This document shows positions 1 to 64,000 of a stretch of 64,000 bases of DNA, one piece after another. The position numbers and the translations under genes are program-made. The first letter of the stretch is position 1. The number at the start of each line of letters is the position of its first letter. Origin of the DNA: Cellulomonas citrea (lineage in GTDB: Bacteria; Actinomycetota; Actinomycetes; Actinomycetales; Cellulomonadaceae); contig NZ_VWSD01000004.1 in assembly GCF_009829685.1 (NCBI RefSeq), positions 1-64,000 on the forward strand, in the 5' to 3' direction. The notes beneath the pieces were generated by a model. The model saw nothing but the letters and a program-made list of their open reading frames with translations. It was not told the origin of the DNA and searched no databases.

Positions 1-58
1 CGACGCCGAGCCGGGCGAGGGCGGCGACCTGGGCCCGTGCGTCGGGCGACGCGGTCAT
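1..58 (-). CDS. Partial CDS at window edge, unknown function
   Basis: An open frame begins with ATG at 58 and runs off the left edge after 19 codons ([19 protein letters not shown]). Its ATG overlaps the TGA of the upstream amidotransferase gene (ATGA), the same 4-base coupling that joins the other genes of this minus-strand operon. That coupling is the main reason to believe it is real. Too little is visible to name a family. Confidence 0.5.
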   Translation of the reverse strand, partial: MTASPDARAQVAALARLGV

Positions 59-740
59 CCGCGCGCCCGGACCTGCTCCCCGAACAGCCCGAGCGCCGTG
101 GTCGCGGCGGGTGTCAGCCGGGGGAGCACCCGGGCCCCGTCGGCCGCGATCTGCGCGCGCTGCTCGGCATCGACGAGGTCGTCGGGCGTCGACAGCCACA
201 GGTCGAGCATGGGGGCGTCGACCTCGAGGTGGAACTGCAGGCCGAGCGCCGACCCGATCCGGAACGCCTGGACCTGCGTCGTCGGGTTGCTGGCCAGCAG
301 GGTCGCGCCGTCCGGCAGCTCGACCTGGTCGACGTGCCAGTGCAGCACCTCGGGACTGGCGCCGAGCGGTGCGAGCACCGGGTCGTCGCCGACGAGCTCG
401 ATCGGGGCGAACCCGATCTCGGTGCCGGCGCGCCGCAGCAACCGGGCCCCGTGGGCGAGGGCCAGCAGCTGCGCGCCGAGGCACACCCCGAGCGTCGGCA
501 CATCGGCGGCGACGGCCTGGGCGAGCAGCGCCCGCTCGGCGGCCAGGCCGGGGTGGTGCGCGTCGTCGTCGGCGTCGCTGGGCCCGCCCATGACGACCAG
601 ACCCGCGATCTCGTCGACCGCGGGGAGCCGCGGGTGCTGCTCGTCGAGCACCGTGCGGACCCGGTAGGGGTGGTCCAGCGCCGCGGCGACCAGGCCGGGT
701 CCCTCGGTGGGGGCGTGTGTGAGGACGAGGACGGGGCGGC

Positions 741-744
<4 letters not shown>
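55..744 (-). CDS. Type 1 glutamine amidotransferase (class I GATase domain)
   Basis: This 229-residue cytoplasmic protein is a stand-alone class I glutamine amidotransferase of the GuaA-N/YfeJ type, which releases ammonia from glutamine or performs a related hydrolysis. The nucleophile elbow GVCLGAQ carries the catalytic Cys near residue 88. The His/Glu part of the triad appears in the late motif QFHLEVD, preceded by LHWHVDQ. No synthetase domain is attached, so the acceptor is unknown. It is the third gene of an operon after guaB1 and rraA. Its ATG overlaps the rraA stop (ATGA) and its own stop overlaps the next start. The purine gene upstream suggests, but does not prove, a nucleotide-related role. 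Confidence 0.88.
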
Positions 745-2812
<2,068 letters not shown>

Positions 2813-2813
2813 C

Positions 2814-2819
2814 TACCCT
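2814..2819 (+). promoter_or_regulatory. -10 element of the DUF4126 gene (TACCCT), leaderless promoter
   Basis: TACCCT is followed by 6 nt and then the ATG at 2826, with no ribosome binding site. This is the same geometry seen at many other starts in this window. Confidence 0.5.
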
Positions 2820-2825
2820 CACGCC

Positions 2826-3428
2826 ATGGTGGCGCTCACGGGTCTCGGCCTGTCCGCAGCGGCGGGGCTCAACGCCTACATCCCGTTCCTGGTGATGGCC
2901 CTGCTCGCACGGTTCACGACGGTGGTGGTGCTGCCTCCCGGCTTCGAGTGGATGACGAGCTGGTGGGCGCTCGGCATCGGCGCGCTGCTGCTGGCCTCCG
3001 ACGTGCTGCTGGACAAGATCCCCGCGGTCGACTCGCTCAACGACGCCGTCCAGACGGTGCTGCGACCGGCGACGGGCGGGCTCGTGTTCGCAGCCAGCCA
3101 GGCCGCGGCCCAGCTCGAGCACTCCACGTGGATGGGGGAGCACCCGTGGGTCGGTGTGCTGGCCGGTGTCGTGGTCGCCGCACTCGTGCACTCGGTGAAG
3201 GCAACGGCGCGACCGGTGGTCAACGTGGCCACCGGGGGCCTGGGCGGCCCGGTCGTCAGCGCGGCCGAGGACGGCGTGAGCCTGGGCGTGTCGGTCGTCG
3301 CCGTGCTGGTCCCGGTGCTCGTCGTGCTCGTCATGGTGGCGATGGTCGCGGCGGGTGTCTGGGTGCTGCGCCGGCGGGCCGCTCGACGGCGGGCGGCGCA
3401 GCAGCCACCGCAGGGGACCAGCTCCTGA
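2826..3428 (+). CDS. DUF4126 family membrane protein
   Basis: A 200-residue integral membrane protein with about four to five hydrophobic segments. It opens with LTGLGLSAAAGLNAYIPFL, typical of DUF4126. A cytosolic loop contains DVLLDKIPAVDSLNDAVQT, and the Arg-rich tail RRRAARRRAAQQ follows the last helix, which suggests a cytoplasmic C-terminus. No function is established for the family. It is transcribed away from guaB1 and precedes dxs by 135 bp, so co-transcription with dxs is possible but not required. The start at 2826 follows a -10-like TACCCT by 6 nt. Confidence 0.85.
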   Translation: MVALTGLGLSAAAGLNAYIPFLVMALLARFTTVVVLPPGFEWMTSWWALGIGALLLASDVLLDKIPAVDSLNDAVQTVLRPATGGLVFAASQAAAQLEHSTWMGEHPWVGVLAGVVVAALVHSVKATARPVVNVATGGLGGPVVSAAEDGVSLGVSVVAVLVPVLVVLVMVAMVAAGVWVLRRRAARRRAAQQPPQGTSS

Positions 3429-3503
3429 CGGGGACGGTGCCGACGCGGTGCTGCCCGGTTCGACCGGACCGGACGGCCTGCGCCGTCTAGAGTGGGACGA
3501 CCC

Positions 3504-3519
3504 GGGACGCTTCGGTCCC
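3504..3519. promoter_or_regulatory. Inverted repeat GGGAC-N6-GTCCC upstream of dxs
   Basis: GGGACGCTTCGGTCCC lies 45 bp before the dxs start and just after a TAGAGT -10-like hexamer (3488-3493), so it would fall in the 5' leader or at the transcription start. The 5-bp arms are perfect. The spacing (N6) differs from the DosR-like N4 boxes near 5.46 kb. It could be an operator or a small hairpin. Confidence 0.3.
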
Positions 3520-3563
3520 GTGACCCGTACGGCGCGGGTGCCGTACGTGGAGGAGGGACGGGC

Positions 3564-5444
3564 GTGGGACTGCTCGAGGGCATCCGTTCGCCGGCGGACG
3601 TGCAACGGCTGTCGGGCCGGCAGGTGGGACGTCTGGCGGACGAGATCCGCGCGTTCCTGGTCGACCAGGTCTCGCGCACGGGCGGGCACCTGGGCCCGAA
3701 CCTCGGCGTCGTCGAGCTGACGATCGCGCTGCACCGCGTCTTCAGCTCACCGCGCGACACCTTCGTGTTCGACACCGGGCACCAGTCGTACGTGCACAAG
3801 CTGCTCACCGGGCGCACCGACTTCTCGGGCCTGCGCAAGCGGGGCGGGCTGTCCGGCTACCCCTCTCGTGCCGAGTCCGAGCACGACGTGGTGGAGAACT
3901 CGCACGCCTCGACGGCGCTGTCCTGGGCGGACGGCATCGCCCGAGCGAACGCGATCACCGGGCAGGACGACCGTTCGGTCGTCGCGGTCATCGGTGACGG
4001 GGCGCTCACCGGCGGGATGGCGTGGGAGGCCCTCAACAACATCGCCGACGGCGACGACCGGGGCATCGTCATCGTGGTCAACGACAACGGGCGCTCGTAC
4101 GCGCCGACCATCGGCGGCCTGGCCCGGCACCTGGACGCGTTGCGCACCGCCCGCGGGTACGAGTCGATGCTCGAGTGGGGCAAGTCGACCCTGCGCCGCT
4201 CGGGCCCACCCGGACGGTTCGCCTACGACGCGCTGCACGGGCTGAAGAAGGGCATCAAGGACGTCGTCGCGCCGCAGCAGGGCATGTTCGAGGACCTCGG
4301 GCTGAAGTACATGGGTCCGGTCGACGGGCACGACGAGCCCGCGGTCGAGCGGGCGCTGCGGCTGGCCAAGGCGTACGGCGGGCCGGTGATCGTGCACGTC
4401 ATCACCCGCAAGGGGAAGGGCTACTCACCCGCCGAGCAGGACAGCGCCGACCGGTTCCACGCCGTGGTGCCGATCCACCCGGAGACCGGGCTGCCGCTCG
4501 CACCCTCGCGCTTCGGCTGGACCGCCGTGTTCGCCGACGAGATCGTGCAGATCGCGCGCCGCCGCCCCGACGTCGTCGCGCTCACCGCGGCCATGCTCCA
4601 GCCGGTCGGGCTGGCGGGGTTCGCGGCCGAGTTCCCCGAGCGCGTCGTCGACGTCGGCATCGCCGAGCAGCACGCTGCGACGGCCGCGGCCGGGATGGCG
4701 TTCGCCGGGCTGCACCCGGTGTTCGCGGTCTACGCGACGTTCCTCAACCGGGCGTTCGACCAGGTCCTCATGGACGTGGCGCTGCACAAGGCCGGGGTGA
4801 CCTTCGTGCTCGACCGTGCCGGGCTCACCGGTGACGACGGCGCGAGCCACAACGGGATGTGGGACCTCGCGCTGCTGTCCCTGGTGCCAGGTCTGCGGCT
4901 GGCCGCCCCGCGCGACGAGCGGACGTTGCGCGCGGCGCTGCGCACGGCGGTCGACGTCGACGACGCCCCGACCGTGGTCCGCTACCCGAAGGGCGCCCTC
5001 GGCCCGGAGCTGCCCGCCGTCGACGAGCTCGACGGGGTGGACGTGCTGGCACGGCACGAGGGCCGGGCCGACGAGCCCCGGGTGCTCGTGGTCGGCATCG
5101 GCTCGATGGCGGCGACCGCGCTCGGCGTCGGCGAGCTGCTGGCCGCGCACGGTCTCGGGGTGGAGGTCGTCGACCCGTGCTGGGCCCTGCCGCTGCCCAG
5201 TGCGCTGGTCAAGCTGGTGGGTGAGCGCGACTACGTGGTGACGATCGAGGACGGCCTGGTCGAGGGCGGGATCGGGACGTTGGTCGGTGCGGTCGGGGCC
5301 CGCACGGGCACCCGGGTGCAGTCGTTCGGGGTGCCCCGACGGTTCCTCGACCACGCCAGCCGGGACCAGCTCGTGGCCGAGCTGCACCTGGGCCCGCACG
5401 AGATCGCAGGCCAGGTGCTGGCGGGGCTCGCCGACACCGACTGA
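3564..5444 (+). CDS. dxs: 1-deoxy-D-xylulose-5-phosphate synthase
   Basis: A 626-residue thiamine-diphosphate enzyme that condenses pyruvate and glyceraldehyde 3-phosphate to DXP, the first step of the MEP isoprenoid pathway. The TPP/Mg motif GDGALTGG...VVNDNGRS sits at about residues 144-175. The start domain has [16 protein letters not shown], and the transketolase-like part has the catalytic-Glu region [11 protein letters not shown] and [16 protein letters not shown]. Length matches the family (620-640). I chose GTG at 3564 because AGGAGG at 3551-3556 is well spaced and the protein then begins MGLLEGI, like other Dxs. A longer frame upstream carries no similarity. Confidence 0.96.
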
Positions 5445-5455
5445 GCCGACCAGTC

Positions 5456-5489
5456 GGGCCTTTGGTCCCGCGCGCGGGCCCAACGTCCC
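5456..5489 (+). promoter_or_regulatory. Two tandem DosR/DevR-like boxes upstream of the PFL-like gene
   Basis: GGGCCTTTGGTCCC (5456-5469) and GGGCCCAACGTCCC (5476-5489) resemble the mycobacterial DosR box GGGACT-WW-AGTCCC. Their centres are 20 bp apart, two helical turns. A TAGGGT -10 at 5513-5518 predicts a transcription start near 5523-5525, which puts the proximal box centre at about -41 to -42.5, as expected for an activator overlapping -35. The first box also overlaps an imperfect 22-bp palindrome (5462-5483). The match is by eye, and the regulator is not in this window. Confidence 0.5.
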
Positions 5490-5512
5490 GGTCGTGCGAG
5501 CCGCCCGCTCCG

Positions 5513-5518
5513 TAGGGT
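5513..5518 (+). promoter_or_regulatory. -10 element (TAGGGT) of the PFL-like gene
   Basis: TAGGGT lies 27 bp before the ATG at 5546, leaving a short leader of about 21-23 nt with a CTGGAG Shine-Dalgarno-like sequence. No good -35 is seen. The DosR-like boxes occupy that position. Confidence 0.4.
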
Positions 5519-5545
5519 CGAGACGGACCCCGACCTGGAGCTGCG

Positions 5546-7423
5546 ATGAGCATCGACCTCACAGGGACGGCCGTCGCCGCCGCCTGGGCCGGCTTCGCCG
5601 CCGGCCCGTGGCAGGAACAGATCGACGTGCGCGACTTCGTGCTGCGCAACGTCGCGCCATCGTCATGCCGCGACGTGCCCCTCGCAGGGCCCTCCACCCG
5701 GGTCGCAGCCCTCGTGCAGCGCACCTCGGGTGAGGTCGGCGACTGGGTGGCCGAGCTCATCGTCGGGCTGCCCGCACAGGTCTGGCGCACGCTCGGCTCG
5801 CACAGCGCCTTGTCGCAGGAGTTCGACGACATCGCGCCGCAGGTGGTCCGCGCGGCCCGTGCGGCGCACCTGGTCGACGGGCCGGCCGACGGGGGCGGGC
5901 GGGTGCTCGGGGACGTGCGTCGGGTCGCCCTGTACGGCGTGGGGACACTGGCCGCGGCGAAGCGGGCCGAGCGCAACGACCTGGACCTGGTGGCCAGCAC
6001 CGAGCAGGTGGTGCGGCAGCGGGCCGACCTCGCCGAGCAGCTCATCGGGCTGACGCGGCTGGCCGAGCTCGGTGACCTCGCCGGGGTGGACCTCACCCAG
6101 CCGGCCAGGACGGCACGGGAGGCCGCGCAGTGGATGCTGCTCGCCTACCTCGCCGGGATGGTGGAGCACCAGACGGCCGAGACGGCCTGGGGCCGCAACG
6201 CGGCGTTCCTCGACGTCTACATCCAGCGGGACCTGGTCAGCGGCACGCTCACCCCGGCCAGCGCGCAGGAGATCTGCGACGACCTCGTGCTCGTGCTCGG
6301 CATGGTCGGGCGGCTGCGCGCGTGCCGGCCGGTGGTGCTCACGCTGGGCGGGACCGCCGAGGACGGGCGGCACCTGGTGACCGACACCTCGATGCGGTTC
6401 CTCCAGGCGTTCCGCAACGTGGCGGACGGTCCGCTGCCGGCCCTTGCCGTGCTGTGGTCCGCGCGGCTGCCCGAACCGTTCCGGCGGGGCTGCGCCCGGG
6501 CGAGCCTGGACGGCGTGCGGGTCACGTACGTCTCGGACGACCTGGTGCGCGCCTCGTGGGGGGACGACGCGGCGATCGTCGGCAACGCCTCGACGGCCGT
6601 CCGGGTGGGCCGGCAGGTGACCTACGGCGGGGTGCGGGTCAACCTCGCCAAGGCGTTGCTCTACGCGATCAACGGTGGGCGGGACGAGCTGACCGGGCGG
6701 CAGGTGGGGCCGGTGGCCTCGGCGGTCACCGGTGACCTGCTCGAGTTCGACGACGTGGTGCCGCGACTGCGGGCGACGCTGGACTGGCTCGCCGGAGTGG
6801 CGGTCGACGCGCTGGTCTGCGCGCACGCCACCCGCGACCGGTACGGCTACGAGCGGGTCGCGATGGGGCTGTCCGATGCGATCGTGCTGCGCTCGCTCGT
6901 GTGCGAGGTCGCGGGGGTGGCGATCGCGGCGGACGGGCTCGCCGCGATCCGGCACGCCAGGGTGCGGCCGGTGCGCTCCACCGACGGTCTGGTGGTCGAC
7001 GTCGAGGTCGAGGGTGTCGTGCCGCGTTTCGGCACGGACGACGACCGGGCCGACGACCTCGCGGTGTGGCTGCTGCGGACGTTCATGACGGCGTTGCGCG
7101 GCCGCCAGACCTATCGCGGGGCGATCCACGCCCAGGGCCTGGTGCGTCCGGCGGCGCAGGACGGGACCGCGACCGGTGCGACCCCGGACGGCCGGCCGGC
7201 CCAGGCGCCGCTGTTCGCCTGGACGGGCACCCCGGACGAGCTGGTGGCCTCGGTGGCGAAGATGCCGTACCCCGAGGCGCAGGCGGGGCTCGCGTGCCCC
7301 TACCCGGTGCACGCCGCCGATCTGGGCGAGACCACCGCGGCCCGCGGCGAGCGCCTCGTGGGGCTGGTGGACGCCGCGATCTGCCGGGGCGGGGCGTACG
7401 GACTGCTCGTCATCGTGCGCTGA
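5546..7423 (+). CDS. Pyruvate formate-lyase-like pseudoenzyme (no catalytic Cys pair, no glycyl-radical domain)
   Basis: This 625-residue protein aligns along nearly all of E. coli PflB (about 760 aa). It shares W-GF--G-WQ---DVRDF (residues 14-34), GDVRRVALYG (122-131), FLDVYIQRDL (221-230), NLAKALLYAINGG (366-378), QVGP and NTPDGR-like ATPDGR. R364 matches the substrate-binding Arg435. The catalytic Cys418-Cys419 region reads DDAAIVGNASTAVRVGRQ (G346-N347), with no cysteine between about residues 315 and 420. The chain stops at LVIVR, where PflB continues for roughly 85 more residues that include the RVSGY radical glycine. An insert carrying the Cys/Arg-rich region before GDYRR is also shortened. 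The long, gap-free frame with normal high-GC codon use argues for a maintained protein rather than a recent pseudogene. The intact activase follows 99 bp downstream. It cannot be an active PFL by the known mechanism. A scaffold, decoy or regulator of PflA or of a true PFL is inference. Confidence 0.85.
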   Translation: MSIDLTGTAVAAAWAGFAAGPWQEQIDVRDFVLRNVAPSSCRDVPLAGPSTRVAALVQRTSGEVGDWVAELIVGLPAQVWRTLGSHSALSQEFDDIAPQVVRAARAAHLVDGPADGGGRVLGDVRRVALYGVGTLAAAKRAERNDLDLVASTEQVVRQRADLAEQLIGLTRLAELGDLAGVDLTQPARTAREAAQWMLLAYLAGMVEHQTAETAWGRNAAFLDVYIQRDLVSGTLTPASAQEICDDLVLVLGMVGRLRACRPVVLTLGGTAEDGRHLVTDTSMRFLQAFRNVADGPLPALAVLWSARLPEPFRRGCARASLDGVRVTYVSDDLVRASWGDDAAIVGNASTAVRVGRQVTYGGVRVNLAKALLYAINGGRDELTGRQVGPVASAVTGDLLEFDDVVPRLRATLDWLAGVAVDALVCAHATRDRYGYERVAMGLSDAIVLRSLVCEVAGVAIAADGLAAIRHARVRPVRSTDGLVVDVEVEGVVPRFGTDDDRADDLAVWLLRTFMTALRGRQTYRGAIHAQGLVRPAAQDGTATGATPDGRPAQAPLFAWTGTPDELVASVAKMPYPEAQAGLACPYPVHAADLGETTAARGERLVGLVDAAICRGGAYGLLVIVR

Positions 7424-7473
7424 GGCTCACGGAGGTCGACCGGGACGCGCTGAGGTCCGGTGCGGCGCACCGA

Positions 7474-7487
7474 GGGACGAGAGTCCT
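7474..7487 (+). promoter_or_regulatory. DosR/DevR-like box upstream of pflA
   Basis: GGGACGAGAGTCCT matches the GGGAC-N4-GTCCC palindrome at 9 of 10 fixed positions. If transcription starts at the pflA ATG (7523), as the CAGAAT -10 implies, the box centre is at -42.5. That is the same placement as the proximal box of the preceding gene. Confidence 0.5.
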
Positions 7488-7510
7488 GGGATGAGTGCGG
7501 CGCCGGGTGA

Positions 7511-7516
7511 CAGAAT
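7511..7516 (+). promoter_or_regulatory. -10 element of pflA (CAGAAT), leaderless promoter
   Basis: CAGAAT ends 6 nt before the ATG and there is no Shine-Dalgarno sequence, so pflA is probably read from a leaderless transcript in addition to any read-through from the upstream gene. Confidence 0.45.
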
Positions 7517-7522
7517 CAACCC

Positions 7523-8407
7523 ATGAATCTTCCGGTGGTGCCGGCCCAGGGGGCTCCCGTCGTGGAGCTGGGGCTGCCGATGGTCGCCGGGTCGAGCACG
7601 AGGACGGCCGGTCACGGCACCGCCGGGCTCGTCGAGCACGAGCTGGCGCGGACGGAGCGGTTCGCCGCGCTGCGTGCCGGCGACCTGGGCTCGGTGCACT
7701 CCTGGGAGCTCGTCACGGCCGTGGACGGACCCGGTACCCGGATGACCGTGTTCCTGTCCGGGTGCCCGCTGCAGTGCCTCTACTGCCACAACCCTGACAC
7801 GATGCAGATGCGTCGCGGCACCCCGATCGAGGCCGATGAGCTCATCGGGCGGATGCGCCGCTACCGGGCCGTCTTCCGGTCCACCGGCGGCGGTGTGACG
7901 GTCTCCGGCGGCGAGCCGCTCATGCAGCCGGCCTTCACCGCACGGCTGCTGCGCGGCGCCAAGGAGCTCGGCATCTCCACCGCGCTCGACACCTCGGGCT
8001 TCCTGGGTGCGGCGTGCACCGACGCGATGATCGACGACCTCGACCTCGTGCTGCTCGACATCAAGTCGGGTCTGCCCGACACCTACCGCAAGGTCACCGG
8101 CCGGGACCTGGCGCCGACGCTGGAGTTCGGCCGTCGGCTCACCGAGCACGGCACGCCCATCTGGGTGCGGTTCGTGCTGGTCCCGGGCCTCACCGACGCC
8201 GTGGAGAACGTCGAGGCGGTCGCCGACCACGTCGCCGCGCTGCCGACCGTGACCCGCGTCGAGGTGCTGCCGTTCCACCAGATGGGTCGCGACAAGTGGG
8301 CCGACCTGGGGATGCGCTACGAGCTGGCGGACACCCGCCCGCCGAGCCACGAGCTCGTCGACCGGGTCCGCGGCCAGTTCCGGGCCCGGGGCATCACGAC
8401 CTTCTGA
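7523..8407 (+). CDS. pflA: Pyruvate formate-lyase activating enzyme (radical SAM)
   Basis: A 294-residue radical-SAM glycyl-radical-enzyme activase. It has the cluster motif CPLQCLYC (C81, C85, C88; CxxxCxxC), followed by HNPDTM, the SAM-binding GGVTVSGGEPL, and the conserved DTSGFLG, LLDIKSG, WVRFVLVPGLTD and EVLPFHQMGRDKW. All elements needed to make a glycyl radical look intact. It is about 48 residues longer at the N-terminus than E. coli PflA. The extra segment is low-complexity, and a start at an internal Met is possible. Its adjacent partner lacks the radical glycine, so its substrate must be another glycyl-radical enzyme or a free-standing GrcA-like protein elsewhere in the genome. 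Confidence 0.93.
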   Translation: MNLPVVPAQGAPVVELGLPMVAGSSTRTAGHGTAGLVEHELARTERFAALRAGDLGSVHSWELVTAVDGPGTRMTVFLSGCPLQCLYCHNPDTMQMRRGTPIEADELIGRMRRYRAVFRSTGGGVTVSGGEPLMQPAFTARLLRGAKELGISTALDTSGFLGAACTDAMIDDLDLVLLDIKSGLPDTYRKVTGRDLAPTLEFGRRLTEHGTPIWVRFVLVPGLTDAVENVEAVADHVAALPTVTRVEVLPFHQMGRDKWADLGMRYELADTRPPSHELVDRVRGQFRARGITTF

Positions 8408-8413
8408 GCACCG

Positions 8414-8445
8414 GCCCGACGGCCCGAGCTCTCGGACCGTCGGGC
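8414..8445 (+). terminator. Terminator hairpin after pflA
   Basis: Perfect 9-bp arms GCCCGACGG / CCGTCGGGC (8414-8422, 8437-8445) enclose a smaller CCGAG/CTCGG stem. There is no T tract, as is usual in high-GC actinobacteria. Confidence 0.55.
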
Positions 8446-8504
8446 GCCTGAACCTGTCGGCGGCTCCTCAGGGAGCGGCTCGGTGGCTCAGCGGGTCCGG
8501 TGGC

Positions 8505-10622
8505 TCAGCCCACCGCGGCGACCTCGGGGACGTCGGCCACGCCCGGTTCCAGCAGCCGGTGACCCAGGACGCGGGTCGACCAGCCCGTGCGGTCCAGATA
8601 GGGGCAGATGCCGCCGAGGTGGAAGCCCCAGCCCGCGCCCAGGATCATGCACAGGTCGATCTGGCGGGGGTCGCTCACCACGCCCTCGGCGAGCATCCGT
8701 CCGATCTCGGTGGACAGGGCCGCGAGCACGGCGTCGCGGACGCCGGCCTCGTCCAGCGGGACCTGCTCGCCCGTGCGGTGCGCGGCGAACACGGCTGCGA
8801 CGGCCGGGTCGACCCGGCGCGGCAGGCCCTTGCCACGGGCCGGCAGCACGATCGGCACCCGGTCGGCCACCACGGTGGTGAGCCCGGCGGACACCGGGAA
8901 ACGCGGGCCGAGCTCGTCGTGCAGCGACTGCAGCACGTGCAGGCCGACGGCGGGGCCCACCAGGTCGAGCAGCTCGAACGGGGGCATGGGCAGGCCGAGC
9001 GGGTCGAGCGCCCGGTCGGCCACCTCGATGTCGGTGCCGTGGTCCACCGCATCGACCACGACGCCGAGCAGCAGCACGAGCAGCCGGTTGACGACGAACC
9101 CGGGGTGGTCGGTCACGAGGACGGCGGTCTTGCGCAGGCGTGCGACCACCTCGAAGGCCGTCGCGAGCGTCTCGGGCGAGGTCGCCTCGGCCTGCACCAC
9201 CTCGACGAGCGGCATCGCGGCCACAGGGTTGAAGAAGTGCAGTCCCACGACGCGTTCGGGGTGCGAGAGGTGCGCCGCCATCGCCGTGACGGACAGCGCG
9301 GAGGTGTTGGTCGCCAGGACGGCGCTCGGCGACACCACCTGTTCCAGCTCGGCGAACACCCGCTTCTTGACGTCGAGCAGCTCGGTGACGGCCTCGACCA
9401 CGAGGTCGCACCCGGCGAACACGGACAGCTCGGTGCTGCCGGTCACCTGCCCGAGGAGCCGCTGGGCCGCGTCCGGGGTCAGCCGGCCGCGCTCGACCTG
9501 GGCCTCGACCTGCCGTCGCACGGCCGCCAGGCCCGCGGCGACGCGGTCGGCGTCCAGGTCCCGGATCACGACGGGGACGGCGAGCCGCTGGGCGAGGAGC
9601 ACCGCGATCTGGGCCGCCATCAGCCCGGCGCCGACCACACCGGCGCGGGTGACCGGGGTGGCGAGCGACCGGTCTGGCGCACCGACGGGTCGCTTCGCGC
9701 TCCCGACCAGGGAGAACGCATAGACGCTTGCCCGCATCTCATCGGACATGATCAGGTCGGCGAGCGCCTCGTCCTCGGCGGCGAACGCCTCGTCGCGGCT
9801 CGCGGTGCGGGCGGCTGCGACGAGGTCGAGCGCACGGGCCGGTGCGGGTCGCGACCCGTGCACGACCTCCTCGAGCCGGGCGCGGGCGGCCGCGGTGGCG
9901 GCGTCCCAGGTGGCCTGGTCGTCGAGCGGACGGCGGGGGACCTCGACCTGGCCCCGCACCACAGCAGCGGCCCACCGGATCGACTGCTCGAGGAAGTCGG
10001 CCGGGTCGAGCACGACGTCGACCAGACCGATCTGGGCCGCCTGGGCCGCTGTGAACGGCTTGTTCGCGGCGGGCCGGGTGAGGATGACGTCGAGCGCGGC
10101 GACCACGCCGACGAGGCGAGGCACCCGGTAGGCACCGCCCCAGCCGGGCACGAGGCCGAGGCTCGTCTCGGGCAGGCCCAGGGCGCGCACGTCGGCCGCG
10201 GCCGTGCGGTACCCGGCTGCCAGCGCGAGCTCGAACCCGCCGCCCAGGGCGACCCCGTTGACGAACGCGAAGGTCGGCACGGGAAGGTCCGTGAGCAGGT
10301 TGAACACGCGGTGCCCGGCCTGGGCGAGGGCGAGGGCGCTGTCGCGGTCGGCGGCGGTGGTGACCTGCTTGAGATCGGCCCCGGCCGCGAAGACGTACGG
10401 CTTGCCGGTGACGGCGACCGCGGCGACACCGCCTGCGGCCACCCGTTCGCCGACGGCGCGCAGGGTGGTCTCCAGCTCGGCGAGCCCGGCGGGTCCGAAC
10501 GTCGTGGGCCGGGTGTGGTCGAACCCGTTGTCCAGGGTGACGAGCACCATCGTCCCGGCGCCGTCGGGCAGCTGGACGTCGCGGGCGAACGCGTGCGTGA
10601 CGAGCTCGGTGTAGGTGCTCAC
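8505..10622 (-). CDS. fadB: Fatty-acid oxidation multifunctional protein: enoyl-CoA hydratase / 3-hydroxyacyl-CoA dehydrogenase
   Basis: A 705-residue two-part enzyme. Residues 1-190 are a crotonase fold with GADLKQV and the oxyanion segment VNGVALGGGFELALAAGYR, plus ETSLGLVPGWGG. From about residue 325 comes a 3-hydroxyacyl-CoA dehydrogenase with the NAD-binding GVVGAGLMAAQIAVLL (the usual third Gly is Ala), LATNTSALS and the active-site LHFFNPVAAMPLVEVV. It hydrates 2-enoyl-CoA and oxidises the 3-hydroxyacyl-CoA in beta-oxidation. The GTG start at 10622 overlaps the thiolase stop (GTGA), so the two are translationally coupled and probably form a trifunctional complex. Confidence 0.93.
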   Translation of the reverse strand: MSTYTELVTHAFARDVQLPDGAGTMVLVTLDNGFDHTRPTTFGPAGLAELETTLRAVGERVAAGGVAAVAVTGKPYVFAAGADLKQVTTAADRDSALALAQAGHRVFNLLTDLPVPTFAFVNGVALGGGFELALAAGYRTAAADVRALGLPETSLGLVPGWGGAYRVPRLVGVVAALDVILTRPAANKPFTAAQAAQIGLVDVVLDPADFLEQSIRWAAAVVRGQVEVPRRPLDDQATWDAATAAARARLEEVVHGSRPAPARALDLVAAARTASRDEAFAAEDEALADLIMSDEMRASVYAFSLVGSAKRPVGAPDRSLATPVTRAGVVGAGLMAAQIAVLLAQRLAVPVVIRDLDADRVAAGLAAVRRQVEAQVERGRLTPDAAQRLLGQVTGSTELSVFAGCDLVVEAVTELLDVKKRVFAELEQVVSPSAVLATNTSALSVTAMAAHLSHPERVVGLHFFNPVAAMPLVEVVQAEATSPETLATAFEVVARLRKTAVLVTDHPGFVVNRLLVLLLGVVVDAVDHGTDIEVADRALDPLGLPMPPFELLDLVGPAVGLHVLQSLHDELGPRFPVSAGLTTVVADRVPIVLPARGKGLPRRVDPAVAAVFAAHRTGEQVPLDEAGVRDAVLAALSTEIGRMLAEGVVSDPRQIDLCMILGAGWGFHLGGICPYLDRTGWSTRVLGHRLLEPGVADVPEVAAVG

Positions 10623-11839
10623 TTGCCGGCCTCCGTGTGGTGCGGGTTCTCCCAGATGACGGTGCCGCCCTGCCCGAGCCCGACGCACATCGCCGTGAGG
10701 CCGTAGCGGACCTCGGGGTGCTCGGCGAACTGGCGCGCGAGCTGGATCATGAGGCGCACGCCCGAGGAGGCCAGCGGGTGCCCGACGGCGATGGCCCCGC
10801 CGTAGGGGTTGACGCGGGGGTCGTCGTCGTCGATGCCGAACGCGTCGAGGAAGGACAGCACCTGGACCGCGAAGGCCTCGTTGAGCTCGAACAGCCCGAT
10901 GTCGTCGATGGTGAGCCCGGCACGGGCCAGCGCCTTGTGCGTCGAGGGCACCGGGCCGAGCCCCATGAGCTCGGGCTCGACCCCGGCGTAGGCGTAGGTG
11001 ACCAGCCGCATCCGCACCGGCAGCCCGAGCTCGACCGCGGTCGCCTCGTCGGCCAGCAGGCAGGCCGTCGCACCGTCGGTGAGCGGGGACGACGTGGCCG
11101 CGGTGACCCGACCCCCCGCGCGGAACGGGGTGGGCAGGTCGGCGATCGTCTCGAGCGTGGTGTCGGGACGCGGGGGTTCGTCGGCGGTCGCCAGGCCCCA
11201 GCCGCGCTCGGGGTCACGCAGCGCGACGGGCACCAGGTCGGGGTCGATCTTCCCGGCCGCGAGGGCGGCGGCGTAGCGCTGCTGGGAGGCAACGCCGAAG
11301 GCATCGGCCCGGGACCGGGTGAGCGCGGGGAACCGGTCGTGCAGGTTCTCCGCGGTGGCACCCATGGTGAGCGCGTCGGGGGCGACCAGGCGCTCGGCGA
11401 CGAACCGGGGGTTGGGCTCGAACTCGGCGCCGAGCGGGTGATGGCCCATGTGCTCGACGCCGCCCGCGACGACCACGTCCTGGGCGCCGGCGGCGATCCC
11501 GGAGGCGGTGGTGGTGACGGCGGTCATCGCGCCGGCGCACATCCGGTCGATCGCGTACCCGGGGACGGTCGTCGGCAGCCCGGCGAGCAGGCCGACGGTG
11601 CGTCCGAGCGTGAGGCCCTGGTCGCCGGACTGGCTGGTCGCGGCCAGGGCGACCTCGTCGACGCGGTGGGCGGGGAGCTCCGGGTGCCGGCGCAGCAGCT
11701 CGCGGACGCAGCGCACGGCGAGGTCGTCGGCGCGGGTGTGGGCGTACAGGCCGTCCTTGCGGGCCCGTCCGAACGGGGTGCGGACCCCGTCGACGAAGAC
11801 CACGGTGCGACCGTGCAACGGGGTGGCGGCGGGCGACAT
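10619..11839 (-). CDS. fadA: Acetyl-CoA C-acyltransferase (3-ketoacyl-CoA thiolase)
   Basis: A 406-residue thiolase that cleaves 3-ketoacyl-CoA in the last step of beta-oxidation. The nucleophilic Cys is in DRMCAGAMTAV (about residue 98). The GHP motif is AVGHPLASSGVR (about 350), and the second active-site Cys is in TAMCVGLGQGG near the C-terminus. FELNEAFAVQ is also typical. The start ATG at 11839 has a well-placed AGGAGG. It leads the fadA-fadB operon. A GTACC-TCG-GGTAC palindrome lies about 70 bp upstream and may be a repressor site. Confidence 0.95.
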   Translation of the reverse strand: MSPAATPLHGRTVVFVDGVRTPFGRARKDGLYAHTRADDLAVRCVRELLRRHPELPAHRVDEVALAATSQSGDQGLTLGRTVGLLAGLPTTVPGYAIDRMCAGAMTAVTTTASGIAAGAQDVVVAGGVEHMGHHPLGAEFEPNPRFVAERLVAPDALTMGATAENLHDRFPALTRSRADAFGVASQQRYAAALAAGKIDPDLVPVALRDPERGWGLATADEPPRPDTTLETIADLPTPFRAGGRVTAATSSPLTDGATACLLADEATAVELGLPVRMRLVTYAYAGVEPELMGLGPVPSTHKALARAGLTIDDIGLFELNEAFAVQVLSFLDAFGIDDDDPRVNPYGGAIAVGHPLASSGVRLMIQLARQFAEHPEVRYGLTAMCVGLGQGGTVIWENPHHTEAGK

Positions 11840-11909
11840 GCGGCCTCCTGGGACGTCGGTGTCCGGTGACAACGTACTGAAGAGTAACCGGGACCTTCGT
11901 CCTTTTCTA

Positions 11910-11922
11910 GTACCTCGGGTAC
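11910..11922. promoter_or_regulatory. Palindrome in the fadA / rnd intergenic region
   Basis: GTACCTCGGGTAC has perfect 5-bp arms around a 3-bp centre. It lies 71-83 bp upstream of the fadA start and just past the rnd stop. It is a candidate operator for the fad operon. Only the sequence symmetry and its position support this. Confidence 0.3.
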
Positions 11923-11940
11923 CAGAATCCTGCCGCGGGG

Positions 11941-13206
11941 TCAGCCGATGTCGGCCGGTGCCGCCAGGGCCTGCGCGAGCTCGTCCGCCAGCAGCTCCAC
12001 CTGCCACGGGCGGGCGCCCCCGGCCAGCAGGAAGTCGCCCACCGAGGCGGTGTCGAGCCCCGGAGGGGGGCTCCAGCACAGCCGGCGCAGCAGATCGGGC
12101 TGCAGCAGGTTCTCCGTCGGGACGTCGCGCTGCTCCGAGAGCCGGGTGACCACCGTCCTGGCCGCGGCCAGGCGCGCGGCCGCCTCGGGGTCGCGGTCGG
12201 CCCAAGTGCGCGGCGGCGGCGGGGCGTCCGTGCGCGGACCGCGCATCGGCGGCAGCGCGTCGTCGGGCAGCGCCAGGGCACGGTCGATCGCTGCCTGCCA
12301 CAGCGGCGCCCGCCGGTTCTGACCGCGGCCGGAGAACTCCGGGAGCGCCACGAGCTGGGCGACCGTGCGGGGCAGGGCCTGGGCGGCGGCGACGATCGCG
12401 CGGTCCGGCAGCACCCGCCCGGGGGAGATGTCGCGCTCCTGGGCGTTCTGCTCCCGGGTGAGCCACAGCTCGCGGGCCACCGCGAGCCGGCGCCGGTCAC
12501 GCACCGTGTGCAGCCCCGAGGCCCGACGCCACGGGTCGACCCGTGGTGGTCGGGCCGGAGCCGTCCGCTCGGCATCGAACTCCTGGGCCGCCCAGTCGGC
12601 CTTGCCCGCGACCTCGAGCTGTTCGGCGAGCCGGTCGCGCAGCTCGACGAGGACCTCCACGTCCAGGGCCGCGTACCGCAGCCAGTCGAGCGGCAGCGGG
12701 CGGGTCGACCAGTCGGCCGCGGAGTGCTCCTTGGCCAGGCCGCGGCCGAGCACCTGCGCCACCACCGCGGCCAGCCCCACGCGCTCGAAGCCGAGCAGCC
12801 GCGCGGCCAGCTCGGTGTCGAAGACCCGGGACGGCGTCAGCCCCACCTCGGCCAGGCACGGCAGGTCCTGGGAGGCGGCGTGCAGCACCCACTCGACCCC
12901 CGCGAGCGCCTCGCCCAGGGCCGACAGGTCGGGCAGCGCCGCCGGGTCGACGAGTGCCGTGCCGGCACCCTCGCGCCGCAGCTGCACCAGGTAGGCCCGC
13001 TGGCCGTACCGGTAGCCCGACGCCCGCTCCGCGTCGACCGCCACCGGACCGGTCCCTGCGGCGAACGCGGCGACCACCTGGGCGAGACGTTCGGGGGTGT
13101 CGACGACGTCGGGCACGCCGTCCGCGGGTTCGAGGAGCGGCACGACCGGGGGGACCGCCTCCGCCTCGTCCTGGGGCTGCGACGTCGGGGGCGTTCCGTT
13201 CTGCAC
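11941..13206 (-). CDS. rnd: Ribonuclease D (DEDDy 3'-5' exonuclease with HRDC domain)
   Basis: A 421-residue 3'-5' exoribonuclease involved in stable-RNA processing. The DEDDy motifs are visible: DAE in AVDAERASGYRYG (Exo I), LHAASQDLPCL with FDTELAARLLGF (Exo II), and YAALDVEVL with the Tyr/Asp pair (Exo III). An HRDC domain follows at about residues 225-310 (RRRLAVARELWLTREQ...). A further C-terminal HRDC-like helical region is typical of actinobacterial members. GTG at 13206 is preceded by TAGCGT at 6 nt, which suits a leaderless start. DUF3000 nearby is a common actinobacterial neighbour. Confidence 0.93.
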   Translation of the reverse strand: MQNGTPPTSQPQDEAEAVPPVVPLLEPADGVPDVVDTPERLAQVVAAFAAGTGPVAVDAERASGYRYGQRAYLVQLRREGAGTALVDPAALPDLSALGEALAGVEWVLHAASQDLPCLAEVGLTPSRVFDTELAARLLGFERVGLAAVVAQVLGRGLAKEHSAADWSTRPLPLDWLRYAALDVEVLVELRDRLAEQLEVAGKADWAAQEFDAERTAPARPPRVDPWRRASGLHTVRDRRRLAVARELWLTREQNAQERDISPGRVLPDRAIVAAAQALPRTVAQLVALPEFSGRGQNRRAPLWQAAIDRALALPDDALPPMRGPRTDAPPPPRTWADRDPEAAARLAAARTVVTRLSEQRDVPTENLLQPDLLRRLCWSPPPGLDTASVGDFLLAGGARPWQVELLADELAQALAAPADIG

Positions 13207-13212
13207 GGCCCC

Positions 13213-13218
13213 ACGCTA
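13213..13218 (-). promoter_or_regulatory. -10 element of rnd (TAGCGT), leaderless promoter
   Basis: On the minus strand TAGCGT is separated from the GTG start by 6 nt, with no ribosome binding site. The 124-bp gap to 13330 shows nothing else. Confidence 0.45.
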
Positions 13219-13330
13219 GGCCCGGCCCCACCGGGGGCGTGCGAGGCGTGCCGGGCCCAGGGCGAACCGGTCACGACCGGACGTCGAGGTGAGGGGAGCG
13301 GCGCACTGCGGGTCGAGGCGGCGTACGTCC

Positions 13331-13858
13331 CTACTGCAGCACGCCGGCCCGCAGCACCATGGCCACGAGCTCCGCCCGGTCGCCCGTGCCCAGCTTGCGG
13401 GAGATGCGCGCCAGATGGCTCTTCACCGTGAGCGCCGACAGGCCCAGGTCCTCGCCGATGAGCCGGTTGCTGCGCCCCTCGGCGACGAGGCGGAGCACAC
13501 CGAGCTCGCGCGCGGACAGCTCCGGCAGGCTCGGTCGAGGCCGGGTCTGCGGCACCTGCGCGGGGCGCACGAGGCTGGGCAGGAGCTGACCGGCGACCGC
13601 GCCGCGCACCCCGCCCGACAGCAGCACGGACAGCTCGTCACGGGACGCCCGTCGAGCCAGCACCACGGCGCGCGGTACCCCGCGTCGGCGGAGCGCGAAG
13701 AGGAGGGCCCGCCCCTCGCTGTCGGCGATGTCCTGGACGGTGACGCAGGACGGCGCTCGGGTGGGCTGCTCGGGGGCCGTCCGTGCGCTCGGGAGCGGAC
13801 GGCCGGCCCGGGCGGCGCCGTAGCGTCGTTCCGGTGTCTGCACTGGCTCGAAGGTCAC
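13331..13858 (-). CDS. LuxR-type helix-turn-helix regulator with atypical N-terminal domain
   Basis: A 175-residue protein ending in a NarL/LuxR HTH, LSARELGVLRLVAEGRSNRL...LTVKSHLARISRKLGTGDR (about residues 113-170). The region before it (about 40-100) has the hydrophobic pattern of a receiver-like fold (ALLFALRRRGVPRAVVL) but no obvious phospho-acceptor Asp/Lys set, so it is probably not a classical response regulator. No sensor kinase is adjacent. The GTG start at 13858 is the longest option, and the first 35 residues are low-complexity and may not be translated. Targets are unknown. Confidence 0.75.
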   Translation of the reverse strand: MTFEPVQTPERRYGAARAGRPLPSARTAPEQPTRAPSCVTVQDIADSEGRALLFALRRRGVPRAVVLARRASRDELSVLLSGGVRGAVAGQLLPSLVRPAQVPQTRPRPSLPELSARELGVLRLVAEGRSNRLIGEDLGLSALTVKSHLARISRKLGTGDRAELVAMVLRAGVLQ

Positions 13859-13898
13859 GTCAGTGTCATCGGCCGGGTGGCCGCGGGAGTGAAGGGTC

Positions 13899-14477
13899 TC
13901 AGGTCCTCGGGGTCAGGGCGACCACCCCATCGGGGAGCGGCGGGAGCCCGGCGGCGGTGCACAGCAGCGTGGTCCAGGCGACCAGGTGCGGGGCGAGGTC
14001 CTCGTCCCGGGCCGTCCAGGAGGCCCGGATCTCCAGCTCGGTCTGCTCCTCCCGCTCGGCCAACGACCCGAAGGTCTGCGAGAGCACCCGGGTCACCGTG
14101 CCGCCGGCCGCGTGCGGGTCCAGACCGGCGTGCTCGAGGGAGTCGAGGAACCAGCTCCAGGCCACCTCGGCCAGCAACGGGTCCGTGCCGACCTCCGGTT
14201 CCAGCGGGGCCCGCACGAGCGTGACGAGCCGGAAGCAGCCGTCCCACGCCTCCTGCCCGGCCGGGTCGTAGAGCACGACGAACCGGCCCGATGCCAGCTC
14301 GGTCGCCTCCACGGATCGACGGGCGGACCGCACCTCGGCGTTGAGCGCGGCGGAGAAGGGGGCGATCCGGGTCGGGCCCGGCACCTCGTCGAGCACCACC
14401 TCGGGCCGCACCGGCACCCCTCGCAACGTGCGGAGCGCGCGGACGAACTGCGCGGGGTTGTCCTCCGGGCGGCTCAC
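13899..14477 (-). CDS. DUF3000 domain-containing protein
   Basis: A 192-residue cytoplasmic protein of the actinobacterial DUF3000 family, recognisable by FRLVTLVRAPLEPEVGTDPLLAEVAWSW-type sequence and an ASWTARDEDLAPHL segment. No enzymatic motif is evident. The GTG start at 14477 is preceded by TACGCT at 6 nt. DUF3000 genes are commonly found beside ribonuclease D in actinobacteria, as here with one regulator gene between. Function is unknown. Confidence 0.85.
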   Translation of the reverse strand: MSRPEDNPAQFVRALRTLRGVPVRPEVVLDEVPGPTRIAPFSAALNAEVRSARRSVEATELASGRFVVLYDPAGQEAWDGCFRLVTLVRAPLEPEVGTDPLLAEVAWSWFLDSLEHAGLDPHAAGGTVTRVLSQTFGSLAEREEQTELEIRASWTARDEDLAPHLVAWTTLLCTAAGLPPLPDGVVALTPRT

Positions 14478-14483
14478 GGCGGC

Positions 14484-14489
14484 AGCGTA
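14484..14489 (-). promoter_or_regulatory. -10 element of the DUF3000 gene (TACGCT), leaderless promoter
   Basis: TACGCT on the minus strand lies 6 nt before the GTG start. The intergenic region up to 14593 also serves gnd in the other direction. Confidence 0.45.
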
Positions 14490-14593
14490 CGCACGGGCCC
14501 GCCCACCAGGTCCTCGGCGCGCCGGGTTACAGTGGCCGCTCGTCATGCGCGGCCGGCGAACCGGGTCGCGTCCGGTTGCTGGAGAGGACCCCG

Positions 14594-16039
14594 ATGGTCG
14601 AGCAGGACGGCGTGAAGGCCCAGATCGGTGTCACCGGGCTGGCGGTCATGGGGCGCAACCTGGCCCGCAACCTGGCCCGCCACGGGTACCGGGTCGCGCT
14701 GCACAACCGCAGCTGGGAGAAGACCGCCTCGCTCGTGGCCGAGCACGGCGACGAGGGCACCTTCGTGCCCGGTCGCACGATGGCCGACTTCGTCGCGTCC
14801 CTGGAGCGTCCGCGCACGGTGGTCGTCATGGTGAAGGCCGGCGCCGCGACCGATGCGGTGATCGACGAGCTCGTCGAGCTGCTGGAGCCGGGCGACATCG
14901 TCGTGGACGCCGGCAACGCGCACTTCCCGGACACCGCACGGCGCGAGCAGGCGCTGTCCGCACGCGGGCTGCACTTCGTCGGCACCGGGGTCTCCGGCGG
15001 TGAGGAGGGTGCGCTCAACGGGCCGTCGATCATGCCCGGTGGCACCCCCGAGTCGTACCGCACGCTCGGTCCGATGCTCGAGGCGATCTCCGCGAAGGTC
15101 GACGGTGTGCCGTGCTGCACGCACGTGGGCCCCGGTGCGGCCGGGCACTTCGTCAAGATGGTGCACAACGGCATCGAGTACGCCGACATGCAGCTCATCG
15201 CCGAGGCCTACGACCTGCTGCGCCAGGGGCTGGGCGCCGACGCCGCGCGGATCGCGGGCATCTTCGCCGACTGGAACACCGGCGACCTCGAGTCCTACCT
15301 CATCGAGATCACGGCCGACGTGCTCGCGCACACCGATCCGGTGACCGGTGCGGCGTTCGTCGACGTGGTGCTCGACCAGGCCGAGCAGAAGGGCACGGGC
15401 CGCTGGACCGTGCAGGCCGCGCTCGACCTGGGCGTCCCGGTCACCGGGATCGCGGAGGCGACCTTCGCCCGCGGCCTGTCGGGGTCGGTGCCGCAGCGGG
15501 CGGCCGGTGCGGGGCTGCCGGCCGACGTCGAGCCGTGGGCGGTGGCGGACGCCGAGGCGTTCGTCGCCGATGTGCGGGCCGCGCTGTACGCCTCGAAGGT
15601 GGTGGCCTACTCCCAGGGCTTCGAGCAGATCGCCGCCGGGTCGGCGCAGTTCGGCTGGGGTATCGACCGCGGTGCGATGGCGCGCATCTGGCGCGGCGGC
15701 TGCATCATCCGGGCCAAGTTCCTCGACCGGATCACGCAGGCCTATGCGCAGGACCCGGAGCTGCCGCTGCTCATCGCCGACCCGTACTTCGCGCGGGTCG
15801 TCGGCGACGGGCTGGCGGCGTGGCGTCGGGTGGTGGCTGCCGCGGTGACCCACGGTGTGCCGACCCCGGCGTTCTCCTCCTCGCTGGCGTACTACGACGG
15901 GGTGCGCGCCCCGCGGCTGCCGGCCGCGCTCATCCAGGCCCAGCGGGACTTCTTCGGGGCGCACACCTACCGGCGCACCGACCGCGACGGGGTGTTCCAC
16001 ACCGACTGGTCGGGCGACCGGGCCGAGCGCCAGGCCTGA
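14594..16039 (+). CDS. gnd: 6-phosphogluconate dehydrogenase, decarboxylating
   Basis: A 481-residue enzyme of the oxidative pentose-phosphate pathway that converts 6-phosphogluconate to ribulose 5-phosphate with NADP(H) and CO2. The N-terminal Rossmann segment is IGVTGLAVMGRNLARNLARHG. The substrate site appears as TGVSGGEEGALNGPSIMPGG and HVGPGAAGHFVKMVHNGIEY, and the C-terminal tail HTYRRTD...FHTDW is conserved. Length matches the long-chain family. I chose ATG at 14594 because GGAGAGG at 14581 is well spaced. A farther upstream start adds only six residues. Confidence 0.96.
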   Translation: MVEQDGVKAQIGVTGLAVMGRNLARNLARHGYRVALHNRSWEKTASLVAEHGDEGTFVPGRTMADFVASLERPRTVVVMVKAGAATDAVIDELVELLEPGDIVVDAGNAHFPDTARREQALSARGLHFVGTGVSGGEEGALNGPSIMPGGTPESYRTLGPMLEAISAKVDGVPCCTHVGPGAAGHFVKMVHNGIEYADMQLIAEAYDLLRQGLGADAARIAGIFADWNTGDLESYLIEITADVLAHTDPVTGAAFVDVVLDQAEQKGTGRWTVQAALDLGVPVTGIAEATFARGLSGSVPQRAAGAGLPADVEPWAVADAEAFVADVRAALYASKVVAYSQGFEQIAAGSAQFGWGIDRGAMARIWRGGCIIRAKFLDRITQAYAQDPELPLLIADPYFARVVGDGLAAWRRVVAAAVTHGVPTPAFSSSLAYYDGVRAPRLPAALIQAQRDFFGAHTYRRTDRDGVFHTDWSGDRAERQA

Positions 16040-16072
16040 GCCGGGCCGCAGACCGCGCGCCGCGGGGACGGG

Positions 16073-17086
16073 TCAGTGCCGTCCCCGCAGGGCGCGCAGC
16101 ACGCGCTTGCCGGCCGGCGCGGCCACGGTCCACAGCCGGTAGGTCGCGCCGAACGGGATGTCGATCGCGCCGACGAGGTGGTCCTCGTGATCGGCGAACG
16201 ACCGCTTGAAGGTCGAGATCCCGTCGTTGAGCAGGCCGTTCATGTCGTACTCGGTGAGCCCGCGGTCGGCCATCGCGCAGATCGCGGTCCACTTGAGCGA
16301 GAAGTTGGCGTGCAGCTCCTGGCCCTCCTGGCTTGCGCCGCCGTACAGCTCGAACGCGGTGCGGTCGGACGCCGCCAACCACAGGAGAGCCACCGGGCGG
16401 TCGCCGTCGAACGCGGCGAACACGGGGGAGTGCTCCGCGCCCAGCTCCGCGCGCACCCGCAGGTAGTACTCGTCGGGGTGCAGCGCGAACCCGGCCCGGG
16501 AGGCGACCTCGTGGTAGACGTCGAGGCAGGCGGGCAGCTCGGCGTCGGTGGCCTCGCGGTAGACCAGGTCGGTGCGTGCCGAGCGGCGGATCTGCTTGCG
16601 CGTCGTCTTGCTCATCGCCTGCTGCAGCTCGTCCGGCGTGCGGGTCAGGTCGAGGACGAGCGTGTCGGGCACGAGCACCCGCTGCGCGGCGGCCCGCGCC
16701 CCGGGGACGGCCAGCGTCGTGCCGGCGGGCCACTGCGGCTCGAGCGTGATCGCGGCACCACCGACGTGGCGGGCGGTCCAGTCGACGACGGCACCCGTGA
16801 CGGCGTCCCGGTCGGCGCCCTCGGCGAGCACCGGTCCGCGCGGCACGTAGCTCAGCCGGCGCAACGGCCACGGCAGCGCCCGGACCAGCACCTGCGCGGC
16901 GCCGACGACGGCGCCGTCCGCGCGCACCAGGATGCGGCGCGCCGTCCACGCGCCGGCCGACTTGACCTCGCCCCAGCCCCACAGCTGCAGCGGGTGCCCG
17001 CCGAGCGCCAGCACCTGGGTGTCCCAGGCGGCCCGGTCGGTCACCTCCTCGACGGTCATGGAGGCGGTCTGCGGGGAAGAAGGCAC
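16073..17086 (-). CDS. FemAB-type peptidoglycan interpeptide bridge / lipid II aminoacyltransferase
   Basis: A 337-residue FemABX-family protein with tandem GNAT-like folds. It has HPLQLWGWGEVK near the start, RRLSYVPRGPVL, a stretch around MSKTTRKQIRRSARTDL (about residues 170-190), FELYGGASQEGQELHANFSLKW, and YDMNGLLNDGISTFKRSF. Family members transfer amino acids from aminoacyl-tRNA to lipid-linked peptidoglycan precursors. The start is uncertain: GTG at 17086 follows TAGGGT by 7 nt, while an internal ATG at 17059 has no ribosome binding site. It diverges from a D-aspartate-ligase-like gene, supporting a cell-wall cross-bridge role. Confidence 0.85.
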   Translation of the reverse strand: MPSSPQTASMTVEEVTDRAAWDTQVLALGGHPLQLWGWGEVKSAGAWTARRILVRADGAVVGAAQVLVRALPWPLRRLSYVPRGPVLAEGADRDAVTGAVVDWTARHVGGAAITLEPQWPAGTTLAVPGARAAAQRVLVPDTLVLDLTRTPDELQQAMSKTTRKQIRRSARTDLVYREATDAELPACLDVYHEVASRAGFALHPDEYYLRVRAELGAEHSPVFAAFDGDRPVALLWLAASDRTAFELYGGASQEGQELHANFSLKWTAICAMADRGLTEYDMNGLLNDGISTFKRSFADHEDHLVGAIDIPFGATYRLWTVAAPAGKRVLRALRGRH

Positions 17087-17093
17087 GACGGCC

Positions 17094-17099
17094 ACCCTA
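17094..17099 (-). promoter_or_regulatory. -10 element of the FemAB gene (TAGGGT)
   Basis: TAGGGT on the minus strand is 7 nt from the GTG at 17086. This decides the start choice in favour of the longer form. The 109-bp divergent gap also contains TACGCT-like sequence near 17152 reading toward the ATP-grasp gene. Confidence 0.4.
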
Positions 17100-17195
17100 C
17101 CGAGCGGCCCGGGCGGGGGCGGCGGTGCACCCGGTCCCGGCGGTGCCAACTACGCTGGCAACGCCCGTCCACCCGACCCCCGGAGCCGGTCCCGC

Positions 17196-18452
17196 ATGCC
17201 TTCCGCCCCCGCCACCACCGATCTGCTGCCCGTCGCCGTCGGCGGTGACATCGGCGTCTACGCCTTCCTGCGTGCCTTCCACGAGGCCTACGGCTGCCCG
17301 GCGGTCGTCGTCTCCGCGGTGGCGACCCGGCCGATGCAGCGCTCGTCGTTCATCACCAACGTCGTGGTGCCGGGGATCGACGACGACCAGGTGCTGGTCG
17401 ACGCGCTCGAGACGATCGCCGCGCAGCACCCGGGGCGCACGCTCGTGCTGCTCACCAACACCGACTGGTTCGTGCGCGCCGTGGTGACGAACGCCGAGCG
17501 GCTCTCGGCGCACTACCTGCTGCCGTACTGCACGCAGCCGGTGCTCGACGAGGTGTCGAGCAAGGAGGGCTTCGCGGCGATCTGCGCGCGGCTCGACATC
17601 CCGACGCCGCGCACGGTGCCCGTCGACCTGGCGGCGCTGCGCGCGGCCGGCGGTCGGGCCGCGGTCGCGGACCTCGTCGTCGACCTCGACTTCCCCGTGG
17701 TGGCCAAGCCGTCGTCGAGCGCCGAGCACCACTACCTGCAGATGGCGGGCAAGAACAAGGTGGACCACCTCGACTCCCGGGCCGAGCTGGACGACCTGCT
17801 GGGCCGGCTGCTGGACGCCGGGTACACCGGCACCTACCTCGTGCAGGACCGCATCCCCGGCGACGAGACCCAGATGCGCTCGCTCACGGCCTACCGGGAC
17901 ACCCGCGGTGTCGTCACGCTGCTGGCCACCGGTCGGGTGCTGCTTGAGGAGCACACCCCCGGCACGCTCGGCATCCCCGCAGCGATCCTCACCGAGCCCT
18001 ACGAGGACGCGATGGACGCGGCGACCCGGTTCCTGGACGCCGCGGGCTACACGGGGTTCGCCAACTTCGACTACAAGCTGGACCCGCGCACCGGCCGGCA
18101 CGTGTACTTCGAGATGAACCCGCGCATCGGGCGCAACAACTACTACGTGACCGCCTCGGGGGCGAACCCGGCGCGGGCCGTCGTCGCCGACCTGGTCGAG
18201 AAGCACAGCACACCGGTCGTGCGCGGCACGCGTGAGGTGCTCTACTGCGTGGTCCCGTTCGACCTGCTGCTGCGGTACGTCACCGACCCGCAGCTGCGCA
18301 CCCGGCTGCGCCGCGCCCGGCGGGAGCACCGTCTGGTGCACCCGCTGCGGTACCGCGCCGACGCCGGTGCGGTGCGGCGGCTGCTGGTCGAGGGCATCAC
18401 GCAGGTCTACCGGCGCAAGTACCGCCAGTACTACCCGCGGCCGGTCGCCTGA
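17196..18452 (+). CDS. ATP-grasp carboxylate-amine ligase, D-aspartate ligase-like
   Basis: A 418-residue ATP-grasp enzyme whose overall layout matches Enterococcus faecium D-aspartate ligase (Asl). The N-terminal domain has PVAVGGDIGVYAFLRAFHEAYG. ATP-grasp motifs include FPVVAKPSSS, YLVQDRIPGDETQMRSL, YTGFANFDYKLDP and the metal-binding FEMNPRIGRNNYYV. Asl-type enzymes add a D-acidic residue to the peptidoglycan stem Lys or Orn to form the cross-bridge. The divergent FemAB gene supports a cell-wall role. The exact D-amino acid (Asp or Glu) cannot be read from sequence, and a generic dipeptide ligase is the alternative. Confidence 0.82.
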   Translation: MPSAPATTDLLPVAVGGDIGVYAFLRAFHEAYGCPAVVVSAVATRPMQRSSFITNVVVPGIDDDQVLVDALETIAAQHPGRTLVLLTNTDWFVRAVVTNAERLSAHYLLPYCTQPVLDEVSSKEGFAAICARLDIPTPRTVPVDLAALRAAGGRAAVADLVVDLDFPVVAKPSSSAEHHYLQMAGKNKVDHLDSRAELDDLLGRLLDAGYTGTYLVQDRIPGDETQMRSLTAYRDTRGVVTLLATGRVLLEEHTPGTLGIPAAILTEPYEDAMDAATRFLDAAGYTGFANFDYKLDPRTGRHVYFEMNPRIGRNNYYVTASGANPARAVVADLVEKHSTPVVRGTREVLYCVVPFDLLLRYVTDPQLRTRLRRARREHRLVHPLRYRADAGAVRRLLVEGITQVYRRKYRQYYPRPVA

Positions 18453-18479
18453 GGCACCGGCCGCGGGTCGCGCGGTCGC

Positions 18480-18965
18480 TCAGCCCAGCTCGGACGTCCC
18501 CGAGTACAGGTGCAGCACCGGCACCTTGAGCTCTTCGCGGGCCCGGGAGGCCCAGTCGGTGTGCAGCGTGTCCTCGACGAGGTGCGGGTAGGTCACGACG
18601 ACGACCTCACGCACGTCGGGGTCGGTGACGGCCGCGCGCAGCGCGGGCAGCGGGTCGTCCTGCGTCACCTCGCCGGAGGCCTCGCGGCCGGCGGCGGTGA
18701 GGGCCCCGAGCGTGCGGGTGAGCCGGTCGGACGCGGTGGCGCGGGCGCGGCTCGGGTCCGGCTCGTGGCCGGCGGCACGGCGCAGCGCGTCGCGCAGGTC
18801 CCCGAGGCCGAGCTCGTCGAGCACGGTGGCCAGCAGCGGCTGGTCGGTGTCGGCCGGGACGAGCACCCGGTAGACGAGGTCGTCCTCGGGGTGCAGCTCG
18901 AGCAGGTGCGCGACGTCGGCCTCGGCCAGGGAGTCCTCGGTGAGGACCACGATCGTGTCGGTCAT
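18480..18965 (-). CDS. Conserved hypothetical protein, possible nucleotide-binding alpha/beta fold
   Basis: A 161-residue cytoplasmic protein, MTDTIVVLTEDSLAEADVAHLL..., with alternating strand and helix patterns (VVVVTYPHLVEDTL, KVPVLHLYSG) that recall a Rossmann or universal-stress-like fold but without a recognised ATP-binding motif. ATG at 18965 lies 6 nt from a TACGCT -10. It diverges from zapE and converges with the ATP-grasp gene (27-bp gap). I do not recognise a named family with confidence. Confidence 0.75.
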   Translation of the reverse strand: MTDTIVVLTEDSLAEADVAHLLELHPEDDLVYRVLVPADTDQPLLATVLDELGLGDLRDALRRAAGHEPDPSRARATASDRLTRTLGALTAAGREASGEVTQDDPLPALRAAVTDPDVREVVVVTYPHLVEDTLHTDWASRAREELKVPVLHLYSGTSELG

Positions 18966-18971
18966 CCCTGC

Positions 18972-18977
18972 AGCGTA
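18972..18977 (-). promoter_or_regulatory. -10 element (TACGCT) of the 18480-18965 gene
   Basis: TACGCT on the minus strand is 6 nt from the ATG at 18965. No ribosome binding site is present. Confidence 0.45.
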
Positions 18978-19018
18978 TTGCCCGCAGAGCGGAGCGCCGC
19001 GCGGGTGTCGCGGTTTCG

Positions 19019-19024
19019 TATCCT
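19019..19024 (+). promoter_or_regulatory. -10 element of zapE (TATCCT), leaderless promoter
   Basis: TATCCT is followed by 7 nt and then GTG at 19032. This supports the GTG start over the longer upstream frame. Confidence 0.45.
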
Positions 19025-19031
19025 GAGGCCC

Positions 19032-20123
19032 GTGCAGATCCCCGACGAGCAGGTGCCGCGACTCGTCGACCGGTTCCCGCAGGTGCCCACGGACCGGCTG
19101 CTGGCCCAGCTGGTGCCGCCCCGGCACTTCGCGCACGCCACCTTCGACGGCTACCTGGCCTCGCCGGACCATCCCAGCCAGGCCCAGGCCCGCGGACGGC
19201 TGCGCGAGGTCGCGCACGAGATCGTCCGACCCGCCCGCCGCCGGTGGGGCCGGGCCCGCCGGGAGCCGGTGCCCGCCGTCTACCTGGACGGCGGGTTCGG
19301 CGTGGGCAAGACCCACCTGCTGGCCTCGCTCGCGCACGCCGTGGGGGTCGAGCGCACCGCCTACGGCACGTTCGTCGAGTTCACCCATCTCGTGGGTGCG
19401 CTGGGGTTCGCCGCGACCGTGGACGCCCTGGCCGCCCGCTCGCTCGTCGCGATCGACGAGTTCGAGCTGGACGACCCCGGCGACACGCTCATCGTCACCC
19501 GGCTCGTGCGCGAGCTCGCGGACCGCGGCGTGGCGGTGGCGGCCACGTCGAACACGCTCCCGGAGTCGCTGGGCGAGGGGCGGTTCGCCGCGGAGGACTT
19601 CCTGCGTGAGATCCAGGCGCTGGCCGACCGGTTCGAGGTGCTGCGGATCGACGGTGAGGACTACCGGCACCGTGCCGTGCGCACCGACGAACCACCGCTG
19701 GCCGACGCCGATGTCGCCGCGGCGGTGGTGGGGCGTCCCGGCGCCACGCTCGACGACTTCGCCGCGCTGACCGCCCATCTGGCGCAGGTGCACCCGAGCC
19801 GGTTCGGTGCGCTGCTGGACGACGTGCCGCTGGTCGGGCTCATGGCGGTGGGGCCGGTGCCGGACCAGGACGTGGCGCTGCGCCTCGTCGTCCTCGTCGA
19901 CCGCTTGTACGACCGTGACGTGCCCGTGCTGCTCGGCGGGACGGGGGAGCACGGGCTGTTCAGCCCGGCGATGCTGCGCGGCGGCTACCGCAAGAAGTAC
20001 TACCGCGCGCTCTCGCGTCTGGGCGCCCTGGCCGAGGAAGGGCGCGTCCTGGTCGAGCAGGCCGCGGCCGGGGGCGAGCACCCCGCCGCCGGGGTCGACC
20101 GTCCTGCCGCCGGGCAGGACTGA
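19032..20123 (+). CDS. zapE: Cell division protein ZapE (AFG1-like ATPase)
   Basis: A 363-residue P-loop ATPase of the ZapE/AFG1 family. Walker A is GGFGVGKTHLL and Walker B is LVAIDEFELDDP. A sensor-like ATSNTLPESLGEGRFA segment and the family-specific FLREIQAL are also present. In E. coli ZapE acts at the division ring under stress; the actinobacterial role is less defined. The GTG start gives MQIPDEQVPRLVDRFP and follows TATCCT by 7 nt. The last codons overlap a perfect 8-bp hairpin (20101-20120). Confidence 0.9.
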   Translation: MQIPDEQVPRLVDRFPQVPTDRLLAQLVPPRHFAHATFDGYLASPDHPSQAQARGRLREVAHEIVRPARRRWGRARREPVPAVYLDGGFGVGKTHLLASLAHAVGVERTAYGTFVEFTHLVGALGFAATVDALAARSLVAIDEFELDDPGDTLIVTRLVRELADRGVAVAATSNTLPESLGEGRFAAEDFLREIQALADRFEVLRIDGEDYRHRAVRTDEPPLADADVAAAVVGRPGATLDDFAALTAHLAQVHPSRFGALLDDVPLVGLMAVGPVPDQDVALRLVVLVDRLYDRDVPVLLGGTGEHGLFSPAMLRGGYRKKYYRALSRLGALAEEGRVLVEQAAAGGEHPAAGVDRPAAGQD

Positions 20124-20155
20124 GTCGGCCCACCCCGGCCATCCGGGGCCGGGCC
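20101..20155. terminator. Bidirectional terminator hairpins between zapE and treZ
   Basis: GTCCTGCC-GCCG-GGCAGGAC (20101-20120) forms an 8-bp stem at the end of zapE. GGCCC-A-CCCCGG-CCAT-CCGGGG-CC-GGGCC (20127-20155) forms a second, longer stem in the 54-bp gap between the convergent genes. Confidence 0.55.
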
Positions 20156-20177
20156 TCGCCCGTGCGCCGAGCCAGGC

Positions 20178-21959
20178 TCAGACGAGCACTGCGACGCCCG
20201 CGCCCTCGAGCAGCACCTCGGCACCCCGCGGACCGACCTCGAGCCGGGACGGGCCGAACTGCGCCACGACCGCGAGCCCGGGCGGCGCCGAAGGCAGCGG
20301 CACCCGCGTCGGCCCGGGGACGAGGCTGACGACGAGACGCGCCCGACCCCGGGTCATCACCAGCCAGCCCTCGAACGGTCCGGTGGCCCCGACACCCGGC
20401 TGAGCGGTGAGCTCGCAGCGGCTGCGGTCGCCGTCGGACAGGTCGGGCACGACCCGGCGCAGCGCCAGCAGCGTCCGGTACCAGTCGAGCAGGCGGGCAT
20501 GGGAGCCCGCGGTCGGCTCCGACCAGTCGAGGTGGCTGACCGCGAAGGTGTGCGGGTCCTGCGGGTCGGGCACCTCGACGTCCACGGGCTCGGCACCGGG
20601 CGCGGGGGGCAGGCCGTGGTCGGCGAACTCGGCCCGTCGGCCCTCGCGCACCGCGGCGGCCAGCACCGGGTCGGTGTGGTCGGTGAAGTACTGGAACGGG
20701 GTGCGTGCACCCCACTCCTCACCCATGAAGAGCAGCGGCGAGAACGGCGCGAGCAGCACGAGCGCGGCCTCGCCGGCGAGGGCCGCGGGCGCCAGGTGCG
20801 CCGAAGGCCGGTCGCCGAGGGCGCGGTTGCCGACCTGGTCGTGGTTGCTCGCCGCGACGACGAAGCGATGCCCGTCGACGTCGTCCGGGACCGGCCGCCC
20901 CCACGTCCGACCACGGAAGGTCGACTGCTGACCCTCGTGCACGAAGGCGTGGCGAAGCGCGTGCCGCAGCACCTGGGGTGAGCCGAAGTCGACGTAGTAC
21001 CCCTGGCGTTCGCCGGTCACGAGGGCGTGCACCGCGTGGTGCACGTCGTCGGCCCACTGCGCGCTCATGCCCCAGCCGCCCTCGGCGGTGGGTGTCACGC
21101 AGACCGGGTCGTTGAGGTCGGACTCGGCGACCAGCGACAACGGTCGCCGCAGCGCGCCGGCGAGGGCCGCGACCTCGTCACTGAGCTGGGCGAGCAGGTG
21201 CGGGGTCGAGGTGTCGAGCAGGGCGTGCACCGCATCGAGCCGCAGCGCGTCCAGATGGAACTCGGCGAACCAGCGCAGCGCGTTGTCCACGAGGTAGCGG
21301 CGCACCTGCGCGCTGTGCGGTCCGTCGAGGTCGACGGCGTCACCCCAGGGCGTCGTGCGGCGGTCGGTGAAGTACGGGCCGAACTCGCGCAGGTAGTTCC
21401 CGGACGGGCCGAGGTGGTTGTACACGACGTCGAGGCAGACGCCGAGCCCGCGGCGGTGGGCGTCGTCGACGAAGCGCTGCAGCGCAGCAGGTCCGCCGTA
21501 GGGCTCGTGCACGGCGTACGGCGCGACGCCGTCGTACCCCCAGCCGTGCCGGCCGTCGAAGGCGGCCAGCGGCATGAGCTCGACCAGGTCGACCCCGAGC
21601 TCGACGAGGTGGTCGAGCCGCGCCGCGGCGGCGTCGAGCGTGCCGTCGGGGGTGAAGGTCCCCACGTGCAGCTCGTAGGTGACGGCGCCCGGTGCCGCCA
21701 GCCCGGCCCAGTCGTCGTCCGCCCACACGTGGCGGGCCGTGTCGAACACCCGGGACGGGGCGTGCACGCCGTGCGGTGCCCAGGCCGACCGTGGGTCCGG
21801 GCGCGCCGGGCCGCCGTCGAGCGAGAAGGCGTAGTCGGTGCCGTGCGGAAGGTCCACCTCGCCGGTCCACCAGCCGTCCGGCTCCGCGCGCAGCGGCACG
21901 CGCGAGGTGGTGACGACCTCGACGGTGCGCGCCGCGGGCGCCCAGACACGGGGGATCAT
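20178..21959 (-). CDS. treZ: Malto-oligosyltrehalose trehalohydrolase
   Basis: A 593-residue GH13 enzyme that releases trehalose from maltooligosyltrehalose. It has an N-terminal carbohydrate-binding-like domain, then YELHVGTFTPDGT, CLDVVYNHLGPSGNYL, the nucleophile segment LDALRLDAVHALLD, the acid/base region LVAESDLND and AASNHDQVGNRALG. LLFMGEEWGARTPFQYFTDH is a TreZ hallmark. The ATG overlaps the treY stop (ATGA), so it is translationally coupled as the last gene of treX-treY-treZ. Together these convert alpha-1,4-glucan to trehalose. Confidence 0.95.
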   Translation of the reverse strand: MIPRVWAPAARTVEVVTTSRVPLRAEPDGWWTGEVDLPHGTDYAFSLDGGPARPDPRSAWAPHGVHAPSRVFDTARHVWADDDWAGLAAPGAVTYELHVGTFTPDGTLDAAAARLDHLVELGVDLVELMPLAAFDGRHGWGYDGVAPYAVHEPYGGPAALQRFVDDAHRRGLGVCLDVVYNHLGPSGNYLREFGPYFTDRRTTPWGDAVDLDGPHSAQVRRYLVDNALRWFAEFHLDALRLDAVHALLDTSTPHLLAQLSDEVAALAGALRRPLSLVAESDLNDPVCVTPTAEGGWGMSAQWADDVHHAVHALVTGERQGYYVDFGSPQVLRHALRHAFVHEGQQSTFRGRTWGRPVPDDVDGHRFVVAASNHDQVGNRALGDRPSAHLAPAALAGEAALVLLAPFSPLLFMGEEWGARTPFQYFTDHTDPVLAAAVREGRRAEFADHGLPPAPGAEPVDVEVPDPQDPHTFAVSHLDWSEPTAGSHARLLDWYRTLLALRRVVPDLSDGDRSRCELTAQPGVGATGPFEGWLVMTRGRARLVVSLVPGPTRVPLPSAPPGLAVVAQFGPSRLEVGPRGAEVLLEGAGVAVLV

Positions 21960-24459
21960 CCGGCCACCAGGAGGGCGACGGGGTACCGGTCGAGGAGCGT
22001 GGCCACCGGGGTGAGGCCGCCGGTGAGCTCGGTGCCGGTGAGCTCGTCGTGCCAGCGCCCCTCGGGCAGCGCCACGGTGTGGTCGGACCAACCGCCCAGC
22101 CGCTCCACCGACCCCGCCAGCCGGGTAGCGACCACGACGACGGCGGCCTCGTCCCCGACGGTGCGGGCGAAGCCGAGGCAGGTGCCGGCCGAGTGGGCCA
22201 GCGGCCGGAAGCCCGCCGCGACGCCGGTGAAGGCCTCGGGCAGCGCACGTCGGACCCGCAGCGCGCGGGAGGTGACGAGCAGCTTCTCCTCGTCCAGGGT
22301 GCGCGGCGTCGCGCCCTCGTCGAGCCGCGCGAGCAGCCCGTGGAGGTGGTCGAAGTCCACCGGTCGACGGTTGTCCGGGTCCACGAGGGTGGTCGCGCAC
22401 ACCTCCGTCCCCTGGTAGACGTCGGCGACGCCCGGCAGTGTGAGCTGCACGAGCTTGGTGCCGAGGGCGGCGGCGCGCACGCTGCTGCGGGTCCGCCGCT
22501 CCCACCCGGTGAACGCCTCGACCACCGTCGGGTCGAGCAGTGCCTGCCGGGCGCTGTCCAGCACCGCCTGCTCGTACGCCGTGTCGGGTGCCGACCAGGA
22601 CGTGTGCGAGCGGGCCTCGCGCACCGCCTTGAGCAGGTAGTGCTCGAGCCGGTCGGGCTCGATCGGGCCGTCCGCCGTCCAGGTACCGGCGAGGGTCTGC
22701 CACAGCAGGTTCTCGGTGCGCCCGTCGAGCAGGGCCGAGCGCCGGGCCGCCGTCGCCGCGTGCAGCCGCAGCACGAGGGTCGCCCACTCCCGGGCGTGCT
22801 CGGACAGCACGCCGAGCCGGGCCCTCGTGTCCTCACCACGTTTGGTGTCGTGCGTCGAGGACGTCGTCATGCCGAGCGGGAACGCCGCCTGGGCGTGCTG
22901 GGCCCATGCCGCCAGCTCGGTGGGCGTGAACGCGAACCGGGCCGGGTCACCGCCGACCTCGCACAGCCCGACGAGCTGGGTCCAGCGGTAGTAGGCGGTG
23001 TCCTCGACGCCCTTCGCCTGCACGGCCGCGCTGGTCTGCGCGAACCGGACGACGAGCTCGTCCCGGCGCTGCCCCCGGGTCCGGCCCGCGCTGCCCACCT
23101 CGCGGCCGAGCAGCAGGTCGACGAGCACCGTCATCGTCTCGCCGCGCTCGGGGTCGAGGTGCTCACGGGCACGCGCCGCGGCGGCCTCGAGCGCCTCGAT
23201 CGACTCGGCAGGGGTCGGCTGCCCGGGCACCACGTAGGTGCGGTACCGGTCGAGCTCGACGAGCAGCTTGACGAGGCAGTCGGCCAGCGCACGCCAGGTG
23301 TGGTCGCGCAGCCGCAGGTCGTCGCGGCAGATGCTGGCCGCCAGCTCGGTGAGCCGGTGCACCTCGGCGTAGAGCTGGCCGTCGACCACCTCGGACTTGG
23401 CCTGCTCGACGAGGGCCGCGAACTCGTCCGACGCGTCACCGGTGAGCCGGTGCATGAGCGCACCGAGCACGGCCGCGCCGGACGGGTCGACGAAGGTCTG
23501 CTGCACCCGCCACAGCGCGTCGTACCCGGTGGTGCCGGCGCAGTCCCAGTCGCCCGCCAGCTCCTCGGAACCGGCGAGGATCTTCTCCACGACCACCCAG
23601 ACTCCGCCGGTGACCTCGCGCAGCCGGGACAGGTAGCCTGCCGGGTCGGCGAGCCCGTCGGGGTGGTCGATGCGCAGCCCGTCGACCACGCCGGTGCGCA
23701 CCAGGTCGACGATGAGCCCGTGCGTGGCGTCGAAGACCTCCGGGTCCTCCACCCGGACCGCCACAAGGGTGTCGACGTCGAAGAAGCGCCGGTAGTTGAG
23801 CTCCTCGTCGGCGACCCGCCAGTAGGCGAGCCGGTAGTGCTGGCGGTCGAGCAGCTCGGTGAGGGGCAACGACTGCGTGCCCTCCCGCACCGGGAACACG
23901 TGCTCGTGGTACCGCAGCACCGGGCGCGGGCCGGCGCCGTCGACGTCGAGCAGGTCGAGCTCGAGCTCCCCGCGGGCCAGGACCGTGCCGAGCCGGTCAC
24001 CCAGCACGGGCATCATGAGGGCACCGTCACCGAGCGACCAGTCGACGTCGAACCACCGGGCGTACGCCGAGCCGGGTCCGTCGCGCAGCACCGACCACAG
24101 TGCCGTGTTGTGCCAGGCCGGCACGGGGACCGCCATGTGGTTGGGCACGATGTCGAGGACGAGCCCGAGCCCGGCCGCATGCGCCGTGGCGGCCAGACGC
24201 TCCAGCCCGGGACGGCCGCCGAGCACCTCGGAGACCTCGTCGTGCGCCACGACGTCGTACCCGTGGGTCGACCCCGGCGCGGCACGCAGCACGGGGGACA
24301 GGTAGAGATGGCTCACCCCGAGCGAAGCCAGGTAGGGCACCTGCGCGGCCGCGTCGTCGAATGTGAGACCCGGTCCCAGCTGGAGCCGGTAGGTCGAGAG
24401 CGGCACGACGGCATCGGCAGCCGGTCGGCGGCGGGCGGACGTGGTGCGGGCCTCCCCGG

Positions 24460-24463
<4 letters not shown>
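21956..24463 (-). CDS. treY: Maltooligosyl trehalose synthase
   Basis: An 835-residue GH13 isomerase that turns the reducing-end glucose of maltodextrins into a trehalosyl unit. Family features include STYRLQLGPGLTFDDAAAQVPYLASLGVSHLY (typical TreY opening), LVLDIVPNHMAV, the nucleophile region VDGLRIDHPDGLADP, VVEKILAGSEEL, and TSSTHDTKRGEDTRARL. LPGVADVYQGTEV sits in the C-terminal part. It overlaps glgX upstream and treZ downstream by 4 bases each. Confidence 0.96.
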
Positions 24464-26700
<2,237 letters not shown>

Positions 26701-26782
26701 GCCCCCACCCTGCCAGCCCCCGCCGACAGCCGCCCGGGGGTCGGTGCCGGACGTCGACGTGAGACAGGCGCGGGCCGTCGGG

Positions 26783-27574
26783 TCACGCCAGTGCGACGAG
26801 CACCCGCAGGTCGTCCTCCGGGAGCGTGTCCGCCACGGCGCTCACCTCGAGGTGGCTCAACGTGGCCAGCCCGTGGTGCACCGAGAGGAAGGCCGTGTCC
26901 GAGGCGTCGCGGCCGGTCGCGATCCGCACGAGGGCGCCGCGCGGCGCGAGCGTCGTGGCGTCCACGACGTGCCAGCCGCCGCCGACGTGGGCCTCGGCGA
27001 CGGCGTGGAAGTCCATGGGGGCCAGCCCGGGGGCGTAGACGGCCGCCAGCCGGGCCGGCACGTCGAGCGCCCGCAGCAGCGCCACGACGAGGTGGGCGTA
27101 GTCGCGGCACACGCCCTGGCGGGCCAGCAGCGTGCGGACCGCGCCGTCCGTCGGTCCGCTGGACCCAGGCACGTAACTCAGGCGCGTCCCCACCCAGGAC
27201 GAGACGGCGGCGAGCAGGTCGACGCCGGTCAGCCCGGCGAACTCGGCGCGGGCCGTCGGCCCCAGGGTGTCGGACTCGCAGTACCGGGACGGGCGCAGGT
27301 ACGTGAGCAGCTCCGCCTCGTCCGCGGGTAGAGGTGGCGCCGAACCCGTCAGGTCGGCGGTGTAGGTCGCGTCGAACTGTCCCGCAGGTGCGTCGACGAC
27401 GTGCAGGCGGGTGCCGTGCGGGCCGGCCAGCGCGCGGGGCCGCACGGGTGTGCCGTCCACCTGGAGCGTCATCGACTCGACGAGGCCGGGCTGCTCTGCC
27501 GCCGCGATCTGCAGCACGACCGTCGTCGGGCGGGCGACGTCGAGCCGGAGCGTGGCAGCGACCTGTCGGAGCAT
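26783..27574 (-). CDS. Transglutaminase-like family protein
   Basis: A 263-residue protein with an N-terminal beta-rich bacterial transglutaminase domain and a transglutaminase-like cysteine-protease core. The triad is visible: Cys in RQGVCRDYAHLVVA, His in MDFHAVAEAHVGG and Asp in WHVVDATTL. No signal peptide is seen, so it is cytoplasmic. Related proteins are often annotated as transglutaminase-like enzymes of unknown substrate. It lies 82 bp upstream of glgX on the same strand but has no evident functional link to trehalose synthesis. Confidence 0.88.
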   Translation of the reverse strand: MLRQVAATLRLDVARPTTVVLQIAAAEQPGLVESMTLQVDGTPVRPRALAGPHGTRLHVVDAPAGQFDATYTADLTGSAPPLPADEAELLTYLRPSRYCESDTLGPTARAEFAGLTGVDLLAAVSSWVGTRLSYVPGSSGPTDGAVRTLLARQGVCRDYAHLVVALLRALDVPARLAAVYAPGLAPMDFHAVAEAHVGGGWHVVDATTLAPRGALVRIATGRDASDTAFLSVHHGLATLSHLEVSAVADTLPEDDLRVLVALA

Positions 27575-27647
27575 CGGGCCATGCTGTCAGTCGTGCGGCG
27601 GGCCCGCCCGCGCGGGGCGGCGCGGGGGACCCCGCCGACGCTGACTC

Positions 27648-28445
27648 CTAGAGCACGCGGGCGAGGAAGTCCCGGGTGCGCTGCTCGCTCGGTGCGCCGA
27701 GGACGGCCTCGGGCGTGCCGTGCTCGACGACCTGCCCGTCGGCCATGAAGACGACCTGGTCGGCCACCTCGCGTGCGAAGCCGATCTCGTGCGTGACGAC
27801 GATCATCGTCATGCCCGAGCCCGCCAGGTCACGCATGACCGCGAGCACCTCGCCGACCAGCTCGGGGTCGAGCGCCGACGTCGGCTCGTCGAAGAGCATG
27901 AGCTCGGGGTCCATCGCCAGGGCGCGTGCGATGGCGACCCGCTGCTGCTGACCGCCGGACAGCTGGGCGGGGTAGAAGTCGACCCGGTCGGACAGCCCGA
28001 CCTGGTCGAGGATCGCCCGCGCCCGGGTGTCCGCATCGGACTTGGTGCGGCCGAGCACCTGCACCTGGGCCTCGACCACGTTGCCCAGCGCGGTCATGTG
28101 CGGGAACAGGTTGAAGCGCTGGAACACCATGCCGATCTTCGCGCGCTGGGCCGCGATGGCCTTGGGGTGCAGCCGGAACAGCGTCGGCTCACCTCGGCGG
28201 GTGCCCTCGCGATAGCCCATGAGCTCGCCGTCCACGTGGATGGCGCCCGCGTCGATCTCCTCGAGCTGGTTGACGCAGCGCAGTGCGGTGGACTTGCCTG
28301 AGCCGGACGGCCCCAGCACGACGGTCACCGACCCGCGCGGCACCACCACGTCGATCCCGCGCAGCACGTGGTGCTCGCCGAAGAACTTGTGCACCCCGGT
28401 CAGCTCGACCATGGGCCCGTGCCCCTCGGAACGCTGCTCGTTCAT
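27648..28445 (-). CDS. Polar amino-acid ABC transporter, ATP-binding protein
   Basis: A 265-residue ABC ATPase of the GlnQ/HisP class. Walker A is [15 protein letters not shown], the Q-loop region is [20 protein letters not shown], the signature is [17 protein letters not shown], Walker B is [20 protein letters not shown] and the switch His is in [15 protein letters not shown]. It energises the permease encoded just upstream, with which it overlaps by 4 bases. A 15-residue insert ([15 protein letters not shown]) before the Q-loop is found in some actinobacterial relatives. Likely substrate is glutamine or a related polar amino acid. Confidence 0.94.
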
Positions 28446-29428
28446 CCCCAGCCTCCGGCGGGTCGGCCCATGTCGTCCACCGTGGAGATCTCGGGGGTGG
28501 TGCGGGCGGCGTTGATGGCGGCCTGCCGCGGGCCGCGGCCGGAGCGCTGCGGGCCGGCGTTGCGGGTCGGGTCGAAGCCGCGCCCGTAGTACCGCTCGAG
28601 GTAGTGCTGGCCGACCATGAGCACGCTCGTGATCGCCAGGTACCACAGGGCCGCGACGAGCAGCAGCGGCACCGGCTGGAAGATCCGGTTGCCGATCGCG
28701 TTCGTGGCGAACTGCAGGTCGAGCGTGAACGGGACCGCGAGCACGAGCGAGGTGGTCTTGAGCATGGAGATCGTCTCGTTGCCGGTCGGCGGCACGATGA
28801 CGCGCATCGCCTGCGGCAGCACGATCCGGCGCAGGATCGGGCCGTCCTTCATGCCGAGCGCCTTGGCGGCCTCCTGCTGGCCACGGTCGACGCTCTCCAG
28901 CCCGGCGCGGACGATCTCGGCGAGGTACGCCGCCTCGTTGAGCGCGAGCCCGATGAGGGCGGCCACCGCGGCCGTGAACACGTCCTTGGTGCTGAAGCTC
29001 CAGAACTCCGGGCCGAACGGGATGCCGAGCGAGAGACGGGGGTAGAGCACCGAGATGAGGCCCCAGAACACCAGCTGGGTGAAGATCGGCGTGCCGCGGA
29101 AGAACCAGATGTAGAACCACGCGACGGCGCGCAGCACCGGGTTCGTCGAGTCGCGCATCACCGCCAGGGTGATGGCGAGCACGACGGCGATCGCCATCGA
29201 CCCGACCGTGAGGGCCAGCGTCCAGCCGACGCCCCGCAGGACCGGGGTGGCGAACAGGTACTGACCGACGGTGGGCCAGGCGAACTTCGGGTTCGTGAGC
29301 AGCGCGTGGACGGCCATCGCCGCCAGCACGAGGACGACGACGGCCGAGACCCACCGGCCGGGGTAGCGCACAGGGACCGCGTGGATCCTGCGCACCCCGG
29401 CCGGCGGCTCTGCCGGACCAGCACTCAC
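28442..29428 (-). CDS. Polar amino-acid ABC transporter, permease protein
   Basis: A 328-residue membrane protein of the HisM/GlnP permease class with about six predicted helices. The EAA-loop is seen as [25 protein letters not shown], and [15 protein letters not shown] is typical of the family. An N-terminal cytoplasmic stretch precedes the first helix ([19 protein letters not shown]), and the C-terminal tail is long and polar. GTG at 29428 starts 4 bp after the binding-protein stop. One permease gene is present, so it likely forms a homodimer. Confidence 0.93.
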
Positions 29429-29432
29429 GAGG

Positions 29433-30356
29433 TCAGCTCACCGCGGGGTTGAGCTCGGCCTTGGTGACGGCGCCGGACTCGTTGCCCCAGGCGGTGAGGA
29501 TCTTGGCGTAGTCGCCGTCGTCCATGAGCTTCTGCAGCGCCTTCTGCACGGCCGAGGTGAGCGCCGCGTCGTCCTTGGAGACGACGACGCCCTGCGGTGC
29601 GGTCGCGAAGACGTCGCCGAGCTGCTCGAGCTGGCCGGAGGTCTGGGCGATCGCGTAGGCGATGATCGGCGAGTCGGCGTACATGAGGTCGACCTTGCCG
29701 CCGACGAGGGCGGTCGTCACGTCGGACTGGTGGTCGTACTTGAGCGGCGAGATCGCCTTCTTGCCGTCGGAGACGCACTTCGCGCTGGCGGCGTCGAGCT
29801 CCTCGTCCTCCACCGTGCCGGTCTGGACGCCGACGGTGAGACCGCAGATGTCCTTCGCGTCGACCTTGTTCGGGTTGCCCGCCTGCACGGCGTAGGCCTC
29901 GCCGGCCGAGAAGTAGCTGATCATGTTGACCTGCTTCTCCCGGTCGGGGTTGATCGTGAAGGAGGAGACGCCGATGTCGTACTTGCTGCCGATCGCCGGG
30001 ATGATCGAGGCGAAGGTCGCGGTCTGCACGTCCACCTTGACCCCGAGCACCGCGCCGAGCGCCTTGGCCAGGTCGACGTCGTAGCCGACCGGGGTGGTGC
30101 CGTCCTCGGCGATGTACTCGGCCGGGGCGTACGTGGTGTCGGAACCCACGACGAGCGTGCCGGCCGACGTGATCCTGGCCGGCAGCAGGGCCGCGATGGC
30201 CTCGTCCTTGGCGATCGAGGTCGGGTCGAAGGACGCGGCGCCCGAGGCGGCGGCCTTCGTCGAGCTCGAACCGGAGGCCGAACCGGACGAGGAGCACCCG
30301 GTGAGGGCGAGCGCGGCGACGAGCGTCGTCGTCAGGACGAGGGGGGTGGAGCGCAC
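29433..30356 (-). CDS. Polar amino-acid ABC transporter, substrate-binding lipoprotein
   Basis: A 307-residue extracytoplasmic binding protein. The N-terminus has a lipoprotein signal, VLTTTLVAALALTGC, with the lipobox Cys near residue 20, followed by a Ser/Gly/Ala-rich linker. The mature part carries the type 3 solute-binding fold (GTLVVGSDTTYAPAEYI, VGYDVDLAKALGAVLG, LPARI). GTG at 30356 is preferred because GGAGG sits directly upstream. First gene of the transporter operon. The neighbouring glutaminase gene suggests a glutamine-type substrate; that is inference. Confidence 0.92.
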   Translation of the reverse strand: MRSTPLVLTTTLVAALALTGCSSSGSASGSSSTKAAASGAASFDPTSIAKDEAIAALLPARITSAGTLVVGSDTTYAPAEYIAEDGTTPVGYDVDLAKALGAVLGVKVDVQTATFASIIPAIGSKYDIGVSSFTINPDREKQVNMISYFSAGEAYAVQAGNPNKVDAKDICGLTVGVQTGTVEDEELDAASAKCVSDGKKAISPLKYDHQSDVTTALVGGKVDLMYADSPIIAYAIAQTSGQLEQLGDVFATAPQGVVVSKDDAALTSAVQKALQKLMDDGDYAKILTAWGNESGAVTKAELNPAVS

Positions 30357-30555
30357 AAGATCCTCCAAGGGGGGCGCGGCGGGCCGCGCAGATCAGCTGT
30401 GCACCGGCCCCGCGGTCGGTGCGACGTCGACGGTAGCGAGCGGATGTTACGCCGGGGTGTCCTGGCGCGTGACCTGGTCGCGGACGTGGCCGATGTCACG
30501 TCGTGGCGCATGACTCTAGGGTCGGTCGGGTCCGACGTCGACGCAGGAGGCCGTG

Positions 30556-31518
30556 ATGAACCGTCTGGTGTCCACCGGTGCGCTGCCCGCCCACGGGGTG
30601 GTGGCCCGTGCGCTGCGGGCCGCGCACGCGCTCGTCGAGGACGAGTCCGGCGGGCAGGTGAGCACCGTCTACCCGAGGCTTGCCAGGGCGGACCCGTCGG
30701 CGTTCGCCCTCGCGGTCACGGCGGTCGACGGTGCGAGCACGGCGGTGGGGCTCGCTGACGCCCGGACCACGCTCATGAGCGTCTCCAAGCCGTTCGTCAT
30801 GGCGCTCGTCGCCCAGTCGTGCGGGCTGGAGCGGGTGCGCGCGGCCGTCGGCGTGAACGCGACCGGGCTGCCGTTCGCCGATCCCGAGGCGATCCTCCGG
30901 GGCCCGGGCGGGCGGACGAACCCGATGGTGAACCCCGGCGCGATCGTCACCAGCAGCCTGGTCCCGGGCGCCGACCGCGCGCAGCGCTGGGCCTTCGTGT
31001 GCGACGGCCTGTCCCGGCTCGCCGGTCGTCGCCTGGAGGTCGACGAGGAGGTGCTCGACTGCGCGCTGGCGAGCAACGGGCGCAACCGTGAGCTGGCGCG
31101 GATGCTGGCCGATCGCACGGCCCTGGCGTGCGATCCGGACGACGCGGTCGACCTCTACACCCGGCAGTGCTGCCTCGAGGTCGACGTGCAGGACCTGGCC
31201 CGGATGGGCGCCGTGCTCGCGACCGGCGGTCTGGACCCGGTCGACGGGCACCGGCTGCTCGACGCCGACGTCACGCGGGCGGTGCTCGCGGTGATGGCGA
31301 CCGCCGGGCTCTACGAGGCCTCGGGGGACTGGTTGGTCGACGTCGGGGTCCCGGCCAAGAGCGGGATCAGCGGCGCCCTGGTCGCGGTCGCGCCAGGCAA
31401 GGGGGCGCTCGGTGCGTGGTCGCCCCCGCTGGACGGTGCGGGCACGAGCGTGCGCGGCGGTCGGGCGGCGGCGTTCCTCGCTGGTGAGCTGGGCCTCGAC
31501 CTGTTCGCCGCCGGCTAG
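30556..31518 (+). CDS. glsA: Glutaminase A
   Basis: A 320-residue serine-dependent glutaminase converting glutamine to glutamate and ammonia. The nucleophile motif SxxK is SVSKPF in TLMSVSKPFVMALV (about residue 75). Substrate-binding segments NPMVNPGAIVTSSL, SNGRNRELARMLAD, YTRQCCLEVDVQDLARMGAVLATGG and VPAKSGISGALVAVAP all match the family. AGGAGG at 30545-30550 supports ATG at 30556. It diverges from the polar amino-acid transporter operon, consistent with use of imported glutamine. Confidence 0.95.
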   Translation: MNRLVSTGALPAHGVVARALRAAHALVEDESGGQVSTVYPRLARADPSAFALAVTAVDGASTAVGLADARTTLMSVSKPFVMALVAQSCGLERVRAAVGVNATGLPFADPEAILRGPGGRTNPMVNPGAIVTSSLVPGADRAQRWAFVCDGLSRLAGRRLEVDEEVLDCALASNGRNRELARMLADRTALACDPDDAVDLYTRQCCLEVDVQDLARMGAVLATGGLDPVDGHRLLDADVTRAVLAVMATAGLYEASGDWLVDVGVPAKSGISGALVAVAPGKGALGAWSPPLDGAGTSVRGGRAAAFLAGELGLDLFAAG

Positions 31519-31546
31519 GAGGCGACGGGTCTCGGGGTCGACGAGG

Positions 31547-32956
31547 TCAGGAGTCGAACCCGAGCCCGACGGCGTCCAGCGCGCGCAGCAGCAGGTTGCG
31601 CTGCCCCTCGCGGTGGTCGGCCTGGTCGAGAGACCAGCGGGTGGCCTCGACACCGATCGTGGCGAACGGTTCGGGTGGGAACGGCAGCGGCTTGCGGCGC
31701 ACCATCTCCAGCTCGGTGCGTTCGGTGACCTCACCGGCGAGCCGGTCGAGCATCACCTGCGCGGCGAACCGGGTGGCGCCGACGCCCAGCCCGGTGAACC
31801 CGGCGCTGTAGGCCACCCGCCCACCGGCGGCGAGCCCGTGGAACGCGCAGAACTGCGTGCAGGTGTCGATCGCACCGGCCCAGCGGTGGGTGATCTCGAT
31901 GCCCTCGAGCTGGGGGAACGTGGTGAGCAGGTGCGAGGCGAGCGTGCGGAAGGTGGCGGGTCGGTCCTCGTGGGCGACCCGCACCTGCCGGCGGAAGATG
32001 GCGTCGTACCCGCCGAACACGATGCGGTCGTCCTGGGTGCGGCGGTAGTAGTGGAAGTGGTTGGCCAGGTCGGCGATGCCCTCGCGGCCGGCCCAGCCGA
32101 TCGAGCTCAGCTGGTCGCTCGTGAGCGGGGCGGTGGCGATCACGTAGTCGTACACCGGCACCGTCATGAGGCGGGTGCGGGCCAGCAGCGACGGGAACAC
32201 GTTGGTGGCCAGGGCGACGCGCGGCGCCCGCACGAGCCCCGCCGCGGTCTCCACCACGACGGCGGCCGAGTCGCGCAGCGGTCGCACGGCCGTCACCGGG
32301 CTGTGCTCGAAGACCTGCACGCCGAGCCCGGCGGCGGCGCGGGCGAGCCCGGCCGCCAGCTTGGCCGGGTTGACCAGGACGCCGTCGCCCTCGTGCCGCA
32401 CGGCGCCGAGGTAGGTGGGGGAGTGCACGAGCGCCTGGACCCCGGCCTCGTCGAGCAGCTGCGCCCCGCCGTCGGCCTCCAGCCACGCCAGCTGGTGCGG
32501 TTCGGTCGCGACGTCGAGGAACCCGACCTTCTCCAGCTCGGCGTCGATGCCCAGCTCGGCGACGTCCTGCACGAGGGCGTCGAGGTTCTCCTGGCCCAGC
32601 CGTTCGAGCAGGTCGTACTCGTGCGGCCAGCGGCGGCGGCCGTTGTCGGCGCCGTGCGTGAGGCTGGCGTCGCAGAACCCGCCGTTGCGTCCGGAGGCCG
32701 CCCAGCCGATCTGCTGCGCCTCGAGCAGCACCACCCGGGTACCGGGGTTGCGGCGCACGGCCAGCAGTGCGGTCCACAGCCCGAGGTACCCGCCGCCGAC
32801 CACGACGAGATCGGCCTCGAGCCGCCCCTCGAACGTGTCGAACCGGGGCACGTCGGCCAGCTCGTCCCGCCACAGGACGCGCTGCCGACTGCCCGCCAGG
32901 GCTGCGTCGACGAGGCGGGGGTCGGGTGCCTGACGTTCGAAGACCGGCGTGGACAT
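31547..32956 (-). CDS. FAD-dependent amine/amino-acid oxidase (PuuB/DadA/GlpO-like)
   Basis: A 469-residue flavoprotein of the DAO family. The dinucleotide motif is ADLVVVGGGYLGLWTALLA, followed by EAQQIGWAASGRNGGF, the fingerprint of gamma-glutamylputrescine oxidoreductase-like proteins. Later segments AGAIDTCTQFCAFHGL and VAYSAGFTGLGVGATRFAAQVMLDRL form the FAD-binding C-terminal part. It probably oxidises an amine or amino-acid derivative with release of an aldehyde or keto acid. The substrate cannot be fixed. Convergent with glsA across 28 bp. AAGGAG lies 10 nt before the ATG. Confidence 0.85.
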   Translation of the reverse strand: MSTPVFERQAPDPRLVDAALAGSRQRVLWRDELADVPRFDTFEGRLEADLVVVGGGYLGLWTALLAVRRNPGTRVVLLEAQQIGWAASGRNGGFCDASLTHGADNGRRRWPHEYDLLERLGQENLDALVQDVAELGIDAELEKVGFLDVATEPHQLAWLEADGGAQLLDEAGVQALVHSPTYLGAVRHEGDGVLVNPAKLAAGLARAAAGLGVQVFEHSPVTAVRPLRDSAAVVVETAAGLVRAPRVALATNVFPSLLARTRLMTVPVYDYVIATAPLTSDQLSSIGWAGREGIADLANHFHYYRRTQDDRIVFGGYDAIFRRQVRVAHEDRPATFRTLASHLLTTFPQLEGIEITHRWAGAIDTCTQFCAFHGLAAGGRVAYSAGFTGLGVGATRFAAQVMLDRLAGEVTERTELEMVRRKPLPFPPEPFATIGVEATRWSLDQADHREGQRNLLLRALDAVGLGFDS

Positions 32957-33086
32957 GGCGGTGCGTGCTCCTTCGGACCGTCGGACGGGCCTGGTCCGGG
33001 CACGCTATCGCGCGAGGCGGTCAGCGGGTGGGGACCATCCTGCAGGCGGGACCGTGGGTGCGGGCCGGTCAGGCCAGCGAGGGGAG

Positions 33087-33365
33087 TCAGGCCAGCGAGA
33101 GGAACAGCCGCTCGAGCTTGGCCACGTCGAGGGACTGCGTGACGTCGCCGTCGGGCGCCTCGGACTCGACGAGGCACTGCTGCATCCCGGTCGCGATGAT
33201 GGCGAACCCGGCCTTGTCGAGGGCTCGGCTGACGGCGGCGAGCTGGACGACGATCTGCTCGCAGTCGCGTCCCTCCTCGACGGCGCGGCGCACGGCCGAG
33301 AGCTGTCCCTCGGCACGGCGCAGCCGGTTGACCACGGCGGTCATCTTCTGCGGGTCGAGCTGCAT
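33087..33365 (-). CDS. CsoR-family repressor, CstR-like (persulfide-sensing type)
   Basis: A 92-residue all-helical repressor of the CsoR/RcnR/CstR family. C35 (GRDCEQIV) and C64 (MQQCLVE) are 29 residues apart, exactly as the two Cys of CsoR. The copper-ligand His four residues before the second Cys is replaced by Gly60. CstR proteins have the same pair of Cys without the His and respond to persulfides. All flanking plus-strand genes handle sulfane sulfur, so a persulfide sensor is the best reading. A 16-bp palindrome of the family's operator type lies 47 bp upstream of its start, implying autoregulation and control of the divergent genes. Confidence 0.85.
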   Translation of the reverse strand: MQLDPQKMTAVVNRLRRAEGQLSAVRRAVEEGRDCEQIVVQLAAVSRALDKAGFAIIATGMQQCLVESEAPDGDVTQSLDVAKLERLFLSLA

Positions 33366-33412
33366 GGGTGTCTCCCTCCGGTGCTGGTTCATCCTACGGC
33401 GACTGGTGTGGC

Positions 33413-33428
33413 ATACCCCCGGGGGTAT
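33413..33428. promoter_or_regulatory. CstR/CsoR-type operator 1
   Basis: ATACCCCCGGGGGTAT is a perfect 16-bp palindrome between the divergent repressor gene and the small cysteine-rich gene. It fits the CsoR/CstR operator pattern (TACCCC-NN-GGGGTA). TATATG / TATGGT right after it can serve as -10 for the plus-strand genes, so bound repressor would block RNA polymerase. Confidence 0.75.
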
Positions 33429-33467
33429 ATGGTGAGGGCCACGGACGACATTCGAGGAGGACAGCTC

Positions 33468-33584
33468 ATGTGTAGTGCAGTGCGATGCGGTCAGTGCGGC
33501 AAGGTGACCTGGGCCGGCTGCGGTCGGCACGTCGACGCGGTGATGGCGAGCGTTCCCGACGCCCAGCGCTGCACCTGCCGGTGA
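33468..33584 (+). CDS. Small six-cysteine protein (38 aa), putative zinc-ribbon-like
   Basis: A 38-residue protein with six Cys: one at position 2, a CGQC pair, one in WAGCGRH and a CTC near the end. It looks like a miniature metal- or sulfur-binding ribbon. GAGGAGG at 33454-33460 is 7 nt from the ATG. The TGA overlaps the GTG of the next gene (GTGA). It is the first gene behind the CstR-type operator. Similar short proteins with a CxxCGKxTWAGCG core occur in actinobacteria as hypotheticals. Function unknown; a sulfane-sulfur carrier or metallothionein-like role is speculation. Confidence 0.75.
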   Translation: MCSAVRCGQCGKVTWAGCGRHVDAVMASVPDAQRCTCR

Positions 33585-35257
33585 GCCGTCGGCGCCTCGT
33601 CGTGGTCGGCGGCGTCGCGGGCGGCATGAGTGCCGCCGCCCGCGCCCGCCGGCTCGACGAGAACCTCGAGATCGTCGTGCTGGAGGCAGGCCAGTACGTC
33701 TCGTTCGCGAACTGCGGTCTGCCGTACCACCTGTCCGGTGACGTCGCCTCGGTCGACTCGCTCCTGCTGCACGACCCTCAGTCCCTCGCCGAGGAGCTCG
33801 CGCTCGACGTCCGCCTCGGACACGAGGTGACCTCGATCGACCGCGTGGCGCGCACGGTGACCGTGCGCACGGCCGCCGGCGAGGAGCAGCTGTCCTACGA
33901 CGCCCTCGTGCTCGCACCCGGTGCGGTGGCCGTGGAGCCGCCGATCACCGGCCTGCACGCCGCGCACGTTCACCACCTGCGCACCATCCCCGACGTCGCC
34001 GCCGTCGCGGGCCAGCTCGACGAGCTGCTCGCGGACCGTCCGGCTCCCGTGGCCGTCGTCGTCGGAGCCGGGTTCATCGGGCTCGAGGCCGTCGAGGCTC
34101 TCGTCACCCGCGGGCTGCACGTGCACCTCGTCGAGCTGGCTCCGCAGGTGCTGCCTCCGCTCGACGCGGAGCTCGCGGCTCGCGTCGCCACCGAGCTCAC
34201 GCTGCACGGCGTGGAGCTGCACCTGGGTGTCTCGGCGACGAGCGTCGACCCCCAGGTCGTGCTGTCCGACGGCACCACCCTCGACGCCGACCTCGTGCTG
34301 GTGAACGTCGGGGTGCGCCCGGCCAGCGGCCTGGCCGCAGCCGCCGGGCTCGAGCTCGGCGCCCAGGGCGCCATCGTCGTGGACGGCGACCAGCGCACGA
34401 GTGACGAGGCCGTCTGGGCCGTCGGCGACGCCGTCCAGGTCACCCGGTACGGGGACGTCCCCCCGGGCGTGGTCCCGCTGGCCGGTCCGGCGAGCCGGCA
34501 GGGCCGACGTGCGGCGGACTCGATCTGCGGGCACCGGACGACCCCCCAGGCGCCCGTGCTCGGGACCGCGATCGTGCGCGTGTTCGAGCTCACCGCCGCC
34601 GTCACCGGTCTCTCGCAGCGTCAGCTGCAGCAGGCTGGGATCGCCCATGAGGTGGTCCGGGTGCACTCGGGCAACCGGGTCGGCTGGCTGCCGGGGTCGC
34701 AGATCGTGCACCTGGTCGCCTCCTTCGCCCCGGACGGGACGCTGCTCGGCGCTCAGGGCGTCGGCATCGACGGGGTGGACAAGCGGATCGACGTGCTCGC
34801 CACGGCGATCCGGTCCGGGATGCGCGCCGACGACCTGGCCGAGCTTGAGCTGGCCTACGCCCCGCCGTACGGCGCGGCCAAGGACCCGGTCAACATGCTG
34901 GGCTTCGTGGCGCAGAACGCGCTGGACGGGACGATGCCGCAGTGGCAGCCCGCCGAGCTCGACGACGTGCGTGCGAGCGCCCTGGTGCTCGACGTCCGCT
35001 CGCAGCGCGAGTGGGACCGCGGGCACCTGCCCGGTGCGCTCCTCGTGCCGCACACGCAGGTCCGCGACCGGCTGGAGGAGATCCGCGAGGCGGCCGCCGG
35101 CCGGCCGGTCGCGGTGCACTGCGCGAGCGGGTTCCGGTCGTACCTGGCCACGAGGATCCTGCTGCAGGCCGGTCTGTCGGCACGGAACCTGTCGGGCGGC
35201 TGGATGACCCTGTCGGTCGCGCGACCGGAGGTGCTGGCCGCCCCGGCGCACGTCTGA
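33581..35257 (+). CDS. CoA-disulfide reductase / persulfide reductase with C-terminal rhodanese domain
   Basis: A 558-residue fusion. Residues 1-450 form an FAD/NAD(P)H disulfide reductase of the CoADR/Npsr class with a single active-site Cys45 in SFANCGLPYHL, two dinucleotide motifs (VVVGGVAGGMSAAARAR and VAVVVGAGFIGLEAVEAL) and VGDAVQV. Residues about 460-550 form a rhodanese domain with active Cys514 in VHCASGFRS. Such proteins reduce CoA-persulfide or polysulfide using NADH. The GTG start overlaps the preceding small gene by 4 bases. Control by the CstR-type operator is inferred. Confidence 0.92.
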   Translation: MSRRRLVVVGGVAGGMSAAARARRLDENLEIVVLEAGQYVSFANCGLPYHLSGDVASVDSLLLHDPQSLAEELALDVRLGHEVTSIDRVARTVTVRTAAGEEQLSYDALVLAPGAVAVEPPITGLHAAHVHHLRTIPDVAAVAGQLDELLADRPAPVAVVVGAGFIGLEAVEALVTRGLHVHLVELAPQVLPPLDAELAARVATELTLHGVELHLGVSATSVDPQVVLSDGTTLDADLVLVNVGVRPASGLAAAAGLELGAQGAIVVDGDQRTSDEAVWAVGDAVQVTRYGDVPPGVVPLAGPASRQGRRAADSICGHRTTPQAPVLGTAIVRVFELTAAVTGLSQRQLQQAGIAHEVVRVHSGNRVGWLPGSQIVHLVASFAPDGTLLGAQGVGIDGVDKRIDVLATAIRSGMRADDLAELELAYAPPYGAAKDPVNMLGFVAQNALDGTMPQWQPAELDDVRASALVLDVRSQREWDRGHLPGALLVPHTQVRDRLEEIREAAAGRPVAVHCASGFRSYLATRILLQAGLSARNLSGGWMTLSVARPEVLAAPAHV

Positions 35258-35266
35258 GCCGCACGT

Positions 35267-35307
35267 CACGAGGCCCCGCCCCTTCACCTGGGGGACGGGG
35301 CCTCGTG
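35267..35307 (+). terminator. Terminator hairpin after the rhodanese fusion gene
   Basis: Perfect 12-bp arms CACGAGGCCCCG / CGGGGCCTCGTG (35267-35278 and 35296-35307). There is no T tract. It separates the first sulfur transcript from the second. Confidence 0.6.
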
Positions 35308-35375
35308 GCGTGAGCCGGGCCCTCGTGCGGTCGAGCCGCAGGTGGCACCGCACGGCCGGGCCTTTCGGCCCGCCT

Positions 35376-35391
35376 ATACCCCATGGGGTAC
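35376..35391. promoter_or_regulatory. CstR/CsoR-type operator 2
   Basis: ATACCCCATGGGGTAC contains the perfect 14-bp palindrome TACCCCATGGGGTA and differs from operator 1 only in the two central bases and the last base. It lies immediately upstream of a TACGCT -10-like hexamer (35395-35400) for the SQR-DsrC-DsrE operon. The ATG inside it is not a start codon. Confidence 0.72.
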
Positions 35392-35452
35392 TCCTACGCT
35401 TCAGGCAGCGGCTCCACCAACGGTGATGGGGCCCCAGGCCTCGGGAGCTGTG

Positions 35453-36670
35453 ATGGAGGTTCTCATCCTCGGCGCCGGCACTGCCGGCACGATGGCCGCG
35501 GCAGGGTTGCGCAAGCGCCTGCCTGCCGGCAACCGCATCACCGTCGTCGACACCGACGACCGGCACGTCTACCAGCCGGGGCTGCTGCTGCTGCCGTTCG
35601 GCGTCTACTCGGAACGGCAGATCGTCCGTTCGCGCCGGGCCGTGCTGCCTCGCGGCGTCGACCTGGTGACCGGGCAGGTCGAGCTCGTCGACCCGGACGA
35701 ACGTGCCGTGCACCTGGTCGACGGGCGCGTGCTGCGCTACGACCAGCTCGTCATCGCCACCGGGACCAGCCCCCGGCCCGACCAGACCCCGGGGATGGCC
35801 GAGACCCCGGGCGTGCACGAGTTCTACACGCTCGAGGGCTCGAAGGCCCTGCGCGAGGCCCTCGCCGGGTTCTCCGGCGGCAAGCTCGTCGTCGGCATCA
35901 CCGAGATGCCGATCAAGTGCCCCGTCGCCCCGCTGGAGTTCGCCTTCCTGGTGGACGCCCACCTGCGCAGCCGGGGGATCCGGGACCGCACCGAGCTCAC
36001 CTACGTGACCCCGCTGGACGGCGCGTTCACCAAGGCCGTCTGCTCGCGCGAGCTCGGTCACCTGCTCACCGAGCGGGGCATCACGCTCGAGACCGACTTC
36101 ATGCTCGAGCACATCGAGGACGGCACGCTCGTCTCCTACGACGAGCGGGAGATCGACTTCGACCTGCTGGTCACCGTCCCGATCAACATGGGCGCCGACT
36201 ACGTCGCGAAGTCCGGGCTCGGCGACGAGCTCAACTACGTGCCGACCGACAAGCACACCCTGCGGGCCGAGGGGCACGACGACATCTGGGTGGTCGGCGA
36301 TGCCGGCAACCTGCCCACCTCCAAGGCGGGGTCGGTGGCGCACTTCTCCATGGAGGTCTTCCTCACCAACTTCATGGACGTGGTGGTCGGTCGCGCCCCG
36401 ACGGCCTCGTTCGACGGTCACTCGAACTGCTTCATCGAGTCCGGCGACGGCAAGGCACTGCTCATCGACTTCAACTACGACGTCGAGCCGCTGCCCGGCA
36501 CCTACCCGCTGCCGACCGTCGGACTGCCGTTGCTGCGCGAGAGCCGGTTCAACCACCTGGGCAAGCTCGCGTTCCGCTACCTGTACTGGTACGCGCTGCT
36601 GCCCGAGCGCAAGCTCCCCATCCCGTCCGCCATGTCCATGCGCGGCAAGAAGCAGGTCGCAGGCGTCTGA
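35453..36670 (+). CDS. Sulfide:quinone oxidoreductase-like FAD-dependent oxidoreductase
   Basis: A 405-residue flavoprotein of the SQR/FCSD family. It has VLILGAGTAGTMAAAGLRK at the N-terminus, QLVIATGTSPRPD, the redox-Cys region EMPIKCPVAPLEF, DIWVVGDAGNLPTSKAGSVAHF, and further Cys in KAVCSREL and SNCFIES. The C-terminal stretch FRYLYWYALLPERKLPIP is amphipathic and may dock to the membrane as in SQRs. It likely oxidises sulfide to a persulfide or polysulfide with electrons to quinone. First gene of a three-gene operon behind operator 2. ATG at 35453 follows GGGAG. Confidence 0.85.
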   Translation: MEVLILGAGTAGTMAAAGLRKRLPAGNRITVVDTDDRHVYQPGLLLLPFGVYSERQIVRSRRAVLPRGVDLVTGQVELVDPDERAVHLVDGRVLRYDQLVIATGTSPRPDQTPGMAETPGVHEFYTLEGSKALREALAGFSGGKLVVGITEMPIKCPVAPLEFAFLVDAHLRSRGIRDRTELTYVTPLDGAFTKAVCSRELGHLLTERGITLETDFMLEHIEDGTLVSYDEREIDFDLLVTVPINMGADYVAKSGLGDELNYVPTDKHTLRAEGHDDIWVVGDAGNLPTSKAGSVAHFSMEVFLTNFMDVVVGRAPTASFDGHSNCFIESGDGKALLIDFNYDVEPLPGTYPLPTVGLPLLRESRFNHLGKLAFRYLYWYALLPERKLPIPSAMSMRGKKQVAGV

Positions 36671-36695
36671 CCTGCGAGGACGAAGGAGAACGGCC

Positions 36696-37010
36696 ATGCC
36701 TGTCACCACCATCGCCGATCACGAGGTCCATGTCGACGGCGAGGGCTTCCTCACCGAGTACGACGAGTGGGACCCCTCGCTCGCACCCGTCCTGGCCAAG
36801 GCCATCGGGATCGAGCTCACCGACCGCCACATGGAGGTCATCGAGTTCCTGCGCGCCGACTACAAGACCCAGGGCGAGACGGCCACGACCCGTCGCACCC
36901 AGGCCGTCGGCGGCTTCCCCATCAAGGAGCAGTTCGCCCTGTTCCCCGGCAAGCCCGGCAAGAAGATGGCCTACATCGCCGGTCTGCCCAAGCCGAAGGG
37001 ATGTGTCTGA
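36696..37010 (+). CDS. DsrC/TusE family sulfur-carrier protein
   Basis: A 104-residue protein of the DsrC/TusE/DsvC family, ending in IAGLPKPKGCV with the invariant penultimate Cys103. The second DsrC Cys, eleven residues earlier, is Ala here, so only one carrier thiol is present, as in TusE-type members. A characteristic EWDPSLAPVLAKAIGIELTDRH segment is near the middle. AAGGAGA precedes the ATG. No dsrAB sulfite reductase and no tusBCD are present. It is flanked by an SQR-like gene and a DsrE-like gene, suggesting transfer of sulfane sulfur between them. Confidence 0.88.
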   Translation: MPVTTIADHEVHVDGEGFLTEYDEWDPSLAPVLAKAIGIELTDRHMEVIEFLRADYKTQGETATTRRTQAVGGFPIKEQFALFPGKPGKKMAYIAGLPKPKGCV

Positions 37011-37011
37011 C

Positions 37012-37530
37012 ATGAGCGAGGACTTCGTCGTCCCGGACTTCGGGTCGAGCGAGAGCAGCGGCCGTCACCTGGCGATCATCTGCTCGAAGGGCAACCTCGA
37101 CATGGCGTACCCGGGGCTCATCCTGGCCAACGCCGCCCTCGGTGAGGGGGTGCAGGTCGACCTGTTCTTCACCTTCTGGGGCTTCGACATGATCATGCGC
37201 GACCGGGCCGACGAGATGGCGTTCAGCCCGGCCGGCAACGCGGCCATGCGGATGGGCAACGTCCGGATGCCGCAGGCGCTGGCCCCGGCTCCCGGGATGA
37301 CGGGCCTGGCGACCCGCATGCTCAAGAAGCAGATCGCCGACCTCGGGATCCCGACCGTGCCGGACTTCCTCGAGCAGATCGTGGCCTCGGGCGGTGCGTT
37401 GTGGGCCTGCAAGATGTCGGCCGACATGTTCCACGTCACGGAGGAGGACCTGCGTGACGACCTGTCCGGGATCATCAACGCCGCCACCTTCATCGAGATG
37501 ACCGACGGGGCGCAGATCCTGTTCATCTGA
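37012..37530 (+). CDS. DsrE/DsrF-like sulfur-transfer protein (DsrE2 type)
   Basis: A 172-residue DsrE-superfamily protein. It has AIICSKGNLDMAYPGLILANAA with C24, VDLFFTFWGFDMI, and a second conserved Cys133 in LWACKMSADMFHVTEEDL. The FTFWG motif and this spacing match the DsrE2 branch found with rhodanese, TusA or SQR genes in sulfur-metabolising bacteria. It starts one base after the DsrC-like stop, so the pair is tightly co-translated. It probably accepts or hands over persulfide sulfur. No membrane anchor is evident. Confidence 0.87.
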   Translation: MSEDFVVPDFGSSESSGRHLAIICSKGNLDMAYPGLILANAALGEGVQVDLFFTFWGFDMIMRDRADEMAFSPAGNAAMRMGNVRMPQALAPAPGMTGLATRMLKKQIADLGIPTVPDFLEQIVASGGALWACKMSADMFHVTEEDLRDDLSGIINAATFIEMTDGAQILFI

Positions 37531-37538
37531 GCGACGGC

Positions 37539-37578
37539 CCTCGGGCCCGCGCTCCCCGCGGGGGGCGCGGGCCCGAGG
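37539..37578 (+). terminator. Terminator hairpin after the sulfur operon
   Basis: Perfect 14-bp arms CCTCGGGCCCGCGC / GCGCGGGCCCGAGG (37539-37552, 37565-37578). This is one of the strongest hairpins in the window and also faces the end of nadE. Confidence 0.65.
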
Positions 37579-37614
37579 CGCGTCACGGGCGGTCTCGCGC
37601 GGTGCCGCCGGCCC

Positions 37615-39651
<2,037 letters not shown>

Positions 39652-39884
39652 GTCCCGAGTGTTCCACGGCTGCGGGAGCTGGCTCACGGGCCGCGTCGTC
39701 CTGGGTCTTAGGTCCTTGGGGACGTGCCTGGGTCGATGCGGATGTCCGGTCGAGCGCCCACCGCCTGCAGGGCGCCGGTCATCTGGTGCGGCGCGTGGTC
39801 GATCGGGTCGGCGACCCACTCTGCCCGGCCACCTTCCCGCTCTGATCAGTCGCGTGGTGGGGCGCAAGACGAAGGAGCTGCCCC

Positions 39885-41141
39885 GTGTCCGTCCTGCATC
39901 GTGCCCATCCGTCCGAGCTCGTCGAGCACCCTGACGAGGACCGACGGCGGATCGATGCGCTGCGTGGACGCAACGACGAGATGAGCCTGGGCGTCGAGGA
40001 CCTCGAGGAGTCGATCGACGCGATCGCCTCCTCGACCGGTGACACGGTCGCGTCGAGCGCCGTGGCGCGCGGCGCGACCGATCATGTGGCGAGCGCCGCC
40101 GCAGCAGTGAGCGCAGCCGCCGAGGAGCTCGAGGCGAGCATGCGCGAGGTGGGCTCCACGGCCGTGACCTCGCTGTCCGTGGCGGTCCGCGCCCAGGAGG
40201 CGATGCACGAGGTCACCGAGCGGGTCGACCACCTCACCGGCTCGGTGGACGACATCTCCTCCGTGGTAGGTGCGGTCTCCCGGATCTCGAGCCAGACCCG
40301 GATGCTCGCACTGAACGCGACGATCGAAGCCGCCCGGGCCGGGGAGGCCGGCCGCGGCTTCGCGGTGGTCGCCGGTGAGGTCAAGGACCTCGCCGGCCAG
40401 ACGGGCGAGGCGACCGAGCAGATCACGGCCCGGCTCGCGTCGCTGACCACCGACACCGATGCGGTGAAGGCCGCCGTCGCCACGATCGCCGAGGTGCTGG
40501 GGCGGGTCGAGGAGCTCCAGCACACCATCGCCGCGGCCGTCGAGCAGCAGACGGCGGCGATCGGTGAGCTCAACCGCTCGGCCGCCGAGTCGGCCGACGC
40601 CGCCTCCTCGTTGCAGGAGTCGGTGACTGCGTCCGCCTCGGCGGCCGCGACAGCGCAGGCAGCGGTGACCCGGTCACGAGAGTGGCTCGGACGGGTGACC
40701 CGGACCCTCGAGGCGCAGCAGTCCGATGTCGAGGTGCTCGCCGTGGGTGTGCCGCGCCATCCGCTACGGGCCGCGGTGGCGGCGCACGGTGCCTGGAAGC
40801 GGCGCCTGCGGCACGCGATCGAGACCGGGCGGCTGCCGGAGGGCACGAGCGTCGAGCAGGCCCGGCGGGACGACGTGTGCGACTTCGGACGCTGGCTGCG
40901 GGACGGCGGTGGTGATGCCCTCGACCCTCGCCGCGCCGCCGACGCCGCGGAGCTGCACACGGCCTTCCACCGGTACGCGGCTGGGATCCTGGCTGAGGTC
41001 GTCGCAGGTCGCAGCGCCCGGGCGACGGAGCTCCTCACCGCGGACGACGGGTACGCGGGGACCGCGCGGGCGCTCACCGATGCGCTCATCGAGTGGTGTG
41101 CCCATGTGTCCGGGTCGGTGCGCGAGTCGCAGCGCGCGTAG
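39885..41141 (+). CDS. Soluble methyl-accepting chemotaxis-type protein with C-terminal CZB zinc-binding domain
   Basis: A 418-residue cytoplasmic chemoreceptor. No membrane helix is present. A coiled-coil signalling domain covers about residues 50-270 with the hairpin tip [20 protein letters not shown] followed by [18 protein letters not shown]-terminal CZB domain has the pattern H-x3-WK-x-RL...C-x-FG-x-WL...H-x3-H ([23 protein letters not shown]). CZB domains bind zinc with His and Cys and can sense zinc or hypochlorite. AAGGAG at 39872-39877 supports the GTG start. No other chemotaxis gene is in the window. Confidence 0.9.
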
Positions 41142-41235
41142 CCTGCCACGGGCCGGTGCTCGAGGTACCGGTCCGGGTGCGCGGCGCCGGCGTGCGGCGG
41201 TGACCGGGGTGCTCGGTGCTCGCGAGGAGGGTCAC

Positions 41236-41877
41236 GTGGACCGGACGGTGCTGCTCACCGGCTTCGCCCCGTTCGACGGCCAGCAGGAGAACGCCTCCTG
41301 GCTCGCGGTCCGGCGCGTCGCGGAGCGCTGGTCGGGGCCGGGTGCCCTCGTCACGGCGCTGCTGCCGGTCTCGTTCAAGGGCGTCGGCCCGGCGCTCGAC
41401 GCTGCGGTCGACGCATGCCGGCCGGACGTGGTCATCTGCACCGGGCTCGCGGAGGGGCGGGCGACGATCGGCCTGGAGCGGACCGCCGTCAACGTCATGG
41501 ACGCGCGCATCCCCGACCAGGACGGTCGCTCACCGATCGACGAGCCGGTCGTGCCCGACGGGCCCGTCGGCTACTGGTCGACCCTGCCGATCAAGGCGTG
41601 CCAGGCGGCGGTCGCCGGCGCCGGGGTGCCGGCCGAGGTCTCGGGCTCCGCGGGCACCTACGTGTGCAACGCGGTGTTCTACCGGCTCATGCACCGGCTG
41701 CGTGGGGCGGCCGACGTCCGTGCAGGCTTCGTCCACGTCCCGCAGGCGGCCGAGACGGCGCGCTCGCAGGGCCCGACGCTGCCGCTCGACGTGATCACCC
41801 GCGGGCTCGAGCTGGTCGTGCAGACCTCGCTCGCCGTGCCGCGCGACATCCGGGCCGCCGGCGGCACCGTCCACTGA
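41236..41877 (+). CDS. pcp: Pyroglutamyl-peptidase I
   Basis: A 213-residue C15 cysteine peptidase that removes N-terminal pyroglutamate. It begins VLLTGFAPFDGQQENASW. Catalytic Glu is in GLERTAVNVMDARIPD, Cys in GTYVCNAVFYRLM, and His in AGFVHVPQ. Cytoplasmic. GAGGAGG at 41224-41230 precedes GTG at 41236. Monocistronic by context, following the chemoreceptor with a 94-bp gap. It releases pyroglutamate, which could enter glutamate metabolism. Confidence 0.95.
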   Translation: MDRTVLLTGFAPFDGQQENASWLAVRRVAERWSGPGALVTALLPVSFKGVGPALDAAVDACRPDVVICTGLAEGRATIGLERTAVNVMDARIPDQDGRSPIDEPVVPDGPVGYWSTLPIKACQAAVAGAGVPAEVSGSAGTYVCNAVFYRLMHRLRGAADVRAGFVHVPQAAETARSQGPTLPLDVITRGLELVVQTSLAVPRDIRAAGGTVH

Positions 41878-41889
41878 AGGTCGCCCGCA

Positions 41890-41929
41890 CCCCGCCCGCC
41901 GGTGGAGACGTCCCCCTCGGCGGACGGGG
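41890..41929. terminator. Terminator hairpin between pcp and the glycosyltransferase
   Basis: Arms CCCCGCCCGCCG / CGGCGGACGGGG (41890-41901, 41918-41929), 11 of 12 pairs, lie between two convergent genes. It likely serves both. Confidence 0.55.
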
Positions 41930-41970
41930 TGACTGGGCTCAGGACCGATCGGTCGTGCCCGGCCGGACAC

Positions 41971-43248
41971 TCAGCACGGCACCGGCTCGAGCGCCTGCAC
42001 CTGGTCAAGGATCGCGTCGAGCACCACCGTCCGGTCGAACTGCCGGGCGTAGTCGCGGGCCGCGTGCTCGCGCCTGGCTCGTTCCTCGGGCGTGAAGCCG
42101 AGCACCTGGTCGAGCGCCTCTGTGAGGCTCGCGGGGTCGCCGGCCGGGACGATGACCGCGTGCTCGCCGACCGCCTCGCCGATCCCGCCGGTCGCGGTGG
42201 TGATCACCGGCCCGCCGCCGGCCAGCATCTTCTCGACCAGCGCGATCCCGAACGTCTCGGTGAACTCCGGGCGCGGTTTGCTCGGCAGCGCGAACGCCGC
42301 GCAGCCGGCCATGAGGTGCACCTTCTCGTCGTCGTCGACGTCGTCGAGGAAGACGATCCGGTCGGCGGCGGGTGAGGCCGCGGCCTGTGCGCGCAGGCTG
42401 GGCCCCTGCGGACCGGTCCCGGCGACGACGAGCTGCAGCCCGGCGGCGCCGTGCGAGCGGGCGAATGCCTCGATGAGGTCGTCGACGCCCTTGGCGTGCG
42501 CCAGCCGGGACAGGAAGAGCACGTAGCCGTCGCGCACCAGCCCGCGTCGCACGAGCTCGCGGTCGGTCGCCGCCTCGTCGTGCACGACGTAGGACGCCGT
42601 GTCGATCGCCGGGTAGGAGATCGCGACCCGGCCCGCGAGCCGTTCGGCGAACCGGGTGCCGTGCCGAGCGTCGACCTCCGCGGCCTCGGCCAGGATCACC
42701 TCGCGGGTGTACGCCGAGACCGCCAGGCACACGTCGTGCTCCAGGTAGGTGGCCAGCACCTGGGCGGCCGCGCCGAACTGGTCGGCCTCGACGGCGGCGC
42801 GGACCACGTTCGTCACATCGGAGCCGACGGCCTCGGCGATGGTCGTCACGTCGACGGGCAGCCCGGTCGAGCGGGCGATCCGGACGGCGTCGGCCACGGC
42901 GGTCGCGTGCGGTGTGAGGTACAGCGACATCGCGAGCGTGGGGACGCCGTCGGTGAACAGCTCGACGAGCCGACCGGTGAGCCCGGCCAGCCAGCGTCCG
43001 TCGGGCACCTTGTAGTCGCCGACCGGACCGGGCCGCTCGACCGTGATGCCGGGGGAGTAGGGGAGCACCCCGTGCAGCGGCTTGAGCGGGAGCCCCGAGC
43101 GTTCGAGCACGTCGAGCGGCCAGGTGACGATGCGCACGTCGTCGAACCCGCGGGCCAGCGCGGCCTCGGCGAGGTTGCGCGCCTCACCCGAGTGGCCGCA
43201 GATCACCGGGTCGGCGCGGACGACGAGGACGAGCCTGCGTGCGGTCAT
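41971..43248 (-). CDS. Glycosyltransferase family 4-like protein
   Basis: A 425-residue GT-B glycosyltransferase. The C-terminal half has YVLFLSRLAHAKGVDDLIEAF, LVVAGTGPQG and the nucleotide-sugar motif EFTETFGIALVEKMLAGGGPVITT with EXFG-type spacing. The N-terminal half includes LVLVVRADPVICGHSGEARNLA. No signal peptide or membrane helix. The ATG overlaps the stop of the GH92 gene (ATGA), so the two are translationally coupled. Donor and acceptor are unknown. The GH92 link suggests mannose-containing glycans or metabolites. Confidence 0.85.
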   Translation of the reverse strand: MTARRLVLVVRADPVICGHSGEARNLAEAALARGFDDVRIVTWPLDVLERSGLPLKPLHGVLPYSPGITVERPGPVGDYKVPDGRWLAGLTGRLVELFTDGVPTLAMSLYLTPHATAVADAVRIARSTGLPVDVTTIAEAVGSDVTNVVRAAVEADQFGAAAQVLATYLEHDVCLAVSAYTREVILAEAAEVDARHGTRFAERLAGRVAISYPAIDTASYVVHDEAATDRELVRRGLVRDGYVLFLSRLAHAKGVDDLIEAFARSHGAAGLQLVVAGTGPQGPSLRAQAAASPAADRIVFLDDVDDDEKVHLMAGCAAFALPSKPRPEFTETFGIALVEKMLAGGGPVITTATGGIGEAVGEHAVIVPAGDPASLTEALDQVLGFTPEERARREHAARDYARQFDRTVVLDAILDQVQALEPVPC

Positions 43249-45461
43249 GGGAGCCATCCGTTCGTCGGAGGGACGGTGGTCGACGGGGGGCGGGACGCGG
43301 TTGCGGTGCCCCAGCCCGACGGCGTCGGGCCGAGCTCGACGACCAGCCGGCCGCCGCGGCGCAGCTCGTCGCCGCTGATCCAGCTGCGGTCGAGCGGCCG
43401 GCCGTCGAGCGTGACGGTCTGCACGTGGTTGACCGGTCCGTCGGGTTCGGGCTCGACGAACCCGGTGGTCTCCAGTTCCAGGAGGGCGTCGCCGACGGAC
43501 AGCCGTCCCGCCCGCCAGGTCGGGGCGTGCAGCAGGTACAGGTCCTGCCCGGCGACCGGGAAGAGCCCGAGGCTGGCCCACACGTACCAGGAGGACAGGC
43601 CGCCGGAGTCGTCGTTGCCGGGCATCCCGCCGCGACCCGTGCCGAACTGCTGGGTGACGACCGCCTGGACCACCTGCGCGGTCCGGTCGGGCCGCCCCGC
43701 GTAGTGGTAGCCCCACGGGGCCTCCATGTCGGGTTCGTTGTTGAGCCCCTCGAACCGGTTGAGCGCGTACCCAGCCGCCATCTGCGACGCCGACGGCGCC
43801 AGACCGGGCTGGCGGACGGCGGGGGCGCCGAAGCCGAAGAAGCGGTCGAGCAGCCCGACGTACCCCTCGTCGCCGCCGGCCAGGGCGATCCGGCCGGCCA
43901 TGTCGTGCAGCAGCCGGAAGGAGTAGTTCCACTTGCCGCCCTCGTAGAACTCCGAGTCGACGAGCAGCCCGGTGGCAGGGTCGAAGGCGTTGCTCCAGCG
44001 CGCGGCCAGTGGCGTGAACTGGTCGGCGAGCGTCCGGTCGCCCACCCGCCGGGCGAGGATGCAGGTGCACCAGTAGGCGAAGGCCAGGTCGAGGGTGTGG
44101 CTGATGGGGTGCGCCCGGCCGCGCAGCAGGAAGTCCTCACCGTAGGTGCGGCGCAGGTCGTTGTGCAGGTGGACAAGTGCCCAGTCCCAGTCGATGCCGT
44201 CCAGCCCGGCCCGGCACAGGTCGGCGAAGAAGGTGTGCGCGAGCGCGCTGCCCTGCCGGGAGAACCGGTCGGCGCCGCGGGCCATCCGGTAGCCGATCGG
44301 CAGGTTGCCCTCTTCCTCGGCGATGTGCAGCAACGCGTTGGCCAGCTCGACGGCCTTGTCCGGGACGAGCGCCGTGAGCAGCGGCAGCTGGGTGCGGTAG
44401 ATGTCCCACATCGTCGCCAGGTCGAAGGCGAACGGTCCGGGGGTGGGCCAGAACGGCGACTCGTCCGGCGCCAGGCACGGCTTGATCGACGCGTGGTAGA
44501 GCGCGGTGGCCATCACGGTGGCGCGGTCGGTGTCGTCGGTGTCGACGGCGACCTTGCCCAGGTGGCTGCGCCAGTGCGCGGTGGTGCGCTCCCGACGCCC
44601 GTCGAACCAGGAGCTGCCGCAGTCCGCCTCGAGGTTGGCGCGCGCCTGCTCGACCCCGCGCAACGAGAAGCCGATCCGCAGCTCCACGACCTGCCCGGGT
44701 TCGGACGGACCGGCCCACATGAGGCCGAACGGCCGCAGGGTGGTCGGGCGGATGCGGTCGAAGTCGAGCCGGGTGCCGCCGGGCATGAGCCGCCGGTCGT
44801 ACCAGAGCATCTGCCGCCAGCGCGTCGCGTCGCACTCGACGTGCACCGCCAGCGGCGCGCCCTCGACGACGATCTCACCCTGCGCGACGCCGGGGCCGAG
44901 CGCCTCGAGGTGCGCCCGCAGCGGCACGGTCCGGCCGTACGGGATCGTCAGGCCCCCGGTCGACAGGTCGATCACCAGGCGGGCGTCGCGGTGCGCCGGG
45001 AACGTGTAGCGGTGCACCGCGCTCTTGGGACCGACCGTCACCTCGCACCGGATGCCCGAGCCGAGGGTCGCGGCGTACCAGCCGGGCTCGGCCTTCTCGT
45101 CCGACAGGTCCCACAGCTGACCCAGGTCGTCCAGCGGCTGCAGCATGGGCGTGACCCGCAGGTAGTTGTAGTACTTGCGGATGGCCCCGGTGCCGGACTG
45201 CTGGAAGTGCGTGAACCCGGAGGCGACGGCGCGCTCGTGCAGCACCGGAGGCAGGCCCTCGGTGGACAGGTCGTAGCGGCCGTACCCGGTGGGGTAGGCG
45301 CCGGAGAACGCGCAGGCGGAGACCATGCCGAGCGGGTACGTGGCACCCGGATGGGTGTTGCCGACCTGCGGTTTGGGCCACCACCACGCCGCAGCCAGTC
45401 CCCGGGCCGGCGGCAGGGCCGTCGCCTCTGTGCCGATGAACGGGTCGACCTGGTCGAACAC
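43245..45461 (-). CDS. GH92 family glycosidase (alpha-mannosidase type), no signal peptide
   Basis: A 738-residue GH92 protein. It opens with DQVDPFIGTEA, has THPGATYPLGMVSACAFSG and the late catalytic-region signature GMPGNDDSGGLSSWYVWASL followed by LGLFPV. GH92 enzymes are calcium-dependent exo-acting alpha-mannosidases. Unlike most, this one has no signal peptide, so it should act in the cytoplasm. GGAGG at 45467-45471 best fits the GTG at 45461; a GTG at 45467 overlaps that site. It is coupled to a glycosyltransferase downstream. Confidence 0.88.
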   Translation of the reverse strand: MFDQVDPFIGTEATALPPARGLAAAWWWPKPQVGNTHPGATYPLGMVSACAFSGAYPTGYGRYDLSTEGLPPVLHERAVASGFTHFQQSGTGAIRKYYNYLRVTPMLQPLDDLGQLWDLSDEKAEPGWYAATLGSGIRCEVTVGPKSAVHRYTFPAHRDARLVIDLSTGGLTIPYGRTVPLRAHLEALGPGVAQGEIVVEGAPLAVHVECDATRWRQMLWYDRRLMPGGTRLDFDRIRPTTLRPFGLMWAGPSEPGQVVELRIGFSLRGVEQARANLEADCGSSWFDGRRERTTAHWRSHLGKVAVDTDDTDRATVMATALYHASIKPCLAPDESPFWPTPGPFAFDLATMWDIYRTQLPLLTALVPDKAVELANALLHIAEEEGNLPIGYRMARGADRFSRQGSALAHTFFADLCRAGLDGIDWDWALVHLHNDLRRTYGEDFLLRGRAHPISHTLDLAFAYWCTCILARRVGDRTLADQFTPLAARWSNAFDPATGLLVDSEFYEGGKWNYSFRLLHDMAGRIALAGGDEGYVGLLDRFFGFGAPAVRQPGLAPSASQMAAGYALNRFEGLNNEPDMEAPWGYHYAGRPDRTAQVVQAVVTQQFGTGRGGMPGNDDSGGLSSWYVWASLGLFPVAGQDLYLLHAPTWRAGRLSVGDALLELETTGFVEPEPDGPVNHVQTVTLDGRPLDRSWISGDELRRGGRLVVELGPTPSGWGTATASRPPSTTVPPTNGWLP

Positions 45462-45558
45462 GTCCACCTCCCCTCGTCGCGAGCCGTCCGGCGGACGCTA
45501 CGGCCCATGTGTGTCCAGCAGGTTGCACAGGGGTGAAGGTGTGGGCGAGCGTGGGGTC

Positions 45559-46476
45559 ATGACATTCCCCGTGGGTCTTCGTCTCGTGCTCGGTGGCAAC
45601 GTGTTCGGCTGGACGGCCGACGAACCGGGCAGCCGCGCCGTCCTGGACCGGTTCGCCGCGGCCGGCGGCACCCTGGTCGACACCGCCGACGTCTACTCCG
45701 CCTGGGCACCGGGCCACACCGGTGGCGAGAGCGAGGTCATCCTCGGTCGGTGGCTGGCCACCCAGCCGGCCGAGCGGCGCCCGCAGGTCGCGACGAAGGT
45801 CAGCCAGCACCCGCAGTTCCCGGGGCTGTCCGCGGCCAACGTCCGGGCCGCCGCGCACGCGTCCCTGCAGCGGCTCGGCGTCGAGCGGATCGACCTGTAC
45901 TACGCCCACTTCGACGATGCGGCGACGCCGCTCGACGAGACGGCCGGTGCGTTCTCGGCGCTCGTCGACGAGGGGCTGGTCGGGGCGATCGGGATCTCCA
46001 ACTACACCGCGGAGCGGATCGACGAGTGGTTCGCCGCCGTGCAGCGCGACGGCCTGCACGCCCCGGTGGCGCTGCAGCCGCACTACAACCTGGTCGAGCG
46101 TGGCTACGAGGGCCCGCTCGCGGAGCGGGCGCGTCGCTACGACCTGGCGGTGTTCCCGTACTTCGGCCTGGCCCGGGGCTTCCTCACCGGCAAGTACCGG
46201 GACGGCGCCGCCGCCGTGGACAGCCCGCGGGCCGAGGGTGCGCTGCCGTACCTCAACGACCGGGGCCGTGCGGTGCTCGCGGTGCTCGACGAGCTCGCGG
46301 CCGCGCACGGCACGTCGCAGGCGGCGGTCGCGCTCGCGTGGCTGCACGCCCAGCCGACCATCACCGCACCGATCGCGAGCGCGCGGACGCTGTCCCAGCT
46401 CGAGGACCTGCTGGCCTCGGCGACCCTCGACCTGGCCGCCGACGAGCTGGCGGCGCTCACCGCGGCGTCGGCCTGA
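45559..46476 (+). CDS. Aldo/keto reductase
   Basis: A 305-residue NADPH-dependent oxidoreductase of the AKR superfamily. The tetrad is visible: Asp and Tyr in VDTADVYSAWAPG, Lys in VATKVSQHP and His in DLYYAHFDD. GAIGISNYTAERIDEW and QPHYNLVERGYEG are standard, and the C-terminal coenzyme site has PIASARTLSQLEDLL. The ATG at 45559 (MTFPVGLRL) has GAGCGT 6 nt upstream. The substrate is unknown. It diverges from the GH92 gene. Confidence 0.92.
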   Translation: MTFPVGLRLVLGGNVFGWTADEPGSRAVLDRFAAAGGTLVDTADVYSAWAPGHTGGESEVILGRWLATQPAERRPQVATKVSQHPQFPGLSAANVRAAAHASLQRLGVERIDLYYAHFDDAATPLDETAGAFSALVDEGLVGAIGISNYTAERIDEWFAAVQRDGLHAPVALQPHYNLVERGYEGPLAERARRYDLAVFPYFGLARGFLTGKYRDGAAAVDSPRAEGALPYLNDRGRAVLAVLDELAAAHGTSQAAVALAWLHAQPTITAPIASARTLSQLEDLLASATLDLAADELAALTAASA

Positions 46477-46500
46477 CCGGGCGCGCCCGTCGGGACCGGT

Positions 46501-47223
46501 TCAGTCGCCGACCACCGACGGGCGCCCGCCGGTGAGCCGGACCAGCTCGGCGAACGTCGTGGGGAAGACGGTGTGCGGGGTGCCACCGGCGGCCCACACC
46601 TGCGCGTAGGCGTCCAGCGCGACGTCGACCACGGTGCGCAGCGGTGCGGGGTGGCCGACGGGGGCGACCCCGCCGATGGCCTGCCCGGTGGCGGTGCGCA
46701 CCTGCTCGGGGGTCGCCCGGGTGATCGCCTCGACCTCGAGCGTGGCAGCGAGCGCCGTGGTGTCCACCCGGTGCGCACCCGAGGTGAGCACGAGCAGCGG
46801 TTCACCGTCGGCGAGGAAGACGAGGGAGTTCGCGATCTGCCCCACGTGGCAGCCGAGCGCCTGCGCCGCCTGCGCAGCGGTGCGGGCCGAGTCCGGCAGC
46901 TGGCGGACCCGGCCGGTCGCACCGGCGGCGGCCAGGGCGTCGGCCACCACCTGGGCGCGGGGCGGCAGCGGCTCGTCGGCGGGCTCCTCGCCAGGCAGCG
47001 GCCAGCTCACCAGTCGTGGGATTCCCGGCGGGGCGACCTGCGCGAGCGCGAGGAACCGTGCCTCGGCGCGGTGCAGCCGGATGTGCTCGTCGAGCGACCA
47101 CCCCGGTCCGTTGGTGAGGGTCATCCCGCAGGCGCAGTCGATCGTCATGGTCCCGTCGGGGTGGGTGGCGACCTGGCTGACGGTCGTGTGCTCGGTGTGG
47201 GCGCGCACCTTGGCGCCACGCAT
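46501..47223 (-). CDS. YbaK/ProX-type aminoacyl-tRNA deacylase domain with N-terminal zinc-finger-like segment
   Basis: A 240-residue protein. Residues about 85-240 are a YbaK/ProX editing domain (ALGCHVGQIANSLVFLADGEPLLVLTSGAHRVD, GQAIGGVAPVGHP), which hydrolyses mischarged tRNA. Ahead of it is a C-x-C...H-x3-H arrangement (C30, C32, H47, H51) that looks like a small zinc finger. The start is uncertain: ATG at 47223 gives this form, and a GTG at 47277 would add 18 residues. Convergent with the aldo/keto reductase. Confidence 0.82.
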   Translation of the reverse strand: MRGAKVRAHTEHTTVSQVATHPDGTMTIDCACGMTLTNGPGWSLDEHIRLHRAEARFLALAQVAPPGIPRLVSWPLPGEEPADEPLPPRAQVVADALAAAGATGRVRQLPDSARTAAQAAQALGCHVGQIANSLVFLADGEPLLVLTSGAHRVDTTALAATLEVEAITRATPEQVRTATGQAIGGVAPVGHPAPLRTVVDVALDAYAQVWAAGGTPHTVFPTTFAELVRLTGGRPSVVGD

Positions 47224-47349
47224 CACGGCGCTCACCGGGACGGCATGGGGCAGGTCAGGGGGCTGGGTGGGCTGCACGTGCCCGACCGTACCGTCGGGCG
47301 CCGGGGCGGCGTCGTGCATCGAGGCGGCGGGCCCGGTACAAACGACGCC

Positions 47350-47550
47350 ATGACCCGCGACCTGACCTCTGACCCCGCGGCCCAGCACCTCGCCGAGGCG
47401 GTCCCCGCCGAAGGCGTGCTGGCCGGCGCCGATGCGCGCACCGGCGGCGACCCCGCCCGCGCCCCACGCTCGCTGTCCGCGTCGGAGCTCGAGCCCGACG
47501 ACGAGGCGGTGGCCAGCTCCCAGGAGTACGACGAGCCCGAGGCTCTCTAG
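47350..47550 (+). CDS. Small acidic hypothetical protein (66 aa)
   Basis: A 66-residue Ala/Asp/Glu-rich protein, MTRDLTSDPAAQHLAEAVP..., probably disordered. TACAAA lies 7 nt before the ATG, compatible with leaderless expression. Its TAG stop shares CTA with the stop of the converging App1-like gene (CTAG, 47547-47550). No family is recognised. Codon usage matches the neighbours, and the clean start context supports it. Confidence 0.55.
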   Translation: MTRDLTSDPAAQHLAEAVPAEGVLAGADARTGGDPARAPRSLSASELEPDDEAVASSQEYDEPEAL

Positions 47551-48686
47551 CTCTCCCGGATCAGCCCGGCCCGCCGCGCCTGGCGGAGCAGGGAGTGCCC
47601 GTCGGGCCCGGACAGCACGGGCACCGGACGGGGTGCGCGCGGCCGGTGCCCGATGAGGTCCGGGGCGATCGCGGTGCCCGAGGAGAGCACGTGCTCGGCG
47701 AACGTGAGCTGGCGCAACAGCACGCCGGCGACGTGGTCGCCGAGGATGCGTGCGGCGCCGGCGTAGATCGTGGGGTCGTGCTGGCCGTCGTCGCCGATGA
47801 GGAACCAGCGGACCTGGTCCAACCGGGCGAACAGCCGCCGGAGCTGGGCGACCTTGTGCCGCGGTCCGCTGCGGAACCAGCCGGTGTTCGTCGGGCCCCA
47901 GTCGGTCATGAGCAGGGTCCCGGCCGGGAAACCGTTGACCGCGAGGAACCGGGCGACCGTCGGCGCGGTGTCCCACGCCCCGGTCGACAGGTAGACGACC
48001 GGCATGCCCGGGTCCTGCGCAGCGAGCTCGGTGAGCAGCTGGGCCATGCCGGGCACGGCCTCGCGGGCGGCGGCCTTGCGCACGAAGCTGTTCCAGAACG
48101 CGACCATGAGGCGGGGGAGCCGCGTCACCATGACGGTGTCGTCGATGTCGGCGACGATCCCGGAACGGGCCTGCGGGTCGACCACCTGGACGGGGGCGTG
48201 CACGGCCTGGCCGCCTGCGGTGCTCAGCTCGATCTCCTGCCACCCGACCGGCAGGGTGGCCTCGACGACCGTGTCGATGTAGCCGGCACGGTCGGCGACG
48301 AGGTGGTGGGTGGTCTCGCCGATCCGCACGTCGACGCCCGTGCCGGCGACGGGTGCGGTGAGGAAGCTGCGCCAGCCGCGCACGTCGGCGAGGTCGCGGT
48401 CGCGGTGCTCCGCCTGTGCGGTGGCACCGGAGTCCGGCAGGTCCGAGTCGGCGACGTACGGGGGAGCGAGCACCGTGCGCGCCAGCACCCGGACCCAGCC
48501 CGGCCCGGCGAGCCCGGCGTAGGGAACGATGCGCACCGTCCAGCCGCGCCGCACGAGGGTGCCGGCGATCCGGGCGTCGACGGCGTCCTCGATCCGGGCC
48601 GCGATGTGCGGTCGCTCGAGCTGGGCGAGCGGGTGCTGCGAGCCTCGGCGGCCCCACTGGGCGGCGAGAAGGGGCCGCGGGCTCAC
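47547..48686 (-). CDS. App1-like phosphatidate phosphatase domain protein (DUF2183)
   Basis: A 379-residue protein with the HAD-type motif SGIVADIDDTVMVTRLPRL (DxDxT) of the App1/DUF2183 catalytic domain, then VVYLSTGAWDTAPTVARFL, LLMTDWGP, and WFLIGDDGQHDPTIYAGA. An N-terminal beta-rich region of about 170 residues precedes it. Yeast App1 dephosphorylates phosphatidic acid; the bacterial substrate is not established. The GTG start overlaps the TGA of a 10-codon upstream frame (GTGA). That short frame, not this gene, has the good ribosome binding site, which suggests translational coupling. Confidence 0.82.
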   Translation of the reverse strand: MSPRPLLAAQWGRRGSQHPLAQLERPHIAARIEDAVDARIAGTLVRRGWTVRIVPYAGLAGPGWVRVLARTVLAPPYVADSDLPDSGATAQAEHRDRDLADVRGWRSFLTAPVAGTGVDVRIGETTHHLVADRAGYIDTVVEATLPVGWQEIELSTAGGQAVHAPVQVVDPQARSGIVADIDDTVMVTRLPRLMVAFWNSFVRKAAAREAVPGMAQLLTELAAQDPGMPVVYLSTGAWDTAPTVARFLAVNGFPAGTLLMTDWGPTNTGWFRSGPRHKVAQLRRLFARLDQVRWFLIGDDGQHDPTIYAGAARILGDHVAGVLLRQLTFAEHVLSSGTAIAPDLIGHRPRAPRPVPVLSGPDGHSLLRQARRAGLIRES

Positions 48687-48715
48687 GCTCGCGCGGCCCG
48701 GGTCGCCTGCGCCAT
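48683..48715 (-). CDS. Possible 10-residue leader peptide of the App1-like gene
   Basis: ATG at 48715 is preceded by GGGAGACGAGCC, a good Shine-Dalgarno context, and encodes MAQATRAARA before a TGA that overlaps the GTG start of the downstream gene. It may feed ribosomes into that gene. It could also be a chance short frame. Confidence 0.35.
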   Translation of the reverse strand: MAQATRAARA

Positions 48716-48812
48716 GGCTCGTCTCCCTCGAACTGCGGTCGGTCGGACGTGTTCTACCGTGCCAGGCCGCGGGTGCGTGCGGCAACTGCGCTGCTCGCGA
48801 GGTGGCACGGGC

Positions 48813-49262
48813 TCAGGCGTGTCGGGTGCGGTAGGAGCGCAGCTTGGCACGGTTGCCGCAGCCGGCCATGTCGCACCAGATGCGTGACCGGTTGCGGGAG
48901 CGGTCGTAGAAGGCCTCGAGGCAGTCGTCGGCCGGGCAGAGCTTGAGGCGTGACCAGCAGCCGGTGGCGGTGAGCGTCGTGGCCGCCGCCAGCACGGCGT
49001 CGAGGGCGTCGGACCCACCCAGCAGCACCCCGCCCGCCGCGGGGTGCACGGGGACGGTGAGCGTCGGGGCGTCGGCCCACTGCTCACCGGCGACGAGGGT
49101 GCGCAGACCGTCACGCAGCTGGCGGGCGCGGGTGCGCGGCCCGGCGACCAGCCCGCGCCGGGTGCACCAGCGGGTCCAGCCTGCGTCGTCGTCGAGCTGG
49201 TCGGTGCCGGTCTCGAGGTCGACCGTGTTGAGGAAGTCGACGAGGAGCTCGGATGTGTCCAC
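48813..49262 (-). CDS. CGNR zinc-finger domain protein (ABATE-type regulator)
   Basis: A 149-residue protein of the ABATE/CGNR family, thought to be stress-responsive transcription regulators. The N-terminal part has LLVDFLNTVDLETG. The C-terminal treble-clef zinc finger reads LKLCPADDC...FYDRSRNRSRIWCDMAGCGNRAKLR, with four Cys and the eponymous CGNR. GTG at 49262 is 6 nt from a TACTCT -10. It diverges from an EamA exporter gene, which is a common arrangement for a regulator and its target. Confidence 0.9.
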   Translation of the reverse strand: MDTSELLVDFLNTVDLETGTDQLDDDAGWTRWCTRRGLVAGPRTRARQLRDGLRTLVAGEQWADAPTLTVPVHPAAGGVLLGGSDALDAVLAAATTLTATGCWSRLKLCPADDCLEAFYDRSRNRSRIWCDMAGCGNRAKLRSYRTRHA

Positions 49263-49268
49263 CCGTGG

Positions 49269-49274
49269 AGAGTA
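49269..49274 (-). promoter_or_regulatory. -10 element of the CGNR gene (TACTCT), leaderless promoter
   Basis: TACTCT on the minus strand, 6 nt from GTG at 49262. It shares the 49-bp intergenic space with the promoter of the EamA gene. Confidence 0.45.
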
Positions 49275-49298
49275 CGCCGCCGTAACCGGCTATTCCTC

Positions 49299-49304
49299 TA
49301 TGCT
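49299..49304 (+). promoter_or_regulatory. -10 element of the EamA gene (TATGCT), leaderless promoter
   Basis: TATGCT is followed by 7 nt and GTG at 49312. This favours GTG over the ATG at 49300, which lies inside the -10 itself. Confidence 0.45.
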
Positions 49305-49311
49305 GGTTGGC

Positions 49312-50193
49312 GTGATCGTCCTAGGCCTGTCTCTCGTCTCGAGCGTGCTGTGGGGGCTGTCGGACTTCCTCGGCGGCGTCGCGGCCCGGCGCACCCGCGT
49401 CCTGCGGGCGACCGCCCTGAGCTACGTCGCGGCGACCGTCGTCCTGCTGGGCGCCGCGCTCGTGGTGCCCGGGACCTTCTCGCAGGCGGCGCTGAGCACC
49501 GGCGTCGTGGCCGGCGTCGCGACGATGGTCGGCTTCCTCACCTTCTACGCGGCCTTCGCCGCAGGGTCGATGGGCGTCGTCTCGGCGGAGGTCGCCGTGC
49601 TGCAGTCCGTCGTCCCGGTCGCCGTGGCCGTCACCGTGGGCGGCGAGCAGCTCGCGCCGACCGGCTGGCTGGGCGTCGCGCTGGCGGTCGGCGCCGGGGT
49701 GCTGCTCGGCCTCGGGGGAGAGGAAGGCCGTGGGCGCATCAGCCGCACCGCGCTCACGTTCGGCGCGGTCTCCGGCGTCTCGTTCGGGGTGGCCGTGGTC
49801 AGCCTCGACGCCGCGCCGTCGCAGGCAGGCGTGCTGCCCGCGACGGTCGAGGCCGTCGTCGGGCTCGTCCTGCTCGGTGCGCTCGTGCTCGCCTCGGCCC
49901 GCAGCAGGCGGGTGGCCGCCGCGGTGGCCGTGCTCGACGGCGACGGTGCCGGGTCCGGTGGCCGGGCGACCGGGCTGGCGCTCGGCTCCGGGGTCGTGCT
50001 CGGGCTGGCGAACGCGCTGCTGCTGCTCGCCCTCGCGCGGGGAGCCCTCGCGGTGGTGGCGGTCGTCATCGCGCTCTACCCGATCGGGACTGTGGTGCTC
50101 GCACGGTTCGTGCTGCACGAGCGGCTGCACCCGCGCCAGACGGTGGGCATCGGCATCGCCCTGGTCGCCTGCGGGCTGCTCGCGCTGTCGTGA
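49312..50193 (+). CDS. EamA/DMT family transporter
   Basis: A 293-residue membrane protein with ten predicted helices in two EamA repeats, beginning IVLGLSLVSSVLWGLSDFLGG, where the LWGLSDF pattern is typical. The second repeat ends with VVAVVIALYPIGTVVLARFVLHERLHPRQTVGIGIAL. Such proteins export small metabolites or drugs. The substrate is not predictable. GTG at 49312 follows TATGCT by 7 nt; an in-frame ATG at 49300 would add four residues. It is divergent from a CGNR regulator. Confidence 0.9.
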   Translation: MIVLGLSLVSSVLWGLSDFLGGVAARRTRVLRATALSYVAATVVLLGAALVVPGTFSQAALSTGVVAGVATMVGFLTFYAAFAAGSMGVVSAEVAVLQSVVPVAVAVTVGGEQLAPTGWLGVALAVGAGVLLGLGGEEGRGRISRTALTFGAVSGVSFGVAVVSLDAAPSQAGVLPATVEAVVGLVLLGALVLASARSRRVAAAVAVLDGDGAGSGGRATGLALGSGVVLGLANALLLLALARGALAVVAVVIALYPIGTVVLARFVLHERLHPRQTVGIGIALVACGLLALS

Positions 50194-50217
50194 CGGGAAG
50201 CACCCGCAGGGTGCGAG

Positions 50218-51267
50218 ATGATCGGGGTCGTGCAGCTCCACGACCCTGACCACCGCGACTTCGGCTCCGACAACTACGCAGGGGTGCACCCCGCGGTGCT
50301 CACCGCGCTGGCAGAGGCCAACGGCGGCCACCAGCGCGGCTACGGGGACGACGTCTACAGCGCCCGGCTGGCGCAGGTGCTGCGCGAGCACTTCGGCGCC
50401 CAGGCCGTGGGCTACCCGGTGTTCAACGGCACCGGGGCGAACGTGGTCGCCCTGTCGGCGATGACCCCGCGCTGGGGCTCGGTCGTGGTGCCGTCCTCCG
50501 CGCACGTGCACACCGACGAGGCCGGTGCCCCCGAGCGGATGGCCGGGCTCAAGCTGCTCACGGTCGAGGCCCCGGACGGGCGCCTCACCCCCGACCTCGT
50601 CGCCTCCGTGACGGCGGGCGGGCACGACGTGCACTTCCCGCAGCCGTCGGTGGTGGCGGTCGCGCAGGCCACCGAGCTCGGCACCGTCTACACCCCCGAT
50701 CAGCTGGGTGCACTCGCCGAGCAGGCGCACGGCCTGGGGCTGCGGCTCTACGTCGACGGGGCGCGGCTGGCGAACGCCGCGGCACACCTGGGTCTGCCGC
50801 TGCGCGCGTTCACCACGGACGTCGGGGTCGACGTCGTCGGGCTCGGCGGCACGAAGAACGGCCTCATGTTCGGCGAGGTCGTCGTCGTGCTGGACCCGGG
50901 CGCCGTCGACGGTCTGCCGTACGTGCGGAAGATGAGCGCCCAGCTGGCCAGCAAGAGCCGGTTCGCCGCCGCCCAGCTGCTCGCGCTGTACGACGGCGAC
51001 CTGTGGCTGGACTCGGCCCGGCACGCCAATGCGATGGCCCGACGGCTCGCCGCCGGGCTGGCCGAGGTCCCCGGCGCGCGGCTGGTGCACGAGGTGCAGG
51101 CGAACGCCGTGTTCGCAGCGCTCCCCGCGGCCACCGTCGCGCGGCTGCGCGAGCGCTGGGCCTTCTACGACTGGACGCCCGACGGTTCGCAGGTGCGGCT
51201 CATGTGCGCCTGGGACACGACCGAGCAGGACGTGGCCGACCTCCTCGCGGTCGCCCGCGAGGGCTGA
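50218..51267 (+). CDS. Low-specificity L-threonine aldolase family (PLP-dependent)
   Basis: A 349-residue PLP enzyme of the beta-eliminating lyase / threonine aldolase family. It has FGSDNYAGVHPAVLTALAEANGGHQRGYGDD at the N-terminus, VFNGTGANVVAL, SAHVHTDEAGAPE, RLYVDGARLANAAAHLG and the Schiff-base Lys in VGLGGTKNGLMFGE. It splits threonine or allo-threonine to glycine and acetaldehyde. ATG at 50218 lies 24 bp after the EamA stop, so they may share a transcript. A GTG at 50230 is an alternative start. Confidence 0.9.
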   Translation: MIGVVQLHDPDHRDFGSDNYAGVHPAVLTALAEANGGHQRGYGDDVYSARLAQVLREHFGAQAVGYPVFNGTGANVVALSAMTPRWGSVVVPSSAHVHTDEAGAPERMAGLKLLTVEAPDGRLTPDLVASVTAGGHDVHFPQPSVVAVAQATELGTVYTPDQLGALAEQAHGLGLRLYVDGARLANAAAHLGLPLRAFTTDVGVDVVGLGGTKNGLMFGEVVVVLDPGAVDGLPYVRKMSAQLASKSRFAAAQLLALYDGDLWLDSARHANAMARRLAAGLAEVPGARLVHEVQANAVFAALPAATVARLRERWAFYDWTPDGSQVRLMCAWDTTEQDVADLLAVAREG

Positions 51268-51327
51268 GCGCGTCAGCGCCGACCTGGCGGGCGGCGGACC
51301 CGCATGGTGGGGCCGCCGCCGGGGAGG

Positions 51328-53061
51328 TCAGCGGGTGCGCGGCCGGGTGTGCGTCACGTGCTCACGCGCGGGACCGCGACCGGACCGGGGCCCGGTGTCC
51401 ACCCGGATGTGCAGCGGACGGCCGGCGACCCGGGTCCGCGAGAGCCGCTCGACCGCCTCGGGGGTCAGCCCACCGGGGATGTCGACGAGCGAGAAGCTGG
51501 CGAAGATGTCGATCTTGCCGACCTCCTTGCCGACCAGCCCGCCCTCACCGGTGAGCGCACCGACGAGCGCACCGGGCTGCAACCCGTCGCGGTGGCCGAC
51601 CGAGACGCGGTACCGCGGGGCGGTGCTGTCGCCGCGAGGTGCCCGGCCCGGCCGGGGCGTGCCCTCGCGTTCGGCACGCGCGGGGACCAGGTGGGCCCGG
51701 GCGAGCGCGTCGTCGAGGTCGTCGCCCTCGGCGGTGCGCGGTGCGGGGCCGTCGTCGCCGACGGCGAGCGCCGTGACGAGCGCGAGCAGCTCCGCCGCAT
51801 CGATCTCGGGGTGCGCGGCCAGGTGGTCGGCGACGGCGGCCCGGTACAGGTCGAGCCGGCCGGCCTGGCGGCGCAGCTCGGTGCGCCCGAAGAGCGAGGC
51901 GACGCGGTGCGCCGAGACGTCCGCGGGCGAGGGGATCGGCATCTCCTCGAGCGTGGTGCGGATGGTCCGCTCGACCTGGGCGAGCTTGCCCCGCTCGCTC
52001 GGGGTGACGAAGGTGATCGCGACCCCGTCCCGCCCGGCGCGCCCGGTGCGCCCGATGCGGTGCACGTAGGCCTCGGCCTCGCGCGGCACGTCGAAGTTGA
52101 CGACGAGCCCGATGCGCTCGACGTCGAGCCCGCGGGCGGCGACGTCGGTGGCCACGAGCACGTCGAGGGCGCCGGAGCGCAGGCGCTCGACGATCCGCTC
52201 GCGTTCGGTCTGGGCGACGTCGCCGGAGATGTGCGCGGCGGACAGGCCCTTGGCGATGAGTGCGGAGCCGACCTGCTCGGCGGCCTCCCGGGTGCGCACG
52301 AAGACGATCGCCGCATCGGCGTCCGAGACGGCCAGCACGCGCTGCAGCGCGCCCACCTTGTGCCGGAACGGCACGACGGCATAGGCCTGGCGCACCGACT
52401 TGACGGTGGACGCCTGCGGCGTGATCGACAGCTGTACCGGGTCCTGCAGGTGCGCCTGCGCGACGCGTCGGATCGCGGGCGGCATGGTGGCCGAGAACAG
52501 CGCGACCTGCCGGGACTTCGGGGTGGCGTCGAGCACCCGGTCGACGTCCTCGGCGAAGCCCATCCGCAGCATCTCGTCGGCCTCGTCGAGCACGAGGAAC
52601 CGCACCTGGTCCAGGTGCAGCGTGTGCCGGTCGAGGTGGTCGAGCACCCGGCCGGGGGTGCCCACGACGACCTGGGCGCCGCGGGCCAGCGCGCGCTGCT
52701 GCGGCAGGAACGGCGCACCGCCGTAGACCGGGACGACGGTGAGGTCGGCCACCTTGGACGCGAACGACTCGATGGCCTCGGCGACCTGCATCGCGAGCTC
52801 ACGGGTCGGGGTGAGCACGATGGCCTGCACGGCGCCGAGCGCCGGGTCGACGGCCGCGAGCAGCGGAAGCCCGAAGGCGGCGGTCTTGCCGGTGCCGGTC
52901 TGCGCCACGCCGACGAGGTCGCGGCCGGACAGCAGCGGCGGGATGGCCTGGGCCTGGATGGCGGTGGGCACGGCGAAGCCGAGCCCTTCGACCGCGCGCT
53001 GCAGCGCGGGCGGCAGGCCGAGGTCGTCGAAGGTGGGCACAGCAGAGGTCTGTTCGGTCAC
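51328..53061 (-). CDS. DEAD-box RNA helicase with DbpA-type RNA-binding domain
   Basis: A 577-residue ATP-dependent RNA helicase of the DeaD/CsdA class. The Q motif is VPTAIQAQAIPPLL. Other motifs are AQTGTGKTAAF (I), LTPTRELAMQV (Ia), VGTPGRVLDH (Ib), LDEADEML (II), FSATMP (III), VATDVAARGLDVE (V) and YVHRIGRTGRAGR (VI). A C-terminal DbpA/CsdA RNA-binding domain starts near YRVSVGHRDGLQPGALVGAL. GTG at 53061 gives MTEQTSAVPTFDDLGL. A TAGGAT -10 at 53229-53234 would create a leader of about 160 nt, reminiscent of cold-shock helicase mRNAs. Confidence 0.93.
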   Translation of the reverse strand: MTEQTSAVPTFDDLGLPPALQRAVEGLGFAVPTAIQAQAIPPLLSGRDLVGVAQTGTGKTAAFGLPLLAAVDPALGAVQAIVLTPTRELAMQVAEAIESFASKVADLTVVPVYGGAPFLPQQRALARGAQVVVGTPGRVLDHLDRHTLHLDQVRFLVLDEADEMLRMGFAEDVDRVLDATPKSRQVALFSATMPPAIRRVAQAHLQDPVQLSITPQASTVKSVRQAYAVVPFRHKVGALQRVLAVSDADAAIVFVRTREAAEQVGSALIAKGLSAAHISGDVAQTERERIVERLRSGALDVLVATDVAARGLDVERIGLVVNFDVPREAEAYVHRIGRTGRAGRDGVAITFVTPSERGKLAQVERTIRTTLEEMPIPSPADVSAHRVASLFGRTELRRQAGRLDLYRAAVADHLAAHPEIDAAELLALVTALAVGDDGPAPRTAEGDDLDDALARAHLVPARAEREGTPRPGRAPRGDSTAPRYRVSVGHRDGLQPGALVGALTGEGGLVGKEVGKIDIFASFSLVDIPGGLTPEAVERLSRTRVAGRPLHIRVDTGPRSGRGPAREHVTHTRPRTR

Positions 53062-53228
53062 GTCGAGCCGTTTCGAGCCGGGGGAGCCCTGACCGTGCGC
53101 CACGTCGGCGGACGGTTGGTCGCCGACCCCGGCACACCTGGCGGCCCGCTGGGCGGGCGCCGACACGGGAGGCGACGCATGAGGCGTGCACTCCGAAGGG
53201 GGACGCGACGAACTCCGGATTCGGTCTG

Positions 53229-53234
53229 ATCCTA
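53229..53234 (-). promoter_or_regulatory. -10 element (TAGGAT) upstream of the DEAD-box helicase, long leader
   Basis: TAGGAT on the minus strand is the best -10 in the 181-bp gap and predicts a transcript with about 160 untranslated bases. The leader contains a directly repeated CGGCTCGA just before the GTG. Confidence 0.35.
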
Positions 53235-53242
53235 CCGGACGA

Positions 53243-53665
53243 TCATCCCAGGTCTCGTCGACGGCCCTCGATCGCCGGGCAGCGGTCGGTGACGACCAGC
53301 AGTCCTGCGGTGCGGGCGCGCGCGGCGGCGGCCTCGTCGTGCACCCCGAGCTGGAACCACACGGCACGTGCGCCGACCGCGATCGCCTCGTCGACGACCG
53401 GCCCCACCCGCGCGGAGGAGACGAACAGGTCCACCACGTCGACGGGCCCGTCGATGTCGCCCAGCCGCGCGACCCCGGGTGCGCCGTGCACCGTCGCGGC
53501 GCTCGGGTGCACGGGCGTGATCCGGTGCCCGATCCGCTGCAGGTAGGCGGCCACGTCGTACGCCGGCCGCGCCGTGTTGTCCGACAGACCGACGACGGCC
53601 CAGTGGCCGGGGGTGCGCAGCAGGTGGTCGACGGCCTGCTCGTCACCGACGGTTTCGCTGTCCAT
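53243..53665 (-). CDS. CoA-binding domain protein (YccU-like)
   Basis: A 140-residue stand-alone CoA-binding Rossmann protein. It has WAVVGLSDNTARPAYDVAAYLQRIGHRITPVHP, typical of the YccU family, then VDVVDLFVSSARVGPVVDEAIAVGARAVWFQLGVHDEAAAARA and a late RCPAIE with the conserved Cys. The function is unassigned. ATG at 53665. It is 181 bp upstream of the helicase on the same strand. Confidence 0.9.
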   Translation of the reverse strand: MDSETVGDEQAVDHLLRTPGHWAVVGLSDNTARPAYDVAAYLQRIGHRITPVHPSAATVHGAPGVARLGDIDGPVDVVDLFVSSARVGPVVDEAIAVGARAVWFQLGVHDEAAAARARTAGLLVVTDRCPAIEGRRRDLG

Positions 53666-53715
53666 GCCGCCAGCCTCGCACGCCACCTGAGCCGGGCCCA
53701 CCTAGGATCGGGCCG

Positions 53716-53748
53716 GTGGCACGGGGCCGCCACGCGGGTCGGGGGTGA
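53716..53748 (+). CDS. Possible 10-residue leader peptide upstream of the CDP-alcohol transferase
   Basis: GTG at 53716 lies 7 nt after TAGGAT (53703-53708) and encodes VARGRHAGRG. Its TGA overlaps the GTG at 53745 (GTGA), the possible start of the next gene. The arrangement parallels the leader at 48683-48715. It may be a coincidence in GC-rich sequence. Confidence 0.3.
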   Translation: MARGRHAGRG

Positions 53749-53750
53749 CG

Positions 53751-54332
53751 ATGAGTGCGGACGAGGCGGTCTCGGACCGCGTCCTCACCGTGCCGAACGC
53801 GATCTCGGCCGCCCGGCTGGTGCTGGTGCCGGTGTTCGCGGTGCTGCTGGCCCGCCACCAGGACGTGTGGGCGCTCGTCGTGCTCGTGGTCTCCGCCGGC
53901 AGCGACTGGCTGGACGGGGTGCTGGCACGCCGGCTCAACCAGGTCTCCCGGCTCGGACGCCTCCTCGACCCTGCCGCGGACCGGCTCTTCATCCTCGTGA
54001 CGATCGTCGCCCTCGCGGTGCGGGGGGTCGTGCCGTGGTGGGTGGTGGCGCTGCTGCTGGTGCGCGACCTGGTGCTCGGTGTCATGCAGCTCGTGCTGGC
54101 GCGAGCCGGCTGGGCGCCGCTCCAGGTGCACGTCGCGGGCAAGGCGGGGACGTTGCTGCTGCTCTACGCCTTCGCCCTGCTGCTGCTCGGCTCGCTGCTC
54201 CCGGGGGGCTGGGGCGTGGGCGTGGGTGCCCTGGGCTGGGCGGCGGCCCTGTGGGGCGTGGCCCTGTACTGGGTGTCGGGTGCGCTCTACCTGACGCAGG
54301 CGCGGCAGGTGCTCGCCCAGGCGCGCGCATGA
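53751..54332 (+). CDS. CDP-alcohol phosphatidyltransferase family protein (PgsA2-like)
   Basis: A 193-residue membrane phospholipid-head-group transferase with about five helices. The CDP-alcohol motif D-x2-DG-x2-AR-x8-G-x3-D-x3-D is complete: DWLDGVLARR...RLGRLLDPAADR. By synteny it matches M. tuberculosis pgsA2 (Rv1822). The exact alcohol acceptor is uncertain. ATG at 53751, or GTG at 53745, which overlaps the TGA of a possible 10-codon leader frame (53716-53748) that itself follows TAGGAT by 7 nt. It overlaps the next gene by ATGA and heads a conserved operon. Confidence 0.88.
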   Translation: MSADEAVSDRVLTVPNAISAARLVLVPVFAVLLARHQDVWALVVLVVSAGSDWLDGVLARRLNQVSRLGRLLDPAADRLFILVTIVALAVRGVVPWWVVALLLVRDLVLGVMQLVLARAGWAPLQVHVAGKAGTLLLLYAFALLLLGSLLPGGWGVGVGALGWAAALWGVALYWVSGALYLTQARQVLAQARA

Positions 54333-55255
54333 CGCCGCGGCACGGGGATGGCCCCGCACGTGAGCCGGACGCGTCGATGACGCTGCTGTCGGAGGTCTTC
54401 CGACGCCCGCTCGATCCCGGCTACCACGAGGCGGCTCGGCGCAAGGCGGCCCACCCCGACGCCCCCGTCGGTCGCACCCGCACGGTCGGGGTGCTGGTGC
54501 TCACCGTGCTGCTCGGCCTCGTGGTGACGGCCGCGACGCTGGCACTGCGCCAGCCCTCCCCGTCGGCGGTCGAGGCCAGGGCCCTGCTCCTGGGGCAGAT
54601 CAAGGACGAGACCGCACGCGCGGACGAGGCCCAACGCTCGATCAGCGCGACGTCGGCGCAGCTCACCGCCCTGCAGGAGCAGGTGCTCGCGGGGGAGGAC
54701 CCGAAGCTGCTGGCCCGCCTGCAGCAGGACGCAGGCGCGTCGGGCGTGGTCGCGGTGACGGGTCCTGGCCTTCGCGTCGAGCTGTCGGACGCCCCGGCGG
54801 CCGACGGGCAGGACGAGCCGGACCTGGACCACCGGGTGCAGGACGTCGACCTCCAGGTGGTCGTCAACGGGTTGTGGGCCGCCGGTGCCGAGGCCGTCGC
54901 GATCAACGGGACCCGCCTGACCACGACGACGGCGATCCGCTCGGCGGGTTCGGCGGTGCTCGTGGACCTGGTGGCGATGTCGAGCCCGTACGACGTCGAC
55001 GCGATCGGTGACTCGGCGACCCTGCAGACCCAGCTCGCACTCGGTTCGGCGGGTCAGCACCTGGCCACGTTGCGGGACACGTACGACATCGGGGTTGCCG
55101 TGAGCGCCCGCACCGACCTGCGGCTGCCGGGGACGGGGCAGGTGACGTTGCGCTACGCCTCCACGCCGGCGCCCACGTCATCGGCCACCCCGTCCCCGTC
55201 GGCCGACGGCGGTGTGGCAGGCTCGTCCAGCACACAGGAGGGGAGGACGCCGTGA
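54329..55255 (+). CDS. DUF881 domain-containing protein (Rv1823-like)
   Basis: A 308-residue protein with one N-terminal membrane helix (TVGVLVLTVLLGLVVTAATLAL, about residues 51-72), a coiled-coil stretch and an extracytoplasmic DUF881 domain (VVAVTGPGLRVELSDAP, VVNGLWAAGAEAVAINGTRLTT). The C-terminus is a Ser/Pro/Thr-rich tail. It overlaps the CDP-alcohol transferase (ATGA) and the next gene (GTGA). DUF881 proteins come in pairs around a small basic protein in this conserved actinobacterial cluster. Function unknown. Confidence 0.9.
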   Translation: MTPRHGDGPAREPDASMTLLSEVFRRPLDPGYHEAARRKAAHPDAPVGRTRTVGVLVLTVLLGLVVTAATLALRQPSPSAVEARALLLGQIKDETARADEAQRSISATSAQLTALQEQVLAGEDPKLLARLQQDAGASGVVAVTGPGLRVELSDAPAADGQDEPDLDHRVQDVDLQVVVNGLWAAGAEAVAINGTRLTTTTAIRSAGSAVLVDLVAMSSPYDVDAIGDSATLQTQLALGSAGQHLATLRDTYDIGVAVSARTDLRLPGTGQVTLRYASTPAPTSSATPSPSADGGVAGSSSTQEGRTP

Positions 55256-55584
55256 TCGCCCTGCTCGGGCTGGCGCTGGGGGTCGTGCTCGGTCTGGTGC
55301 TGCAGCCGACCGTCCCGACCGAGCTGCAGCCGTATCTGCCGATCGCCGTGGTGGCTGCGCTCGACGCGCTGTTCGGGGGGCTGCGCGCGACGTTGGACGG
55401 CATCTTCGACGACCGGGTGTTCGTCACGTCGTTCCTGTCGAACGTCGTGCTCGCGGCCCTCATCGTCTTCCTCGGCGACCAGCTGGGGGTCGGGTCGCAG
55501 CTGTCCACGGCCGTCGTCGTGGTGCTCGGGATCCGGATCTTCTCCAATGCCGCCGCCATCCGCCGGCACGTGTTCAAGGCATGA
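55252..55584 (+). CDS. Small basic family protein (DUF1290, Rv1824-like)
   Basis: A 110-residue membrane protein with three hydrophobic segments, IALLGLALGVVLGLVLQP, PIAVVAALDALFGGLRA and SFLSNVVLAALIVFLGDQLG, ending NAAAIRRHVFKA. It matches the Sbp family, which resides with DUF881 proteins. GTG overlaps the previous stop and its own TGA overlaps the next ATG. A membrane partner of the two DUF881 proteins is likely. Confidence 0.92.
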   Translation: MIALLGLALGVVLGLVLQPTVPTELQPYLPIAVVAALDALFGGLRATLDGIFDDRVFVTSFLSNVVLAALIVFLGDQLGVGSQLSTAVVVVLGIRIFSNAAAIRRHVFKA

Positions 55585-56351
55585 GCCTGGACGAGCCGCA
55601 GCGTCCGCCTCGTCAGACGCGGGCGCCGGCGGACGGGTGGGATGCGGTGCGTCGCGTGCTGCGGCCACGGCGCAGCCGGTCCCAGCTGATCATCGGGGTG
55701 CTCTGCGCGCTGCTCGGCTTCGCCGTGGTCACCCAGGTGCACCAGACGAGCGAGACCAACCTGTCGGGACTCACCCAGGACGAGCTGGTGCGGATCCTCG
55801 ACGAGGCGACGGACCGGGCAGACGCGCTCTCGGCCGAGGAGGCGGACCTGCAGCGCGAACGCGAGCAGCTCGCCTCGGGCTCCGACACGCGTGCGGCAGC
55901 GCTGGCGGCAGCCGAGCGCAACGCCGCGGCGCAGGGGATCCTCACGGGGCGGCTGCCGGCCACGGGACCCGGGGTGAAGATCACGGTGAGCGACCCGGAC
56001 GGGCAGGTGCGCCCGCTCACGCTGCTCAACATGCTCGAGGAGCTGCGCAACGCCGGGGCCGAGGCGGTGAGCGTCAACGGGGTACGGGTGGTGGCGTCGA
56101 GCTCCTTCACCGGGTCGGCCGGGTCTGTGGTTCTCGACGAGCAGCTGCTCGAGGCGCCCTACCTGTGGGAGGCGATCGGTGACCCCGACACGATCGACAC
56201 CGCGCTCGGCATCCCGGGTGGCGCCTCGGCCGCTGTCCGACGTGACGGTGGTCACGCGTCGGTGGCCAAGCTGGACTCGGTGACGATCACGGCAGTCACC
56301 CGTGCGGCGGATCCGCGGTACGCGACTCCCGTGCCTGCGAGCACCCCGTAG
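55581..56351 (+). CDS. DUF881 domain-containing protein (Rv1825-like)
   Basis: A 256-residue protein with a single N-terminal helix (LIIGVLCALLGFAVVTQV, about residues 37-54), a coiled-coil (EEADLQREREQLASG) and a DUF881 domain (LPATGPGVKITVSDPDGQVRP, LRNAGAEAVSVNGVRVVASSSFTG). It is paralogous to the gene two positions upstream. M. tuberculosis has gcvH next; here a 104-bp gap leads directly to the FHA gene. Confidence 0.92.
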   Translation: MSLDEPQRPPRQTRAPADGWDAVRRVLRPRRSRSQLIIGVLCALLGFAVVTQVHQTSETNLSGLTQDELVRILDEATDRADALSAEEADLQREREQLASGSDTRAAALAAAERNAAAQGILTGRLPATGPGVKITVSDPDGQVRPLTLLNMLEELRNAGAEAVSVNGVRVVASSSFTGSAGSVVLDEQLLEAPYLWEAIGDPDTIDTALGIPGGASAAVRRDGGHASVAKLDSVTITAVTRAADPRYATPVPASTP

Positions 56352-56455
56352 GGGCACCGGGCTGCTCGCAGGGCCCGGGGCCGCATAGGCTGTCCAGCAG
56401 GGAGTGCTCTGACGAGCACCCACGAGCGCAGATGGCACGGGACCCAGGAGGTGGC

Positions 56456-56920
56456 ATGACGTGGGAGCGCAGTGAGGACGTGCCTGCGTCGTCGGGCGCC
56501 GACACGACGATCAACCTGGGTGGCCCCGCCGCCGCGGAGCCGGACCAGTCCGGCCCCGTCGGCCTGAGCCCGCAGGAGGCTGCGGCGGTGCAGGCACTGC
56601 CGCCGACCTCGGCGCTGCTCGTCATGCAGCGGGGTCCGAGCGCGGGTTCGCGGTTCCTGCTCGACGCCGACCGCACCACGGCCGGCCGTGGCACCACGTC
56701 GGACATCTTCCTCGACGACGTGACGGTCTCTCGCAAGCACGCCGAGTTCGTCCGGGAGCCGGGTGGCTTCGCGGTGCGCGACGTCGGCTCGCTCAACGGC
56801 ACCTACGTCAACCACGACCGGATCGACCACGTGGTCCTGCACGCCGGCGACGAGGTGCAGATCGGCAAGTTCCGGATGACCTTCCACCCCAGCCCCCAGC
56901 GCGACACGGTGGCGGGTTGA
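56456..56920 (+). CDS. garA: FHA domain protein, GarA/OdhI-like
   Basis: A 154-residue forkhead-associated protein. The FHA core is TTAGRGTTSDIFLDDVTVSRKHAEFV...VRDVGSLNGTYVNHDRID, with the Arg, Ser, His and Asn that bind phosphothreonine. The N-terminus has an acidic Thr pair ADTTIN (T17-T18) where GarA carries its PknB/PknG-phosphorylated ETTS. GarA/OdhI inhibit 2-oxoglutarate dehydrogenase and control glutamate metabolism. AGGAGG at 56446-56451 selects ATG at 56456. It overlaps the next gene (TTGA). Confidence 0.9.
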   Translation: MTWERSEDVPASSGADTTINLGGPAAAEPDQSGPVGLSPQEAAAVQALPPTSALLVMQRGPSAGSRFLLDADRTTAGRGTTSDIFLDDVTVSRKHAEFVREPGGFAVRDVGSLNGTYVNHDRIDHVVLHAGDEVQIGKFRMTFHPSPQRDTVAG

Positions 56921-57684
56921 GCGGCGAGGGCGCGCGTCTGCCGGTCGTCGCACCGTCGCCGGTGGCCGCCGGCGAGGTCGAGCCGGAGGCCTGGCCGCGG
57001 GGGATCTCCCGGCGCGCGACGATGCGGATCTCGGACGCGCTGGCGGCGCTGCGCATCGAGTTCCCCACGATGACGCCGTCCCGGCTGCGCTTCCTGGAGG
57101 ACCAGGGCCTGGTGCACCCGGTCCGGACGCCGGCCGGGTATCGGCAGTACTCGCCGGCCGACATCGAGCGGCTGCGCTACGTGCTGCGTCAGCAGCGCGA
57201 CCACTACCGACCGTTGCGCGTGATCGCCGAGCAGCTGGCGGCCCTCGATGCGGGGCAGGCGGAGGAGGCCGCTCCGCGGGCGCGGCTCGCCACCCGGGAC
57301 GGTGCGGCCGCGGACCCGCGTGCCTGGACGGTCGCAGCCCTGGCGCGTGACGCCGGCGTGGCGGAGTCGTTCGTCACCGAGCTGGTCGACGCCGGCGTGC
57401 TGCGCCCTGGTCCGCGCGGCGTGCTCGAGGCCTGGGACCGTGACGTCGTGCTGGCTGCTGCGCGTCTGGCGGAGCACGGGGTCGACGCGAGGCACCTGCG
57501 GTCGCTGCGCTCCGCGGCGGACCGGCAGGTGGACCTGGTCGAGGCGCTCGTGGCGCCGGTGCGCGGTCGGCGGGGTTCGACGGGGAGCGAGCGTGCGGGG
57601 ACGTTGGCCGCCGAGCTCGGCGAGCTGCTGGCCCAGATGCACACGTCCCTGCTGCGGGCGGCGGTCGCGCAGATCGTGCCCTGA
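56917..57684 (+). CDS. ftsR: MerR-family transcriptional regulator FtsR-like
   Basis: A 255-residue regulator with an N-terminal MerR HTH (MRISDALAALRIEFPTMTPSRLRFLEDQGLVHP, RTPAGYRQYSPADIERLRYV, about residues 36-85) and a second winged-helix-like region around WTVAALARDAGVAESFVTELVDAGVL. Synteny with Rv1828 and corynebacterial ftsR, an activator of ftsZ, supports the name. The TTG start overlaps the garA stop. Alternative in-frame starts lie downstream before the HTH. Confidence 0.88.
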   Translation: MSGEGARLPVVAPSPVAAGEVEPEAWPRGISRRATMRISDALAALRIEFPTMTPSRLRFLEDQGLVHPVRTPAGYRQYSPADIERLRYVLRQQRDHYRPLRVIAEQLAALDAGQAEEAAPRARLATRDGAAADPRAWTVAALARDAGVAESFVTELVDAGVLRPGPRGVLEAWDRDVVLAAARLAEHGVDARHLRSLRSAADRQVDLVEALVAPVRGRRGSTGSERAGTLAAELGELLAQMHTSLLRAAVAQIVP

Positions 57685-57717
57685 GCCGCCCGCTCGGCGG
57701 GTTCGGCGGCGGCGACG

Positions 57718-57723
57718 TAGCGT
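57718..57723 (+). promoter_or_regulatory. -10 element of the DUF151 gene (TAGCGT), leaderless promoter
   Basis: TAGCGT is 6 nt from GTG at 57730, and no ribosome binding site is present. Confidence 0.45.
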
Positions 57724-57729
57724 GGTGCC

Positions 57730-58236
57730 GTGGACGAGCAGGCGTGGGTCCCGGTCGAGGTCGTCGGCGTGCGCGCCGCCGGCGAGGAGACGATCGTGCT
57801 GCTGCTCGACGGACTCGACTCGCTCGTCGTGCCGATCGTGGTGGGGCGTGGCGAGGCGACGGCCATCGCGTCGGCGCAGGCCGGTGTGGTACCGCCACGG
57901 CCGATGACCCATGACCTGCTGCGCAATGTGCTCCGGGCGTTGGGCGGGCACCTGGACCGGGTGGAGATCGCCCGGCTGGAGCAGGGCGTGTTCCACGCCG
58001 CGCTGGTGCTCGCGGACGGTGTGCGGGTGGACTCGAGGGCGTCGGACGCGATCGCGTTGGCGCTGCGGTGCGGCGCCCCGGTGGTCTGCTCGGCCTCGGT
58101 GGTCGGCGCCGCCGGGATCGAGGTCCAGGTCACGGCGTCGGAGCGGGACGTGGCCGAGTTCCGCAGCTTCCTGGAGCATGTGAGCGCCGACGACTTCGAC
58201 CTTCCGGCCGGGGGAGCACCCGATCCTTCGACGTGA
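57730..58236 (+). CDS. Bifunctional nuclease family protein (DUF151, Rv1829-like)
   Basis: A 168-residue DUF151 protein: LLLDGLDSLVVPIVVGRGEATAIASAQAGVVPPRPMTHDLLRNVL and ALVLADGVRVDSRASDAIALALRCGAPV are the family signature. Plant and thermophile relatives have nuclease activity in vitro; the actinobacterial role is unknown. GTG at 57730 follows TAGCGT by 6 nt. It lies between two MerR genes, as in M. tuberculosis Rv1828-Rv1830. Confidence 0.92.
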   Translation: MDEQAWVPVEVVGVRAAGEETIVLLLDGLDSLVVPIVVGRGEATAIASAQAGVVPPRPMTHDLLRNVLRALGGHLDRVEIARLEQGVFHAALVLADGVRVDSRASDAIALALRCGAPVVCSASVVGAAGIEVQVTASERDVAEFRSFLEHVSADDFDLPAGGAPDPST

Positions 58237-58356
58237 AGTTGAAGGTGAGACTCTCCGGGCGCGACACGCCGGTTCAGCGTCGTTGCGCAGCCGCAGGCCG
58301 ACCCCTAGCGTTGCCAGAGCAGCCACAGCGGCCGCCTGATCGTGTGGAGGAACCCC

Positions 58357-58944
58357 GTGAGCACCACCGAGCGGACGCCGTCCGTCCCGCAGGTACCGGC
58401 AAGTGCGCAGGGTCTCCTGTTCGACGACGACCTGCCTGAGCTCGACGTCCAGGCGGGCTACCGCGGCCCGACGGCCTGCCGTGCGGCCGGGATCACCTAC
58501 CGTCAGCTCGACTACTGGGCACGTACCGGACTGGTCGAGCCGTCGGTGCGTCCGGCGACGGGGTCCGGCACCCAGCGGCTCTACTCGTTCCGCGACATCC
58601 TCGTGCTCAAGGTGGTCAAGCGCCTGCTGGACACCGGCGTCTCGCTGCAGCAGATCCGTACGGCCGTGTCCCACCTGCGTGAGCGGGGTGTCGAGGACCT
58701 CGCGCAGATCACCCTCATGTCCGACGGTGCGAGCGTGTACGAGTGCACCTCGGCCGACGAGGTGATCGACCTGGTGCAGGGCGGCCAGGGCGTCTTCGGC
58801 ATCGCGGTGGGTCGGGTCTGGCGCGAGGTCGAGGGGACCTTGGCCGAGCTGCCGACCGAGCGCGCCGAGGACGAGAGCGCTCCGGTCCTCACCGACGCGG
58901 CCGACGAGCTGGCCGCGCGTCGTCGCGCCCGTTCCGCGAGCTGA
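58357..58944 (+). CDS. MerR-family transcriptional regulator (Rv1830-like)
   Basis: A 195-residue regulator with a MerR-type HTH, ACRAAGITYRQLDYWARTGLVEPSVRPATGSGTQRLYSF, followed by the dimerisation helix region FRDILVLKVVKRLLDTGVSLQQIRTAVSHLRERG. No ligand-binding domain of known type follows. GGAGGA at 58346-58351 supports GTG at 58357, and TAGCGT at about 58307 is a likely -10. It is the last gene of the conserved cluster. Confidence 0.9.
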   Translation: MSTTERTPSVPQVPASAQGLLFDDDLPELDVQAGYRGPTACRAAGITYRQLDYWARTGLVEPSVRPATGSGTQRLYSFRDILVLKVVKRLLDTGVSLQQIRTAVSHLRERGVEDLAQITLMSDGASVYECTSADEVIDLVQGGQGVFGIAVGRVWREVEGTLAELPTERAEDESAPVLTDAADELAARRRARSAS

Positions 58945-58966
58945 CCCCCTCAGCAGACTGACCCCG

Positions 58967-58994
58967 GGCTGCTCGCCTGCGGCGTGCGGCAGCC
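58967..58994. terminator. Possible terminator between the MerR gene and parA
   Basis: GGCTGC / GCAGCC arms (58967-58972, 58989-58994) lie in the 68-bp gap between convergent genes. A weak stem with a 16-base loop. Confidence 0.3.
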
Positions 58995-59012
58995 ACCCCG
59001 CAGGGCAGGGGC

Positions 59013-59780
59013 TCAGCTGGTGCGGGGGGCTCGCAACGCGCGGTCGAGCAGCTGCTCGAAGTGCGCAGAGAGCTCACGGGCCGGTTCACCCGGCCAGCTG
59101 TGGATGGGGCGCGCCGCGCCCTGCGCCTGCTGCAGCGCAGCGCGCTCGGGGATGCTCGGGCTCAGGACGAGCGGACCGTACAGCCGGTTGAGCTCCTCGA
59201 GCCGGTACGCCTGCTCGACCGAGCGGGCGCGAACCCTGTTGATGACCACACCGAGCGGCTGCAGCTGGGGCGCCGGCCCGCGGCGCAGCTCGTCGACGGT
59301 CCGCAGCGCGCGTCCCACCGCCATGACGGCGAACAGTCCGGGCTCGGTGACGATGAGGGCGCGGTCACAGGCCGTCAGCCCCGTGCGGGTGAGTCCGCCG
59401 AGCGACGGCGGGCAGTCGAGGATCACCAGGTCGTAGCCGGAGACCCAGGACAGCGCGTACCGCAGCCGGTCGACGTCGGTGACCTCGAGATGGTCGTGCA
59501 CCGCGGAGCGCTCGTTGCCCGGGATGACGTCGAGGCCCGACAGCGCCCAGCCGGACAACGCGGTGGCGGCCCGCATCGTCGCCTCACCGGGATCCGCGAG
59601 CACGTCGGCGACATCGGCCTGCGAGCGCGCGGGAGCCAACGCCATGGTGGTGTCGCCCTGCGGGTCGAGGTCGATGACGAGGGTACGAACACCGCGTTCG
59701 AGAGCCGCCGAGGCGAGACCCAAGGTGATCGAGGTCTTGCCGACGCCTCCCTTGAGGCTGCAGACACCGAGGACGAGCAC
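59013..59780 (-). CDS. ParA/MinD-family ATPase
   Basis: A 255-residue deviant Walker ATPase. Motif A is LKGGVGKTSITLGLASAA with the signature Lys, A' is LVIDLDPQGDTTMALA and B is YDLVILDCPPSLGGL. It resembles orphan ParA-like partition or positioning proteins. No parB gene and no parS-like repeats are adjacent, so chromosome segregation is not implied. GTG at 59780 follows TAGCGT by 6 nt. It is convergent with the MerR gene and divergent from an MBL hydrolase. Confidence 0.88.
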   Translation of the reverse strand: MLVLGVCSLKGGVGKTSITLGLASAALERGVRTLVIDLDPQGDTTMALAPARSQADVADVLADPGEATMRAATALSGWALSGLDVIPGNERSAVHDHLEVTDVDRLRYALSWVSGYDLVILDCPPSLGGLTRTGLTACDRALIVTEPGLFAVMAVGRALRTVDELRRGPAPQLQPLGVVINRVRARSVEQAYRLEELNRLYGPLVLSPSIPERAALQQAQGAARPIHSWPGEPARELSAHFEQLLDRALRAPRTS

Positions 59781-59786
59781 GGGACA

Positions 59787-59792
59787 ACGCTA
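59787..59792 (-). promoter_or_regulatory. -10 element of the parA-like gene (TAGCGT), leaderless promoter
   Basis: TAGCGT on the minus strand is 6 nt from GTG at 59780. The 53-bp divergent gap also contains CACAAT 6 nt before the MBL-gene ATG. Confidence 0.45.
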
Positions 59793-59833
59793 TCGGGCGC
59801 TGCGCTCTGAGTCGAAAACGCCACAATGGGGGG

Positions 59834-60481
59834 ATGAGCCTGCTGCTGGAGCACGAGGGGCATTCCTGCGTCCGACTGGGGGAGAGCGAGCCGGTCGTCA
59901 TCGACCCGGGGGTGTTCGCCGACCTGTCGGCGGCCCTCGACGGAGTCCGGCACATCCTCGTCACGCACGACCATGTGGACCACCTGGCGGTCGAGCCGGT
60001 GCTGGCTGCCGTCGCCGCGGGTGCGCGGGTCCACGGACCGGCGTCCGTGGTGGAGCGTCTCGTCGAGGCGGGTGCACCCGCAGGTCAGGTCCACCGCGTC
60101 GCCGCCGGCGACCGGCTCCAGGTCGGCGGGCTCGATGTCGAGGTCCTGGGGGAGTGGCACGCACCGTTGCACCGGTCGGTGCCGAGGTCCACCAACGTGG
60201 CCTATCTGGTCGACGGTGCACTGCTCCACCCGGGTGATGCCTTCGTCGACCTGGGCGGACGTCCGACGCCGGACACCGTGCTGGTGCCGGTGGCCGCGCC
60301 CTGGCTGCTCATGGCGAACGTCGTCGACTGGGTGCGCGCACTGGCGCCGCGGCACGTGGTCCCGATCCACGAGGTGTTGGCCTCACAGATCGGGCGGGAC
60401 TTCTGGACACGGCAGATCGAACAGATGTGCGATGTCCTGCCGACGTGGCTCGCGCCCGGCGAGCGCGTACGGATCGGCTGA
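59834..60481 (+). CDS. MBL-fold metallo-hydrolase (UlaG/YtkL-like)
   Basis: A 215-residue metallo-beta-lactamase-fold hydrolase. The metal motif is ILVTHDHVDHLA (HxHxDH), with later ligands in LLHPGDAFVD and VVPIHEV. It belongs to the short metal-dependent hydrolase group related to UlaG and YtkL. The substrate is unknown. GGGGGG before the ATG and CACAAT 6 nt upstream are both compatible with initiation. The next gene starts 3 bp after its stop. Confidence 0.88.
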   Translation: MSLLLEHEGHSCVRLGESEPVVIDPGVFADLSAALDGVRHILVTHDHVDHLAVEPVLAAVAAGARVHGPASVVERLVEAGAPAGQVHRVAAGDRLQVGGLDVEVLGEWHAPLHRSVPRSTNVAYLVDGALLHPGDAFVDLGGRPTPDTVLVPVAAPWLLMANVVDWVRALAPRHVVPIHEVLASQIGRDFWTRQIEQMCDVLPTWLAPGERVRIG

Positions 60482-60484
60482 CGG

Positions 60485-60973
60485 ATGACGGCTGAGGTGC
60501 GGCAGGTCTTCGAGGCCGACTGGGAGCTGGTCCGGGACGTGCGCCTGCGGGTGCTGGACGAGGCGGCGGACGCGCCTGCCTCGGTGGTGGCTCGTGAACG
60601 CCGGTTCGTCGAGCAGCACTGGCGGATGCGCGTGCGGAGCAGCCCGACATGGCTCGCGTACGACGAGCAGGCGACGGTGCAGGGCATCGTCTCGACGATC
60701 TGCGAACCTGGGTCGCCGGCGGACGACCGGCACGTCGTCGGGCTGTGGGTCGCGCCGGACGCACGTCGGCGCGGACTGGGCTGGGCGCTCGTCGATGCGG
60801 CTGCGGCGGCGGCGCGCGCCGAGGGTGCGCGCACGTTGTCCGTCTGGGTGGTCGACGGTGACCTGCCTGCGGGCGACCTGTACGTGCGCGCCGGCTTCGA
60901 GCGGACAGGCGAACGGCATGCGCTGGCCCGTGACCCGGAGCGGGTCGAGGAGCGGTGGCTGCGCCGGCTCTGA
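60485..60973 (+). CDS. GNAT family N-acetyltransferase
   Basis: A 162-residue acetyltransferase. The acetyl-CoA-binding motif is VVGLWVAPDARRRGLGWALVDAAAAAARA (Q/RxxGxG/A), followed by LSVWVVDGDLPAGDLYVRAGFERTGER. It is encoded directly after the MBL hydrolase and probably shares its transcript. The substrate is unknown. Confidence 0.9.
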   Translation: MTAEVRQVFEADWELVRDVRLRVLDEAADAPASVVARERRFVEQHWRMRVRSSPTWLAYDEQATVQGIVSTICEPGSPADDRHVVGLWVAPDARRRGLGWALVDAAAAAARAEGARTLSVWVVDGDLPAGDLYVRAGFERTGERHALARDPERVEERWLRRL

Positions 60974-61093
60974 GCCGTTGTGACATAACGTCCATTATCG
61001 GCAATATGGTCGTGAGGCGACGAGGGGTCGTCTCGGACCCTGCCGGGTGCCGTCGCGCGCCGTGCCGACCGGGTGACGTCGGCGGGCTCGCTG

Positions 61094-61122
61094 TTGTGCG
61101 GGTGCTGGGGCCGCGGTAGGTT
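61094..61122 (+). promoter_or_regulatory. Housekeeping-type promoter of rbpA (TTGTGC-N17-TAGGTT)
   Basis: The -35 TTGTGC (61094-61099) and -10 TAGGTT (61117-61122) are separated by 17 bp. The predicted transcript would start near 61129 with a leader of about 185 nt. Confidence 0.45.
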
Positions 61123-61219
61123 GACCCGCCCGGCGCCTCGTGGCCCGGCCGACGGCTCCGGACGCTCGTCCTGAAGCCGCAACGCTCCGGTGGCGTTCAC
61201 CGAACCTTCACTCCACGAT

Positions 61220-61245
61220 GGAACACAGCGCGTCGCTGCGCCGTT
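61220..61245 (+). promoter_or_regulatory. SigR/SigH-type promoter of rbpA (GGAAC-N18-GTT)
   Basis: GGAAC (61220-61224) and GTT (61243-61245) with an 18-bp spacer match the oxidative-stress ECF sigma consensus of Streptomyces SigR and mycobacterial SigH. Streptomyces rbpA is a known SigR target. The leader would be about 60 nt. Confidence 0.6.
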
Positions 61246-61313
61246 GTGCAGTGCAGTTGCACGTCCCAGGCCGCGACGGCCGACTCTCTCTACTTTCTCT
61301 CCTGGAGGTCTTC

Positions 61314-61658
61314 ATGGCGAACCGATCGCTGCGCGGGATGCGCATCGGCTCTCGGAGTCTGGAGACCGAGGACGGCGTCGACTTCGCGCCGCGGCTCCAG
61401 GCGCACTACGACTGCCCCAACGGGCACACCATCGTGCTCCCGTTCTCCGTCGAGGCCGATGTGCCGGTCATGTGGGAGTGCCGCTGCGGTCAGCAGGCGC
61501 TGCTGCGCGACGCCGAGATCCCCGAGGCCAAGGGCGGCAAGCCGCCGCGCACCCACTGGGACATGCTGCTCGAGCGCCGCACCGTCGGCGAGCTCCAGGA
61601 GCTGCTCGACGAGCGCCTCGACCTGCTGCGCGCCGGCAAGCTGCGCCGCAGCGCCTGA
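61314..61658 (+). CDS. rbpA: RNA polymerase-binding protein RbpA
   Basis: A 114-residue actinobacterial transcription factor that binds the principal sigma and RNA polymerase and stabilises the open complex. It has the N-terminal tail and LRGMRIGSRSLETEDGVDFAPR, a core zinc-binding-like domain with CPNGHTI and MWECRCGQQALL, and the C-terminal sigma-interaction domain THWDMLLERRTVGELQELLDERL. GGAGG at 61303-61307 selects ATG at 61314. It is convergent with the mannosyltransferase gene, as rbpA and ppm1 are in M. tuberculosis. Confidence 0.97.
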   Translation: MANRSLRGMRIGSRSLETEDGVDFAPRLQAHYDCPNGHTIVLPFSVEADVPVMWECRCGQQALLRDAEIPEAKGGKPPRTHWDMLLERRTVGELQELLDERLDLLRAGKLRRSA

Positions 61659-61694
61659 GCCCCTCGCGGCTCCCCCGGCCCCCGAGGGGGCTGG

Positions 61695-61755
61695 CGACGA
61701 CCTCACAGCCCCGCCCTGGACGTGGACCCCACCTCCCGGGCGGGGCTGTCGTCGT
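61695..61755. terminator. Terminator hairpin between rbpA and the mannosyltransferase gene
   Basis: Perfect 11-bp arms ACAGCCCCGCC / GGCGGGGCTGT (61705-61715, 61739-61749) are extended by GACGAC / GTCGTC outside a 3-base bulge. It sits between convergent genes and can serve both. Confidence 0.6.
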
Positions 61756-61803
61756 CGGTGGCCTCGGTGGGGATGCTGGCTGTGCCGGCGGCCCGGCGGT
61801 CCC

Positions 61804-62571
61804 TCAGGACCGGGTGAAGAGCGCCTTGACCTGAGCCGTGCGGTGCGCGACCGCCCACTTCGCGACTGAGATCATCGCCTCCGAGATGATGCCGCCGCTC
61901 ATCTTGGACTCGCCGGCCGTGCGCTCGACGAAGACGATCGGCACCTCGATGATGCGGGCACCGCTCTGGCGGGTCCGCCAGGTCATGTCGACCTGGAACC
62001 CGTACCCGTGCGAGGCGACCTCGTCGAGCGGGATCGTGCGCAGCAGGTCGGCCGAGTAGGCCCGGAACCCGGCGGTGCCGTCCTTCACACCCAGCCCCAG
62101 CGCCACGCGGGTGTAGATGTTCGCGCCGCGGGACAGGACCTCGCGGTGCAGCGGCCAGTTGACCACCCGGCCACCGCGAACCCAGCGCGACCCGATGACC
62201 AGGTCGGCGTCGTTGGTGCGGGCGAGCAGCCGAGGCAGGTCCTCGGCACGGTGCGAGCCGTCGGCGTCCATCTCGACGATCGTCGTGTAGCCGCGTTCGA
62301 GCGCCCAGCCGAAGCCCTGGATGTACGCGGTGCCCAGCCCGAGCTTGCCGGCACGGTGCATCACGAAGATCTCCCGCGGGGCGCCGGCGGCGGTCTCGGC
62401 GGCGGCGATCTCCTCGACCAGCTGCCCGGTGCCGTCCGGTGAGCCGTCGTCGACGACGAGGACGTGGGCGTCGGGCACGTGCTCGGCGAGGCGCTGGAGC
62501 GCCAGGGTGATCGTCTCGCGCTCGTTGTAGGTCGGCACGACGACGAGAACTCGTCGCTCTTCGGTGGTCAT
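61804..62571 (-). CDS. Polyprenol monophosphomannose synthase (GT2, Dpm1/Ppm1-like)
   Basis: A 255-residue soluble GT2 glycosyltransferase that transfers mannose from GDP-mannose to polyprenyl phosphate. It has VVVPTYNERETI, VLVVDDGSPDGTGQLVEEI, the DxD-type EMDADGSHRAEDLPRLL, IGSRWVRGG and a C-terminal VPIVFVERTAGESKMSGGI, all typical of Ppm/Dpm. The product donates mannose for cell-envelope glycoconjugates and protein O-mannosylation. The ATG overlaps the lnt stop (ATGA). In M. tuberculosis the two activities are fused in Ppm1; here they are separate genes. Confidence 0.93.
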   Translation of the reverse strand: MTTEERRVLVVVPTYNERETITLALQRLAEHVPDAHVLVVDDGSPDGTGQLVEEIAAAETAAGAPREIFVMHRAGKLGLGTAYIQGFGWALERGYTTIVEMDADGSHRAEDLPRLLARTNDADLVIGSRWVRGGRVVNWPLHREVLSRGANIYTRVALGLGVKDGTAGFRAYSADLLRTIPLDEVASHGYGFQVDMTWRTRQSGARIIEVPIVFVERTAGESKMSGGIISEAMISVAKWAVAHRTAQVKALFTRS

Positions 62572-64000
62572 TCAGCGAGCTCGATCCGGTCGTGACGGCG
62601 AGGGTGCCGTGCTCCGACGACCCCGAGAACAAGAGCGGCCAGCGCCAAGACGTCGACGGCCCCCGCGAGCCACGCGCCCCACCGAGTCGCGGGGGTGGTC
62701 GTCTCGCGCAGAGCCAGGTTAGCAACCATCTGCTCGGCCGTGAAAAGGCCGGTGCGCTGCTCAACCGTGCCGTCCGGCGCGATCACCGCACTCACTCCCA
62801 CGGTCGAGACCTGGACCGCGGCGCGGCCGTGCTCGACGGCGCGGAACCGCGTCATCGCCAGCTGCTGCGTCGACTCGGCGGTCCGCCCGAACGAGGCGTT
62901 GTTGGTCTGCACCACGATCACCTCTCCCCCGGCGCTCACCGCAGAGCGCACCAGGTCGTCGTAGGCGACCTCGAAGCAGATGACCGTGCCCAGACCGACC
63001 GTCCGGTCGAGCCGGGGCGAGGCGAGCGGTACGAGGCCCACGGTGTGGCCGGGCAGCATGTCCTGGGTGACCAGGTCGACGGCGGACGAGAACGGCCGGA
63101 CCCACGAGCGCAGCGGGATGTACTCGGCGAACGGAGCCGGGTGCTGCTTGGAGTACTGCGCCACCACCCCGACCCCGGGCTGCCAGAGCACCGAGGTGTT
63201 GTAGCGCCCTCCGGTGGCGGGGTACTGGACGGTCCCGACCAGCATCGGCGCACCGACCGCCTGGGCCGCGGCGTCGATCCGCACGGCGGCGGCCGGCACG
63301 GCCTGCGGATCGATGTCGGAACCGTTCTCGGGCCACAGCACGACGTCGAGCTGACCAGGCCCGACCTGGTGGGCCAGTGCCGCGGTGCCCGCCAGGTGGT
63401 TGTCCAGCACCTGCCACTGCCTGCCGAAGGCGTCGAGCCCCTCGCCGGGGACGTTGCCCTGCACCACGCCGACGCGCAGCGTCCCGGCCTGTGCGGACGT
63501 GTCCAGCGGGACGAGCAGACCGGCGCCCAGCAGCACCGCGACCGCCGCGACGGGCAGCGCCGCCGTACGCCACGCACGCCGCCGCGCGGCATACCAGGTG
63601 CGGGCCAGCAGAGCCCCCAGCGCCGCCGTGACGCTGGAGACCAGTGGTGCACCGCCCAGCCAGGCCAGCGGGAGCAGCGGTGAGTCCGTCTGGGAGAACG
63701 CGAGCCGCCCCCACGGGAAGCCTCCGAACGGGACGGCCGAGCGCAGCTCCTCGGCGGCCACCCAGATCGCCGCGAAGGCGAGCACCTGGAGCCAGCCGTG
63801 CCGCCCGATCACCGGCGCCCGGCGCGCCCAGGTCCAGGCCGCGGCCGCCAGGGCGACCGCCCCCGCCTCGGCCGCGCTGAGCGCCAACCACGGCACCGCG
63901 CCGACCGCCTCGTCGGCCCACCACAGGTGCACGGCGAAGAAGACGAGCCCGAACACCCAGCCGACCAGGGCGTTCCATCGCGCACGGTCCCGTCCGAGGC
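62568..64000 (-). CDS. lnt: Apolipoprotein N-acyltransferase (5' end outside the window)
   Basis: At least 476 codons of a membrane nitrilase-type N-acyltransferase that adds the third acyl chain to lipoproteins. Several N-terminal helices are followed by the carbon-nitrogen hydrolase domain. The Glu-Lys-Cys triad is seen as Glu in VVLWPENGSD, Lys in YSKQHPAPFAEYIP and Cys in TVICFEVAYDDLV. A final helix (VDVLALAALVLGVVGA) is near the C-terminus. The frame stays open to the right edge (LGRDRARWNALVGW before the last visible GTG at 63956), so the true start lies beyond 64000. Confidence 0.93.
   Translation of the reverse strand, partial: LGRDRARWNALVGWVFGLVFFAVHLWWADEAVGAVPWLALSAAEAGAVALAAAAWTWARRAPVIGRHGWLQVLAFAAIWVAAEELRSAVPFGGFPWGRLAFSQTDSPLLPLAWLGGAPLVSSVTAALGALLARTWYAARRRAWRTAALPVAAVAVLLGAGLLVPLDTSAQAGTLRVGVVQGNVPGEGLDAFGRQWQVLDNHLAGTAALAHQVGPGQLDVVLWPENGSDIDPQAVPAAAVRIDAAAQAVGAPMLVGTVQYPATGGRYNTSVLWQPGVGVVAQYSKQHPAPFAEYIPLRSWVRPFSSAVDLVTQDMLPGHTVGLVPLASPRLDRTVGLGTVICFEVAYDDLVRSAVSAGGEVIVVQTNNASFGRTAESTQQLAMTRFRAVEHGRAAVQVSTVGVSAVIAPDGTVEQRTGLFTAEQMVANLALRETTTPATRWGAWLAGAVDVLALAALVLGVVGARHPRRHDRIELAE

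Follow-up and report, generated by a model that had tools for sequence, protein, structure and literature searches.

The closest described systems include E. coli PflB (formate C-acetyltransferase 1), a pyruvate formate-lyase (PFL, an enzyme of fermentation) in which roles have been described for the cysteine pair C418/C419 and for G734 (PMC12338860). PFL is reported to be a homodimer with more than 65 A between its active sites and with no passage of the radical from one subunit to the other, and a laboratory variant lacking both cysteines, C418A/C419A, has the PFL fold, keeps G734 and takes the radical (PMC12338860; structure 1cm5). Aminoacyl radical enzymes, non-canonical homologues of the glycyl-radical enzymes, swap the glycine for alanine, serine or threonine and are described as preserving the catalytic cysteine; two such paralogues near one activase are reported possibly to interact weakly, a relation whose relevance the authors call unknown (PMC11528403). 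In trypanosomes, two unrelated enzymes provide a further likeness: prozyme and a dead deoxyhypusine synthase paralogue are each kept beside an active paralogue, and the dead copies are reported to activate their live partners (PMC5201418, PMC3663545). Many enzyme families are known to include pseudoenzymes. We know of no glycyl-radical enzyme with a dead paralogous partner, and among the full-text matches listed, as judged from titles and the starts of abstracts in a collection that mostly excludes subscription journals, no pseudoenzyme of PFL or of any glycyl-radical enzyme appears, in agreement with the sequence-only reading of this locus, which was aware of no described PFL pseudoenzyme. 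Matches combining glycyl radical with pseudoenzyme bore titles on microcompartments and the benzylsuccinate pathway.

The window, the whole 64,000-nucleotide stretch analysed from Cellulomonas citrea (genome G000), contains the following features.

Positions 3492-5444, forward strand: dxs, a conserved gene upstream of PFL1 by which the ancestral PFL1 slot is recognised (TIGR00204, 568.1 bits).
Positions 5546-7423, forward strand: pseudo-PFL, the PFL1 orthologue, 625 aa (PF02901, E 3.4e-91; intact orthologues, dN/dS 0.026-0.038).
Positions 5900-5902, forward strand: R119, equivalent to E. coli R176, kept (alignment).
Positions 6329-6334, forward strand: junction of residues 262/263, where a 10-residue loop (E. 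coli F327, W333) is missing (alignment).
Positions 6578-6592, forward strand: the former Cys-Cys loop, residues 345-349, VGNAS (E. coli A417-C418-C419-V420-S421), without cysteine (alignments).
Positions 6635-6637, forward strand: R364, equivalent to E. coli R435, kept (alignment).
Positions 7346-7423, forward strand: the shortened C-terminus, ending near E. coli residue 710, before the glycyl-radical loop (model alignment to residue 710 of 1cm5/1mzo).
Positions 7523-8407, forward strand: pflA, encoding an intact radical-SAM PFL-activating enzyme (TIGR02493, 295.6 bits, cut-off 231.75).

The pseudo-PFL reading frame opens with ATG, five bases downstream of a GGAG seen by eye, and its GC content at codon positions 1/2/3 is 0.78/0.52/0.95 (GC3 0.954); a scan for promoters and terminators found none. 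The protein scores 307.3 bits against PF02901 (cut-off 24.3), which places it in the PFL-like family, and 413.9 bits against the formate C-acetyltransferase equivalog TIGR01255, below the cut-off of 994.2 and thus outside that narrower group. Its nearest solved relatives by sequence are PFLs. The near-full-length alignment with PflB described in the sequence-only reading was recovered, with E. coli residues 7-53 and 148-691 covered by sequence and residues 1-710 by the predicted model. That AlphaFold2 model (mean pLDDT 78.1, pTM 0.81), built on 13 sequences and with residues 534-565 below pLDDT 50, matches E. coli PFL 2pfl best by fold (Z 40.3, rmsd 2.5, 596 residues) and gives Z 35.5-40.3 and rmsd 2.4-2.6 over 528-613 residues across four E. 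coli PFL entries, so that superposition, a check suggested with the earlier reading, returns the PFL fold.

Turning to the active site, the earlier reading had listed a missing cysteine pair, a missing radical-glycine domain and a retained R364. Each of these stands: E. coli 418/419 align with G-N in pseudo-PFL and G-S in its orthologues, with one inserted residue alongside (gap placement ambiguous), and the chain ends near E. coli 710, before G734, without a glycyl-radical domain. As a list of losses, however, that account was incomplete, since the F327/W333 loop is also gone, about 60 residues are missing from the N-terminal region, roughly between E. coli 54 and 147, and Gly stands at the F432 equivalent when the protein is aligned with E. 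coli PflB and with canonical relatives. In E. coli, R176, R435, F327, W333, F432, N145 and F149 are residues with roles in PFL. Because pseudo-PFL has no thiyl-forming cysteine, no radical glycine and none of W333, F327 and F432, PFL chemistry is predicted to be impossible for it, and as judged from its sequence it is a natural PFL pseudoenzyme. It resembles E. coli PflB in predicted fold, in both arginines and in a gene adjoining pflA, but differs from it in all of these losses. Unlike the C418A/C419A variant it has no glycine loop, and unlike the aminoacyl radical enzymes it lacks both the radical residue and the cysteine.

Intact orthologues were found in two other records, both metagenome-assembled: G012 ('Cellulomonas sp. 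isolate bin N1.63'; 89% complete, 6% contamination) and G088 ('Actinomycetota bacterium isolate KR13_N1.mb.16'; 81% complete), whose proteins are 88% and 86% identical to pseudo-PFL and are sisters of each other; both names contain 'N1', and unrelated sampling is not claimed. All three proteins have 625 aa, no indels and the same losses, with a VGNAS or VGSAS loop and without the glycine domain. An ordinary PFL that had been mis-sequenced or mis-assembled might be suspected in a genome as fragmented as this one (434 contigs), but the same losses recur in these two differently accessioned records, and the glycyl-radical motif R[VI]xGYAV occurs in no frame of the window in an exact-motif scan, which a mutated remnant could escape; a frameshift or assembly error was rejected on these two grounds, and an ordinary PFL behind the sequence is barely credible.

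Under a codon model (625 codons, no gaps), the three orthologues give dN/dS values of 0.026-0.038, comparable to those of the neighbouring pflA (0.030-0.048) and dxs (0.022-0.037), and neutrality (dN/dS = 1) is rejected with 2*delta lnL of 461-561. Synonymous divergence is high for G000 against the other two (dS 2.3-2.6); the cleanest pair, G012-G088, has dS 0.94 and dN/dS 0.038, with 192 of its 246 nucleotide differences at third codon positions. The stem branch leading to pseudo-PFL is very long, at 2.3 changes per site in the first tree and 4.0 under a mixture model, so the protein appears to have altered greatly and then been held, and a long stem followed by constraint fits a new function better than decay. 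Neither pflA nor PFL2, the second PFL of this lineage, shows an acceleration in the trees to match. A pseudogene in decay might be argued from redundancy with PFL2, from the absence of PFL1 in the sister genome G084 and from that same stem, but three intact orthologues without a single indel, together with the dN/dS and likelihood values above, make this very improbable, and it was set aside.

Constraint is high in residues 326-525, which hold the old Cys loop and R435: in this block, picked after viewing the table, 188 of 200 residues are invariant, compared with 527 of 625 overall, and dN/dS is 0.011. Together with the retention of the R176 and R435 equivalents in all three orthologues, this would suit a sensor that binds a ligand, or an enzyme whose old pocket now performs some other chemistry without radicals. 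With F327, W333 and F432 gone, however, the pocket for pyruvate does not survive in its original form, and constraint on the core may be purely structural; we regard this explanation as quite unlikely.

The pseudoenzyme reading also gains from the rest of the genome. PF02901 finds two proteins in G000, pseudo-PFL and a PFL2 on contig C425 that carries both an ACCVS loop and an RVSGYAV glycine motif, the canonical PFL for which a search had been suggested. The only Gly_radical match in the genome lies inside PFL2, so no separate glycyl-radical protein of the GrcA kind was found; rescue by such a protein was discarded on this count, and the cysteines are missing regardless. Catalytic residues have thus been lost and purifying selection at the protein level is present, and the pseudoenzyme proposed by the sequence-only reading is borne out by intact orthologues with the same losses, by dN/dS, by a canonical PFL2 and by the lack of a separate glycine protein. 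We are highly confident that pseudo-PFL is a pseudoenzyme under selection.

The activase that this reading had placed beside it is likewise intact. In G000 no pflA but the one at 7523-8407 exceeds the family cut-off (the sole other match scores 55.9 bits), and no pflA was found on the 12.1-kb contig of PFL2; because this gene is single, its product presumably activates PFL2. Pseudo-PFL might therefore be imagined as a regulator that binds its neighbour-encoded activase as a decoy or chaperone and sets the level of PFL2 activation, given that it lies directly upstream of this sole pflA while PFL2 lies elsewhere in G000 and G012. PflA, however, binds the glycine loop of PFL, which pseudo-PFL lacks; pflA is not accelerated in the pseudo-PFL lineage; and in the genus a PFL gene commonly adjoins pflA, so that the arrangement calls for no special explanation. 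Such a regulator seems decidedly unlikely.

A PFL core that ends before the glycine domain is also seen in the split PFLs of Actinomycetales, which lie beside pflA in the three loci checked. Split PFLs, however, keep Cys-Cys and have the glycine piece alongside, whereas the window's genome shows no spare glycine piece. The arrangement, a Cys-Cys core without the glycine domain followed by a downstream RVSGYAV reading frame, occurs in 28 of the 29 loci L117-L145 (not L140) and also in L042 (G037), L043 (G053) and L090 (Brachybacterium squillarum NZ_AGBX01000006.1, 7935-10061), with pflA following in these last three; in Brachybacterium the separate glycine frame is about 80 aa. No description of split PFL was among the literature matches listed, by title or abstract start. 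Sixteen IMG/VR contigs classed as viral (L101-L116) encode PFL relatives of 52-57% identity, perhaps on host DNA; the matched stretch of L103 contains four stops in the standard code.

Across the genus, a PFL match was found in 78 of 81 genomes, and the PFL1 Cys loop was readable in 76 of the 81 (49 in a first reading, 27 in a later one), the other five having no match (G004, G082, G083), PFL2 only (G084) or contigs that break there (G087). PFL1 carries Cys-Cys in 71 of these 76; the exceptions are G000, G012, G088, G090 and G032. The loop reads ASAVS in G090 (61% complete) and ACAVS in G032, both with the glycine domain. Their PFL1 proteins (L036 in G032, L064 in G090) have C419A (plus C418S in G090), R176Q, F327C and F432V with an intact glycyl-radical motif, and evolve at dN/dS 0.021 without gaps. 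By sequence these too are dead, a second natural kind of dead PFL, though one that could still take a radical; the G090 protein is nearer than pseudo-PFL to a natural look-alike of the C418A/C419A variant. A profile search of 221 family genomes, of the kind suggested with the earlier reading, recovered intact orthologues with the same losses in three (1364-1376 bits; next best 565), with a profile that would miss the G032/G090 type; Cys loops were read in individual loci, so that the survey of Cys-less PFLs covers the genus. The pseudo-PFL type is not widely conserved.

Eight genomes yielded a PFL2 (G000, G012, G032, G090, G027, G034, G080 and G084). PFL2 is present with Cys-Cys in four of the five genomes whose PFL1 is Cys-deficient, although in G012 it runs off the contig before the glycine, and it was not found in the fifth, the 81%-complete G088. 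Three genomes (G027, G034, G080) have PFL2 together with a Cys-Cys PFL1.

Gene order identifies the slot that pseudo-PFL occupies. Both dxs and pflA flank PFL in 28 of the 30 loci L001-L030, a count that excludes 27 genomes of the later Cys-loop reading; dxs was unseen within the short flanks of L014 and L030. The order in G000, G012 and G088 is dxs-pseudoPFL-pflA-fadB, with PFL2 on a separate contig in G000 and G012, while in G027, G034, G080, G032 and G090 PFL2 comes after pflA. Pseudo-PFL sits in the dxs-PFL1-pflA slot and is a relative of PFL1, the PFL native to the genus, that has degenerated yet is held by selection. In G084 (L097, G084:C13), pflA (7927-8721) comes next after dxs (5760-7688), no PFL intervenes, and PFL2 lies on a different contig; PFL1 was therefore probably lost. 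This genome is the sister of G000/G012/G088 for dxs (100/99), for pflA (100/98) and in a four-gene tree that includes both (100/100).

Whether the two dead groups share one inactivation depends on the gene consulted. The first PFL1 tree joins G000/G012/G088 with G032/G090 (100/95), but a mixture model lowers this to 90/75 and leaves alternative placements unrejected, with p values of 0.116 and 0.209; PFL2 instead groups G032/G090 with G027/G034/G080 (97/90 and 97/91), and the four-gene tree does not settle how the three groups are related. In both PFL trees the sequences of the three pseudo-PFLs drew a warning of unusual composition. Nor are the dead sites alike: G032/G090 carry R176Q, retain W333 and the glycine loop and lose C419, whereas the window's group keeps R176 and loses W333, both cysteines and the glycine. 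Because the PFL2 grouping disagrees, the four-gene tree leaves the matter unsettled and the dead sites differ, it is possible that inactivation occurred twice, independently.

Since the catalytic parts were lost and selection protects the remainder, beside the working copy's activator gene, pseudo-PFL has probably acquired a new function, as a helper or in regulation. Possibly, catalysis passed to PFL2 while PFL1 was left with a role outside catalysis, of which a partner subunit of PFL2 is the likeliest form. With active sites more than 65 A apart and radical transfer confined to a subunit, a live subunit could take a dead one as its partner, and the dead one could then alter how stable PFL2 is, how the single PflA activates it, or how it is regulated. 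We put this heterodimer forward tentatively, by analogy. Of the 76 readable genomes, five have a PFL1 without one or both cysteines, and four of these also yielded a PFL2; against pairing, G000 and G012 carry PFL2 on a contig other than that of pseudo-PFL, neither pflA nor PFL2 has sped up along with the long pseudo-PFL stem, no PFL2 was found in the 81%-complete G088, G027, G034 and G080 have PFL2 yet retain a Cys-Cys PFL1, and PFL2 in G084, which has no PFL1, can apparently do without pseudo-PFL. The association of a Cys-deficient PFL1 with PFL2 amounts to one or two evolutionary events and so carries no statistical weight. Activation of a live partner is reported for the trypanosome paralogues, whereas for pseudo-PFL we infer it.

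An explanation that needs no contact with PFL2 is that dead PFL1 kept only a scaffolding role at the FocA formate channel. In E. coli the PflB-FocA interaction is reported as essential for bidirectional formate translocation in vivo (PMC11841067), and a FocA/NirC-family gene is present in G000, G012, G088, G032 and G090, while no match was found in G084, which also lacks PFL1. The channel gene adjoins a malic enzyme look-alike (by eye) in G032 (L094), and in G000 (L098, G000:C80:4471-5196) the look-alike is the next gene but one. On the other side, the G000 channel is on a different contig from pseudo-PFL, and seven of the 81 genus genomes show no channel, including G008, G013 and G022, all three with a Cys-Cys PFL1, so a tight correlation with FocA is not seen. 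We consider a channel-only role unlikely.

Returning to the partner subunit, a two-gene PFL in which a pseudo-subunit without thiyl and glycyl radical sites tunes a live paralogue is a possibility we consider less likely than not; if it is true, we know of no earlier glycyl-radical enzyme that has a dead paralogue as its partner. A single genus holds a graded series, from intact PFL1 through PFL1 without one or both cysteines but with the radical glycine to PFL1 that has neither. Purifying selection acts on both dead groups, and a live second PFL was found in four of the five genomes in which they occur. This series makes it possible to test the reason for the dimeric state of PFL, non-chemical roles of its subunits (FocA, PflA, partner control) and the way a radical enzyme is converted to another use.
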